DNA of 64,000 nt from Archilochus colubris (taxonomy: Eukaryota; Chordata; Aves; Apodiformes; Trochilidae), in NCBI GenBank assembly GCA_023079485.1, contig CM041115.1, positions 25,045,505-25,109,504 on the forward strand, in the 5' to 3' direction. The notes under the pieces are model-generated. The model did not search any database. It was not told the DNA's origin and was given only the letters and a program-made list of their open reading frames with translations. Shown here in pieces: positions 1-64,000 of the stretch. The position numbers and the translations under genes are program-made. Within the stretch, counting starts at the first letter, position 1. Every line of letters starts with the position of its first letter.

Positions 1-1139
1 ATATCTAAGTTTTCTCCACATCTTGGGTGAGCAGCTCTCCTGTTTCCTTCTGGAGTGGCCCTAATTTTTCCTTATTCTTCCTCTTACCATTGATGTACCT
101 ATAGGAATTTTTCTGTTGCCCTTACACCTCCTTGCCAGATTCAATTCTCTCTGTACTTTTGCTTTCCTAACTTAATCTCTTGCTTCTGACTACTTGTATC
201 CGTCTGCTACCATGTATGTGTCCTTGATTGATTCTCTGTAAACTTTGTTTTTAGTCCTAAGTGTGTCCAGGAGCTCCTTGCAGGCCTCCAGGCTCTCCTG
301 CTGCCTTCCTCTTTGTTGGGACACATTGGTCCTGGGCATGCAGGAGGTGATCCTTGAATATGGACCAGCTTTCCTGGGTTCCCTTCTCATCCAGGGCTTT
401 GTCTCATTTTGTCCTACCAAGCAGATCCTGCCATTTTAAAATCAAATGTTATCACCTTACTTCACACTTTTCTTGCTGCCCTGAGGATCTTGAATTCTAC
501 ATTGTCATGGTCACTGAAAACGACTCTCCTATTAAATTTTACATCACCCATCAGACTGTCTCTGTTGATGAGAACAATGTCTCTCAGAGCTCTTTTTCTG
601 GATGATTCCTCTACCATTTGGAGGAGGAAGTTGTCATCAATGCACTTTAGGCACTTCCTGCAACGATGGTGCTTTGCTGTGTTGTCCCTCCAGCAGGTGT
701 CAGGGTGGTTAATATCCCCTGTGAGTATGATGGCTTGTGAGTGCAAAACTGCTCCTATCTGTCTGAAGAGGGTCTCATCCCCTTGGTTATCCTGGCCATA
801 GTGGTGGCCTGTTGCAGACCCCCACTATGATATCACCTGCCCCTGACTTCCCTTTAATTCTAACCCACAGAGTCTGTCAGCTCCTCATCCATCTCCAGGT
901 GAAATTCCATGGACTCCAGCTGGTGATTGATGTAGAGGGTGACACTCTCTCCCTGTCTCTGTTGCCTTTCTCTCCTCCCTGAACAGTTTATACCCAGCCA
1001 TCCCCACACCCCAGTCACGGGAGCCATCCCACCAAGCCTTGGTGATACCAATAACATCATAGCCCTGAAGACAGGCAGACATTTGCAGCTCCTCTTGTTT
1101 CTTCCCCATGCTTCATGTGTTCACATAGAGACATTTTAG
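1..1139 (-). mobile_element. CR1 LINE fragment, ORF2 endonuclease region
   Basis: Read on the minus strand this encodes the N-terminal endonuclease part of CR1 ORF2 in broken frames. Near 1109-885 are KQEELQMSACLQGYDVIGIT and AWWDGSRDWGVGMAGYKLFR; near 746-462 are TGDINHPDTCWRDNTAKH, ECIDDNFLLQ-like and SDHDNVEFKILRAARK. Near 420-190 the linker to the reverse transcriptase follows (APRKAG-like, ELLDTLRTKNKVYRESIKDT). CR1 is the dominant LINE of birds. Frameshifts and stops show that it is dead. The element continues off the left edge, and its right end near 1139 is the 5' limit of the copy. Confidence 0.9.
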
Positions 1140-2451
1140 ATGTGCCCCTTTTGAAGAAGTCTTACTAGCAGGGCTTATATCTGTAACTATTAAATTAAAT
1201 GTTTATGATCTTCACTACCTAGTTCTGCCTAAAAGTAGGATATTGAGCTAGTAGACCTTCAGTTTGACTGAGCAGACCTCTTATGTGACTTCTATATTCA
1301 CACAGGAAATACAAAAACATTTTATTCAGTAAACAAAAGTAAGAAAGCAAACTCCCATAAAACTGAGATAAGCCTTCTTTTTATTACTTTTTCTTTGAAA
1401 ATTTGATGCAAGTGAGGCTAGGATAAGAATGAATTCAGGTGGAAATTAATTTGGGGAATTTTTTTTCATTCCTGTCCCACAAGATATTCCAGAAAGTTTT
1501 CAGGACTATAGAAAACTAAGTGCAAGATAAAATCTTGGGGTTTTAATAAATTGTGGATTTAAAATGGTTGTCTGACTGTAAGGTATGTTTTCATGCTGCT
1601 TATTCCTTTGTCTCCACCTGTTGTGTAAACATAGCTACCTGTGAAAGAAGAACAGCATGTATAGATACCAATTTGAATTCTGAAACTTCTGTTTTGCCAA
1701 GTTTTGGGTCAGATTTCTCCACAGGATGTCCCCACAAGCAGCTGTGCTGACAACACTAACAATGGGGATATAATGTGATTCTGAGATGTGGAAATAGGGC
1801 TGAGCCAGCGTATTGGTTTTCGCTGTGCTAGAATTAAGAAATCAGGAGCAGGTAAGCAAAAAGTTAAATTATATCTCTGCTGAGTGTAGCTATTTTCAGG
1901 AAGGAGACTTTACAGCTCAATATGTGCAGCCTGTGTAATTTCAAACATACCAATGTCTCTAACTGTGAGATTAATTTATAGGACCTAGTGACTTTTTTCT
2001 TTCTTGTCCCAGTCATTCAGAATCATAAAATTAATACTTATTCAAGACACCAGATGGTTTCAGTAACTTCAATTTAAATGCTTTGCTCATACATCTGCTG
2101 AGATATAAGATCACTGATAGCAAAATTACAAAAATTATGCCATCTGTTGTTGGAATGGATAAAGAAGTAATTTTTTTTAACTGGGCAAGCAGTCTGAATT
2201 GTTCACAGCAGGTGTAAGCAGGTAATTCTGAATGATGGCATCCAGAGTTGGCAATCATGCCAGTCCAGTGATTACTCATTCATCATTCAGTAGCTTAAAA
2301 GATCTGACAATCACAGGTTAGATATTTAAGTTTTAACTTTTTTAACTTTCGAACCCCCAAAGTTAAATGACAGTATCCTTCTGGCAACTGAAAATCAGCC
2401 TGAAGGTTTTACAGTCAGAGAGAATAACATCTCCCCATCATTTATCGGCAG
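1140..2451. other. Intergenic spacer, nothing recognised
   Basis: AT-rich DNA between two CR1 fragments. The open frames are short and of random composition. Confidence 0.7.
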
Positions 2452-3100
2452 TCCTGGTTCTCTGGGGAGGTCCCAGATGATTGGAAGTTGGGGAATGTCA
2501 CAGCAATCCACAAAAAGGGGCAAAAGGAGGACCCAGGGAACTCCAGGCCTGTCAGCCTGACCTCAGTGCCTGGCAGGGTTATGGAGCAGAACATCCTGGG
2601 GGCAATCACACAGCACCTACAGGATGGACAGAGGATCAGACCCAGCCAGCACGGGGTTAGGAAGGGCAGGTCCTGTCTGACCAGCACAAGTCCTGTGAGG
2701 AAGGGCAGAGGGAGCTGGGGGTGTTCAGTCTGGAGAAGAGGAGGCTCAGGGGAGACCTCATCACTCTCTACAACTCCCTGAAAGTAGATGGGAGCCAGGG
2801 GGGGATCGGTCTCTTCTCTCAAGCAGTTCTCAGTGAGACAAGAGGGCATGGACTTAAGCTCTGCCAGGGGAGGTTTAGGTTGGATATTAGGAAGAAATTC
2901 TTTACAGAGAGGGTGATCAGACATTGGAATGGGCTGCCTAGGGAGGTGGTGGATTCTTCACCCCTGGAGGTTTTTTATAAGAGACTCATGTGGCACTGAG
3001 TGCCATGGTGTGGTAACCATGGCAGTTACCTTGTGGATCAAGGGCTGGATTTGATGATCTCAGAGGTCCTTTCCAACCTGGCTGATTCTATGATTCTGTG
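2452..3100 (+). mobile_element. CR1 LINE, reverse-transcriptase piece fused to the 3' end
   Basis: The left part (2452-about 2685) encodes the CR1 reverse-transcriptase segment: NVTAIHKKGQKEDPGNSRPV, SLTSVPGRVMEQ, then [10 protein letters not shown]. It jumps at about 2685-2695 to the 3' region ([19 protein letters not shown], then [20 protein letters not shown]). It ends with the conserved CR1 3' UTR and the terminal gattctatgattctgtg repeat. Much of the ORF2 C-terminal half is missing, so this is an internally deleted copy. It lies in the opposite orientation to the fragment at 1-1139. Confidence 0.9.
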
Positions 3101-6100
3101 TGACTCCCAGTGACAACCCCAAGGCTTGCTTCTCCTTAAGGAAAGCTGTTTCAAAACTGCAGTCTACAAGTAAGACAAGGGGAGGCTTACAGTTCCAATT
3201 AATATAAAAAAATACAAGTATTGGGTAACTGCTACAAAGGACTCCATTTTCCAGTTCATCTATGCTGTTTGGAGAGTATTGTCTTAGGAACAGGCAAACA
3301 ACTGATCAGCAAACGTTTGATTGGAACAGCTGATTTGGATAGAAACATTAAATGCTTTTGTAGATAAGAGATCCAACTTTCATGGTTTAATGGTTTCCTG
3401 GAGTGGTATGCCTCAGAGCAGCACGACAGCTGAAATAGGCATGGGCAAACTGAAATACTTGTGTTTCGCTGTTCTCTTACATTCAGATCAAAACTTTACC
3501 TTGCAGCCTCTGATTTTAATTATATTTAAATAACTTTAGATAAAACACTGTCTTTTTAAACGTTGAAATCATATGCCTCCTAGAAATGCTTTAAATGTGA
3601 ATTCGACATACCTTATGAAGGAAAGAAGCTTACTTTGTGCATGCCCTACTACTGCAATTGAGGACTCAAAGAATTGTAGGTAGGACTAACTTCTAGCAGG
3701 TAGAACTGACTTTATTTCACCACACAGATTCTCAAGGGAGAGGACTTGTGTAGCAACTACCCCCAGTTTGTATTGTATTAGGTAGCACACTTTAGTACTG
3801 ACAATCCAATAACAAGTATCTAGACACTTTTAAGACAGCACTGAAAACATCAAAATGAGGCAGGCCAAGTGTATCTTTTCTTTGATCTTAACTCTCTCTC
3901 TTTAGTTGGAAACTAAACTACACAACTTTAATAAAACAGTATTGATAAATAGCAAAAATTACTAAATATATACAAATATACGGGAAAACTGATACCACGT
4001 TCCTCCCTCTTTTTCCCCCAGTAACTCTCACGTCACCACTGAGGCTGCAGGGCAGCCCTGGGAAAGTCCAGGCTGGACTCCTGGAGTTGGCAGTTGTCCA
4101 ATTGTCTTCCCACCAAAACCACAGCTTTACCAAACTGTTTCTACTAGTCCCTCCACCATTTAACTTAACTACACTTCATATAGTTGATAAAGCTTGATTT
4201 CATACAAATAATTTCCAATATCAACTGCAAACCCCTGCACAGAAAGTGTCATGAAATATCTGAAGCACCTTTTAAAATCATGCTTTTTGCTTTTTAGAGG
4301 CTTGTTACTGCACAAAATATTGTGGAATAGCTTACGGCACTGCAGGACAACTTTAACTCTGTGGTAATAGTATTTAAAAGTGACCTTAGCTTACTTTAAG
4401 CAGCCAGATTATCACCAAAGCATTTATTTCAGTAAAGAACTAGTTTCTCAATATTTGTCAGGAAACATAATCATAACCAATTAAAATTTACATCAGAATG
4501 AAAAGTGAAGAATAAGACACAGCATAATCCACAGCAAATACAGATCTTTAATTAATGCATGTTAGGCACTACTGCCCAAATTAATTGCAGCCGAGAGAGT
4601 ACGTCTCAAGAAGTAAAGGAATATTGTATGTGACAAGCAATTTGTGCAATTAATTCTAAATAATCCCATTTTGTAACAAGACAGTTTGCAAGTTATTGAA
4701 AACAAGTTGAGTAAATGTCAGAACATAGCTACGTCATTCTGCAAAATTTGGAAGTGTATGCTCTAGTTCTTGCAGCCACAGACATGCAGGGTTTTGCTAC
4801 TGATTTACTGCAATAGTATGACACTTTCTGCAATTACCATAGCCATTCTATGCTGTCCTTTGTTTGTACCGCAAAATGGAACCACTTATCTTTGAATCCT
4901 CTGAATTATATTTGCCGGCAGGCTAGGTAGTTTCATGTACTGCACACAGAGGTAAAAAAGAAATATAATGTGCTTTGTGATTGCAACAATAGGATTAGGA
5001 GGCGTAGTCTTTCCCAAAGAAAAAAAGCAAAAATTACCCACCAGGGTTTAGGTTGGCAAAAGAATAAGCTTTCACTTCTATGCATGTAAACAGTAGATAA
5101 ATTTATGCAATGGAAGAGCAACTTTACCTTTTTCATTAGGTTCTTTGATGGTCTTGGTTTGTATGCCTAAGACGCATTTTCAAAGCCTGAGTGAGATGTT
5201 CAAGGATAAATATTTTTCCCCAGATCTACAATGGGCAGCAACTTTCAAGACTCCTTCTCTAAAGCACCCAGAGAACTTTTCAAGTTGTTTGCAACACCTT
5301 GAGAAGTCAGACCAAGAATCACATTTTCTATGTAATATTTTCCGACAGTTGTTTTGTGGAGTATTTTTTCTTCTGAAGAAACCTGTATCACGAAACCTAC
5401 TATTTCCTGGTTTAATATTTAGATCTTCACATGATCCCGTATTTCTATTTTATAGTTCCTTCAGCCTGAAGGAAGTCTCACCGTTTTTTTTTCTCCCTAG
5501 CCTAAGAAGCAAAAAGAACACGTGGCCCTGCTCACTTCCTTGAAAGCTGCATTATGGATTTTCTCCTAGCCTGAGATTCCATTTACCAGACACAGCCTGT
5601 AGACAGCTCAGGCCATCTGGCTGAATCACAGGACCTTTTCACTCCCTGCCCACATGCCAGAATTCATTAGACAGATGGATAGGGAAAGTGAAACAGCAGC
5701 CAACTTTTAAAATCTCACATGAAGCACCGGAGACAATGGCTGCCCACAGCTGTATCTGCGAAGTTCCTCCACACTTGTTGCGCTTTTGTTGCTGGACCCT
5801 CACTTACTCTTCTAGTGTACCAGAATTGTTGCAGTACATAATTCAGGAGCTGACCTTACTACCTTAAGTAAGCCCCACACAGCCATGCTGGACACTACAC
5901 ATTGATATAAGCTGGAGAGGCAGGTCCATGTACAGTAATGCATATAGCAACTGGGAAACTTTCATGCTAAAGTATAATACTAATGGCTTGAATCAATTTC
6001 TATGGTTTGTTTGGTTTTTTTGTTTTGTTTTGTTCCCTACCATCCCATTGGACAGCATAAGACTCTGAACAGACTTGTGCACCCAGATATGTGTTTCTTT

Positions 6101-6635
6101 TTCTGGCTAGGCTAAGTGATCTCATAATACATATCACACTCATTTCCCTCCCATGGTGACAAATAGAAGATGTATGCAATTCATTCAGTATAGGTCATTC
6201 CTTTAGGAATATGTACTATCTTACTAAAATGTGCGAAATACAGAACTATGAGCTGTCCTAACAGCAGCATTCATATAACCTATCATTGTTATGTCTTTGC
6301 TAGACTTTTTTATTTGCCTGTTACTTCTTTATTTTCAGTGATACGTATTTTGCAGGAGTACTAATGTTTAACACAGCTGCCCTCATGGACGCAAGAAGAT
6401 TAAATTTTTAGAGGTTACTGAAAGATGCAGTTTTTCTGAAATGCTGTGCTGCAGCTGCTGCTTTGAGATAAAAGGCCAGTTTCCTTCTCCTTTTTTTTGC
6501 AGCAGTAGTTAAAACAAATTCTGGAGAAGCCGCAATTTCTTCTAAAAGAAGGGCCTACAGGGAGCTGGCACTGCCTAAACCTGTGGCTACAAAACCAAAG
6601 ACCTTTCTAAAAAATCTTTCAGCCATGCTTGATTG

Positions 6636-6636
<1 letters not shown>

Positions 6637-6666
<30 letters not shown>
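6637..6666. repeat. TA dinucleotide microsatellite
   Basis: About 14 uninterrupted TA units upstream of FBXL17. Confidence 0.95.
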
Positions 6667-6669
<3 letters not shown>

Positions 6670-7552
6670 CTCAATCAAGGTTTAATGTTTATACTGTCAG
6701 CCTAATAGGCAGATACTAACAAGGCAGAATAATATATTAGTGGGAGTTGTCTCTTTTCAGCCATTCTGTTGTCTAGCTTCTTGAAAAAGAAAGGTTTGTG
6801 GGCAGGACAGAAGGATGAAGAAGAGTCCAAATACCAAATAGGTAAGGAAGAAAACACGACATGAATGATATTATTAATTTATAAAATTATCACAAAAAAT
6901 TTCCTGCAAATTTTGCTTGAAAGTAATTCTTCAAACATCTCTCTTAATGGAAAGTTATAATGGGCTGCCTCAAAGGAGTTTGTCAAGACAAAAACCTCTT
7001 TAAATTTCCCCACATATATCTGTTGGAATAAATCAGAGAACTACGTCTTGGCAGTTGTTCTCAGAAGGCATTAGCATCTACTGCTATACTCAAACATCCT
7101 GTATCTAGACATTGCATTCTATTTCTGTGAGTGCCACCAATCTATTTTTCCTGCTATGCTTTCTTAGAGGTATATGGGAGAATGGGAAGTAGCATGAGTA
7201 GCATGTGCTTGGTTTGTTTGTTTCTTTGTGCTTGAAGGTAGAAGTATGAATTCTGTTTGGAAGCCATTTCCCAAAACATATCCTATTTTTTAAGATGGTC
7301 TTCCACCTCTTGTAGTACTTTTAATTACTGTGATTATTTTAATTATAAATCCTTTCCAAGACTGCTCTCCAACACAGATTAAATGAAGTGAAATCTGCTG
7401 ACAAATCATGATTAAAAATAATGACCCCGGTTAAAATCAAGACCTTAAATCAAGACATAACCAAGAATTAAAGTATCATGTGCATTAAGGAACTTTCCAT
7501 ACATCTTCTACTTTCTCCTTCTTTATGTGACTAAAATTGTGACCCTGCTAGG

Positions 7553-7573
7553 CAATAAATAAATAAATAAATG
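7553..7573. repeat. AAAT microsatellite
   Basis: Short run of about five AAAT-type units in intergenic DNA. Confidence 0.85.
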
Positions 7574-10500
7574 AACTCAGAAAACAAAAAGAAAACAAAA
7601 AACGCAGCACAAAATGCTGTTTCTGGAGTACTGTGTAGCAGTTCTCATGTCTTGCCAAATATGCAGGTGCAAGATTCAAGGATTGGTCTGTACTTGCCAA
7701 AGGCTTCCTCTGCTCCAGTTGTAAATGCACAGCAGTCACTTGGACTGGTCAAAAGGTGCAGAAGGCATGCTGTTTTCTGCTTCACTCCCTTGCATGGCAC
7801 TGCTTACTGGGACTCCCAGCTTTATTATTAGTTGTAGCAGCAGGTGAAGTCTCTGAGCTTTGGAAAATAATTAGCGAGGTAAATGGTATGTCTGCATGTT
7901 TGACTTAGAGTATTGCTCTGACCACCCTGGCATATGCAGGAGAAACCCAAGGGGCACAGGTATAGTCCTGCAGCAAGCAGACCTTTGACAACAGGTAGGA
8001 TGGACATGCAGCTCTCCACTGTTACCTGCTACATCTCAGCTGCTGGCTGTAAATGCTTGTAAACCTGTTTCAAGGTGAATTCTTCTCATGTGACCTAACC
8101 TGATACTGATTTGGTTGCATTTCATCCTCACTGTCAGATGCAAGAGTCCTCAAAAGTTATTGCCCCATTCCTGACACAAGTATTTGAGTTGTAGCAGTGG
8201 GGACATGTTCAGGGGACACCAGTATCTCACATGGATGCTAACAGTCTGTGATCTTAAAAGTTCAGCAAGCAAGCCCAGCGTGGAAAGCAAACTTTGTACA
8301 TAGATAGTAAGTGAGAGGCAGAAGACATCACAATTTTTAGAGGAAGTAAAAGGTCATGTGCTTAGCCCTTCCCCATCTAAGGGGTTAGAAATACATCTGT
8401 CAGTGCCAAAATCTGCCATAAAACATGCACAACTAATCACATGATCCAGATAAACTGCATTTATGAGCACAAGGGTTTGTATCTGGTTATGATGAGGAAA
8501 GGATTTATTGATCCAGTATTGGTTGGATACCCCAATTCTAATTTTCTTCTGATCTTGCAAAACTTATAACCCAGTAAGGGAACCACAACTCCACTTAGGA
8601 AGCAATTGACAAAAATAATAAAAGGTCAGCTCTGCAGCCAGCCAGGCACATCATAGCTATGTTGTCCACTGAAGAACTGTATTGAACCTCAAGGGTATTG
8701 TGGAGTCTGTAATCAAAACAACAAATAATATCTTCATGCACACATATAACTGAGTGAAATAAATTATTTGTGATAGTGAAAAAACCATTTATGTATTTAT
8801 GCATAGTACAGACAGGACAAGTTGAAAATAAAAACCAGTCCTGGTTTAAGATAGTTTTAATTATATTTGGGCTGGTTTGTTTGGTTATTTACACAAGATT
8901 TTTATGCGATACTCTTATATAAAAAAATTGCTACAAGGTAATAATAATGATTCTGTGAACTGCTGAAAGAAATCCAGTGTTAATACTTAGTGAATTATCA
9001 ACAATACTTTCTCCCAAGGCAGTAGCCCCTTCAAAGTGGCATATAATTCTAACTTTAATGTGGTACTACATAGTAAATCTTGAAATATCTGGATACAAAA
9101 TTATTTTTATTAATTATGAAATTAATGTGTACCCAAACATTTAAAAATTGTGAAATAGAAGCAATACAGAGCCGAAATTCTTAGCATCATCACTTTGTTA
9201 TAGGACAAATCTTAATTAGTAAATTATTAAAAACAAAACACTCTGAAATTAAGAATTTGCTAAGAAAAGGTCAATGGAGAATGGAATGTAGCTGTCATAA
9301 TGCCTGTAAATAGATTATTAGTACACGTCATTGAGGAATCTTCATGCTGAGAGAGAAGCAAAACTTATGACAGGTCAGAAGACAGTAAAATATGTTCTGT
9401 CCTTTCTCTTACCCTCTCTTTAATTATTAACAGCCTGTCACTTAGGTGCTGTGTTACGACGAATAATAAAACAGGATGCAAGCCGCAGTTCTCTCCAGGA
9501 TTTATTCTTTCAAATCAAATGCCACCATCTTCAGGCATATCATGTCTCATGTTAAGATGTTTTTTTAATTGCTGAGTAAATCATATTCTCAAACAAATAC
9601 CTGGTTACATCTATGCTTTGACAGATAAGATTTGATTCCTTGCATAAGATGGAGGGAGCTCTTGAGATGTTTCCTTCTACCTTATCACTGGCTAAACACA
9701 CCTAGCTGTGTTTACACATTCATTCACACAAATGAAAACATTGAACTATTTCCCCTATGTAATGAGAGTTAAATGGTTAAGATTATAGCAATACCTGAGA
9801 TCCTAACTGCTAAACGCTTCTAAGTATCCTCATTGTATGTTGCCAAACACCCAAGAAGGTCATTGTAGCAGAGTGAAAATTATTACAATTAAGTAGGTGG
9901 AAACTATGTGTCATACTTAAAATATTTTTTTCTGCTCTTCCAACACAAGTACAACTTTAAGCTTTCATTTGAACATCAGATGACTATATCTGTAGAATGA
10001 ATTAGAGAAGGCAATTTACCTCAGCAAGCAGGTAAATTGTACATTATAGACCACCCAAATATTCAGCAGAACAGTAACATCTTTTATGTTCCTTTTACAA
10101 TTCCATAAAATTGAGGTGACCTACTGTGCTCAGCTGTAGGGACCACATAATGAATTGGACAGTACAATAGCTGAAACAAAGACTAGGTTTGTAAAAGTAC
10201 AGGTAAGTGGGCAAGTCTTTCATTTAAACAATGAGATACATATTTTAAAAATTCATTCCTGGAGTGCAAAATCAGATACTTATTTTTTTTCCCAAAGTAT
10301 TTTTTTCATAATGTGAAGTACTGCTATCTAACTCGTAGGATATTATATGATAACTGTATGCAATACAAATACATCAGAATTCCAGCCAACAAAATACAAG
10401 TCAAATGAAGCCAGATCTTGATTGTAATTTTTAAACAAGCTTACAAGTCAATTAAAATTAGGTATAAAATTTTTGGTATTCCTTAATATTCTATAAGGAA

Positions 10501-12999
10501 AAGTCGAATTCTAGATGATGTCTGTGCAGATTTTATGATGTTTCACTTATTTTTTGTGTTGTTTCTCAAATGGAAATCCATTTCTAGATGCGAGCTCTCT
10601 GATCACAGAAGGAGTGTTTTGTTTTCTCTATGCTGAAATAGTCTTTAACACTTTCTTATGCAGCCTCTGTGTTAGGGAACTAATCCTTTAAGATAATTTC
10701 TTCCAAAGAAGAAATAATTCCTTCTTGGAATAATTCCTCTAAAGAATATTTTTTTGCAGAAAAACAGTGTCTTTTGAAATGTCATGACATACTTAATCAA
10801 TCACATAATGCCTTCAAAAATCTTCTCTCAGACTTTTTCTATCTTTTGTGTCAGAAAAAGATCTATGACTTCTTTTAGTCTCTCCCACAGTCCTTTTTAA
10901 AATTCCTTATATTACAGACAAACATATAAAGCACATAGATCTCTCAGGTATTCCATAGCTGTTCTAAGTAGCCCTTTCAGGTACCTCCTTGCATTATTGC
11001 AAGTTATGTAACATGGAACATAAATGTTGTTATCTTCTCAGCTGGACTTGCCTCATCCTGGGATAATTACACAGGACATTTGTGGAATTTTTGTCTTCCA
11101 CAGAAAGGAAGAACATACTTCTTCTGATCCTTATTAAATTATATTTTGCTAATTTAAACACAAAAATTCTACATTGTAAACGGTTGTGAAGCAAAGCCAA
11201 GAAATTTCATACAAATCTGTAATATTACAAAATATCAGACAGTGATAGAGTTTTGTGAAGGAGATGGAGAAATAAGGTTTTTCTGTGCTTGATAAACAAA
11301 GGTCTCAGGAATAAATCGTGGATTTACAGGTATAACTTCTTACATAAAGACACCTGCCTTCCCTCATGTTTTCTGTGATGAAGTGTGTAAATTATCTAAG
11401 TGTGATAACCTGTGGTTACTAGCCATAGTATATCCAATATAATCACCACAGGAGTAAATAATCTTTATTAATAACCAATGTTTCAGTGTTAGAAAAATAA
11501 CACAGAACAAAGGAAAATTTGCTACTGTCAAAATAATGCTTCTGAAACATTGAACTCTAATGGTTGCTCTAACGGTTGTAGAAATCAAAATGCAGACGAA
11601 GAATAATAGCTGAGACCCCTTTTACTTTCCTTCAGCTGCAGTATTGGGTAAAGAACTGAACATAATCAACCTGCTCTTAAGGAGTTGCTCAAGTACCAAA
11701 GGCACAAAAAAGTCTAAAACTTGGGGACAATAAGGGTAATTGATGGTATTCAGGTATCATGAGAATTAACAACAACAATACTCAGTGCTGGTGAACAAAT
11801 AACATGTAGTGTCATCCAGTAGTCCAAACCACATCTGCAGCTACACTTCACAGGCAATTTGTCGGTACTTTATGTCTCTCTGTTAGATAGAGTTTTATAT
11901 CCTCTGTTTGATGATAGAAAATCTATCTGATTAAAATGCTCTTCATATGTGAAGCAGGTACTCAGACTTTAGTCCTTAGCACTTCCATGTGATCAACTCA
12001 TGCTGTCTATCTTAAATTGTTTTTCATAGCTTGTCTGCATATCACCATTGTATTGGTATGTGTTGCTTGTACATTGTATTAATCTGTTGAATGTAAACAA
12101 CTTGCTTGTTTAGTATGTTACTCAGCTGCTATTAGGTCATACCTGCAAGCACCCCAATATATCAACCAAGTAGCCACAATAATTAGACTTCCTGGTTTAC
12201 AGTTTTTTCCAGTGGTGCTTCAGTTTGCACTGAGATAAAAGCAGTGGTAAAGCATTTGACACACTAGAAGCAAATGAAAAAGGCTGTAGTGATTTCAGAA
12301 CTTTGCAAACTAACTTGCTGATCTAGTATAAACTAACTATAACAGGATGACATTGGGAACTTAACTGATCGTTGAGAAATTCAATCTGAAAACAATAATA
12401 AGTGATATCCAAGCATGAAACCTGTGAGATTGTAGTATAGCTTTGCCATGGGTGTGGGCAGACTAAGATAAAAATCAAGCCTGATAAATGTTGTTAACAG
12501 GACTGTGTCATGTAATTTCACATGATGGCAGAAGATTAATTGATTACGGTGGTGTCTCTCAGCCTTATACTTTTATATAGATTCTGAAAAGAAGGGATTT
12601 GGTTAAATACATACATTGATCAAAAAACAGGACATAGTGTTCTATTTGTCATGTTAACAGTGGAAGTCTGAGAACACAGATACTAAGTTAGAATGCCTTT
12701 AACACAGAGATCACCTGTTAATCAGGCAGTACATCTATTCTCAGAAGTGCAAATGTTCACTTGTAGGATGTTACTGTTTTCACATTACAAACTTCCCATT
12801 GTATCATAGCACAGGTTTAAAACTCTTCAGAGCTTTAAGAGTGCATAATGTACCTGGGAAAATGAGGCTTATGCCTCTCAGCATACTTCCAAGCAGATAC
12901 CATAACTTACTGCATTGATTCAAATATAGCAAGTTACCCACTGTATGACACACACACATATTTATTTTGATGAGAAAGATATCTAATTGTTGTAATAAT

Positions 13000-13043
13000 A
13001 TTAAAAAAACCCAAAAAACCCAAAAACCCCCCCCAAAAAACCA
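13000..13043. repeat. A/C-only low-complexity tract
   Basis: Alternating runs of A (5-7) and C (3-9) with nothing else for about 40 bp, next to a CA-rich stretch near 12950. Confidence 0.85.
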
Positions 13044-13634
13044 ACCTGAAGTTTCAGTCTCTAGGTTTCTAAACCCAAGGTAAAAATTCAGCTACTTCCT
13101 TCCATGTACTTCTTAACAGCATTCCTAACACACAATTCAAGCCTTCCTTTAAGAACCTGTTCTCCTGAACTGGTAATTTTATAAAGCATTTGTGTGGTCA
13201 AGAACCAAGCTATAGCCATATGGCCAAAAATTTTATGTAGACCCAGCTTCACAAAGGTCAGTCCTGAAATTCAAATGAACATTATTCTTATGGGTATGAG
13301 AACAAGATAGTCTATAAAGTAGATTTTAAATATTATTCCTTGTGTTCTTTCGTAACTCAAAAATTAAATACCGTCCTAGTCTTCGGGCATCAGCCTGTGT
13401 GGTCTACTTAAATATGCAGAAAGAACATAGAAAAATGTTACAGTCCATTGCTATATATGTAATAGGCATTTAACACCATGAATTGAGGGGATTTTACTTC
13501 TTAGTTCCTACATCGTGTAAGCTGTGGTAGTTTTCAGGCTTCTGGCATTACTGGGTTCATAAAATATAAGCAGTGATACTGAAAAAACTCAGTGTTAGTT
13601 GTGTCTGCCTTCTGACGCTAAAGCGGTGAAGATT

Positions 13635-13984
13635 TCACACTTGATACTCACCCGGGGTATTTAATCCTGCTTCTTCAGCAGGTTGGTGACCGTGCTTCCC
13701 TTTGAAGGAAGCAATAGTGACACCCAGTGTTAATGTCCTTTCATTGACAAGAAACACGTTGCACTTCCCTGTACTTCTCACTTGCCATTCAAAGCTGACT
13801 GAATGACTGACACCCTTTTGAGCATCAGCATTTTCTTCACAGAACACCTCTGTTTTTACACTTGTCATTATCTTGTCCACGAGTACAGGCATAATTCCTG
13901 TTACTTTATAATTGGTTATTATGAGCTTATCATGCACCCTTGTTGCAAGCTGATAGACTACCCCTATTTTGTCTACTCGAAGCA
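13635..13984 (-). other. Unidentified protein-like reading frame, minus strand
   Basis: On the minus strand about 115 codons are open from near 13984 down to a TGA at 13635-13637. The product is rich in charged and mixed residues (VHDKLIITNYKVTGIMPVLV, then VKTEVFCEENADAQKG, HSVSFEWQVRSTGKCNVFLV, LGVTIASFKGKHGHQPAEEA). This is unlike the Leu/Phe/Ser/Cys-heavy chance frames elsewhere in the window. There is no good ATG start, the upstream frame is closed by TAA, and a consensus donor (gtgagt) sits at 13651-13646 near its end. It could therefore be one internal exon of an unrecognised minus-strand gene, a retrocopy fragment, or part of an old mobile or viral element. I do not recognise the family. 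Confidence 0.35.
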
Positions 13985-14577
13985 GAGCCTCCTCTGATTA
14001 GTTAATGAAATCTTCCTAAAAAGCAAAATATGTGCTACTCTGTTCTTTTGCCAAGGTCTTGTTATGTCTGTTACCTACATTCTTCTTACTCAGGGTCACC
14101 AACTGCTTTGCCTCAAGGATAAAGTACCAGTACATCTGGGCCAAAGTCTCCAAATCTTAAAACTATCTGCTACATTTGACACTCAAACTTTGCTAAGTTT
14201 TTGCAGGCTACCAGAAGAAAAAAATCACATGAGACTCCAGAAATATTATAATTTCTGACATGCATTATGATTGCTAACTATTTTGTGACAATGGCCTTGC
14301 TGTTCAAAATATTGCAAAATATAACTGTGGCATAAGACCAATGAGAGGAACAATCTGCTTGGAGGGCAAACACTCATCAAGGATAAAACCACTGCCCAAG
14401 AGCTCACAGACCATACAAGGAGTGATGAGCACACAGCGCTGGAGAAGAACTGCCAGGACCCACATCCCTTCATGGAGATGTCTCCATCAAGCCAATGGGT
14501 GCCCCTTTTGACTCCCTACTCACTCACACACATGCACACTCTTGGGTGCCTCCTCCTCCTTCAGGCTTATTCCTAGG

Positions 14578-14718
14578 TTTCCCATAGCAGAGGTCTCAGG
14601 CATCGAATCTTACACTTAATAATATGTTCACAGGAGACAGCTGGGAAAACATCACAATAGCTTAAGCTGGTGACTGTGGAGGGGGATGCTGAACAAAGAA
14701 ATGCCATGGCAATGACAT
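14578..14718 (+). repeat. Dispersed direct repeat, copy A
   Basis: About 141 bp, from tttcccatagcagaggtctc to gccatggcaatgacat, nearly identical to 26398-26542. Copy A directly abuts the left end of the LTR remnant at 14731. Both copies stop matching at the same base (…caatgacat), which suggests a defined element end or a shared breakpoint. I do not recognise the family. Confidence 0.9.
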
Positions 14719-14730
14719 AGTAAACTGCAG

Positions 14731-15492
14731 AGCTGCTCACTCATTTTGCTCCCCTCTCCTCCAAGAGCTGGAGGGTGAAAGTGAGAAAAACTCATGGGTT
14801 GAGACAACAATTCAGTAACTGAAAAGAAATAATAATAATAATAGAGAGAAAATATACAACAAAAAATAAGCAAAAACAAAGAGAGGGGAAAATGAAACTC
14901 AAGATCAACAAGTGATGTAAATGAAAACATATGTTTACCACCAAATGACTGATGCCTGTCCAGTCTCTGAGCAGCGAGGTTCCTGTCGACCTCTTCCCTA
15001 ACCTTAGTGCTGAGCATGATATCATATGGCTGTGGCAGATAAGAGTGGAAGGTCTAAAGGTCACTTAAAGAATCACTAATAAAGATATCAGGAAAAGGGG
15101 ATTTTTAATACAGATTTATGAAAAAAAAAGTGATTTAAAAGTAATTAACTCTATTACTTACTATAAGGAAGGGACACCTAGGTGTTGGGAATAAATGGGA
15201 GTGATTTATACGGTGATCAAGAGGGGAAGTGATTATAATAGAGTACCACCACAATGTTAAGCAGCACCACATTGGCCAGTTGTCCCCTTTGTGTCCTCCC
15301 ACAACTTCTTGTGCACCTTGAGCTTGCTCACTAGTGGGGTGGTGTGGGAAGCAGAGGTGGCCTTGAGTTTCTCCAAGCACTGCCCAGCAGTAACAGAAAT
15401 ATCCCTATTTCAAAGCAAATCCAAAACACAGCCCTATGCTGACTACCACTATTTAACTCTATCCGAGCCAAAACCTGTACAACAGTGCAACA
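14731..15492. mobile_element. Degraded avian retroviral LTR (two parts)
   Basis: Sequence resembling a widespread avian endogenous-retrovirus LTR. The left part (14731-15005) has ctcactcattttgctcccct, actcatgggttgagacaaca, an AAT-rich run and a gatgcctgtccagtctctga block. The right part (15255-15492) has tggccagttgtcccctttgt, acaacttcttgtgcaccttg, ctcactagtggggtggtgtg and the terminal tctatccgagccaaaacctg. The 15005-15255 segment between them is diverged or inserted. No retroviral genes adjoin it, so it is a remnant or solo LTR. The family name is not certain. Confidence 0.65.
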
Positions 15493-16323
15493 GAATTTTG
15501 CAAAAGGAAACGCACAGCTACATAAGGGAATACTGATAGGTAAAAAAATTCTCTGCTGACACTCCCATTGCAAGGTGTCATTCAGCTCTCTGAACATGGC
15601 ACACCACAGAGCAGCTGATGCTCTCACAAGCAGAGAGCTATGCCCTCTAACACATACCTCAGTGCTTTATGGACAGCTCAGTAACCTGCCACATCTGTGT
15701 CACAGATATTTGCAGGCAGCTGAATACCAGCTTTTGAGACTGCACCCAGGTGACATTTTCAAAGTGATTGTCAGATGACCCAAGCCAATGACTCTACATA
15801 TTAATGACAGAATGGGCTAAAACCTTATCATGACAGGGGTGAGATGGATTTGGTAAATTGAAATATCAATCTAACAGATGAGCAGAGGAAAAACAAAAAC
15901 CACCAGCAGCAAGTAGAAATTACAAGCTATTTATTACTTTAAAAATTTGTTAAGAGAGGTTGAAATCATTAGGACAAATCCCTCATTTGCATGGTTTAAG
16001 AAAGTGAGATTATAATAGTGTGTCAATAAACAAAAGCCATTATACATTTGTATTGCAGCTGCTTTGCCATCTGAAATCTTGCAGTGAAAAAAAATTACTA
16101 GCATATACAATTTATAGGAGTAAAAATTCCAAAGGGATTTCTCTAAAGAATTCTGAGGTATCCAGAAAATTGAAAGATGTTTAAAAAAAGAATTGACCTT
16201 TTCACAGTTAAAGGCAATATTTTTTTTTAAAATACAAAGATTTCTTTAATTCTGTATTGGGAAAAAAAGGTAATTCATCATTCTTAGGATTTTTTTTGGT
16301 GACTGTTCTGCTATTGTTTGTCA
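15493..16323. other. Intergenic spacer between LTR remnant and CR1
   Basis: No recognisable gene or repeat. Confidence 0.6.
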
Positions 16324-17060
16324 TAATCACAGAATCACAGAATAATATGGGTTGAAAGAGACCTCTGTAAACAATATAGTCCTACCCCCCTGCCAGAGCA
16401 GGTTCACCTGGAAGAGGTTGCACGAGATGGCATGCAGGCAAATTTTGAGCATCTTCACAGACACAGTTTCCACTACCTCCCTAGGCAGCCTGTTCCATGG
16501 CTCTGATACCCTCAAAGATTTTTCCTCATGTTCATGTTGAACATCCTATGTTCCAATATGTGACCATAGCCCCTGGACATAGTTCTGTCACTGGACACCA
16601 CTGAAAAGAATCTGGTCCCACACTCCTGACACCCATCTTTTAGATATTTATAAGCATTGATGAGAATCTCCAGTGGTTCCTTGTTCTGTGTGAATTGGGG
16701 AGACCAGAACTGGATCTAGTATTTCAGATGGGGCCTTAGCAGGGCATAGTAGGGGGCAAGGTTAACCTCCCTCTACATTCTTGCCTCATTCTCCTTGATG
16801 CATGGTGCACCCCAGGATGCCACTGACCTTCTTATTCATGGCTCATTGTCATCCTGCTGCCCAACAGGATTCCCAGGTCTTTCTCCTCAGAGCTGCTTTT
16901 TAGCAGATCAGCCTCTAACCTGTACTATGGTATGAGGTTACTCCTCCCTAGGTGCAGCACCCTACCCTTGACCTCATCGAACCTCATGCAGTTTCTCTCT
17001 GCCCGGTTCTCCATCATGTCACAAATCTTTGTGCTATCTGTAATTTGACTGACACTGTAT
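16324..17060 (-). mobile_element. CR1 LINE 3'-terminal fragment, minus strand
   Basis: It begins at the left with atcacagaatcacagaat, the reverse complement of the CR1 3' terminus. The CR1 3' UTR and ORF2 C-terminal region follow in reverse (the EPWNRLPREVVETVSV-type motif on the minus strand near 16500), up to sequence around 17040 that matches internal CR1 3' regions. It is older and more diverged than the copy at 2452-3100. The right border is approximate. Confidence 0.85.
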
Positions 17061-18867
17061 TTATGGTTTACACCTGTTGTGGATTGATTCCAGCCTGCAA
17101 CCAGTCCTAACCAGTTTAATAAATATTTTAGGTAGTACTTTTAACACATGAGTTTCTTTCACTAGTTGTATTACCTTAGAAAAGTTCATATTTAATGCAT
17201 GTTTTATATCAGACAATTGAACAACTTGTTATCTCTGCTAGGTTAACCTGTGCCTTTTTTGAAAATTACCACACCCTTTACATTCTTTCAATCTCTTTCA
17301 GGTTCTTCTTGTTTTGTCTGGCTCTTAGGCAAAAGGCATGGGGGATGGGAAAGCTTTCAAGTAAACTACAAATGTTCCTCCCAGAGTTTCTCCCGTTCAG
17401 AGTCCTCAGAAGGCTAAGTTAGAAAACTACCTTTGCTGATCAATAGTGTCAGATATAGTTCACCATCTTCACCTACGATAAATGTACATACTGTGTTTCC
17501 TTTGAATTTTCAAATAGATTATCCATACAGTGAGTGGTAAGCAGACATCATCAGGCATGAGATCGGGGATTCTTATTTTGCCTATTCAAACACAATCTCT
17601 AATTGATCACCTACTTTTTGTGCCTTTTGCTTGACACATTTACACCATGCTGCATTTCTTTAGAACCCAAACAAATCAGCATGCAGACATTCTTTTATGC
17701 ACCCATAATGAAATTTTCTGATTTTCTATGCTTGACCTAAATTTAAGTTTGGTAGCACGACCACATCAACTGTAAGAAGGGCGGTGGAGTGGGAGGCAAT
17801 CCAGACTTCCTGGACTACTTTGCCCTTCAGGAGCCCTTAAGTCTGCCTCCCAGGAACTGACAACCAGTCTCTGAAACAGGCCCAAGTCTGGCATTCAGTT
17901 TAAAGTGACAGTTCTTCACCTTGCTCTCCAAGAATTGAAAACTCTTATAATTTCAAGATTGCTATGCTCAAGATGGCCTCCAACAATCACACCACTCACA
18001 AGTCCTTCTCTATTCACAAAATAAATTAATCTTGAGCTAAGATTATTTTTCTCTGAACATTATTGTCTCAGTTTCTGAGAGAAGGAGCTCAGTGTCCAGT
18101 CAAAACTCATTGTTTGTGTCTGATGCTGGAGCAGACAAATCACACGCGTGACACTGAATCAGCAGCAGTTGTTCTGTGTGTATTTATGGTTCTAATATAC
18201 GATAGAAATAGAACTGTCAGTGGAACATCTCTACTGTCATATTTAGTGCCCAAATCTTGTTGCCAGCTAAGTAACAGAGTACTAAGGATAGAATGAGTAG
18301 CATACAAATGCTGACCATTTATTGTCTTAGCTTTCTTTCTTTCTTTCATTCTGCGGTCTTTACACCAACAAAACTCCCCTCCGGAATAGAGTCCTAAAGA
18401 CCAAATTCAAGGACTGAGTTTAAGTCATCAGGAGAAAAATTACAACTACATATCAAAGTTATCTGAAGGTAAAAATGCTTAGGAAAGATGAGATGTGTCC
18501 TCCTCTATGTTGCATAAATATTCCATTCAAGTCAACTTATTTCAAAATGAGGTAGCAGAGACTTATCATGTCAAGCCAAATACTACAGGAATTAGAAGAA
18601 CTCCATATATATGTGTATGTATAGTGTGTATATGTCTCAAAATAATGGGGCAATATATACCAGATCATCAGAAAGGAAAGTGGCATACAGAAGTCAGGCA
18701 CATTTGCTAGTATTTCTGCAGATAACACTAGTATGAGATTATGGACATAAAGACCACATCACAATGACCATTTGGAAGGTGCACTGTCAGTTTCAAAGAT
18801 GAGATTTATTTTGAATATTTGACATGGCAAATATTTATTCTGAATGCTGTTCAGTTTAAAGGTGCCA
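17061..18867. other. Intergenic spacer between CR1 and solo LTR
   Basis: Nothing recognised. The 17750-17900 stretch is somewhat GC-richer without an identifiable element. Confidence 0.6.
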
Positions 18868-19430
18868 TGGTTTAACTACAGCTAGCAACTAAGTGCTGCT
18901 CACTCAAGCCCTCTTACCCCAGTGGTAAGGAGGAGAGAATCACATGAAAAAGATAAGAAAACGTGTGTGTCAAGATAAGAGAAACTTAATGTTTCAAATA
19001 AAATAGCATAATCTACTATCACTACTACTGCTGTTTATAATGATAACAACAAAAAAGAGATAAAGGAAAAACCCCAAACAAGTGATGCACCGCCTGCTGA
19101 CCAACAGTCAGTGCCTGAGCAGTGATTGTTTCTCCCAAGCCAACTCCCCTCAGTTTATATACAGGGCATGACATCTTATGGTATGGAACATCCCCTTGGC
19201 CAGTTTGGGTCAGCTGTCCCAGCTGTGTCTTCCTCAGGCTTCTGGTAGAGAAGCAGCTGGGAGGAAAGAAGCAGTATGAGAAATTGAAAAAGGCCTTGGA
19301 CTAGGTAAATATTGCTTGGCAACAACAAAACATGAGTGCGTTATAAAAACTACTCTCACTTTTCTCCGTAAGAGCTGTTATGAGGCTATGTTTCATCCTT
19401 GTACTAACTCTCACCCATCCAAAACTAGCA
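18868..19430. mobile_element. Avian retroviral solo LTR
   Basis: About 560 bp beginning tggtttaactacagctagca and ending ccaaaactagca, so it has TG...CA ends. Inside are gataagagaaacttaatgtt, gatgcaccgcctgctgacca, tcttatggtatggaacatcc and ccagtttgggtcagctgtcc. This is the same LTR type as 14731-15492 but more complete. No clean target-site duplication is visible and no internal viral genes flank it. Confidence 0.75.
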
Positions 19431-20439
19431 GAGAAGGTTTGACCTGGACTTTCATCTTCTTTTAATGCTATCTTCGGTTTTCTTATAAAAATTTATTTTT
19501 GAAATCTGAGGCACGAAAAGACCTTGCAGAATTTTGGCCAAAATTCTACCTCACAGGATTGTGCTGCAGTTTATTTTAATGGCTCTCAGTGACTTATACA
19601 TTCAGATAAAATACTCTATTACTCTACTTTTATCCAGTGGTGTATTTATTATTTTTTTCATTGTGAACATACTTCTACTGAGCTGCTGAAGACTAATAAC
19701 ACAGGTTACAAGCAAAAATAATAGAGTCACGGGTATTTTAATGCTACTGTGACCGGGCAAAGGCCAAAAGGTCTGGTTCAAAGTACAAAATACTGTGCAT
19801 TTCTTCTGCTGCCCTTTGCTATTCATAGTAGTACTGCACCATATATACTCTATCTATAATTTGCCTTTTCCCTCTTTGTTACTAAAGACAAAATTCCACA
19901 TGTATTTAAACCTATATATCTAAGTCAATTTAGAACTTAATCCTGAAACACACAAGTAAGTTTTGCTAGGTATTGAGAAGTCCTAAATTAGAGTCTTAAT
20001 TAAAGTATTATGGGCCATATTTGCGAAGATTTACACACTCTGGGTACAACACATTGCAGTCACAGGTGTGCATGCTCAGGAGCCGGGTGTTTGAGGATGG
20101 AGGCCCCATTTGGGCCCTGCTTGTGGCTGGCTGATGATTCGAAACAGAAGCCAGATATTTGCTGGGAAGGCAGTGCTGACGGAGAAAAGCTGTGAGGTAT
20201 GCTTTGGATGGCCTCAAAGCTTGTCACCCTGACACTGCCAACACCGACAGTCCTGCACAGCTGCGTACATTCCACATCCACCACCTGCGGTGAGGCCTCA
20301 CACTTTTATCTACAAACTGTAACCAAGACCTTTTGTTTCAGGGATTAAAAAATATGTACAGTGCATGCTCATATAAAGGCTCCACCCTATATATCTGTAT
20401 TTATACATACAGTGCATTCAAATAACGCATGCACACCGC
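19431..20439. other. Proximal upstream flank of the FBXL17 CpG island
   Basis: AT-rich until about 20440, then an abrupt shift into the CpG island. Short TATA-like words occur near 20385-20410 but lie far from the likely start region. Confidence 0.6.
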
Positions 20440-20636
20440 ATTATTTGGGCACTCACGGGCACACCGCGCCTACGTACGTAAACCCACACCCACACCCGCG
20501 GTGCGGGAACCCGGGGGCTCAGACACCGTCGAGCTGCTCACAGCGACCCCGCAGCTCCCCACGGAGCCTCCGTGGGAGGGAGGGAGGCCGCCGAGCCCAG
20601 TGCCGCCACTGCCAACTCCCCGCTCCTCTTTCCACC

Positions 20637-20665
20637 TCCATCCCATCCCATCCCATCCCATCCCA
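20637..20665 (+). repeat. CATCC pentanucleotide microsatellite in the promoter
   Basis: About five tandem copies of CATCC lie just upstream of the likely FBXL17 transcription start, inside the CpG island. Repeat-number variation here could alter promoter spacing. Confidence 0.85.
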
Positions 20666-20866
20666 GCAGCTGCCCGCAGTGCTGCCGGGCACCGCCCAGG
20701 CCGCCGAGCACCGCCCGCTCTCTCCTCCCCCTGAGGAGGTCAGGGAGGCGGTAGCGGAAGCTCCTTCCGCCCGGCGCCGCGTCCCGGAACCAGCTCTGCC
20801 GCCGCGTCCTGACCTCTCCTGTCCTAGCCCGGCTCGGCCCCGCTACCCGCCGTCCCCGCCGTCAGC

Positions 20867-20899
20867 ATGACAGCGTCCGGCGCCGCCTCCCGCAGGTGA
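20867..20899 (+). promoter_or_regulatory. Upstream ORF in the FBXL17 5' UTR (10 codons)
   Basis: An ATG at 20867 reads ten codons (peptide MTASGAASRR) to a TGA at 20897-20899, 36 nt before the FBXL17 ATG. It has A at -3, a better initiation context than the main ATG (T at -3). If the transcript starts upstream of it, ribosomes would translate this peptide first and reach FBXL17 by leaky scanning or reinitiation. Whether it lies within the mRNA is an inference. Confidence 0.5.
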
Positions 20900-20935
20900 C
20901 ACCCCGCGGCCCTTTTCGCCACTGCCATCTCATAT

Positions 20936-21685
20936 ATGGGCCACCTGCTCTCGAAGGAGGCAAGCAGCCTGAGCCGCGACCGGTGCTGCCGCCGCCGGGC
21001 GAGGAAGGTGCCTCCGCGCAGCCGGAGCTGCTTCCTGCGTGGGCCTTGCATGCTCTGCTTTATCGTGCACAGCGCCAGCCCGCCCGCCCCAGAGCAGACC
21101 CTGCCCGCCGGAGACCCCTTGCTGCCACCGCCACCCTACGCGGCTCTCGCCACCGCGGAGCAGCGAGTCGCCCGCCGCCTCCTCCGCCTGCGGCCCTCCG
21201 CCTGGGAGCCGCGGGGCAGCTGCCAGCGCCTCCTCCTCTCGGGCCTGCTGCCCTCGCCGGTGCGTGGCCTCCTGGGGCCAGCCAGGCCGCCTGGCGAGGT
21301 CGCCTCCGAGATGCTGTGCAAACGCAAAGGGGCCGGCATGCCCGCCTGCCCGCCCTGCAAGCAGCCGCGATGCGCGGCCGCCGCGGAGCCCGAGGCCGTC
21401 CGCTGCCAGTGCCCGGGGGACCCGCAGCTCTGCACCCTGCCCTCCGCCGACGGCTGCGCGGCGGGCGGTGGGGGAGCCCCCGCTCGGGGCGCTGCCGGGG
21501 AGAGCGGGGGCGGGGGGCAGCCCGCCTCGCCGCAGCCTCCCGCCCTGGAGGAGAGGGAGAAAGAGGAAAGAGATGGTGAGGCTGGCTGCGAGGAGCCGCT
21601 GGAGCACCCCCGTGACTGCTGCCGAGAGCCGCTGCTGCCGGCTGCCCCGAACATAAATCAGCTGCCGTCCTCCATCCTCCTCAAG
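20936..21685 (+). CDS. FBXL17: FBXL17 coding exon 1 (residues 1-250)
   Basis: This is the first coding exon of FBXL17, the substrate-recognition subunit of an SCF (SKP1-CUL1-F-box) ubiquitin ligase known to remove aberrant BTB-domain dimers. The ATG at 20936 is chosen because it opens with MGHLLSKE, which I recognise as the start of vertebrate FBXL17. Visible parts are an Arg/Cys-rich stretch, the block SRSCFLRGPCMLCFIVHS (about residues 29-46), long Ala/Pro/Gly-rich low-complexity sequence, a Cys/Lys-rich patch CKRKGAGMPACPPCKQPRC (about 127-145), and the first part of the F-box, INQLPSSILLK (240-250). The exon ends at AAG followed by the donor gtgggt, phase 0. The N-terminal region is clearly shorter than the human one as I remember it; the difference lies in low-complexity runs. 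The GC-rich sequence leaves other frames open, but those are shadows. The start context is mediocre (T at -3, G at +4). Confidence 0.93.
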
Positions 21686-22640
21686 GTGGGTCATGGTCGG
21701 AGAACGGGCGGGTCTACCGTGATTGGGGCTGACCCCGGGGAAGCCGTGGGTGTAGAGGGGGCTGACTCCTCTTTGGGCGGGGTTTCCCATCTTCGGTCCC
21801 TACGGGGGCCGCGGCTCTCCTCCCTCACCACCCCAGAAACGGAGGGTAGGCGGGCACCGGCCCTCCCCTGGCGTTTGGGAGGTAAATAAGGTGATGGGGG
21901 TGGGGATTTTTCCCTCGTCGTTTTGGTTGTCGTTTTAAAAGGCATTTTTAGTCGTGACCGGGGCGTATAGTTAGGCAGGACTCCGGTACCTACCCCTAAA
22001 TATTTTGAGTCGCACCTGTGAAGTGAGCAATGGTCCCTTCTCAGACAGCTTCCTATTACATCACTGATGGAACACTCACTGAGGGGAACGATCACTGTAT
22101 TTAGTGCTTCTGTCGATGTCAAAACTACATAGACAAATTTTCAGTGTTGATTATAGGAAAAAAGATATGTACTACTGTGTATTTTGAGTCAGTTTTTACA
22201 TTACTGGTTCACAATCAGCCAGAGTATTTTTAGCCCAGTGGAGCTATGTACTTCCAAAGCCTTTTACTCATGCTTTCAATAACAGTCTCTCTTTCCTGCC
22301 ACCTGCTGTCTTTTGCTTCCTTTAGCGCTGTTCTCTTTTGACAACAAGTTAATTTTTAAGCTACTCTGTAGTGAGTATGCTGTCTTCAGCTAAACGTTAT
22401 CTGAAAATCAGAGTGTGGCTGAAACTGAAGCCTTTGATGTTTGCCATAGTTTGAGGACAGTGTGTCTTTAAAGTTTGGAAAGTAGTGTTCCAGTATTCAG
22501 TTTATGCCAGGATCAGGTGGTTAAACTTAAAACAAGGCATGTCAGCAGAAAAGTGTGAGACAGGTGACTTCTTGTTTCTCTGCACTGTTAGTTGTGCAAC
22601 CCCAATGTGAAAAGTACCTCCTGTATTTTGTCAAACAGTT

Positions 22641-22698
22641 AACAGCTGACTTACCTTTATGTCTTCAGTAACAGTTGACTTACCTTTGTGTCTTGCAC
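22641..22698 (+). repeat. Two-copy tandem repeat, 29-bp period
   Basis: Two imperfect copies, beginning aacagctgacttaccttta and aacagttgacttacctttg, in intron 1 about 250 bp upstream of the bornavirus-like block. Confidence 0.85.
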
Positions 22699-22950
22699 AT
22701 AAAATTAATTCTGTGGGGTTTTCAGATGGCTTGCATATTTTATTTTCTTTTTTTTAAGGTACATTTGAATGTGTTAGTAAGGGTATGTAAGCTTCATAGA
22801 TGCACTATTCAAAGAGTTCCGAAGTGCTAAAGATTGGAACAACCCAAACTCAGTTTTCCTAGTGACATACCTTTCTAATGCCCTCTCTAAGCCATTCAAC
22901 TACAAAATAATGGAAGGGGGAACTTCAGATTAATGGAGAGTTCAAAATGA

Positions 22951-23794
22951 CATGAGGAGTATATCGTATGCAACTTTGAGTTGGAGCAGTTTCATCAAGA
23001 AGAAGGACCAGGACCAGGTATTAGTTGTGAAAATGCCGTTGAAAGAAATGCCAAGGACCTTTTAGATCCATCATTTACAAGACTATTTGATGAGGTTACA
23101 CCAGGCTTGATATTTCTGTGGTTTATATTTAAAGGGTTGCACCCAGCTTTCAAAGAAGTAGGAATTGAGCAGTCTGCCATAGCACCTGCAGGTTTCACAT
23201 CAGACCAACAAGCAACTGCATCCCTGCACAAAAAAGAGCATAAAAGAGGAGATCACATTTTTAATGCACTTCAAGTTGTCTCCATAATGAAACATCATCT
23301 GGAGATCTTTCAAGGAGTTTTCTGTGGTTTGAATTAAAAAGCAGGGTCAATGCACCAAGTTACGGAAGAAGGTTCCAGGTTTTCACAGCATCATTTAACA
23401 GGCATGCAGAGGCAGACAGCACAAATATTCTTCAAGTTTACAATGCAGAACCCACGATAGATTGGATTAAATCTCAACCTTGTGTAGCCCGGTTAATTTT
23501 TCAATTAAGTATTTCAGAACTTGATTCACTTGCTAAAGAATTCATAGTGCAAATTGAAATAGTGACATGTAAGTCACAAATGTTTTACAATTTGAGTGTC
23601 TGGGGCATTGCATGGATGGGACAATTGCCTTAAGACCTGTCGTATCTGAAATACCTGCATACACAGTAGTTGAGTCTGTGAAAACTGAACTAGGCACACT
23701 ATTTGATTTTGCAGGATCAATTTGTCATGCTCGAATGTCAAAACTAAATAGAATCTTAGATGTAGTAGTATTGATTAGAAGAATGAAAGTTTAA
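22951..23794 (+). pseudogene. Endogenous bornavirus-like nucleoprotein (EBLN) pseudogene
   Basis: A DNA copy of a bornavirus-type nucleoprotein (N) gene, broken into three reading frames. N coats the genome of these negative-strand RNA viruses. Segment 1 (frame of 22951, open to 23337) contains GPGPGI, NAKDLLD, then TPGLIFLW and GLHPAF. Segment 2 (about 23322-23600, next frame) contains EPTIDWIKSQP and LAKEFIVQIEIVT. Segment 3 (about 23585-23794, third frame) contains FECLGHCMDGTI and PVVSEI. The order and spacing of these blocks match the middle of bornavirus N. At least two frameshifts break it. The extreme N-terminus and roughly the last fifth of the family length are not recognisable, so no functional protein is encoded. 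It lies in the sense orientation within FBXL17 intron 1. Identification rests on remembered family motifs, not on a search. Confidence 0.82.
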
Positions 23795-24404
23795 TTCCTG
23801 TCAGTGTCGGATAGTGATTCGGCTGGAGAGCCATCAGGGATCCTAGGAGTCAACCTCCTGTGAAAGGAAAGGATCCAGGACCAAAGGCTTGGAAATTTCT
23901 GACCACAGCATATATAAAGACTTAGTAAGTCTTTAAGAAGATATTGCAGAGCCAGAATCCACAGTACCTAGAGAAGATCGCAACATCTTGACCAACCAAA
24001 AGAGGGTTTCTGCCCTACATGAGCTAGTGAAATGCATTGCTGACTGTTAAAAAGAAGAATTATACATAGCCAGCAGAAAATTCATAGATTAATAGAAGCA
24101 AAGACTGCAGTCTGATCAAACAGGGATACTTAAGGCATTAGCACAAAAAAATACATATAACCATTTGTTAAATTCAGTAATGTGTATTATTAATGGAGTT
24201 GCCCAAGCAGAATGGGAAACTAGTAAAGATATCAAATTACTCATGGATAAGATTACTTTGACCTATGAAAATTCCTTTTTTGCAAAAACTTCAAACTTAA
24301 GAACTATCCTATTCAAATTATTCTCTTCTGTAATTCTGGAATTGAAATTTTGTATTGTAATAACTCTGAAAAATAATCCCTTTGCCGGTATTAGTGGAAG
24401 GTAA
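23795..24404 (+). pseudogene. Probable bornavirus-like phosphoprotein (P) pseudogene adjoining the EBLN
   Basis: Immediately after the N-like block lies about 600 bp, close to the usual length of a bornavirus P gene, the polymerase cofactor encoded directly after N. The first 100 bp read as Ser/Asp-rich and then Pro/Lys/Arg-rich sequence (SVSDSDSAGEPSG, and in another frame RSQPPVKGKDPGPKAW), like an acidic-then-basic P N-terminus. From 23901 one frame runs to 24404 with four in-frame stops (23934, 24048, 24090, 24093). It reads as a charged helix-forming stretch followed by an oligomerisation-like segment around KDIKLLMDKITLTYENS. Composition, length, frame pattern and position support P, but individual residue matches are weak. 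The last 79 codons before the terminal stop are uninterrupted. It could instead be unrelated spacer DNA. Confidence 0.5.
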
Positions 24405-26397
24405 CTTATTCTTTGATACTCTGTTTTAGGATTTGAAACTGGACTGACTTGTTTAGCATGATTTAAATGCTTTTTCTCATACGTGGTATCAGTACTTTTC
24501 GGTGATCACTTTAGTACTTGATTTAACTTTTTTCAAAAATACAAATCTGTAACTCTCTCATAAACCAGTTCTTTTAATAGAGAAGGTATGTTAATACCTG
24601 TCTCACCTTTGGACTAGGGTAAATATGGTGTTCTATTTTATATTGACACCATATCTAATTTGTAAAACACCAAAAACTCCCAACAGAACAATCAGAAAAC
24701 CAAGCAAACCAACAAAAAAACCTCCTTGAAAGTACAGGTACATATTCCCCACTTCCCCCAGTGAATTGGTCTCTTTAGTTCCTTAAATCCAGCTATATCA
24801 GTAGTGTTTTTGAAAAAGCCTGCCCTCAATTACATTAGGTGGTACCATCCTACTTTCCTGTTTTTTGTTTTCATCCCCCTTCCTCCCTTGCACCCTTTTC
24901 TCCTTCGCACTAATTCCCCTTTGATTTTTTGATAGATTTATGGGTTTGTTGTTTTATGGGGTTTTGGTGTTGTATTTTTTTTGTTGTTTGTTTGCTTGTT
25001 TTTTTGTTTTTGCTGCTTCCATAGAATCCTGCTCTGTTATGGGACTTCTAACTTAAGATTTCTGACCAGGCATCCTGTTAACTGAATTACACAGGTGCCT
25101 AAAAGCCTTCATGTGTTGGGTTTTGACACAGATAGAATATCCCAAATGTAATCCTGTCTCCAAATGTGCCATTTTATTGTGGGGGGTAGGAGGCCTGAAG
25201 TTTAGTAATAACTTTTCACCGTATTTAGTGGAGACGTGAACCTTAATTCATGTGCATGAGATTCAATCCTCAGAAGCCTCCAGAGCTAGACCCTGTGTTG
25301 TTTTGTGCTTCCTTCTCTTGATTCCTACCTCTGTGACCTTCTCATGGTGTGGTGCTAGTTCCAGGATGACTGCCACCAGTGTCTGTACATGGGCTGGAGA
25401 AAGGTCTGAAGGAACGTATAATAGTTGTTCAGCTATGGGCTGTACCTAGCTGCCCCAAAGTGAAGGATATGGGACTGGATGGAAGAATTTATCAGACTGA
25501 ACTTGGTCTGCAGATCCTCAAATAGGCTCCACTAATCTGGGAAGTTGATAGTGGAGTGTGTCAGGTGATGCTGTTCCCCAGGCTGGGGAAGAGGTCTCTT
25601 CATCAGTATGGAGGCATAAAAGCACTGCAGTTCCCCAGGTTAAGCAAGTGTGTAGGTTGGTTTACTTTTCGTTTAATCGCTGAAACATGTATTGGAAAAA
25701 TGTGTTACACAGCAGGCAAGATCTAATTTGTAAATTTTGTAATGATAGTTTATTACTTTTGAATAAAGGATAATTTAAATTAATTCTCTTTTAAAATCTG
25801 AGAGGAACTAAGGAATAACAGATCAGTCAACTTGACTGAAACCTAGGCAGATATGTGAATGTAAGGAAGCTCTTTATAAGCATGCAGTTTGTAAGATTAC
25901 AAAGTCCTACTCTTTGTATCACTGAGTTTTCAGATCTTTGTGCTGGGTATCACAAATCTGTGCCTTTTGCAGTTTCATGTCTGTTTGCTTTTGGAAAGCA
26001 GAAACAAATCTTTTACCTCTTCGCAGTGCTGCTGTTCAATCATAAAAGTTGAAATGGTATGAAGACTGATGGAATTTAGTAATGGTGGTTCAAACACTTC
26101 AGACTGCCCTTCGGGCTGTATGAACAGGAACTGTGCATGTAGAACGCAGAAAGGAAGTCCTACTTTTAAGCCTCTGTAAGAGTACTGCATTAGGTTGTGA
26201 GCAATGGGGCCTCCTTAAAAAAACCCACAGACAAATCAGAGAGGTATCAAAGGAGAGCTAGAGGTTGTGAAAACATGGACTGTGATGGTAGCCTGAAGAT
26301 TCAATTCAAACCAAATGACACTTCTATTCAGAAAGAAGACTGAGATGCACTCCTTTGTTAGGAGAAAATTGATAAGAAGTTCAACTGTGTTCCTGTC

Positions 26398-26542
26398 TTT
26401 CCCATAGCAGAGGTGTCAGGCATCGAGTCTTACTCTTAAACAATAATATGTTCACATGAGACAGCTGGGAAAACATCACAATAGCTCAAGCTGGTGATTG
26501 TGGAGGGGGATGCTGAACAAAGAAATGCCATGGCAATGACAT
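26398..26542 (+). repeat. Dispersed direct repeat, copy B
   Basis: This is the second copy of the 14578-14718 segment, in the same orientation, inside FBXL17 intron 1. By eye there are about six substitutions and a 4-bp length difference over roughly 145 bp. The flanks are unrelated. It may be a fragment of the LTR family next to copy A or a separate repeat. Confidence 0.9.
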
Positions 26543-29500
26543 TATGCACCTCTGTGATCTGTGCACCTGCCTGTCATGTGTTCTTCATGCATTCTTCACA
26601 CTCCCATGGTGACTGGCTGTTCTAACTTGTGTAGTTTCAGATTCTACAGAAGGTTGTAGTCTCTTTGTCTTCTCGTGTGCCCTTGTGCACTCACTTGTTG
26701 GCAGAGCATGGGAAACTAAGAAAATCAGATAAGCATTTTCTAAAAGCTAAGCCATCACTGTGTTACCAGCATTATTTTCATTATTCTCAGGTTTAGATGT
26801 GTTTTAGTGTCTCCATTTCTAAATTGTGGTGATTTGGAAGCAACACAGTGAGGACAGTTGGGTGGCTGAGAATAAAATTTTATCAGCCTCTTCAAGTAAA
26901 GATACTGTGCTTATTAGTCAGAACCTTTCTTTCCATTAGCAGGAAAGGTATCACTGTCTCCTGTCACTTTTTACAGATAAAAACTAAAAAAGTTGTGTTT
27001 CTTATTACAGCGAAGGCAATCTGTTTGCAAGTGGCTGTTAAGAGTAGTGTCTCCCTTTTGTAACCTCTGGCTGCATGTTCCTGGAGCTAGCTTTGTGCTC
27101 AGTAGACTGGTCCTGCAATTGCAGAATTGAATAATAACCCCGTCTAAGGTTGCAAAAATTTTCCTCAGGATTAGCTGTCTGAGAAGTCTTTGTCGGAGTA
27201 CAGTCACTAAATCCAGTGCAAAAATTCAGGTAGCCAGAAGCAGGGGACTAGTAAAAAGGTAAACTGTTCCTGTTGATGGCAGCTTGGTGTAGGAATCTTG
27301 TGTGTGATATGAAATGACACAACCACTTCCTGCCTGGCACATTTTTGTTAATCACAAGAGCATTTTAAACTTTATTCCCTTTATGGGTGTACTGAGGCTT
27401 CTTTAAGAGGTATGTGCCTTGAGTGCTTGTAACTTTTTCATATATTCAAGTGCTCATGAATCATTGATGTTTTCCTTATTAAGTTCACGTGCAGATAAAG
27501 CAATGAAACCTCCTAAAAATGAAGCAAATATTTCTCTGGCCTTCATCTACTGTTGAGAATTTTTTTAATTTTATGGACTAGACCAAAATAACCTTTCATA
27601 AACAATGCTGGAAGCTCTACTGTATGCCTGTAGTTAACAAACACAATGCTTTAGAGTAAAAAGTTGCATGCTCATTATGTTCTTGTATTAAATAATACTT
27701 TGGATTTATTTGCTTTTGTAATAATGGAACTTCAGTTGCTGAAAAACATTAAACAGAGCTGATGAATCAAATGAGCAGTTTTCCAAGAATGAATGTATCA
27801 GCTTCGTTAAGCACCATGAAATGTTCTTATAATGTTCTTTCTATGTAATGTTAATGCAATGTGGGGGTTTTTTTGTTGCAAAACAAATAGGGCTGATGCA
27901 GTTTCACAGATACCTATTTTTATTCGATACAAGATTTTTATTGAGAAAAGTAAGAGTCACATAAGTCTTTACTCTTCTTGTTATATTGCAAGATCTTCTG
28001 AATGAAAACTATGACAGAAATAGGGAATGTGTGGATGCACTTTTTATCATCCCCATTCTGCCCTGGGGGCTACAGTCTCTGTTGTGTTCTAATTCATAAA
28101 TCTCTAACTTGTTCTTAAAGTTAGTAGTATCTTTCAATAATGTTACTGGCAATCAAATGAATTTTCTTGCCTCTCTTCCTGAGGCAAAAGCTTAAGTGCG
28201 TGCAATCAGTCATTCTGGTTGATTGTGGTTTTTAGAAATTTTTCTTTGTCTTTTGATTGTCTTTTGATAATTTAAACAAAATTCAAGAAAAAAATTTTTT
28301 TTTTTTACTCCATACTTGTGTGGCATGTGTGATGTGAATTCTTGATTTTGGAAAAGTTGGCACTAAGTGTATTTTGTCACAAAGCATATGCACAAGTTTC
28401 TAGTGTACTTTTTGTAGTAACATTCATGATTGACTTCTTGTGATTTTCTTTGATTAGAAGTGGAGTTAGTCCTTCACTTGACTGAACTTTGAGGAACTTG
28501 CTTTAAGGTCAGATTTATCGAATATTTACAGATTAAGTTTAATACCTGGATTTACTATATTTAAATCTTGTCTTTAATCTTTTAAGAAAAGATATTCATA
28601 GGGTGTTTGGTTTTTTTGCCTTCTTTTTGTCCTTGCTGAATTGCTAACATTTACCACAAAAATTGAAAGTAGTCCTTCTTTGCCTACACTCCTGGAAATA
28701 TCTAGCATTCTCGCATACCTTTCCCAGAGTGTTACATGTGTAATGTTTGAAGCCCCATCGTATAGGTGGTAAAAGAGATAATTAAAGAACTGTTATTTCT
28801 GTCAGCTTCTGCCTTTCTTTCGATCCATGATCAAACAAAATATTTATTCCACAAAGTTGAAAAAACCCTACAACTTGATCAGGCACTGGTTTCTGTGACT
28901 GGTAAGTGTGCTGTGCAAAGGCTCAATTTGACTGGGTTAAAGTCAATTGAGCTATCACCTGGTCCAGAATAGTGAGTTGCCACAGGTGTGTGCAGACACA
29001 CTGGAAATAGTCCTGTGTTTTTGTAGTACTGTGTGCAATTAGTTGTGCTTTGTTGCTTAAAGGTAAAACAACTTCTTTGTATGGATTTTGTCCTACAAAG
29101 GATTTGTATGGTTGTGTCTTGCAAGGACATAAACTTGGACTGTTTGAAGGGTTCAGCAGGTTGGTTGTGATCTGACTGAAAGCCTGGTATATAGGGAAGT
29201 TAACTTTTGCTGTTCTGGGCATTGTGCTTTTTTTTTAATTTTTATTTTTATTTTTACTGTAGTCTTAAATGAATCACTGAATGATTGTTTCAAAGCAAGA
29301 GATTGACATACAACTGACTCTCCAGAATGTATGATAAGACCATGAATGCTGAACATTTTGGGTGTTGATCTATTTGGATCTAGTCTTGAAACCCAGGTAA
29401 TCTTTTGCATTCATTGAGGAGAAGAAAAACCCACTAATCATAATTATCACTTGAAATGGTGAAGCAGGAAGTACTGACATGTTTTAAGAATGTGAGCTGA

Positions 29501-32500
29501 AAGGGTGTAAGACTAGACAATAAAGAACATGAGTAAGGTGGTTTTTTTTGGCTTGTAGAACTCTGCTTCTTCTACCCCTCCCTCTTGTCAACAGGTGAAA
29601 AAAATGTGAAATGCATCTAGAAAATATTATCAAGCTTATTTTTTATTAGAGTGCTTGGAAAGGGGTATTACAGTATCAGACAGATTTAATTTGGGGGGGC
29701 TGGAGGGCAATGAGTGTTGGACACACAGCTATACATGCTTGAGTATACTGCTCCCTGAAATTTATCTGTCATAAGCAGGAGCTAAATGAACAAGCTTGGT
29801 GGTAGGAATATTTTTAGCTTTCTTCTGTATTTATACAGCCTTGGGAATAAGAAAACAATTTTTAATACTCAGTACAATTAAACTGCCACAGTATCAGTAT
29901 ATATCTAGAGAATTAAACCTAATTAAAAGGTGGTGAAGGCCATCAAAATTGGTTGTAGTGTTATATGTGTTAATGTAGTACTTTAACCTGCAGCTTAGAT
30001 GATCTTTCAACGTAAGGATGATGTTTCACCAAAGTGGAATATGTATAGGTGTTGCTGCTAAACCCATTTGATGCAGTTCAGTACATTATTTGATGCAGTT
30101 CAATACATGTTCTTTTAACAACTGCAAGCACTGAAGAAAAACAAAGTTTTATGTGATAAAATTCAGAATATTTTTATATTTGGAATCATGATTGCTGCAG
30201 AGCACAAAACTGGCAAGGCCTTGTCTTTGAAGTTGTACTGACTGTGTAATTTTTGTGGCTACTTCTGAAATGACTGCAATGACTGTCAACAGCAGCTTCC
30301 CAAAGAAGTGGCTGTTCCTAAAAAAGTCAGTTTGTAACACCTGTACACTCCTTACTTGTATCTACAGCTAGAGTTAAGTACAGCATGAACTAAAACATGA
30401 CCTCAAATGCTTACAGACAATTCTTCCAGAACAATATTGTCCGTGTAGAAATACTTTTTGTGTCAAGTAACTGAATTAATCTTGCTTCTCTGTTTGCTTT
30501 GGCATTGCTACTGCTCATGGAGTAGCAAAACAATAGGTCTCTTGTGATCTGTGGGGGTTTCTAGCTTTTGGTAGAATGATAGTTGGAATAAAATTTTGAA
30601 AGGGCTTTCATATTCATAATTTTTCCTGTTCTGTGTTTGCTATATTCTTGTTTCAAGAACTGCAAGCTCTTATTTCTTGTTTTTCGATGAGTAAGCTTAT
30701 TTATTTACCACAGCAGCAAAGGTTGGTTAGTATATTTTATAATTCCAACTTTGGCATCCCTTCTTACTATTACCTGGAGTCAGTCTGATATCTGCCTAAA
30801 AATAACCTGGATGATACTGCCTTATTCACTTCTGAGGCTTTTTTCGAACTGTTGGAAGGTTCAGTCTTCTGTTTCATACTGGTAGTAGGGACAAGTTTCC
30901 TGCTGCTCTAAAAAATTACAATTGCTGAGAATCATTAGACTGTCTTTTTTTTCCCTAATGCTTAAAATTACACTTTTGCAGTAGCAACGCCAGGTGCCTA
31001 ATTACTACTTAGTATTTAGTGATTTTTCTTCCTTGATTGGAGGTGTTATTTCTTTGCATGGTGGTCACAGCCACCTCCTTGCTATGTGTATAGATTCGTA
31101 AGTACAGACAGAAAACTGCAGAGAGGAAGCAGACATAGATTGTTTCATCTCTAACAAGAAACACCCGTATACTTGGGTAATGATCAAACAAAGGGCTTTC
31201 AGGAAAATGATGTCCATGCACAATTCTCCAGCACCGCAAAGAATCTTATGGAAGAGATTGAGGTTTTTGCAGCTAGAAGAAGAAACTGGAACTGATAGAT
31301 CTTCCAAGCATTTATAGAAGTCAGTGAATTTGATTTTCTTTTAGGAATAGTCAGCCAGCTCCCCTGTATGAGGATTCTTCCAGGGATATACATATTCAAA
31401 ATTCATAAGCTAAGGCATCTTCTAGAACAAGGGGGCAAAAATGGTTGTTATTGTTGTTGTCTAGTCTGTTCTAAAGACCATCAATGATGGAAATTCTGTA
31501 AGTTACCAGATATTAGATTCCAGTGCTCCATTATCCTTAGTTTTAGACTTAATTGTCCTACCCACCACAAAGATGAAAGTGTTATTCTATTTAGTTTGTT
31601 TACCTCCTTTGCCCTCTCTTTTCCTTGGTGGAACAGTCTTCCATTTTTTTCATGGTTTTCTGGATTTCAGTACTTTCCTGTTGACATTATCTAGTATGTT
31701 CAGAGTTTCTTGGCCATACTGCCTGAGATTGGCTGTAGTGCTTCTACTTAGTGTAGTTCTACTCATCAGTTGAGTGGGAGGATTTTTTCATGTTTAGCAG
31801 TCTGTATTTCTGTGTAGGTATCTTAAGGATGTGATTGCCTTTTCCATTATAGGATGATGTATGGATTACAGTTCATTTGTAGTTACAGTGAACCTTCATA
31901 TGTACCTCTTGACAGACCTTTTTATATTTACTAGTTATCGTCCTTCTGAGAAAGGATTGAATATAGTAAATGTAACAGCAGCTTGTGAGCCTGTCATAAA
32001 CTTATGGCTTATTCTTTTTTGCAGGCTGATCTAATGCTCAGTACCTTGGGGTATAAAATGCTAATTATATGCTTAGTCTCTTTGTATAACATGTTTTGCT
32101 CTGCTGATCATCTCCACCATCTTATGCCCTCTTCCCACGAGACTTTTGTTTTAGTATCTGCTTTTATGACTCCAATATCTTAACTGAATTTAAAAGCAAA
32201 GGTATTTTTATCTGAACCAGAACATGAATGAAAACTCATTTTAAATGGCTTGCAAATAACTTTGTGCTAATGCTTGTATTTGTAATTCTTTAGGTATGCC
32301 ATCACAAAAGTGCGTTTGAAATCTGGTCTAAGAAATCAGTGCTTAAGCAGGATATGTTCTCTTGCTGGTTTTGCTAATGTGAGAAAACTGTCAGCTCTTG
32401 TGTGATGCGAGGTTTTTTTGTTAATGTTTTTGACTAACCTGCAAGTTGTGGCAAGTTGTAGAGCTGTGTGTTTCAATGATACTTTTCTTTACTTCACAGG

Positions 32501-32579
32501 ACAGTTTAGTAGTAAAATATTTCTGCTTGTTAAATATGACTACCTCTTACAAATAGTATTTTTTTCATTTTCTTTTCAG

Positions 32580-32702
32580 ATACTTTCCAATTTATCCCTG
32601 AATGAGCGTTGCCTTTCAGCATCATTGGTCTGTAAATACTGGCGTGATCTCTGTTTAGATTTTCAGTTTTGGAAGCAACTGGATCTCAGTAGTCGACAAC
32701 AG
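32580..32702 (+). CDS. FBXL17: FBXL17 coding exon 2 (F-box core, residues 251-291)
   Basis: A 123-nt, 41-codon, phase 0-0 exon carrying most of the F-box, the helical motif that binds SKP1. It reads from ILSNLSLNERCLSASLVCKY through the WRDLCLDF and WKQLDLSS blocks to RQQ. This is nearly identical to the human FBXL17 F-box as I know it; the second residue of the exon is Leu where the human protein has Phe. The acceptor follows a pyrimidine-rich tract (tcttttcag) and the donor is cag/gtatga. Joined to exon 1 it restores a continuous F-box (about residues 240-285). The reading frame is also open upstream of the acceptor, but that sequence is intronic. Exon 1 is 10.9 kb upstream and exon 3 is 1.1 kb downstream. 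Confidence 0.96.
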
Positions 32703-33820
32703 GTATGAAGGTATCATTGTGGACAAATTTTATTTTGACTTGGAACTTGGTCCTGGAGCTTGGCTCTTGAACAAAGATAAACAAAAGAAACCCATAAAGA
32801 GATGTCTGTGCTTTCAGAGACTTTTCTACTAGAGGCTGAAAATAACTGAGCTCTTAGATTAATGCATTTGAATGTAGCCTCGCTTCACTGAGATCAGTCC
32901 AAGGATAAGTGCTGTTTGAAATGGATTGTGAGATACCTGTCTCTGGTCTGCATCAGATAGTGGTAGTTGCAATTAGAACTCTCAGATTAATTGAGAGATA
33001 TAGTGAGTTTTTCTGAGATGCTCTTTTTTTTAAGAATGGTGCTAACCGGTGTTTCGGTTTGTTTTAACAAATTTTCTTTGATTTTTCTTCAGCTGTTGTG
33101 GCTCCTACTGGTCAGAAGACAGATTTGTCTCTTTAGACCTTTAGGTGTCTGTTCATAGATTTCATTTAGGGAGACAGAGCCTAGGCTCCATCTGTTGAGG
33201 GAAACTTTCTTCCTTGAAAAACTTCAAGGCTTCTTTTAAGACAAAATTAGGTTGTTTGACCACTCCCTGTAGTTTTGTTACTTAGGCACCTGCAGGTTTA
33301 TAAACCAATTGTTTCTGAGTTTCATGAAAATACAGGGTGCAGGGTAACAACTATTGGAGGGTCCCATTTGAAGAGCAACGACATGAACTCATCTCAGTGT
33401 ACATGGTATATTACTTAACACCAATTCGTAAGAAAGCATGCAAGTTCTCTTGCTTCTACAGTTAACTTGTTAATGTCTTTCTGAACCACTGTGGAAAAGT
33501 GATATTGCAGATTGCATGAGAAAAATCAGACACACTCAGACAGGGGTCCATCTGCTGTAAAAGGGCAAGCAAATCCTTTTCTTCTGAGAGTTCCTAGTCT
33601 AAAATCCAAAGGGGACCTTGAAGTGTTATTTGTTCTCTCCAAGTGCTGAGGCAGAATTCCTTAAACTGTAAAACTGATTATATCAGCATGCTCTTATGTT
33701 GGAAAACAAATCTCCTTCTCCCAGTAGGCTATGGAAAAATGCATCTTGCAAATAGTTTTGAGCTAATGAAATAAAAAATGAAAAAAAAGTTAAATTTGAA
33801 TGTTTGTATTTTCTTTGCAG
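32703..33820 (+). other. FBXL17: FBXL17 intron 2 (1,118 bp)
   Basis: Phase 0, cag/gtatga to tttgcag/GTC. I see no repeat, RNA or coding signal inside. Confidence 0.93.
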
Positions 33821-34078
33821 GTCACTGATGAGCTGTTGGAAAAGTTAGCATCAAGAAGCCAGAATATTACAGAAATCAATATTTCTGATTGTCGCAATGT
33901 ATCTGATACAGGAGTATGCATATTAGCCATTAAATGCCCTGGACTCCTAAGATATACTGCCTACAGATGTAAACAGCTTTCTGACACCTCTATTATTGCA
34001 GTTGCCTCTCAGTGTCCTCTTCTTCAGAAAGTGCATGTGGGCAATCAGGACAGACTCACTGATGAAAGTCTCAAGCAG
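33821..34078 (+). CDS. FBXL17: FBXL17 coding exon 3 (first leucine-rich repeats, residues 292-377)
   Basis: A 258-nt, 86-codon, phase 0-0 exon that begins VTDELLEKLASRSQNITEIN and continues with leucine-rich repeats of the Cys-containing FBXL type. Repeat signatures visible in order are INISDC, CPGLLRYTAYRC, LSDTSIIAVASQCPLL, VHVGNQDRLTDES. In FBXL17 these repeats form the solenoid that wraps the BTB substrate. The acceptor is ttctttgcag and the donor is aagcag/gtaacc. The frame runs on into intron 3 to a stop near 34174; a transcript retaining that intron would add 32 unrelated residues, but nothing suggests that it is used. Substitutions relative to the remembered human sequence are conservative (for example Lys to Arg before LTDE). 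Confidence 0.96.
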
Positions 34079-34787
34079 GTAACCATTCATTCCACAAATT
34101 TCTTTTGTAAATTCACTGCCTTCAGCTTCTTACCTGATGCAAAAAGGTACATGGAAGAAGTTACCCTCTTCTAGGATTTATTTAAAATTTACGTAAGTTA
34201 GTTTATGGATATATTTTCTTGTTACTGTTATCTAAACCATACATTTTTATATCGTGATTAAATTATCCCTTTTATAATGAAATCTCCAGTTTGAAATCCT
34301 GTACTTCAACCCTAGTTGACTGAGTTTTCCTGAAGTAGTTGCTCTTTTTGTGTCACAAAAGTCAAGGGTGACAAGGGGAGATCATTGTTTCTTAGGCATT
34401 AAGGGAGGTTTCATCAACTCTCTCCTGGTAGAGGAGCAGTTTAGGTTAAAGTACTTAAGTACTGAAGTACTTACCTTAAATATGCTGTCAGTGGTCTAGC
34501 ATACATTAAGATGCATTGTTAGCTACTTAAATATGTGCCTAGGAAAGAACTTAGTTCCTTTGTGCTGCTCTTAGCTCTTTTTTATTGATTGTAGTTAGCA
34601 ACTTAATTTTGTCATGTATGCAATGATTCTGTGTATGGTACTTACAAAATGCGTAAACTAAAGGTAATGTTTAAGGAAAGAGGGCATGGAGAAGCATAAA
34701 GAAAACTCACAACTCTTTAGCTCAGTCAAATCCTGACGGTTTTTTTCCTTTACTCATAAATATCTGCTTTGATATCTCTAATTTCAG
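34079..34787 (+). other. FBXL17: FBXL17 intron 3 (709 bp)
   Basis: Phase 0, cag/gtaacc to atttcag/CTG. No internal feature recognised. Confidence 0.93.
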
Positions 34788-34919
34788 CTGGGTTCAAAAT
34801 GCAGAGAATTGAAAGACATTCATTTTGGGCAATGTTATAAAATCTCAGATGAAGGAATGATCATTATAGCTAAAGGCTGTCTGAAGCTGCAAAGAATATA
34901 CATGCAAGAAAACAAATTA
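34788..34919 (+). CDS. FBXL17: FBXL17 coding exon 4 (leucine-rich repeats, residues 378-421)
   Basis: A 132-nt, 44-codon, phase 0-0 exon. It translates to LGSKCRELKDIHFGQCYKIS, then DEGMIIIAKGCLKLQRIYMQ and ENKL, matching human FBXL17 almost residue for residue. It contains one and a half leucine-rich repeats with the conserved Cys positions. The acceptor is tctaatttcag and the donor is tta/gtaagt, a near-perfect consensus. It is too short to stand out as an open frame and was found by continuing the protein from exon 3 across the 709-bp intron 3. The next exon should open with a VTDQ-type repeat start; I did not find one in the remaining 29 kb, so intron 4 extends past the window. Confidence 0.95.
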
Positions 34920-37900
34920 GTAAGTATATGTTGATTTATTTTATTTTTGTTATTTTTTTCCCCAAAGCTTGTCAAAACTATGTTCTTTATTTAAAACTTT
35001 ATTATGAATGGCTGTTAGTTTTGTCAGTGAATATAATTCACTGAATATAATACATTGCTTATAAAAGTTCTCTATCTGTGAAAATTTAGATTCTACAGAT
35101 ATGCCAAAAAAAGTGCAAGTTAAGCTTGTGCTGTTTCAGATAGGTATCTGGTTTTGACATGACATTCAAGGACATGGTCAACAGTGACAGTTGTTGGAAG
35201 GTGCCTGATTTGTGTAGGAAAGTACTTAGCCCACACAGAATGTTTCTCTATACCAGTAAGTTTTTTTACATCACAGTAAAAAGTTCAAATTTAAGTAAAT
35301 TAAGGTTTTTTTGAGGTTTGGTTCTTGAGTACAAATAATACACTATGATAATATTTTCTAGAAATTTGTCACTTTCTCATCACGATACTGTAGCATTAGT
35401 GTCCCTGTGCTAGTAGAAGTAAGTAATAATATCTGTGAAGCGATAATTTCTAATGTTGAAAGCCAGTCTAATAAATGGTATAGTAGAGCACTGGCTTTAT
35501 TTTTTTTTTCCTGTAAACAAGCAGATAGATTTGCTTGAGGTTGAATTCTGAACTATCAGCTAATCTCACAGTTGTAACCTCTAGTTTGAAAGCTGCTGAA
35601 ATAGAACAAAGGAATTGCAGTTGTCAGAAAACAGCATGTCTTGTATTCAGTCATTGTATATTTAGCTTATAATAGGCAAACAAATAGTAAGGACTAAGAT
35701 GGTTCATTTCAAAATGGTTTCTATTTAAAGGAAAATAAAAGGCATTTATTGGTTTTGATCAGAACCGTAGGTAGCTGAAAACCAGGATATACTGGCCAAA
35801 ACTGAGATCTCAAAATAGTTCAAATGCAGAAAAACAGGTGTGTGCCATTCTCTGATATCAAAACAAAATCTTGAATAACATCCTTGTAATACTTATTCCA
35901 TTTGGTGAAGGAGCTACAGAATCTGATGTTGGTTCCCCTTGCTAGGGTCAAGAGATATTCAGATCTTGCTGGAATTTTAATTTTGTGTGATGAACAAAGA
36001 TGACTTGTAGGAAGTTCTCATGCAGTCATAAAATAAAAATTTTCACCTTCCAAAATAAACAAAAAAGAGAGATGAATTCTTTAATGCCATAGATTAAGCT
36101 TACAGTAGAGTAATTGTGGGTGACAAATGATAATACAGTTTGTTTTTTACATCTTTGTTGGTTGCTTTTGTTTTTAAGACTGGCATCGAAATGTTAATAT
36201 TTTTTGTGGTACATTTTCCTACTTTTTTGGTGAAGAATGGGGTTTTGGGAAATGTGTGTGATTTTGGAATAAATAAGTATTCATTCTCTGAAATAAAATC
36301 TATGATAAGAAAAGTGTAGTTGACATATAAGGGATTGGGGTTTTTTGTTTTGTTTTTTTGTTTTTTGTTTTTAAGTTCATAGATTGTTGGTTTGCTATAG
36401 GAAGAAAACTCCTTACCCCCTCCTCCCTTTTGAACAGCTTCTGTACTGTAAATCAAATCTGTGTGTTTGTTTTTATTTTCTTGTTTTCTGCTTTTTCGGA
36501 GGTGCTTAAAATCACATGACTCGCACGGACAATTTCTAGTAATTTCAAAATGCACAGTCCATTATGGATGGTATGTGATGTCTGGATTTTCATCTAGGCT
36601 TTTATCACACTAATGGATTTTATACTTCAAAAACATGTCTATGCAGAGGCAACCAGCAGCTAAACAATGCCTTTGTGAGTGTTAATTTACACTGAAATGT
36701 AGACCAGGCACCACAGTTCAGTTGCTTCATCTGTTGCTAAGTTACTCTATTACCAGACTGCTGAGCAGAAACAGAGAAAGAAGAATTTATGTCCTGAGTG
36801 TTTAGTATAGTACGCATTTCACAGAAAGATAGACCCTTTCCTTTCTTTGAAATGCTGATTATGTCATGATAATAAATGAAAGCTGCATATAAGGTAAAGC
36901 GTGAGTGAGGAACAAGTTAACATCAGCTTACATAAGGTTGTTTCCATAACTGCTTATGATTTGTTATCTTTTAAAAATATTTTTCCCTTTGTCCTTTGAA
37001 TGGAAGTGTAGCTATATGCAAAGCCTCTTTTCTGAAGTCTACTGGCTGAACTGGAATTCTAATGAAAAGAAAAAACAATTCAGGATTTAAGTGGGTTGGT
37101 ATCTTGTATTGTCTTTCCTTGGCTGTCCCCAACCGGTCTGATACAATCCAACAGTCTTACAGAAATTAAGTGTAAATGGAAGAACAGATTATAAATGCTC
37201 AGACAAAACTAGGATTGTTTCTTGGCTTCTTGGCTGAGTTTGCTTGGACTTCTTATTTTATGGTCATGGCTGAAATTAAATGGTGTAACTTTCATGTTTC
37301 CATTGTATGAATGATTAATGTGACTGAAGATGACAGGGGATGAATCGACTGATTTGTTAACTTTCTACCAACCTACTTTTTGTCCTTTCCACTGCATATT
37401 AGAAAGTACATAATTTCAGATGAAAAGTCAGGAAAATAGCTCTACATAATATTCAGTATTCTCACTTGAGACATGGAGTGGGGCTGTACTTAACCTGAAT
37501 TGTAATGGAAAATTAATTATCTTCATCACAGCCTTCCCTAGAAGAACCCAAAAGGTTTTAAAGGTAGTCACAAGTTTCTTCACAGAGAGATGGAGAATAG
37601 ATTTGTGACTACAGTGCACCCAAAGGGAAGGATTGGTCCAGAAGCAGTTGTGTATAAGCAGTGTGTAAACTCTGTTGTCTTAGTATGAATAGAGGAAACC
37701 TAGATTTGGGACCTCTGTTATTTTACATACTAATGTCTTACTCATTGCATTTTCTTAGCTGAGTGACTTAAAAGCTAAAATAATACAGTGGTTGCAGAAA
37801 CTTTCTGTGTAAAATTATAAATCTGTACCAGCCTATTCCACATGTTATGAGCCTTTTTCATGCTTAATTAGATGTGGCTGAGAACAAGGAGCTTATAAAT

Positions 37901-39759
37901 GTGGGGGATAAAGGGATATGGAATTTTAGGTACTATAACAGGATGACAGCATTCCTGCCTCTCTTTTCTTCCCTTCCACTTTTTTTTAAATTTTTTTTCC
38001 GAGTTTCTTTAGAGGTAGACAGGATAAATACTTCAAGTAAGCTATTGCGGCAGTGTTTCTCCCTTCCCAACAAAATAGAGTAGATAATTTAGAGAGAAAT
38101 CATTTGTTTGATGGTTCCCTGGTATGTTCAATGAGATGGTTACAGCCTAACTTAAGAGTGCTTTGAGTTCCTTGTCTTTTGACTTCAACCAGAAACTGTG
38201 AGTGGAGGACATGTCAAGATAACCAAATTTTGGCCTAATTGGCAGTGTGTTTGATGAACTTCTTTCATGCTCAATCTGTAAGAACACTTTTATAGTAAAT
38301 ATTTTACAAATTACTATTTAATGTGTTTTAAAAGGTGAGTATTATGTTTGTATTTTGCCCACCTTTTGCAGTTTGTATAGTGTGTAATACAGTAGAAATT
38401 CATGCTAATGGTGATACTTCATTTGATTGAAATTATACTTAAGATAGGTAAAAAATACACTTTTAGTTTTAATATAAAAGAATTAAGATAGGTTAAAGCA
38501 TTTCGGTTTTATGTCAGACAAGTGAATACTTAATTCTATTAAAACATTGGATGGAATCAATCTAGTGTAAATATCTGCAGGACAAAATAAACATTTTTAT
38601 GTTTTCTGAAAAATAGAGTATAATCTGATAAATTTATCCTTACGTGTTTTACTGAGATTCACCTTTTCTACCTTGACTTCGGAAAGAAGTTCTCTTTCTT
38701 CTTCATACATGTTGGCTACAAAACACTTATTTCAGCAGTGTGCCAGAAGGCTTTTGTGCGTGATATGGGGAAAATGTGGAGATGAGAAAGTACTTTGATT
38801 TTTGTCCAGGCAAACTGTTTGAGAGGAAAAGTCAGTATTATGAGTCATGTAAAGCTGTATGTCATCTGATGTGAATTACTGAAGTTTAGAATATATAGAA
38901 ATAACATATTTTTTCATTGGTAACAAGTACATGAAAAGAGCCTTTTGGAGAAAAACATTTCCCTCAACCCCCACAAGGTCCCTATACTATTTCAACATTT
39001 ACATGTCGTTACTTAAAACTGTTCTGCTAACAAAGATAGTTTTCCCAAGCTTCTTTGTGAATGCTTCCCAAAATATTTTCTTGTTAGCTTATTTCATTGT
39101 TTTGAAGTTTTGAAAAGAATTATATAGCTGTTCCAGAATTTTCTCCCTCTTTTTTATAATTAAAACCTCATATTCTTCAGGAGAATGTTAATGATTAATT
39201 TCTTTGTAGGCACAGAATACACATATAGGACTAGTTATTTGCTAAACATATGCATACATACTAAAGATGTTGCCATTACTGGGATTAATTTCTCTACTGT
39301 ATATCATAGCTGTGGACAATGATGATTCATCTTCTGTCAAGTACTGAGTTAGAGCTTTCTAAAGCATAAACTCCTTACAGATGATGTTGGTAGTGTTGAC
39401 TAGTAATGATAAAGTTCCTCCTGTATTTTATTTCATCAGTGATACTACATATGCATCAAAGGTACTAAATGTACAGTAAAAATAATACTCAGTGCTTTAA
39501 AAATGCATTTAATAACTGTATTGAAACTGAGTTGAATATTGGAAAACATGCTTTCATAAGAACTATTTGAAGCATCTGTTCAAGCTGTACTGGAAGTTAG
39601 TCTTTCTTTGCATCTGAAACACTGTTTTACAACAGAATAGAAAGTGTTGATCATTTCTTTGGAGATCTGACAGATACTGGCCTTGTTTCTCTGTTACATT
39701 TTTGTTGATTGAAAGTGTTGTATTTTGACTTGATCATTTCTGAGTTTGATACCAATAGA

Positions 39760-40070
39760 AGAAAAAAAGTATTCGGCTCGTGCATAAATGTATTTTTATT
39801 CTACCGGCAATTGAACCCTCTATTCGGGTAGCTGACTTTTGTCTCTCAATGTTTCTGCAGATCAGGAATCTGGCGGTAGATGCAGTACTGGGTCTTTACC
39901 TTCAGGTGGCGATGTTGACTACGTAGTGGGGCAGAGCTTGCAGCCTGTGCTGTAGCAAATTAAAAGTACACACCGGTGTGCACTGAAAATTGTGCTGGTT
40001 TCACAGATTCTATTTGCTTTTCGGCTCAGCTGCCCGGATTGCTGTCGAAGTAGTTCTTAAATGTCTTCAG
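39760..40070. other. CpG-retaining block in intron 4, origin unknown
   Basis: About 300 bp with many more CpG sites than the surrounding intron (attcggctcgtgc, ctaccggcaattg, tattcgggtag, tggcggtag, ggtggcgatg, gactacgtag, ttttcggctc, tgcccggattgctgtcg). It includes a 12-bp perfect palindrome cacaccggtgtg at 39969-39980. It has no coding potential that I can see. It could be a recent insertion or a regulatory element. Confidence 0.5.
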
Positions 40071-40284
40071 ACTGCTAATATAACAAAGCTTACACAACTA
40101 AATAGCATTTGACTCCTGCAGTATAGTTACGGTTATTTTTATTAAAGCATTTGAGGAGGTTTGCTTTGTGTCGTTCATTAAATATTAGCAAAGACGAAGG
40201 AGAACACTGATACAGGATTTTGGGATCCTGGGGGATGTTTTCTGTTCTTTTAAAAAAGGATGAGGGACATAAAGTGGACATACC

Positions 40285-40463
40285 TATGCTTCGGAACAGG
40301 CTGTCCAGAGTGGTTGTAGAAGTCCAGCTCCTGTAAACATTCAAGGTCAAGGTGGACAGGGCTCTGAGCAACCTGTTCTAGTTGAAGATGTCCCTGCTTA
40401 TTTCAGGGAGGTTGGAGCACACCTTTAAAGATCTCTTCCCACCCTAACTGTTCCATGATCTGT
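40285..40463 (+). mobile_element. Old CR1 3'-end fragment
   Basis: Degenerate CR1 3' region in intron 4. Recognisable stretches are ggaacaggctgtccagagtg, caaggtcaaggtggacaggg and ctgagcaacctgttctagtt, followed by a decayed tail ending near 40463. It is heavily diverged. Confidence 0.75.
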
Positions 40464-41660
40464 GCTAGATATACTGAATACAAATTAATCTGAGGAGTCT
40501 AACCACTACTGGAGATGCTGAACAAAACCTTGGAGCAAACCAACCATTGTTCCTTGATTTGGTTTTAACTCATTCCTATATTAGACTACTTTCTGTAATG
40601 ATAGTGCAGTTTTGAACTTGTGACTTTTAGAGGGCAAGAATGCATGTTTACATCATCTGGGTATGCATATTTAGGAATACAGCACAGGAAAATTTTCTCT
40701 TTGAAGCAAATTATTTTATGTGTACTGTTGTCTAATAGTATGGATTTTATTTACTGCGAAACAAGTACTTCAAGTGTGTCTCTTCAGTTTAATTTCAAGG
40801 GTGTGTGTCAGAGAAAAACTACGATCTAGTTTAGCCCTTGATGCCAGATAAATTAGGAGATGCATAAATTAATGGTTTTCAGCTTTATACTTAAAACCTT
40901 ATTTTGGGTTTTTAAATGCATTACCTTAGTTATATAGAAGGTCTTCTTCTTTGTTGTATTGTTCAAAAGACATTTTATCACGGCAGGACATTTTGCTTGG
41001 GTTGCAGTGTGGTTTTTTTGTTCATTTGTTTGCTTGTTTCCTTTTAACCTTCACTAGTGCTTTTGTCTTTTTGTATGATTTCTGTCCTCCACTCTCCCCT
41101 CTCCAAAGCTCTCTAAACGTTTGTCTTCAATGGGGAAAATTTATACTTAAGCAGGCGAAAGGAGATTTTAAAATAAAATTAATTCAGTCTTAGGGCTGAC
41201 AGCATTGGAAACTGAAGTCCTTTATTTGTCTGATAAACAGGTACCTGACCTGAAGAGACACCTGTACTGAGAGTTAAGAGGCTCGTTCAGTCTCAATGTT
41301 CACTCAGGTTTGTTACTGTGGCTGCCAAGACGAGTACCCATTTGTGATAGAGGATAGTTATCCACCTCACAAAAACACCAGGAACGACTGAAAGTATCAG
41401 CTTATTCCACAGAAGCTACTGGCCACCTGTCCAATGACTTCAGTTACCACAGACCTGGGCCACTGGTAGAAGTGAATGGCTCCATGTCCAGTTGCCAGTC
41501 CCCCTGAGTTCTCTTTATAAATACTAGTGCAGTATATGTAGATACTATGCAGAAACAAAATGCATGTACAGATAGTAATTTTCTTGTAAGGCTAGTTGTA
41601 TATCCCTTTTCTTCAACTGTTTATGTAAATAAGGTAGCTTGATAGTAAGGTTAGTTGTAT

Positions 41661-41737
41661 GGTGGTTTTTTTTGTGGTGTTTTTTTTTGTGGTTTTTTTG
41701 TTTTTGTTTTTGTTTTTGTTTTTTTTTTGTGTTTTTT
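41661..41737 (+). repeat. G/T-only low-complexity tract (77 nt)
   Basis: Runs of T broken by single G or GG, including TTTTTG repeats, with no A or C. It is on the transcribed-sense strand of FBXL17 intron 4. Confidence 0.9.
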
Positions 41738-43848
41738 CCTTGACAAGTACTGCATTTACTGAGATTTATAACCAGCTACTTAATGTTGTGAGTTTACTTG
41801 TCATGTATGGTTTGGGTATGTGTGTGTGTATGTACAATGTAAAAGCTACTAGGTACTGGAATCATAATTATGTTGTTGTTTTATTTGTATTTTTAGACTA
41901 CTGATAGGTTATATGTGGCAGATTAATGGTTCTACCTACTCTACATTTTAAAAAACTTTCAATTTTTATATCAATATAAAAATTACTTATTAAACCACTT
42001 AAAATTTAGGCTGAAGTTCATGTCATGAACACCTACAAAATGAACCAAGTTTACTTTGAATTTACCTGAGTCAAAGTTTTTTAGAGGAGAACCTTTTAAA
42101 AATAAGGCTTATCAAAGTCATTTAACACTTCTGACTGCATTAGTAAACCACAGTTTCTGAATGTACAAGAAAGTACTGCACAACAGACTCAAGAATTCTT
42201 GAAATTTAGAAATAAGATGACGGCTCTCAAATGCCATGTGTCTCCTGGGGTTACATGCCAACCCAGGGGGAGAGTCCCTCACTGCAGACCCACTGTTCTG
42301 AGGAGGATTGACTTAGTTTGACCCCTAATGGAGCTTGATTTGTGCCCTAGGTGAATGTGATTGTGGTCAGCTCTTACTGATGTAGGACCTTAACTTCACC
42401 CAAGGTGTTGCCAAGGTCACTGATCCAAGATGTGTACATGAAGGCTGGCACTTACTGAAAAAGGCACAGAAAGTAAGGATGCAATGGCCCAAATGCAGTC
42501 AGTTTTTTATCAGGACAGGTGCAGTTGCCATGATGTGTTACTACTTTATATTCTTATTACCAGTATAAAAATATATAGTGTGTACACTGTAAATTAGCAC
42601 AATGACGAAGAACTGAGGAACAGAATAAAATAGAAGAAGAAAAGTGGCTGATGGACAACTTTTTTTCTACTTTTTGGTTAACACTGTAAGATTATTCGTC
42701 TGATACTTGCAGACAATATAATTTGCATACAGCTTTAGAAAAGGTTAAATATATATATACATTCAAGTGGTGTCTGCTAATGCCTACATATTAACAGCTG
42801 GCTAGTCAGTGGACTTGTACATCAAACTTACTAAGTTCTGTATTGAATAATTTGTCAATATTGAAGAATCGTGACCTAAAAATTCAAATGGATGGAAATA
42901 ATGTGAAAAACCAGAAAGCAGCCTATGAGCAAATTGAAGCAAGGTGAGAGTTTTAAAACAAGTCAATATTTATTCTCTTTGTATAGTTGCCAAAAGAGCC
43001 ATTTTATATTATAATTGAAAGACACAACAATGGCAATGGCTGTATTATACGGTATTCCTGCATTTCAAGAATATACAGTGTTCTGGTTTTTAAGTGCTCT
43101 TTCAAACTGTAAATAGAAGTTAAAAGCTAATCAGTCATCAGCTCAAAAGATGCCCATACAATTTCTTTACTGTTGTTGTGGTATTTTGTCTAATTTGACC
43201 TGTTAGTGTTTTATGTAAAAAGAATGAATGCAAGTAAAAGGAAATTAATAGGAATTTACAATAGCACATGGCCTTCAAACCTTCAGATAGTATCTAATTG
43301 CTATACTCTAGAAAGATGTATGCAGTGAATTTATGTATTTTTCTTTTTCTTCTTGATTCCAGCAATTACTAATTTTTGCCAGAAAATTTATGCTAGAGTC
43401 TGCTTACTGAAATGATAAATTGTAACTGACCAAAGCAAAATGTTTGCTATGGTAAATCTACATATTTATTAATGGAAATAATTGATCTTTAATTAAAGAA
43501 GAGTATAGACACTTTTTAAGTGTTTTGATTTGTATTTCTTTTTTGACTATTGTTGTTGAATAAATTACTTGAGCTTTTAATCTAATTTTAAAATGTTACG
43601 ACCAGGGATTGTTAGCTGGATATGCAGCTTTTTTGACTCTTCGAAATACCCATATTTAATGGCCATTTGTGTGAATAGGTATTATTGCACTACATAATTC
43701 CTAAGGAGAATATCATTATACTAGGATGAAAAATAATTTTTATTAAAAAGTATTTTAATACAATTTGTATACCTAGATAATAAAACCATGTAGATTGAGT
43801 TGTAAAAAAAATCTTCAATTTCTATGTTTTTTTAGTTTTTTAATCAGC

Positions 43849-44128
43849 TTTTGTTTTGTGTTTGGTTTTGGGTTTGGTTTTGGGTTTGGTTTTGGGTTTG
43901 GTTTTGGTTTGGTTTTGGTGTTTTTGGTTTTGTGGTTTTTTGGTTTTGTGTTTTTTGGTTTTGTGTTTTTTGGTTTTGTGTTTTTTGGTTTTGTGTTTTT
44001 TGGTTTTGTGTTTTTTGGTTTTGTGTTTTTTGGTTTTTTTGTTTGTTTTGGTTTTGTGTTTTTTGGTTTTTTTGTTTGTTTTGGTTTTGTGTTTTTTGGT
44101 TTTTTTGTTTGTTTTGGTTTGGTTTTTG
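43849..44128 (+). repeat. 280-nt G/T-only minisatellite with nested periods
   Basis: From 43849 to 44128 the + strand contains only G and T. It starts with four units of GGGTTTGGTTTT (12 bp), passes into about seven units of GGTTTTGTGTTTTTT (15 bp) from about 43920, and ends with about three copies of a 33-bp compound unit. All periods are multiples of three, so all three + frames stay open for 95-119 codons. These Trp/Phe/Val/Leu repeat frames are artefacts. The 12-bp part carries clustered GG/GGG tracts able to form two-tier G-quadruplexes. Confidence 0.95.
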
Positions 44129-47100
44129 CTTTGTTTTGTTTGAGGGGTGGGTAGTTTCTGTTTAATCTAGTAATATCTTATGGTAAAGAGACCACTGGCA
44201 AACTCTAGATGAATCATTGTAGCTCCTAATATTTTAAGTCAGCATCTTGATCTGTGTTGTATTTGGTAAAAATCTTAAGCTGTTTACTTAACCATAACAG
44301 TAAAACAAAATTGATAATACTGCTCCCAGTGAGCTGTGTTGTGTTTTACTGTAGGAGATCACAAGTATGATACTGTAAAGGATATCCTTGAAACTGTTAG
44401 TTTCATTATTTTAAAATGGTGCTAATTCTTGTCCATCAAAGATAATGCAAATATGCTTTTATTTGTATAGGGCAACAGCAAGATTATGTAAAAATCATGA
44501 CCATCTTTGTTTTTTTTTTCATCTATTCCACCAAATTCCAGTTGAATTTTTATCTTTAAGAAGCTAAAAAAGTGAACTTGTCAAATTTCTGAAGGTGGAT
44601 GAAAACACAGTTTCCCAAATAACTGGACTCTTTACGTCGCATGATGCTTGAACTTTACACAGGATGACATTTTAAGGATTAGAGATCGATTGGACCTTGC
44701 ATGCAGTTAGGTGTCATGGAAGTTCTAGAAATGTCTACATTATCTCCCCTTATGCTGCTAAAGAGACTTGGGAACAAATATATTCATGTTCACTCCTAAA
44801 TACCTTAACATGCTCTTTTGCATTGTTGTGTTCACCAAAATACTAGGTTGTTGACTCATTTATTACAAATTTAGTGGGCATAGAGGATGAACTGCTCAGA
44901 CTATCCTAAATACTATCCTAAATACATTCTTTTGAGGTTAAATTGTTTAACTTTTGGACTGCAATATTAGTTACACAGGTGCATGAAGTTTTGGTTTCAT
45001 ACTTAGCCTGAAGGCTTGTCACTGCAAACTTATTATCCGTATCTAAACCTGTCCTTGGTGTTCCATGTTTTATGTGCTTTCATAATCCCAGAAATTCCAG
45101 CCTTATTTACTGTAGAATTTGCTGTGGTCTATCAACTGTCATTGTTCTTTTTATCCAGAATGCTAATGCTTAAACTCTTATTTATCTGGGCTTTAGACAA
45201 AGGCACCATTGTACTTACAGTGTCTACCCGTGAACATCCTGTTCTGCTCTTCAGAGCTATGTACAGCTTTGCCACAGTATTTTTTCTCAGAGTCCTTAGC
45301 TTAGTGTTCCTTGTTTCTTCTATTTTGCACCTAAACATTTATTTTTTAATTTTCCGTGTGTTAACCATTTGAAAGTTCTGTTGTGTATGAAACTTTCCTA
45401 AAGATTGTCTTGATGGTGTGGTCTTCAGACACCAACTTGTGATTATTTTCTGGTTTTCTTGGTGCATTGCACCCAAATGTTTGGTGGATGTTTGTTTGTT
45501 TGACTTTTTGTTTGGTTGTTTGTTTTGTCTGTGGGGTTTGTACCTCCTGATGTTATGCAGAAATTACTGTTTTCTAAAAATGCAAAATTATTTTTAGAGC
45601 TCAAATTTTTCAGGGGTTGAGAGCTATAGAAACTTGTATGTCTGGTGGACAATCTAAAGTGACCATAGGGGTGATTTTACAGGATTAGTGGTTTTTAAAT
45701 GGGATGGAGTTAAATTGCTTCATAGTAGCTCATGTAGTGTTAGTTTTTGGATTTGTGACCAGAACAGTGTCTAGATATCTAACAGTGCTTACGCAGAGTC
45801 AAGGCCCTCTCTGCTTTTCACGCTGACATTTGGGTGAGCAGACTGATTTCACAAGAAGTTGGGAGCTGATCCCAGTTAACCAAAGGGATATCCCATATCT
45901 TATAAGGTCATGCTAAGGAATAAAACAGAGGGAAGGAGGAAAGGAGTTGCAGTTTCTCTTCCAAAGCAGATGTTAGTGTGATGAAGGCCTACTTTCCAGG
46001 AAGTGGCTGAATACCTACATGATTGAGGACAAGCAGGAGAAGAATACTGTGAACTTTTAAGATAAACTTACTGCTTCATTAAACAGTATTATGAATTCTG
46101 AGGATTTCCCCATACTAAAAAATCACAAAGATATATTTTTTTAAAAAAAGTATAAAAATAATACCAAGGTTGGCCTGACATAATAATTACAAAAATGAGT
46201 AATACTGAAGTATTTTTTTCCCTCTCCAAAGAGCAAATTATGGTTTCTGTTGAATGTAAACCAATGGGTCTGCTTTGAGGTGAGGGAGGGTGCAGTGGCA
46301 AGTGCAGTTTTCCAGAAGAGTTCTTCTGACTGCTTACAGGGATTGCATTTCTACAGCAATGATTGTGCAATTAATCAGTGTTGCTGTTAAAGATTTAGCT
46401 TTGGAATGTAGTTGTTACAAAAGAGGTGTTTACTTTGCAGAGACTGTCAACTTGGCTGTGACTGCTGGCATCGGTATGGTTCTGCTTTGTTGTATTTATA
46501 AATCTGTGTTTGGGGGCATTTTATACCTATGAAAAGGGACTATTATAAAATCAGTTTTATAGTTTTGTTAAAATTATTATAATATTAAATACTGTGATTA
46601 ACTAAAATGTGTGAAAATTGAAGTTATGGGTTGCAGTGAAGTTTCCTGGTTTTGGTTTGAGGTTTTTTTTGGGCGTGGTGGTGGGAATGAATTAGAGATG
46701 TTAATCTTGTGCAGCCTCTTGGAAACACTAAGGACTACTTAAATATAGAGAGTATATATATGCTGTCTAACATTATTAAATTCATTGCTGTAGTCTCAAA
46801 ATTCCCTGATTTCAACACATACTGCATCAATCTGTTCAAGTAGAGGATTGAAACAATTACTTCAAAATCCTTTTATACTGCAGTTATTGTTAAGGAAAAT
46901 TCCAACTACATTTTAAGTATGTCATAACAAGAAATAACTAAAACTGGGTACTTATTTTGACTTTTTTTTGTCATTTTAAAGCTAATGCATTTCAGCCAAA
47001 TGCACTGGTTCCTAATGCATAAAAATGTGGTATCATGTGAGACTCCATATATTTGTGTCTGCAGAACAATTTCTTCTTGTCACTTAGTAGTGGCTTTTAA

Positions 47101-47680
47101 GTTCGTAGATAAATGAGGTGGTAGAAGTCCTAAAGCGTATTAAGTGTACCGAATATACGTTGTAAACAGTTGAAAATTTGGCGTTTATGGTGGTATAAGC
47201 TTTTTTGATCTGGAGAGTCTCTCTCTGATTGCAGTTGGTTTACACTAAGATGCTAGTAGCTGTGCAGAATTTTTTGTAGTGTAGTGCATAAATAAACGCT
47301 CCAGCATTTTAGCATGTTATTTGAAGAACAATAATTTATATATATCATTCCATAATACTATTTTTTTTATTCTTACATAGAATTTGCAAGCAAAAATGCA
47401 GTATTTTTGTTAAGTAAAGCTTTTTGTTAAAAAAGAAATTCTGCTTCCAGTTTTTATGTGAGTTCTGCATTCAAAGAAGATGATTTTTCATGCATAATAA
47501 AGGACAGTGGGTAGATCAAACATTTAGGTATCTTGGCTTAACACTTTGTGCCCAAAATAAATTGTTCCTTATATGTGATAGCTCTGTTAGTGATGTCATT
47601 CTTTTTAAATCAGATATGGCACAGTGCCTGTGTTTCCTAGGAAAGCTGACTTTTACCCTAGGTAATGTTCATCATATCAT

Positions 47681-47897
47681 TGGATATTAGAAAGAATTTC
47701 TTTATGGAGAGGGTGATCAGGCATTGGAATGGGCTGCCCAGGGAAGTAGCAGATTCTCCATCCCTGGAGATATTTAAAAAGAGACTGGATGTGGCACTCA
47801 GTGCCGTGGTCTGGTAACTGCACCGGTAGTGGATCAAGGGTTGGACTTGATGATCTCTGAGGTCCCTTCCAGCCCAGCCAATTCTATGATTCTCTGA
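47681..47897 (+). mobile_element. CR1 3'-end fragment
   Basis: A short 5'-truncated CR1 copy in intron 4, starting at ggatattagaaagaatttct and running through gcattggaatgggctgccca, a cactcagtgccgtggtctgg block and cttgatgatctctgaggtcc, to the terminal attctatgattctctg. It is clearly related to the 3' part of the copy at 2880-3100. Confidence 0.9.
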
Positions 47898-50800
47898 TCA
47901 CAGAAGAGCAGAATCTGCTTTCACATCTGTACCTTTCCAGGAATAGGTGTTCTGATAAATCTGGTGACCCTAAATGTGACATTTGATTCCTCTAGTTTCA
48001 AAATCTTGAAATGAGATTTTTTTTTTTTTAAGTTGAGCACTGCAAATTATTTTCATTGCTGAACTACATGGAAAGGAGACATAGTTATTACTGTTATTAC
48101 TAGTTAATTTGCTTGTAGTTGTATTCAGAAGATGCATGATTATGGTTTCCTTGTCTTAAACCTGTCATGCAGAAAGATTAGGCTTATGAGTGTAAAGACT
48201 AATTACTCATCTCCTTTACAGCTCAAATCAGTGTTTTTGTAAAAGTAGCTGTTGATTTTGAAACCAAATATTACTGAAGAACTGCCAATTAATTTACTAT
48301 TGCTCTCTGTGAAGTTTGTATTACCTTCACAGAGAAGAATGATTTCTGCTTTAAGACCCTAAGTTTAATGCATACAACATTCTGATTTTTTTTGGACAAA
48401 AACTTCCCTTCTACCAACTGTTGGCTTAGAACAGCTCTCATTTTTCACACAAAAATATTTCATCCTATATGAATGCCTGCTTATGAATCCTTAAAAATAA
48501 GTTTTTCTGTACCAATTAGCAGGGAAACCTGCTATAAAGGATGTGCTTTTTTTGTTTTTTGTTATTGTCTTATTAAAAACACAACTTGCCTGTATTCAAG
48601 CCATGGTTTGAAAAGAAACATCAATACTACTGTCTGTCTGTACATACTCTCTATCTGAAAGATAATTTGTTCTGATGTGGTTTATTTAGCTAAAAGGTAT
48701 ATAGAGCAATGTCATTTTTTTTTTCTTCTTTTTTCTTTTTGTGGATCTCCTTAAAAATAGAGGCTAGGCCTAATCTGAGAGGGATGCTGCTCTCCAAATG
48801 TCTCAAAGCCTGTTCTGGCATATTTTTTCTGGCAGAAACAAGTGGAAAGCAGTGGTCAATTTTCCCCAAACCAACTGTTTTTTTCTTATTCTTGCATTTC
48901 TGAAAGTAAGCGTAAGATGCTTTTATGACAGAAAATCACTACTTGCTACTTCTCATGACCTCCTAAAAAAATAAAAAATAACCAAAGTAATGAATGGGTG
49001 GAGAATAAAAGGCGGAGGTTATGAACATCAGATTAGCTCACATAAATTAATTCTTGAGCATGTTCTATCGTGTATAGTTTCCTCAAAATTAATAAACTGA
49101 GGGGATCATGTCTTAAAATATGGTTTTGGATTAACCTTGAAAAGTGAAATCTCAGACAGCAATACAGCACAATGTGAAAAATAACTGCTGAGCTCAAGTG
49201 TTTTTAGGTGTAAATTGTCACAGCTATTTCTGTGTTTTATCCTATGCTAACATGTATTTTATGAGCACTCACCAGTGTATTTCAGTTATACAAAACTGTC
49301 TTATAAAGAGACAAAAGCCTTCAGTAGAGTAAATCCTAGGAACTGGCTTGTACACGACTGTCCACTCAGTGATGATGCCTCATTTATAACTTTGCAAACA
49401 GCAGACTTAATTTGCGTGTGCTCTGATGCTTGCACAAAGTCAAATCTATTATATCAACAGTGATTTTTGTCAACTGAAATAAAATACTTATTAGTCAGTT
49501 TTTAAACATTATGTATGAATTTTTGAGCCAGTAAGTCTAAAAATTGATTCTTAGACTTATTACATGCAAATTACATAGACAGTGAAGCTTTAAATTACTT
49601 ACTACCCTGTAGCTGCTGTTCGTACAGTCTTTAAATTGCTGTTGGAATTGAAGGCATTTTGTCATGCAGTACTCACTTTGCTTGTTTGTCACCTTTCTAA
49701 ACACAAACTTAGTATTAAGCAAATAATTTCAGCATCTATTTATAAAATGCTTATATTAGCTATTTTCTACTCAGTTGAAGTAAACCATATGTATGGTGAA
49801 GAACTCTGATGTAAAAATTGTGGTTTTGTTTGTTTTGTTTAAAATGGCCCAACATTGTTTGTTTTTTTAAACCACCCAAAACACAACATTATCTGGTGAA
49901 TTTCATGGCTCACTGCCAATATGAAAGTTCTTCTGATGGATTTAAGTTGGCAATTCAGCCCTAATATTCTATTCCTGCTATTATGCTAATGACTGTTGAT
50001 TAATTGGATAAGAGTATGGAAAAAAAGATTTTCCTCCACTTAATTATTGTATATTTCAGGGGAACTATTTATTGGTTATTGTAATAAAAATTGGAGTGTG
50101 GAGTGGTTTTCCTCTCTCACTTTTTAAAAACTCTTCCTGCTCCCCAGCCGAGCAAACAAAAACAGAATTCCAAAGCTTCAGATAAAAGGAAGGATTGAAC
50201 TGGTTTAACAACCGGACAGTTTAAACAGCAATTTTTTTAAAATGCTGACCTTAATTATGTGATGATTTGCAGGATTTTATTTTTTTTAATTCTTTATATA
50301 ACTGTGTATCCACGTTTCTTTCTTTACCATTTCTCCTCTGAAAGCTATAGAATTTTGTAGAGGTTTTATTTTTGTTATTGAATATAATCTAGTGCAAGTG
50401 GTCTGTATCAAATGTTTATTGAAAGCTATTATTTGGCTCAAAGTTTTTCAAGTTGTTTCTTACTTTTACTATTGTGCAAACTGTTAGAAGGAGGCACAGG
50501 GCTTCTGTCTTTGCAGACCTCAATTACTTTTCAAATTCAAGTAGGAGATTACAATTATGATCAACCGTGTCATTTTCGCCTTGTTATTATTCAAGTGTTA
50601 CAGAGATTCTTTTAACTTGACTGAAGTGGCAATTTTTTCCCTGTCAAGCATTCCTTCTGTTGAAAATTTTTCTCTGGTATACTTACACAGTTTATTTTTC
50701 TCTTATTGACATCAACTTTGTTTCAGGTCAGTTTGCCTAGCTCGAAATCTGACTGTTACCATTAAGAATGGCATCCTTCTTCCACCCAGTTAAAAAACCA

Positions 50801-50980
50801 AACCAAACCAACCAAAAAGAAACAAAAAAGATTGCTGTTTTTCACCAGAAGAGTGTTAAGACTTCTGTAGAGAGGAAAGAGAAATCACCAGCAAGATTCC
50901 TGTTATGGGCACTCAGCTGACAGGAGGATCTGTTTTTCTTAGCACAAAACAGCTGTTCACTGGGGAAGGTGTTGGACTGA

Positions 50981-51003
50981 TTTTTTTTTTTTTTTTTTTT
51001 TTT
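50981..51003 (+). repeat. Poly-T run (23)
   Basis: Uninterrupted T23 in intron 4, followed by cctctgggcctacttccctt. It could be the 3' tail of a minus-strand retrocopy, but no body is recognisable on its right. Confidence 0.9.
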
Positions 51004-52739
51004 CCTCTGGGCCTACTTCCCTTTAAGAGTGGTAGCAGCAGGTGCAGCCATGTACTGCTTACTGCTGCTGCTCAGTGATTGCCATCAGTACTGCTCTGAG
51101 TGTGCAGGCCTGGCTTACATGTAAGACAGGCTCAAACGTGGCATTGTGCTATCCTTTTAAATTCCAGAATAATTGAAGCATTTGCCTCCTAGGCTGTGCT
51201 TAAAGTTTCACATAGGTTGCTATATGCACAGATGTCAAATCTAATCAGTTTGATTCATGTGCATATGTTCTGTTCAGGTAAGCCAAGAATTATCACATAT
51301 AATTTTGTTTGAGTCTCACAAATGTTTTTGTCCTCCTCATGATTTTACTTTACAGCCTGTGGCTTTGTATTTTAATTCAAATCAGAGAGAGCTCTGTTCC
51401 AGTTTAATTCTCAATTTTATATGCTTGCCTACCCTGTATTATTTTGTTCTAAAGATCTATTTTACATCGATCATATTAATCCAGTAACCCATTTTTTAAG
51501 TCTAAAAACCCCCATTTGCAACAAAGTTGGATGCAGAGATAGTCATATCATTATAGTGCTTCAGCATTCCCAGTTAGTTCCTTGAACAAAGCCTGTTACA
51601 CACATCTGTTGTCATGTCTTCCAGTTGTGTGATTTTCCAAAGGTGAACCTGTATAAATAATCATGATGGTAAAATAGTGGCCTAGAGCTTCTTGATGGAA
51701 AAGGGCAGAGCAGGGACCTAATTTTCTTTGTGTTCTTCTATTTCATTTCAGGATTAATCTAGGTTTCATGTGGGGCTGCCAGCAGGATAAGATTCACTGT
51801 TGCTGTCATGATTATCTTGCCACCTGAAGTTCAGCAGACCTTGAGTTTTTAAATATCAACAGTTAGTTCTAGACTTCGAACTGTTATTTAATGGTGGAGA
51901 TGATTGGCACAATGAAATGAGTTTTCAACAGAACTTAGTTAAAAGTAGAACTAATAAAAATTTGAATATTGATGGAAAGTACTGTTTTAGAGTCAGGTAG
52001 GTGTTAATTAGACGTATAGCTCTTTTGGGTATCTAATTTCACTTTTGGAAATGGAGCAGTTTACATAACTGGTTTCTGAGAACCAGGTTCCCAAAAAGTA
52101 ATTTCCAAAGGCTACTGGTGTCCACAGTTCTTGCTGTTTTTACAAGGAGCAGGCAACACTGTGAAAGTCAGAACCTTTTTAACTAGGGTATCAAATGTTT
52201 AAGAATGGATGCTACCCCATGTCATGCAAAGTCTGTGTTTGCATAGTTAGGGAAAATAGAGCTTGAATCCTTTGTGGTGTGGTCCAGTTCTTTAACTGGA
52301 CTTCCAAACCAAAAAAAGGGGTTTTAGATCTTTCAAATGTGTGTTACCTCACTGAAATTCAAGCAACATTACTATTAAAATACTTTTAATTACAAGCTAA
52401 AACAAAATCAATTTTATCTTATTTTGTGTTGGTTTTTATCCTTTTTAAAACATAATCTTCAAGTAACATGATCTGATTTAAAACCCTCTCCCTTTTTTGT
52501 TTTTTAATTCTGTTCAAGTACACAATAGTTCCAAAGAAAAGATGAATAGAAAGAACTCATAACTCTCAGATACGTTGTGTAAATGAAACAAAAATCATAC
52601 CTTTCCCTTCCCGCTTTCTCTGCCCTTTCAGTGTTACCATCTATCTGGCCTTTAGTGACCTCGTACAACATCAGTTGGAAAGATTTAATAATAGTTGTTG
52701 GGGGTGGTGGGGTGAAGTACTTCTCAGTTTAACTAGAAG

Positions 52740-53460
52740 ACATCCACTGGCTTTTCTTTCCTGTGGAAAGAGGATTTCCATAACATTTGTTGGATGTGTA
52801 TTTCATAATAACCACCATGAAGTTCACCGCATTTAAGGAGTCGAGGAAGCCGAGATGAAAAGATATAAATTCATGAAGGCTCAGCTTCACAGCTGGTGCA
52901 TAATCCTTTCTCTTGTCACCGATGCCCTGGCCTCGGTACCCAGCAGAACAAAGGGAACTGAATTGGAAATGGTGGGAGCTGGGGAGCCTTTCGCTGGCAG
53001 CACGTCTGATGACCATGGGCCTTGTCAGGGCGCAGTGTGATGCCCTTTATTCTGGGTGACAGATGCGAGGTAGGTTCTGTGAGGGGAGAAGTCATTACTA
53101 GCACGAGGGCATTATCAGATCAAAAGTAACCAGCGATCAAACAAGGTAAAGGCCTGTGGAAAACAGGATTTCTGTCTGGCCTCAGCACCTGCCAGATCAC
53201 TGAGGAAAATACCTCCTTGTGTGTCAGGTTGCCTTGTTTCCCTTTCATGAGCGGTGGATTGATTGAAGGCGGAAACTGAACTGGAGATGGGAGAGTTTTG
53301 TTTCCTCTTTCTTTGGGACAATTAAAGGTGCTTTGCCGTGTAATGCTGACATGGGCTGCACAGATGAAAAATCTCTGAAAGACCCATGTTGGAAGTAAAA
53401 TGGTTAGGGCTTGGGTTTTCTGTTTCCCAGCTTGTTTCTGTGAATTTTTCAACGGCATTG
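52740..53460. other. Moderately GC-rich block in intron 4, possible regulatory element
   Basis: About 700 bp richer in G+C than its flanks, with low repeat content, and overlapping short open frames on both strands that do not read like a known protein. It has short homeobox-like and GATA/TCF-like words (attgattgaag, gacaattaaaggtgctttgc). This is consistent with a conserved non-coding element, but conservation cannot be judged here. Confidence 0.35.
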
Positions 53461-56400
53461 CATTGCAATGACAGAGGAAAAAAACAACATTAATGTTTTA
53501 TTTGAGTTTCTGAAGGAAAATGACCAGTTGTTATAGTCCTATGGGTTTTTTTCCTATTATGGTCCATGAATTAATGCACGCAAGGAACTAACATTTTGTG
53601 AATAGGCTCACAAAGGCAGGCTTGGTTTCTGCATTCTCTTAAAAATTTCATAAATTTATTAAAATGTCATTAAACAACAACACACGCATTTTTTTTAATG
53701 TTAGGAACACTTATATTCTGAATTACAGCAAAAAGTCAAGCTAGCATTAAGTTTTTACCTATTAGCGTCTCAAGTGTGATGATAATAAACCATATTTGAT
53801 ATTCCATAGTGTTCCACTTGTGAAATGTTTATCTACATAAATACACACCTTCAAAGCATAAGAAATTTTATAGCTTTGATTTCTCAATGTTTCCTGACAT
53901 AATTGTGTAATTTCTTGAGTTTTATTAAGTAAACTTGCAGGAACTGGAGCTCAATTTCTAATTTCTGCATGCTTCTTATTAAAGATTTTTTCGTTTTTAC
54001 AGCTAAAGTAAAATCAAAAGAAATTTCTTTTAGGAGGCATAGTTGTCACATTTTGATTATAAATTTGTGTTTCAACTCTCAAAGTAAGTATCCATATGCA
54101 TCTTGTAGAGTGTGTTATTGAAAACAAATGGAAATTAACTCTTAGAAATTGTTCTCTAGTTAGTTTGTCAGACACATAATCTTTTCGATGCTAACTAAAA
54201 TTAATTTTGTCCTAGTGAGGTTGGTTTTTTTTTTTGTTGTTAAATATGGAAGTTTGACTTTGTATATTGCCAGATATTTTAGAAAGTGAAAGGGTCCATT
54301 CCTGGTTTCCTTGACAACTCAAAGTAAAATTAAACTTAAAACTCTAGTAGTTTTACTATACAAAGCCATACATAGTTCAGTATCGATTAAAAAAAAAATA
54401 CAATTTCTGTGGAGCTCTAAACATTTGAAGGAGAGAGCAGAATTAATAGAAATATTTGTCCAATAAAAATACTTGTGTTCTGGGGTAGTCTGTATGTTTG
54501 CGGCAGGCTTTTTGTCCTGGACTGTGTAATATTTTGACTTACTTTGCAAGTTTCACACTTAAATTGATAGAAATTTAAGTCTTCCATTTCAGTTGACCAT
54601 GTGGTTTAAAACCAAATGATTTTCATACATAAAACAATTGCAGTTGGTGACTAGTATCCATTTGTATTTGGGAGAAAAATACCTTCTGATTGTGGAAACA
54701 ATTTACTTGATTTACATTTGCTTTACTGTCACATCACATTTTTCCATTACAAAGCTGAGTAACTTTTCAGCATTATAATGGAGGTTCTGAATCTCAGCAG
54801 ATCTATTGAAATCATCTGTGTTTCTCTGGGAAGTTACTCTAAGAAAATTTGTGTAATTGTAAAACTGAGAAAAATATGACTAAGGAGGGGATAGTTGGAT
54901 ATTCTTATTATATAAATGCAAGGTAATCAGGACATTAAACCTCATAAATAAAAGTCAATCAGGCAGCCTACTGAGCCAATAGTTACTAGAAAGGTCCAAG
55001 TCAAATCTTTGTGGTCTTTGAAAATGATCAAAGTGCCCTCCATGACCATCCAGTTCCCAGTTTTCTTTTGTTTTTACTTTGCTTTAATTAAAGAGAAAAA
55101 TATCACATTAAAGATGTATTAGCTAATGCAGGTAAAGCTCTTTGAACATGGAGAAGAGGAAACTGAAGGGAATGAGTATTTCCAAATATCTAATGTATTA
55201 GAAAAGTTACTTAAAATATGAATAACTATGGTAATACACAGTAACTGAAGTCGACTGTATTGTTAAGTTCGTAATTCTGAATTACACAGAATGATCTAAT
55301 GGTAGTATATATTCAAGATATTCTAAAGAATCTTAATCTGGTAAAAGGCATGTTTAGATCACTTACAGTTGTCAGATCACCACAAGATCATTCTGGTGAT
55401 AGAAAAACAATAGTAACAAAACAGAGTTCAAACAGTTGTACTGTTCCAAACCTCTTGGCTACATAGCACAAACTTATCATTCAAATGGCATTTGAATGTT
55501 GTGTATGTCCTAATATAGCATTGCTGAGTATGGAATCATCCATCATTAACACAAACATAACTTATTTTATATAGTGAAATCAGAAATATTTTCCATATTG
55601 ATCTATGTCTATTTCTGTAGTATTTTTTAATAGTATGAAATATTTCCCCATAGGTTCATGGTACACAGTGTTTTTAGCACTTTTGAGTTACTTGATAAAT
55701 GTAACATAGCTTGAGAAAGTAAATTAAGGTATTAATTTGGGCTGATTGGATGTCTTGAGATACGTTCTGCTGTTCCCATTGGATTCACCTTTAAGAATTG
55801 TTTCTGTTAAGACTTGTCAGTATGTGTAAAATGTAATTATGCTTCTCAATTATTTTTTTTCCTTTTAGCAAGAACTGGAGCATATCTTGTGCTGACTGTT
55901 GCTAATTTAATGCTGGAAGTACAAGTCCATGTGTGTTTTGGGTGGTCCTTCAACAAGAATTTTTTCATTCATTTCATGAAATGATGAGTTTGTGTCACAA
56001 GACATGGTGAAACCCTGTTTGATAAAACTCAAGTGCAGAATCAATGATAAAGGTTCATCTTACGTTTTGGAATGTGTGAGGAAGTTATTCAGGTGTGTTA
56101 CGTGTCTTGGAGGTTTTTCTTGTGTTGCTTTGTTTGCTTTGTTCCTCATATTTGGGTTTGGTTTGATTTCCTTCCCCTTGAATAGCTGGCACAGCGAGCT
56201 TTCTTCATTGTTACTTCAATGCATTTACACAAGGTATGGTTTAGTAACAAAGACAGCTCTTTGTTAGACATTTCACATTATTAAAAAACACTCATGAAAT
56301 TTTGAATGTGGCAAAAACGTCGTGGCTTGGAACATCAGAAATACTGCAGATATTCAAATTAAGATCTCTTTGATCTGACGACATCTTTTAAGTGTGTCAT

Positions 56401-57713
56401 CTATTTATGTACTGGCTAATGTTAGGATACATGTTTCACACAGATTGTGTAGGATGTGTGCAAATGTAGAAATAGCCTATGTTTTACAATGAGATATCTG
56501 TATCAGAGAATTTATCAATGACAGCATTAGTAAAGTGTGTAGCCTGTACAAATTTTTAAGTGTTCAGTTGGAATTACTGTTCTGACATTTATTCATTAAG
56601 ATTAAGAAGGGCTGTTAAACTAACCTCTTTGTTAACAATGAATACACTGTTGGTAGTATCTCCAGCATAATTTGCTATCAAGAAGGTTACAAACAGACCT
56701 TGCAAACTATGCTGCAACTGCGCTGTATCTTAAAATCCTGTTTGAGCATTCTGTACTTCAGTGAACAAGGCAAATCTGAAACCCTGAAAAAGGTTATTAA
56801 GATGTTGTGCACATTTTTTAATACTCTTTCATAGTTGGTGGGGCTTCTGTTTGTGAGATGTCACTTGAGCAGTAAGATGAGAGACCCTTGAGGTGTACCG
56901 AAGTATTGCCTACCACTTGAGTTTCTTCTGTGTTGACTGGAGCGCAGAGTGTAAACAATAGGGGAGGAGTAGCAAAAAGGAAAGCTTGGACAGTTTCCAA
57001 AGCCCTGGTGTATGCGTATGAGAAGTAAGGCTAGGAGGCTGAGTTTTATTTGCAGGCTTTGCTCGTGGGCTTTGAGCCCCCCTGCATCCCTTCCCAGGTG
57101 GTAGATGGCTTTCAGAGCCAGTGATGGCTTGAGCCCCGTTCTCAAGACGGGGTTGAATGGGACCTCTGCCCCAGGGTTCACATGCTTGCCCACTGAAAAA
57201 AAAGTAACAAATGAGAACAGATGACAAAACAGAAGTGAATAGTAAGGGAGAGGAAGAAAAGCGAAAACAAAAGGTAGGAATAAGAATGAAAAGGGAAATG
57301 GTAGGGGAGGAAAGGAGGACAAAGGAATGAAATGGCGGTAAACAGTGAGCTCTATCAAGTCACATTCATATGGTGTGCACTCTTTATTTCAACAAGAGCT
57401 GCAGTAGAATTTCCACTTAATGTTTTGATGATCGTTGTTGTGTGGTGGTAGTGTGCTTTACAGTGGTAAGAGTTATCAGAATGGTGAAATTTGAGAAATA
57501 TTTAATGTTGTTTCTTGTTAAAGTCATGTGATTGTTGACCCTTTTGTAATAATTTTGCTGGGTAGCTGGTTATGTACATTTCTGAAAGAAGTTTCTTATA
57601 ATTATTTGCTTGTTTTGGTCTTCTTTCTGACTTGTGTAAGCTATATCCTTAGGGTGCATTAAGCCTCTATAATTCAGAGATTGCCTTAACTTGCAAAGTA
57701 GATATCACCAAAA

Positions 57714-57743
57714 ATTATATATATATATGTATATATATATATA
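57714..57743. repeat. TA microsatellite
   Basis: Interrupted TA run with a single G, in intron 4. Confidence 0.9.
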
Positions 57744-58967
57744 AAGGAAATAAACAGAAATAAATGACGACCATAGGTCTGAAAATTAAAGGAAATAAAT
57801 TCTGCACTTGATAAACTAACATGAGGTCTAAATTACTTGTTACAGTATGTTTAATGTCTTTACTTTTCTGAAGGGGAATATTGCCTCTGTTTTCTAGATT
57901 AGTTTTTCATACAACAAAACATTGTGTTTAAAGATGCTGATAATTCTTTTTGGTCTGCCTGAATTGTGTGATATATAGTATTCCACTCCTAACAAATCAA
58001 GTCAGAAATTTGCCACATAATTAAAGCTGTATTATGAAGGCAGCTGGGAATGTGGAAATTGATAATTTGCTTATTTTGAACATGGGTTAAGTAATGTAAA
58101 GAACAGAACAATCTTGTTGCAACTAGTACTATTCCAAAAAGAAAAAGTGGGTGAGAGATGTGTGTATGATCTGGCACCTTTAAAAGGTGACCTGGGCATC
58201 AAATTCTGTGAAATCTAGCACTTTTTTTTCCTCATCCATCTCTTCAGCTTTTACTTTTTCTTGAAAAAATTTAATGAACCTCATACCAAAGTGTACTGGC
58301 CATGCAGTACTCAGTTTATCTCTGGGGTGCCAATTTCTGCTGCTTTACATGTAACTAGCACATTACCTCATGAATATGTCTAGCTACTATTACAAATTAG
58401 TGCCAGTAATTTTTGTGCTGTCGGAAAAGCTGTTGTAGAAGATAACAGTAGAAGTATGCCCAAAGCAGATTGATTCTCATCTGTGTTTTAGCAGGAAATG
58501 ATTGGAGGAAGGTCTTAGATTATAATCTTGTTTTTGTCTACTGTAAATTAATTTTCATATTACTGAAACACACATAATGTTTCATATTTTTAAGTTATAT
58601 GAAGGAAGTATTTATCTAAATTAAAGAAAAAGCTCAGAAAACCTTTGATACGGTTGTCACACCTCCCTTCTCTCCTTTCTTTTGTGTCAGTTTTTGTTGA
58701 ATGTGTTAGTAAGGTTTCACTTGGCATATTTTTCATTCGAGATGTTTTTTGATCCTTATCAACAGAGTTTTACTGCATTATTGTTCTATAATCTTAATAT
58801 TAAACATTAATTTAATGGAAATACATAATCAGCTATATTATTTGTTACGGTCTTTAACTTGTCTGTTTCCCTGAAACTGACGTTAGCCCCGTGTATACAT
58901 TTCATGCCTTTTCTTCTTCTATAACTGTATTCTGCATTTAAACAATTGTGGATTTATCTAATCCCAC

Positions 58968-59001
58968 TTTTTTTTTTTCTTTTTCTTTTTTTTTTTTTTT
59001 T
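58968..59001 (+). repeat. T-rich tract
   Basis: T runs broken by single C, followed by taattctagg, which resembles a splice acceptor. The sequence after it matches no FBXL17 repeat and hits stops quickly. Confidence 0.8.
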
Positions 59002-60350
59002 AATTCTAGGAATTTTAATGAACATGACTAACCTAAATTCAAGGAAGAAACATTTACTTTGTTTATTACTAACGATGCCGCAAATATTGACAAAGTAGAA
59101 AACAAGTAAATTCAGTTCTTAAAAAATGGTTTTCTGTTGCTATCCTTGTTATTTACTAATTCAGAAGCATTAATTTGAAGCTGAATGCAAAAAATATGTG
59201 AACTGAATAACAAAGCAAAAATGGATAGAAATATCCTGTGCCTGCTTTTCCAGTGTACTTTCTGCACTTTTGGATTTATCTTTGACACTGTGTTTAACTG
59301 TTTGAAGAAATGAATATTTTTATACCTTTTTAACTGCAGCCTTTAAGGTTCAATTTTTTAGTAAGGAGACAGTGTTGATAATTCTTAATTTTCAGCTTTA
59401 ACTAGAAAGTGCTTTTGATATAGCACACATTTTCTTGAATGATATTACATTGTATATCCTAAACTGAATTTATGATTTGATTAAATTAACAGTCTGTACT
59501 TTAACCTTACAGTAAAAGGCGAAATGACCCCAAGAAAGCAAAAATACTTGTACTTCATAATATTGTATATATGTGTACATTTTGGTCATGAGTGTACCAG
59601 TAATTTTGCATAGCAGGATCTATCTTCTATTCATCTAGTTATTCATCTAACTATATAAGTTAGTGTAAGTCTGTTTATACAGACAGTAGTTAGCATTTGC
59701 AAACATACATTAAGTTAAAAATTAAGTTTTAAAGTAGTGCTCTGCATGCACTATCACGAATTTGTTACTGAGCTTCTGTCACTGCATGTTAAATATGAGG
59801 GCACATACACAAAGATGTGTGTGTGCATGTGTGTGTATACCTTAATTTCATGCTTTGTGTGTGGGGCAGATTCTGAGAAATATTAAGATCCTATGTAAGT
59901 AAGTGCAAGGAACTTAACACTTACCTTGTAATAATTTTTTGTAAAGGAATTGGCTTGGGATAAGTACAAATCATGTTCATTTATGCATACAATTTATTAA
60001 CTGAAAAGAAGGCTATTCACAAGCCTTTACATCTCCTAAGTTGAAGTGGTATACGTTACCCTTTCTCATTGAGCTGTCTCTTCATCACTGTAGATTGCTT
60101 ATGTTATGGAGAAAATATTTTTAAATTAATGGAAATAATACCTTTTAAGTAAAAGAAGTACATTTAAAAAGTGCAGCTAATTAATCAGTATGTAGTCCTA
60201 CTTTGTTAATATTAAACTTATATTCTTTTCAACAGTAATAGAAGACAAAAATAAGGATGTTTAATTAAAAAAATCTTTAATTAAAATATGCATAATAAAA
60301 TTATTTGTCTGACATTTGTACATGATTAGCCATATGTGGTTGTTCTTCAG

Positions 60351-60392
60351 AATTGTAGTTTAACATATAATAATTGTAGTTTAACATATAAT
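60351..60392 (+). repeat. Perfect two-copy tandem repeat, 21-bp period
   Basis: Two identical 21-bp units beginning aattgtagtttaacatata. A third, decayed relative follows. Confidence 0.9.
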
Positions 60393-61292
60393 AAATTTAA
60401 TGTATAATAATTCAGTCTATTTAAAAAAGATAGTAGTTTAAATTATGACCAACAGTAGTGTGGCTGTGTAGAATATTCATTGCTTTATTGTGAAGTTGCA
60501 GGGGTAGTTATATATTGATCACCTGTATATGCTGGGCTACAGTTTGCTTGTTAAGTGCCTATTCTGTAATGTATTGTTTTTAGTAGTATTTAAGTACATT
60601 TAAATATTTATCAAGTACTAAAAATTAATATATGCTATGGCAGCTACCAACAGAACGAATATCAGAATATTTCCCATCTCCTATATTACAGAAATAATTT
60701 TGAGGGGAAGTATGCAAACAGTTTTAGATTTCGTGCTTAGTAGCTTTGCATTAGAATCCAGCTTTTTATGCTGAAGTATATAGTGTAAAATTGTTACAGC
60801 TGTAGAACATTTAGTGTCCTCATTAGTTTGCAACATAATTGTTGTGAATAGTTAAGGTGTGTTAATGAAGGGAAAAAGGTATCGTTATACCTTGGGTGGT
60901 TTAATGTATCTTCAGATCATTAGCAATGAAAGACTTTTATTCAGACCATTTCTTTCTCCTGTAGGTGTAATAGTTAATTGCTTTGTTCCTGTGGTTATAG
61001 ACAATCTATTTGCTGCTGTGAACATGAAAGAAGCTATTTTTGCTCAGCTTTTTTAAGGTCTCCTTTCTCTTTTCTGCTCTAGTGTGACATCTTGCTTTAG
61101 GTTCACTTTTTTGGGAAGGTTATTTAAAATGTATGTTTACTATTATTTAGGTGAAAGTGAATCTGTGTAAAACTGAAAAGACCGAATTAGTGGTAAAGGT
61201 CAGGAAGTACAAAATTAAATATATCCATATATAAGTATTTTGGAGTAGCTTTTTTGAGTAATAGTGTTTTGTCTGAGTCCTCCTCCCTCCCG

Positions 61293-61316
61293 CCCCCCCC
61301 CCCCCCTTTTTTTTTT
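61293..61316. repeat. C14-T10 homopolymer junction
   Basis: Fourteen C directly followed by ten T, after a CCTCC-rich run, so the whole 61278-61316 stretch is nearly pure pyrimidine. The exact count may be affected by sequencing error. Confidence 0.85.
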
Positions 61317-62597
61317 CCTTGACTAGTGTTACAGTGTATGATCCATGCAGAACTGAAGAGGTCTAGCTCTATTTGCTGAGTTTATAACTCAAAAAACCCA
61401 GACCAAATTGCCCACCTTACTGTTCACCGTTTTTATTGCAGTGTATGGATAATGATAAATCTGGAGAAAAAAGAAAAAGGTATATGAAAGGAAGGATGTC
61501 ATCATAAGAAAAGGGTTCTTTTTTGAAGAGGGACTAATCAGATGACACTGATGAAAAGAGGTCTTTGAATCTTTATGATCTGATGTAGGTGTCTGAGGTC
61601 TTGAATTTTGTACTTACAAGTCACATTTTTCGATGCAGTTTGTCAGACTAGATGTGATTAATCTATCTGTCATTCTGAATTGACATTGGAGAACCTTGTC
61701 AGGGTGTACATAATGATGAATGACTTGTCAGCTTTTGATAGTAATATTATATTTACAACTAACAAAATTTAAACATGCATCATTTTGTCCTTCAAATGAG
61801 CTGTTCCTTTGATTTTTGGGAAAATGTGGTTCTTGAGAAAAAGAAAAGCTGCACTTCGCTGGAAATATTTAGCTCATTTTAGCCTTTTGCACTGTTAGTT
61901 AAGGATACTTGTTGTTGCATACTAATTCATGTACTAACAGTTTGTTTGAAACTTGGTTATAATTAGTATTTTCATCTTTTCTTGCTACCTTTATGTATGG
62001 GTCACTTGAAATACAAATTGTTTTAAATTATCATTCATACTTTCAGGTACTAAAAATGATGAAAATTTGATGTTAGTTGTAACATCAAAATACTATTTTA
62101 CAATTTTAGGAGGTGAGCCTGTGTCTACGACTAGTTTAGAACTGAAGCAGGCAATATATAGGCAACAGATATGTTTAACTTGAAAGTCAGAGTTACTCAC
62201 TGCCAGCAAGGACCTAGCTTAGAACCTGCAGAATGCCAAGGCAAAGGAAATGTTCTTCCTATTTGACAAGCTTTTCTACATAATGTAACACTGGAGTTTT
62301 CCCGACAGGACAGGCTTTCCTTGTTGTCTTGGGTAAACCACCTAACTCCACTGTGCATTTATTTCCCCGCTGACGCAACATTGCTAATATGAGCCAGTTT
62401 ATGAACTGTGTGAAGAACAATATTTTCAATCTGCTCAAAGATTGAGACTTAAGACTCATGGGAGCTATAACATACATTGTTCAAGTTTGACTCTTGAAAA
62501 TGTATTAATTTAGTTAGGAGTTAGAATAGCTGTTAAATTGTATGCTTCAGTGGTTGGCGGTAATTAACACTGAGGAAAAATAACGCATTTGTAGTAG

Positions 62598-62870
62598 ATT
62601 GGAGTGGCCCTCAGAAGCTATCTAGTCCATCCTTGTGGTCAAAGCTAGAGGAGGTTGTTCAGGCCTTGTAAAGTTAAGTTTTGAGTATCTACAAGAATAC
62701 TCCACAGGCCTTCCAGACAGCCTTTTCCAGTGTCTGGCCACCTTGCTGCTGTTGTACTCTTGCTAGCACTGCCTGTTACCCATTCCAGTGAGGCCAATAC
62801 TTGCAATATGCATTCATCTGCTGTGTAGAAATTCTTCATTTTCCTAGTGAAGATGACGGAATTGCAGCCA
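62598..62870 (-). mobile_element. Old CR1 fragment, minus strand
   Basis: Recognisable reverse-strand CR1 3' region: ttggagtggccctcagaagc, ctatctagtccatccttgtg, gaggttgttcaggccttgta, and a ccttttccagtgtctggcca block. It is ancient and heavily substituted. The right border is uncertain. Confidence 0.7.
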
Positions 62871-64000
62871 TACTGTAAGGATTGATAAATTGAGTCACTT
62901 TTCCAAACCCACAAAATAATTTTGAAAATCAAAAGTTCTTCCAGACTTCGCCTGTATGTGGACAAGAACTTTGAAGATCTGTGATTAATTATTTATTAGT
63001 GAGAATGAGAAACTGGATGGACGTTTCAAATGTTAACATTTATGTACATATAAAGTATGTATATTGAGGAAACAAGTGGGTATGGAAGTGATAAATAGAA
63101 TGGAAAAAAGTAGTTGGAAATATTAAGAATGTTGGTTGATGTTCTGTGGCATATTGTAGTTATGGAATTGTGTCTGAGTAGTTAATCTGGAATTTTCTTG
63201 AGAGGTAATTAGTGTAGACAACTGGGTGAGTAATAATCTTGTTCATTTTTAAGGCTAGCAAGCAGAAGATACCAGCTTTTTCAGTGGATCACTAAGATAC
63301 TGAAATGTAAACAATTTTGAGAAAGTTCAGTGATACTGATATTTGGAAGAGTTTGCTGGAAGAAATATGGTTGTAAGAAGCACAAAACAACTCAAGATAT
63401 GAGGAACTGTGAAAATTCTTCCTTAAGGTCTGGTAGTGAAGTGAAGCTTTTTGTAGGAGCAGTAGCTGAGTAGCTGTTTATCCATAAGTTTAATGGATTA
63501 TATTGGTAATTATTGTCAGACTTCCGGGTGGAAGGAATGACATTTCTGACAAAGAAAAAGATTTTATGCTGTCTTTGCATGGTCTCTGTGTAAGTGCAGG
63601 TGCCAGAAGAGAAAGGGTAGTCTTTTTGGTAGAAATGGCAATTTCAGGAAAGAAATAACAACAACAAAAACCTCCATAAAACCTTGAAAGTACTTCTGTA
63701 GCAAGCACAATTTGGAGATGAAGTGAAAGGTATAATCCTATACAATAAGGAAGCCTTTTAACAAAGTCTTTTTAAGCCTTTTAGGAAATGTGGTCTGTGG
63801 GAGCTATCTTCATACCGATTATGCTTTTAATGCTGGTAACAACAGTACTGGACAAAATACCCACCTTCAGTTACTTTTACTGAACGCAAAGCTCCATTCT
63901 TTGATATATTTTTATAGGAAATAGAGGAAAGAGTGGAGGTAGCTTAAGCAAACCAGTGGAGTATCAGAAAGGATGTGTGCTGGAGAATTTATTGTTTGTA

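What the first reader, a model, noticed from the sequence alone, without database searches (positions are those of the whole stretch)
22951..23794. Endogenous bornavirus-like nucleoprotein fossil inside FBXL17 intron 1
Three consecutive frames contain, in order, the conserved blocks expected of a bornavirus nucleoprotein (GPGPGI, NAKDLLD, TPGLIFLW-GLHPAF, IDWIKSQP, LAKEFIVQIEIVT, CMDGTI-PVVSEI). Germline copies of non-retroviral RNA viruses are rare, and each is a dated record of ancient infection. The two frameshifts and the lost ends show that it is old and not protein-coding. Its sense orientation means it is transcribed within the FBXL17 pre-mRNA and could yield small or chimeric RNAs.
Basis: partly seen in the sequence, partly recalled or inferred. 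Interest (0 to 1): 0.9.

Follow-up and report, generated by a model that had tools for sequence, protein, structure and literature searches.

The report
Bornavirus nucleoprotein fossil in bird intron
A broken, non-coding copy of an ancient bornavirus nucleoprotein gene lies in the first intron of a bird's FBXL17 gene and is shared with a hummingbird; it is a genuine viral fossil, but of a kind already known.

Summary
Three consecutive frames (22951-23334, 23265-23630, 23573-23791) match, in order, Pfam BDV_P40 positions 26-127, 139-216 and 224-275 (E 2e-13, 7e-18, 2e-5; the third just below Pfam's cut-off) and solved bornavirus N (piece 3 weakly), 82 of 244 columns identical. FBXL17 exons 1-3 lie on the same strand; the element is in intron 1. 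Its one relative found is a hummingbird gene model, Heliangelus exortis. That model's first coding piece maps 1.2 kb upstream in the window and its off-frame C-terminus is the same, so locus and second frameshift are shared. It is a decayed endogenous bornavirus-like nucleoprotein (EBLN). EBLNs in Anna's hummingbird were reported in 2014 (PMC4272516); whether this locus was among them is unknown. Open point: 23795-24404 has a stop-poor frame, weak in-order resemblance to bornavirus P peptides, and an A-rich tract downstream near where a 1.9-kb N/X/P transcript would end. Profile, structure and fold searches found nothing and the statistics are marginal. If it is P, this is an avian N/X/P read-through fossil, a kind that a 2023 survey's text lists for other vertebrate classes but not for birds.

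The parts
22951..23334 (+). N fossil, piece 1 (profile-matched 23005-23319)
   Evidence: Pfam PF06407 positions 26-127, E 2e-13; PDB 1n93 E 7e-10
23265..23630 (+). N fossil, piece 2 (profile-matched 23352-23585); its last 14 codons and stop are off-frame after the second frameshift
   Evidence: PF06407 positions 139-216, E 7e-18; PDB 1n93 E 1.2e-10; 86% identical Heliangelus model
23573..23791 (+). N fossil, piece 3 (profile-matched 23597-23749)
   Evidence: PF06407 positions 224-275, E 2e-5, 24.1 bits against a cut-off of 26.3; PDB E 0.08-0.19
21686..32579 (+). FBXL17 intron 1, which holds the element
   Evidence: F-box peptides and splice sites; exon 2 F-box; exon 3 FBXL17
21693..21749 (+). 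Counterpart of the first coding piece of the Heliangelus gene model; here with a stop at 21720; followed by a GT donor
   Evidence: tblastn 18 of 19 residues; stop and donor
23192..23304 (+). Possible small intron inside the element, implied by the Heliangelus model; GT...AG kept in the window
   Evidence: junctions inferred from the protein, Heliangelus DNA not seen
23795..24404 (+). Candidate decayed P (X/P) region, unproven; the stop-poor frame is 23847-24401
   Evidence: 4 stops in 185 codons; in-order P peptide matches; searches of pieces negative
24661..24723 (+). A-rich tract, possible poly(A) remnant or simple sequence
   Evidence: one of 3 tracts of at least 60% A in the window, one of 14 at 55%

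Best explanation
An endogenous bornavirus-like nucleoprotein element (EBLN): a DNA copy of an ancient bornavirus N transcript that entered the germline of an ancestor of hummingbirds, landed in sense orientation in FBXL17 intron 1, and has decayed as a non-coding passenger through frameshifts and loss of recognisable ends. Shown here: N homology, locus, orientation, frameshifts, and that a hummingbird gene model sits at the same place with the second frameshift already present. Inferred: copying of viral mRNA by a host retroelement, transcription inside FBXL17 pre-mRNA and removal by splicing, and absence of a present function.
For: Colinear Pfam hits and PDB hits; 82 of 244 columns identical to bornavirus N chains; FBXL17 exons on both sides in the same orientation; Heliangelus model at the same locus with the same off-frame end; two frame changes.
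Against: Piece 3 is below Pfam's cut-off by itself. There are no stops in 234 matched codons, so weak past constraint cannot be ruled out from one genome. No empty site, target-site duplication or clear poly(A) tail was shown, so the integration mechanism is inferred.
Confidence: 0.93

Rival explanations
1. The insertion is longer than N: a copy of the N/X/P read-through mRNA, with a decayed P gene at 23795-24404 and possibly a poly(A) remnant at 24661-24723. This extends rather than contradicts the best explanation.
For: Frame 0 of 23847-24401 has 4 stops in 185 codons (19 of 2000 Markov simulations reach this; 7.9% of 1528 real intron windows do). Three-base periodicity is reached by 2.9% of 1033 intron windows (some null windows gave undefined values, so the true share may be slightly higher). 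BoDV-1 P peptides match in the same frame and in order at 23952-23993 and 24231-24254; the summed score is reached at 12 of 640 loci, this one included. An A-rich tract lies near the expected end of a 1.9-kb transcript (length from PMC10288550). Read-through EBLN/X/P elements are known in bats.
Against: No hit in Pfam, PDB or the protein database for the pieces tried; low-confidence fold, no meaningful BFVD match. No T1/S2 motif within 3 mismatches near the element (best 13 of 18). No direct repeat above chance. Non-A letters of the tract are mostly C. Spacing of the P matches is shorter than in BoDV-1. X5-23, X61-79 and P181-195 give nothing. N5-27 scores higher (29) on part of the same stretch than P21-43 does (25), and one of two N positive controls missed its place. 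Periodicity of the two overlapping half-blocks is not significant (0.19 each).
Confidence: 0.42
2. The element has been co-opted: it is spliced onto FBXL17 exon 1 or an extension of it and gives a chimeric RNA or a short protein in hummingbirds.
For: The Heliangelus gene model joins a piece just inside intron 1 to the element. All four splice dinucleotides implied are present in the window. A bat EBLP is spliced to ZNF451 (PMC10288550).
Against: The protein model ends off-frame, skips part of N as a 113-base intron, and has a stop in its first piece in the window, which is what automatic models do to bridge frameshifts. No RNA data were available.
Confidence: 0.1
3. A chance resemblance or a cellular gene fragment.
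For: None found.
Against: E-values of 2e-13 and 7e-18 with profile colinearity; no cellular family matched any of the three pieces in Pfam.
Confidence: 0.005

Closest known systems
Heliangelus exortis 'endogenous Bornavirus-like nucleoprotein 1' gene model (P0001)
   Same: Same locus (first coding piece maps to 21693-21749), 86% identity over piece 2, same off-frame C-terminus and stop
   Different: Annotated as a 195-residue protein; in the window the first piece has a stop. At least 16 base changes over 175 codons compared
EBLNs of Anna's hummingbird, chimney swift and downy woodpecker (Cui et al. 2014, PMC4272516; passages and section 8 seen)
   Same: Avian EBLNs; their N alignment used residues 43-224, close to the part kept here
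   Different: The paper reports the swift and hummingbird copies at different sites; whether its hummingbird copy is this locus could not be checked
Bat EBLN/X/P elements (Garcia et al. 2023, PMC10288550; parts 1-3 of 6 and passages seen)
   Same: N fossil, with a possible X/P remnant downstream, in an intronic setting for one of them
   Different: Those have transcription signals, poly(A) and target-site duplications; here none was shown
Exogenous bornavirus nucleoprotein (PDB 1n93)
   Same: 82 of 244 aligned columns identical to it or a near-identical chain
   Different: An intact viral protein; here broken and non-coding

Membership tests
EBLN (endogenous bornavirus-like N element) | Significant homology to bornavirus N | tested here: met
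EBLN (endogenous bornavirus-like N element) | Integrated in host chromosomal DNA | tested here: met
   Lies between FBXL17 exons 1 and 2 in the window; the Heliangelus counterpart is on a 73.9-Mb contig
EBLN (endogenous bornavirus-like N element) | Shared by descent at one site in related hosts | tested here: met
   Same neighbouring sequence and second frameshift in Heliangelus; known from its protein model only
EBLN (endogenous bornavirus-like N element) | Empty site in outgroups | not testable with these tools
   No bird genomes could be searched; the own-assembly search was busy in 11 tries
EBLN/X/P (read-through transcript insertion) | X/P sequence downstream of N | tested here: inconclusive
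   weakly for; negative
EBLN/X/P (read-through transcript insertion) | T1/S2 signal-like sequence at the N-P junction | tested here: not met
   No match within 3 mismatches near the element
LINE-type retrocopy of viral mRNA | Poly(A) tail and target-site duplication | tested here: inconclusive
   A-rich tract at 24661-24723 but C-rich otherwise; 2 shared 8-mers against a chance mean of 5.7
Domesticated (protein-coding) EBLN | Intact open reading frame | tested here: not met
   Two frame changes between pieces; stop in the first piece of the Heliangelus-type model

The most novel reading that the evidence does not exclude
A bird carries a fossil of a bornavirus N/X/P read-through transcript, with a P remnant at 23795-24404, in sense in FBXL17 intron 1, and in at least one hummingbird it is spliced into a chimeric FBXL17-EBL transcript. 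It would be an avian member of a class that the 2023 survey's text lists in mammals, reptiles, amphibians and fish, but not in birds.
Probability: 0.12. Interest if true: 0.6.

Novelty: new member of a known kind. Interest (0 to 1): 0.35.

Why it matters
Bird EBLs are few: one 2024 catalogue gives 30 Bornaviridae elements from an estimated 11 germline events in Aves (PMC11089739, passages). A locus shared with Heliangelus, with a common frameshift, gives a minimum age for bornavirus infection in that lineage, whereas the 2014 survey judged the swift and hummingbird copies to be independent insertions. If the downstream stretch is P, it would point to N/X/P read-through transcription by an ancient bird bornavirus and suggest that X/P fossils in birds have been overlooked.

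Tried and rejected
Considered and rejected: chance or a cellular gene; a coding gene (frame changes; stop at 21720).

Tried without result: the region in phage records; N in viral contigs; candidate P pieces in Pfam, the PDB and the protein database; structure of 24096-24401 (mean pLDDT 52) and a BFVD search (8 matches at E 1.6-9.4); T1/S2 motif; Pfam on 10 further flanking frames; Rfam on the window. P0001 against the protein database found only itself at E up to 0.1, of 134 candidates, so no tree was made and the bornavirus genus is unknown. A no-indel layout, using BoDV-1 gene positions recalled from memory (N ending near 23978, P near 24089-24695), and the candidate P layout from the peptide matches do not agree; neither was confirmed. 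The 2021 PNAS EBL catalogue is not held, and supplements could not be read.

Full report
What is there. Scanned as separate pieces, 3 of the 8 pieces hit Pfam PF06407 (BDV_P40): 22951-23334 at profile 26-127 (E 2e-13, 50.5 bits), 23265-23630 at 139-216 (E 7e-18, 65.1 bits) and 23573-23791 at 224-275 (E 2e-5, 24.1 bits; cut-off 26.3). The order on the DNA is the order on the profile. Against solved structures, piece 1 matched 4 sequences, all named nucleoprotein and led by 1n93 (E about 1e-9). Piece 2 matched 5: the same four (E about 1e-10) and a G protein alpha subunit at E 1.2. Piece 3 matched the same four at E 0.08-0.19. Over the printed alignments 82 of 244 columns are identical. There are no stops in the 234 profile-matched codons, but two frame changes. 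By the residue numbers, N residues about 42-294 are recognised.

Where it is. The F-box start peptide lies at 21653 and its continuation at 32592. Splice sites read put exon 1's end at 21685, exon 2 at 32580-32702 and the start of exon 3 at 33821. Exon 3 matches FBXL17 (8uah, E 3e-57) and exon 2 an F-box (E 6e-9). So the element lies in FBXL17 intron 1, in sense orientation, about 1.3 kb after exon 1.

Relatives and age. [quoted passage not shown] Heliangelus is a hummingbird (Trochilidae). P0001's first 19 residues lie at window 21693-21749 (18 of 19), so the Heliangelus copy is at the same place. Its last residues are the same off-frame reading and stop that the window has after the second frameshift, so that frameshift is older than the split. 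The model changes from frame 1 to frame 0 across a small intron where the window has the first frameshift; this fits a shared first frameshift but does not prove it. Over 175 codons compared (the stretch skipped by the model is left out) there are 15 amino-acid differences, at least 16 base changes, or about 4.3% divergence if neutral. That suggests, but does not prove, that the window is also a hummingbird. Passages of PMC4460853 quote 22.4 (20.3-24.7) million years, which I read as the hummingbird crown age, and a fossil minimum of 47.5 million years for the swift/hummingbird split. PMC4272516 (section 8) reports that the swift and Anna's hummingbird copies lie at different sites; I could not confirm that its hummingbird copy is this one.

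Possible transcript. Laying P0001 on the window implies junctions 21749/22990 and 23191/23305; the Heliangelus DNA itself was not seen. All four splice dinucleotides are present in the window. The first coding piece begins 8 bases inside intron 1, so the underlying exon could be an extended FBXL17 exon 1 (inference). In the window this piece has a stop at 21720. A bat EBLP forms a chimera with ZNF451 (PMC10288550). Without RNA reads, a gene-model artefact is the simpler view.

Is there more than N? In orthobornaviruses X/P follows N (PMC8491894, whole text), and read-through gives a 1.9-kb N/X/P mRNA (PMC10288550). [quoted passage not shown] 'avian', 'bird' and 'aves' occur 0 times in its main text; its supplements were not seen. 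After the N hit, frame 0 from 23847 to 24401 has 4 stops in 185 codons. This is reached by 19 of 2000 Markov simulations but by 7.9% of 1528 real intron windows. Three-base periodicity is reached by 2.9% of 1033 windows for the whole stretch, but by 19% for each of two overlapping half-blocks; of the three N pieces, two pass 5% in the same test and one does not (0.9%, 24%, 3.4%, in which some null windows gave undefined values). BoDV-1 P peptides printed in PMC9867173 (passages) match in this frame and in order at 23952-23993 and 24231-24254. The summed score is reached at 12 of 640 loci, this one included. Power and specificity are low: one N positive control ranked first at the right place and the other missed it, N318-348 ranked first at a wrong place, and N5-27 scored higher on part of the P-like stretch than P21-43 did. 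X5-23, X61-79 and P181-195 gave nothing (best region ranks 96, 180, 131). No T1/S2 motif was found near the element and no flanking direct repeat above chance. An A-rich tract at 24661-24723 is one of three with at least 60% A in the window (14 at 55%). It lies about where a 1.9-kb transcript starting at N would end, but its other letters are mostly C. Profile, structure and fold searches of the pieces are negative. The C-terminal helix of P is its better conserved half (PMC9692295, passages), so a clear P might have been expected to show. These marginal signals were picked after looking; I put the P reading a little under one half.

Literature on novelty. The 2014 survey calls its avian EBLs the first (PMC4272516). 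A 2024 catalogue counts 30 Bornaviridae elements from an estimated 11 events in Aves (PMC11089739, passages), and another reports bornavirus orthogroups in birds and mammals (PMC11521997, passages). In the held library, 'endogenous bornavirus-like' with 'hummingbird' found 1 paper, the 2014 one; of 15 listed from 33, only that paper holds 'bornavirus'. 'EBLP' with 'EBLN' found 2 papers, both with bat results in their abstracts or titles. A last search (15 of 211 listed) showed no further avian EBL paper. The 2021 catalogue is not held. The finding is therefore real and correctly named, and a new or re-found member of a known kind; its open value lies in the possible P remnant and in the shared, datable locus.

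Noticed in passing
462-2999: Non-LTR retrotransposon remains: an endonuclease piece on the - strand (462-821) and a reverse-transcriptase piece on the + strand (2428-2778), both just below Pfam cut-offs; CR1-like by recall.
   Followed up: partly
43849-44142: A roughly 290-base array of GGTTTT-type tandem repeats that opens long frames on both strands.
   Followed up: no
22640-22694: Two 26-base near-identical direct copies, 29 bases apart, shortly before the element.
   Followed up: no
24684-25015: The A-rich tract and a T-rich tract form a 37-base inverted pair (81% complementary, 258 bases apart); a caution against reading the A-rich part as a poly(A) tail.
   Followed up: partly
21693-21749: The first coding piece of the Heliangelus model starts 8 bases after the FBXL17 exon 1 donor, as if exon 1 could be extended to a second donor at 21750.
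   Followed up: partly
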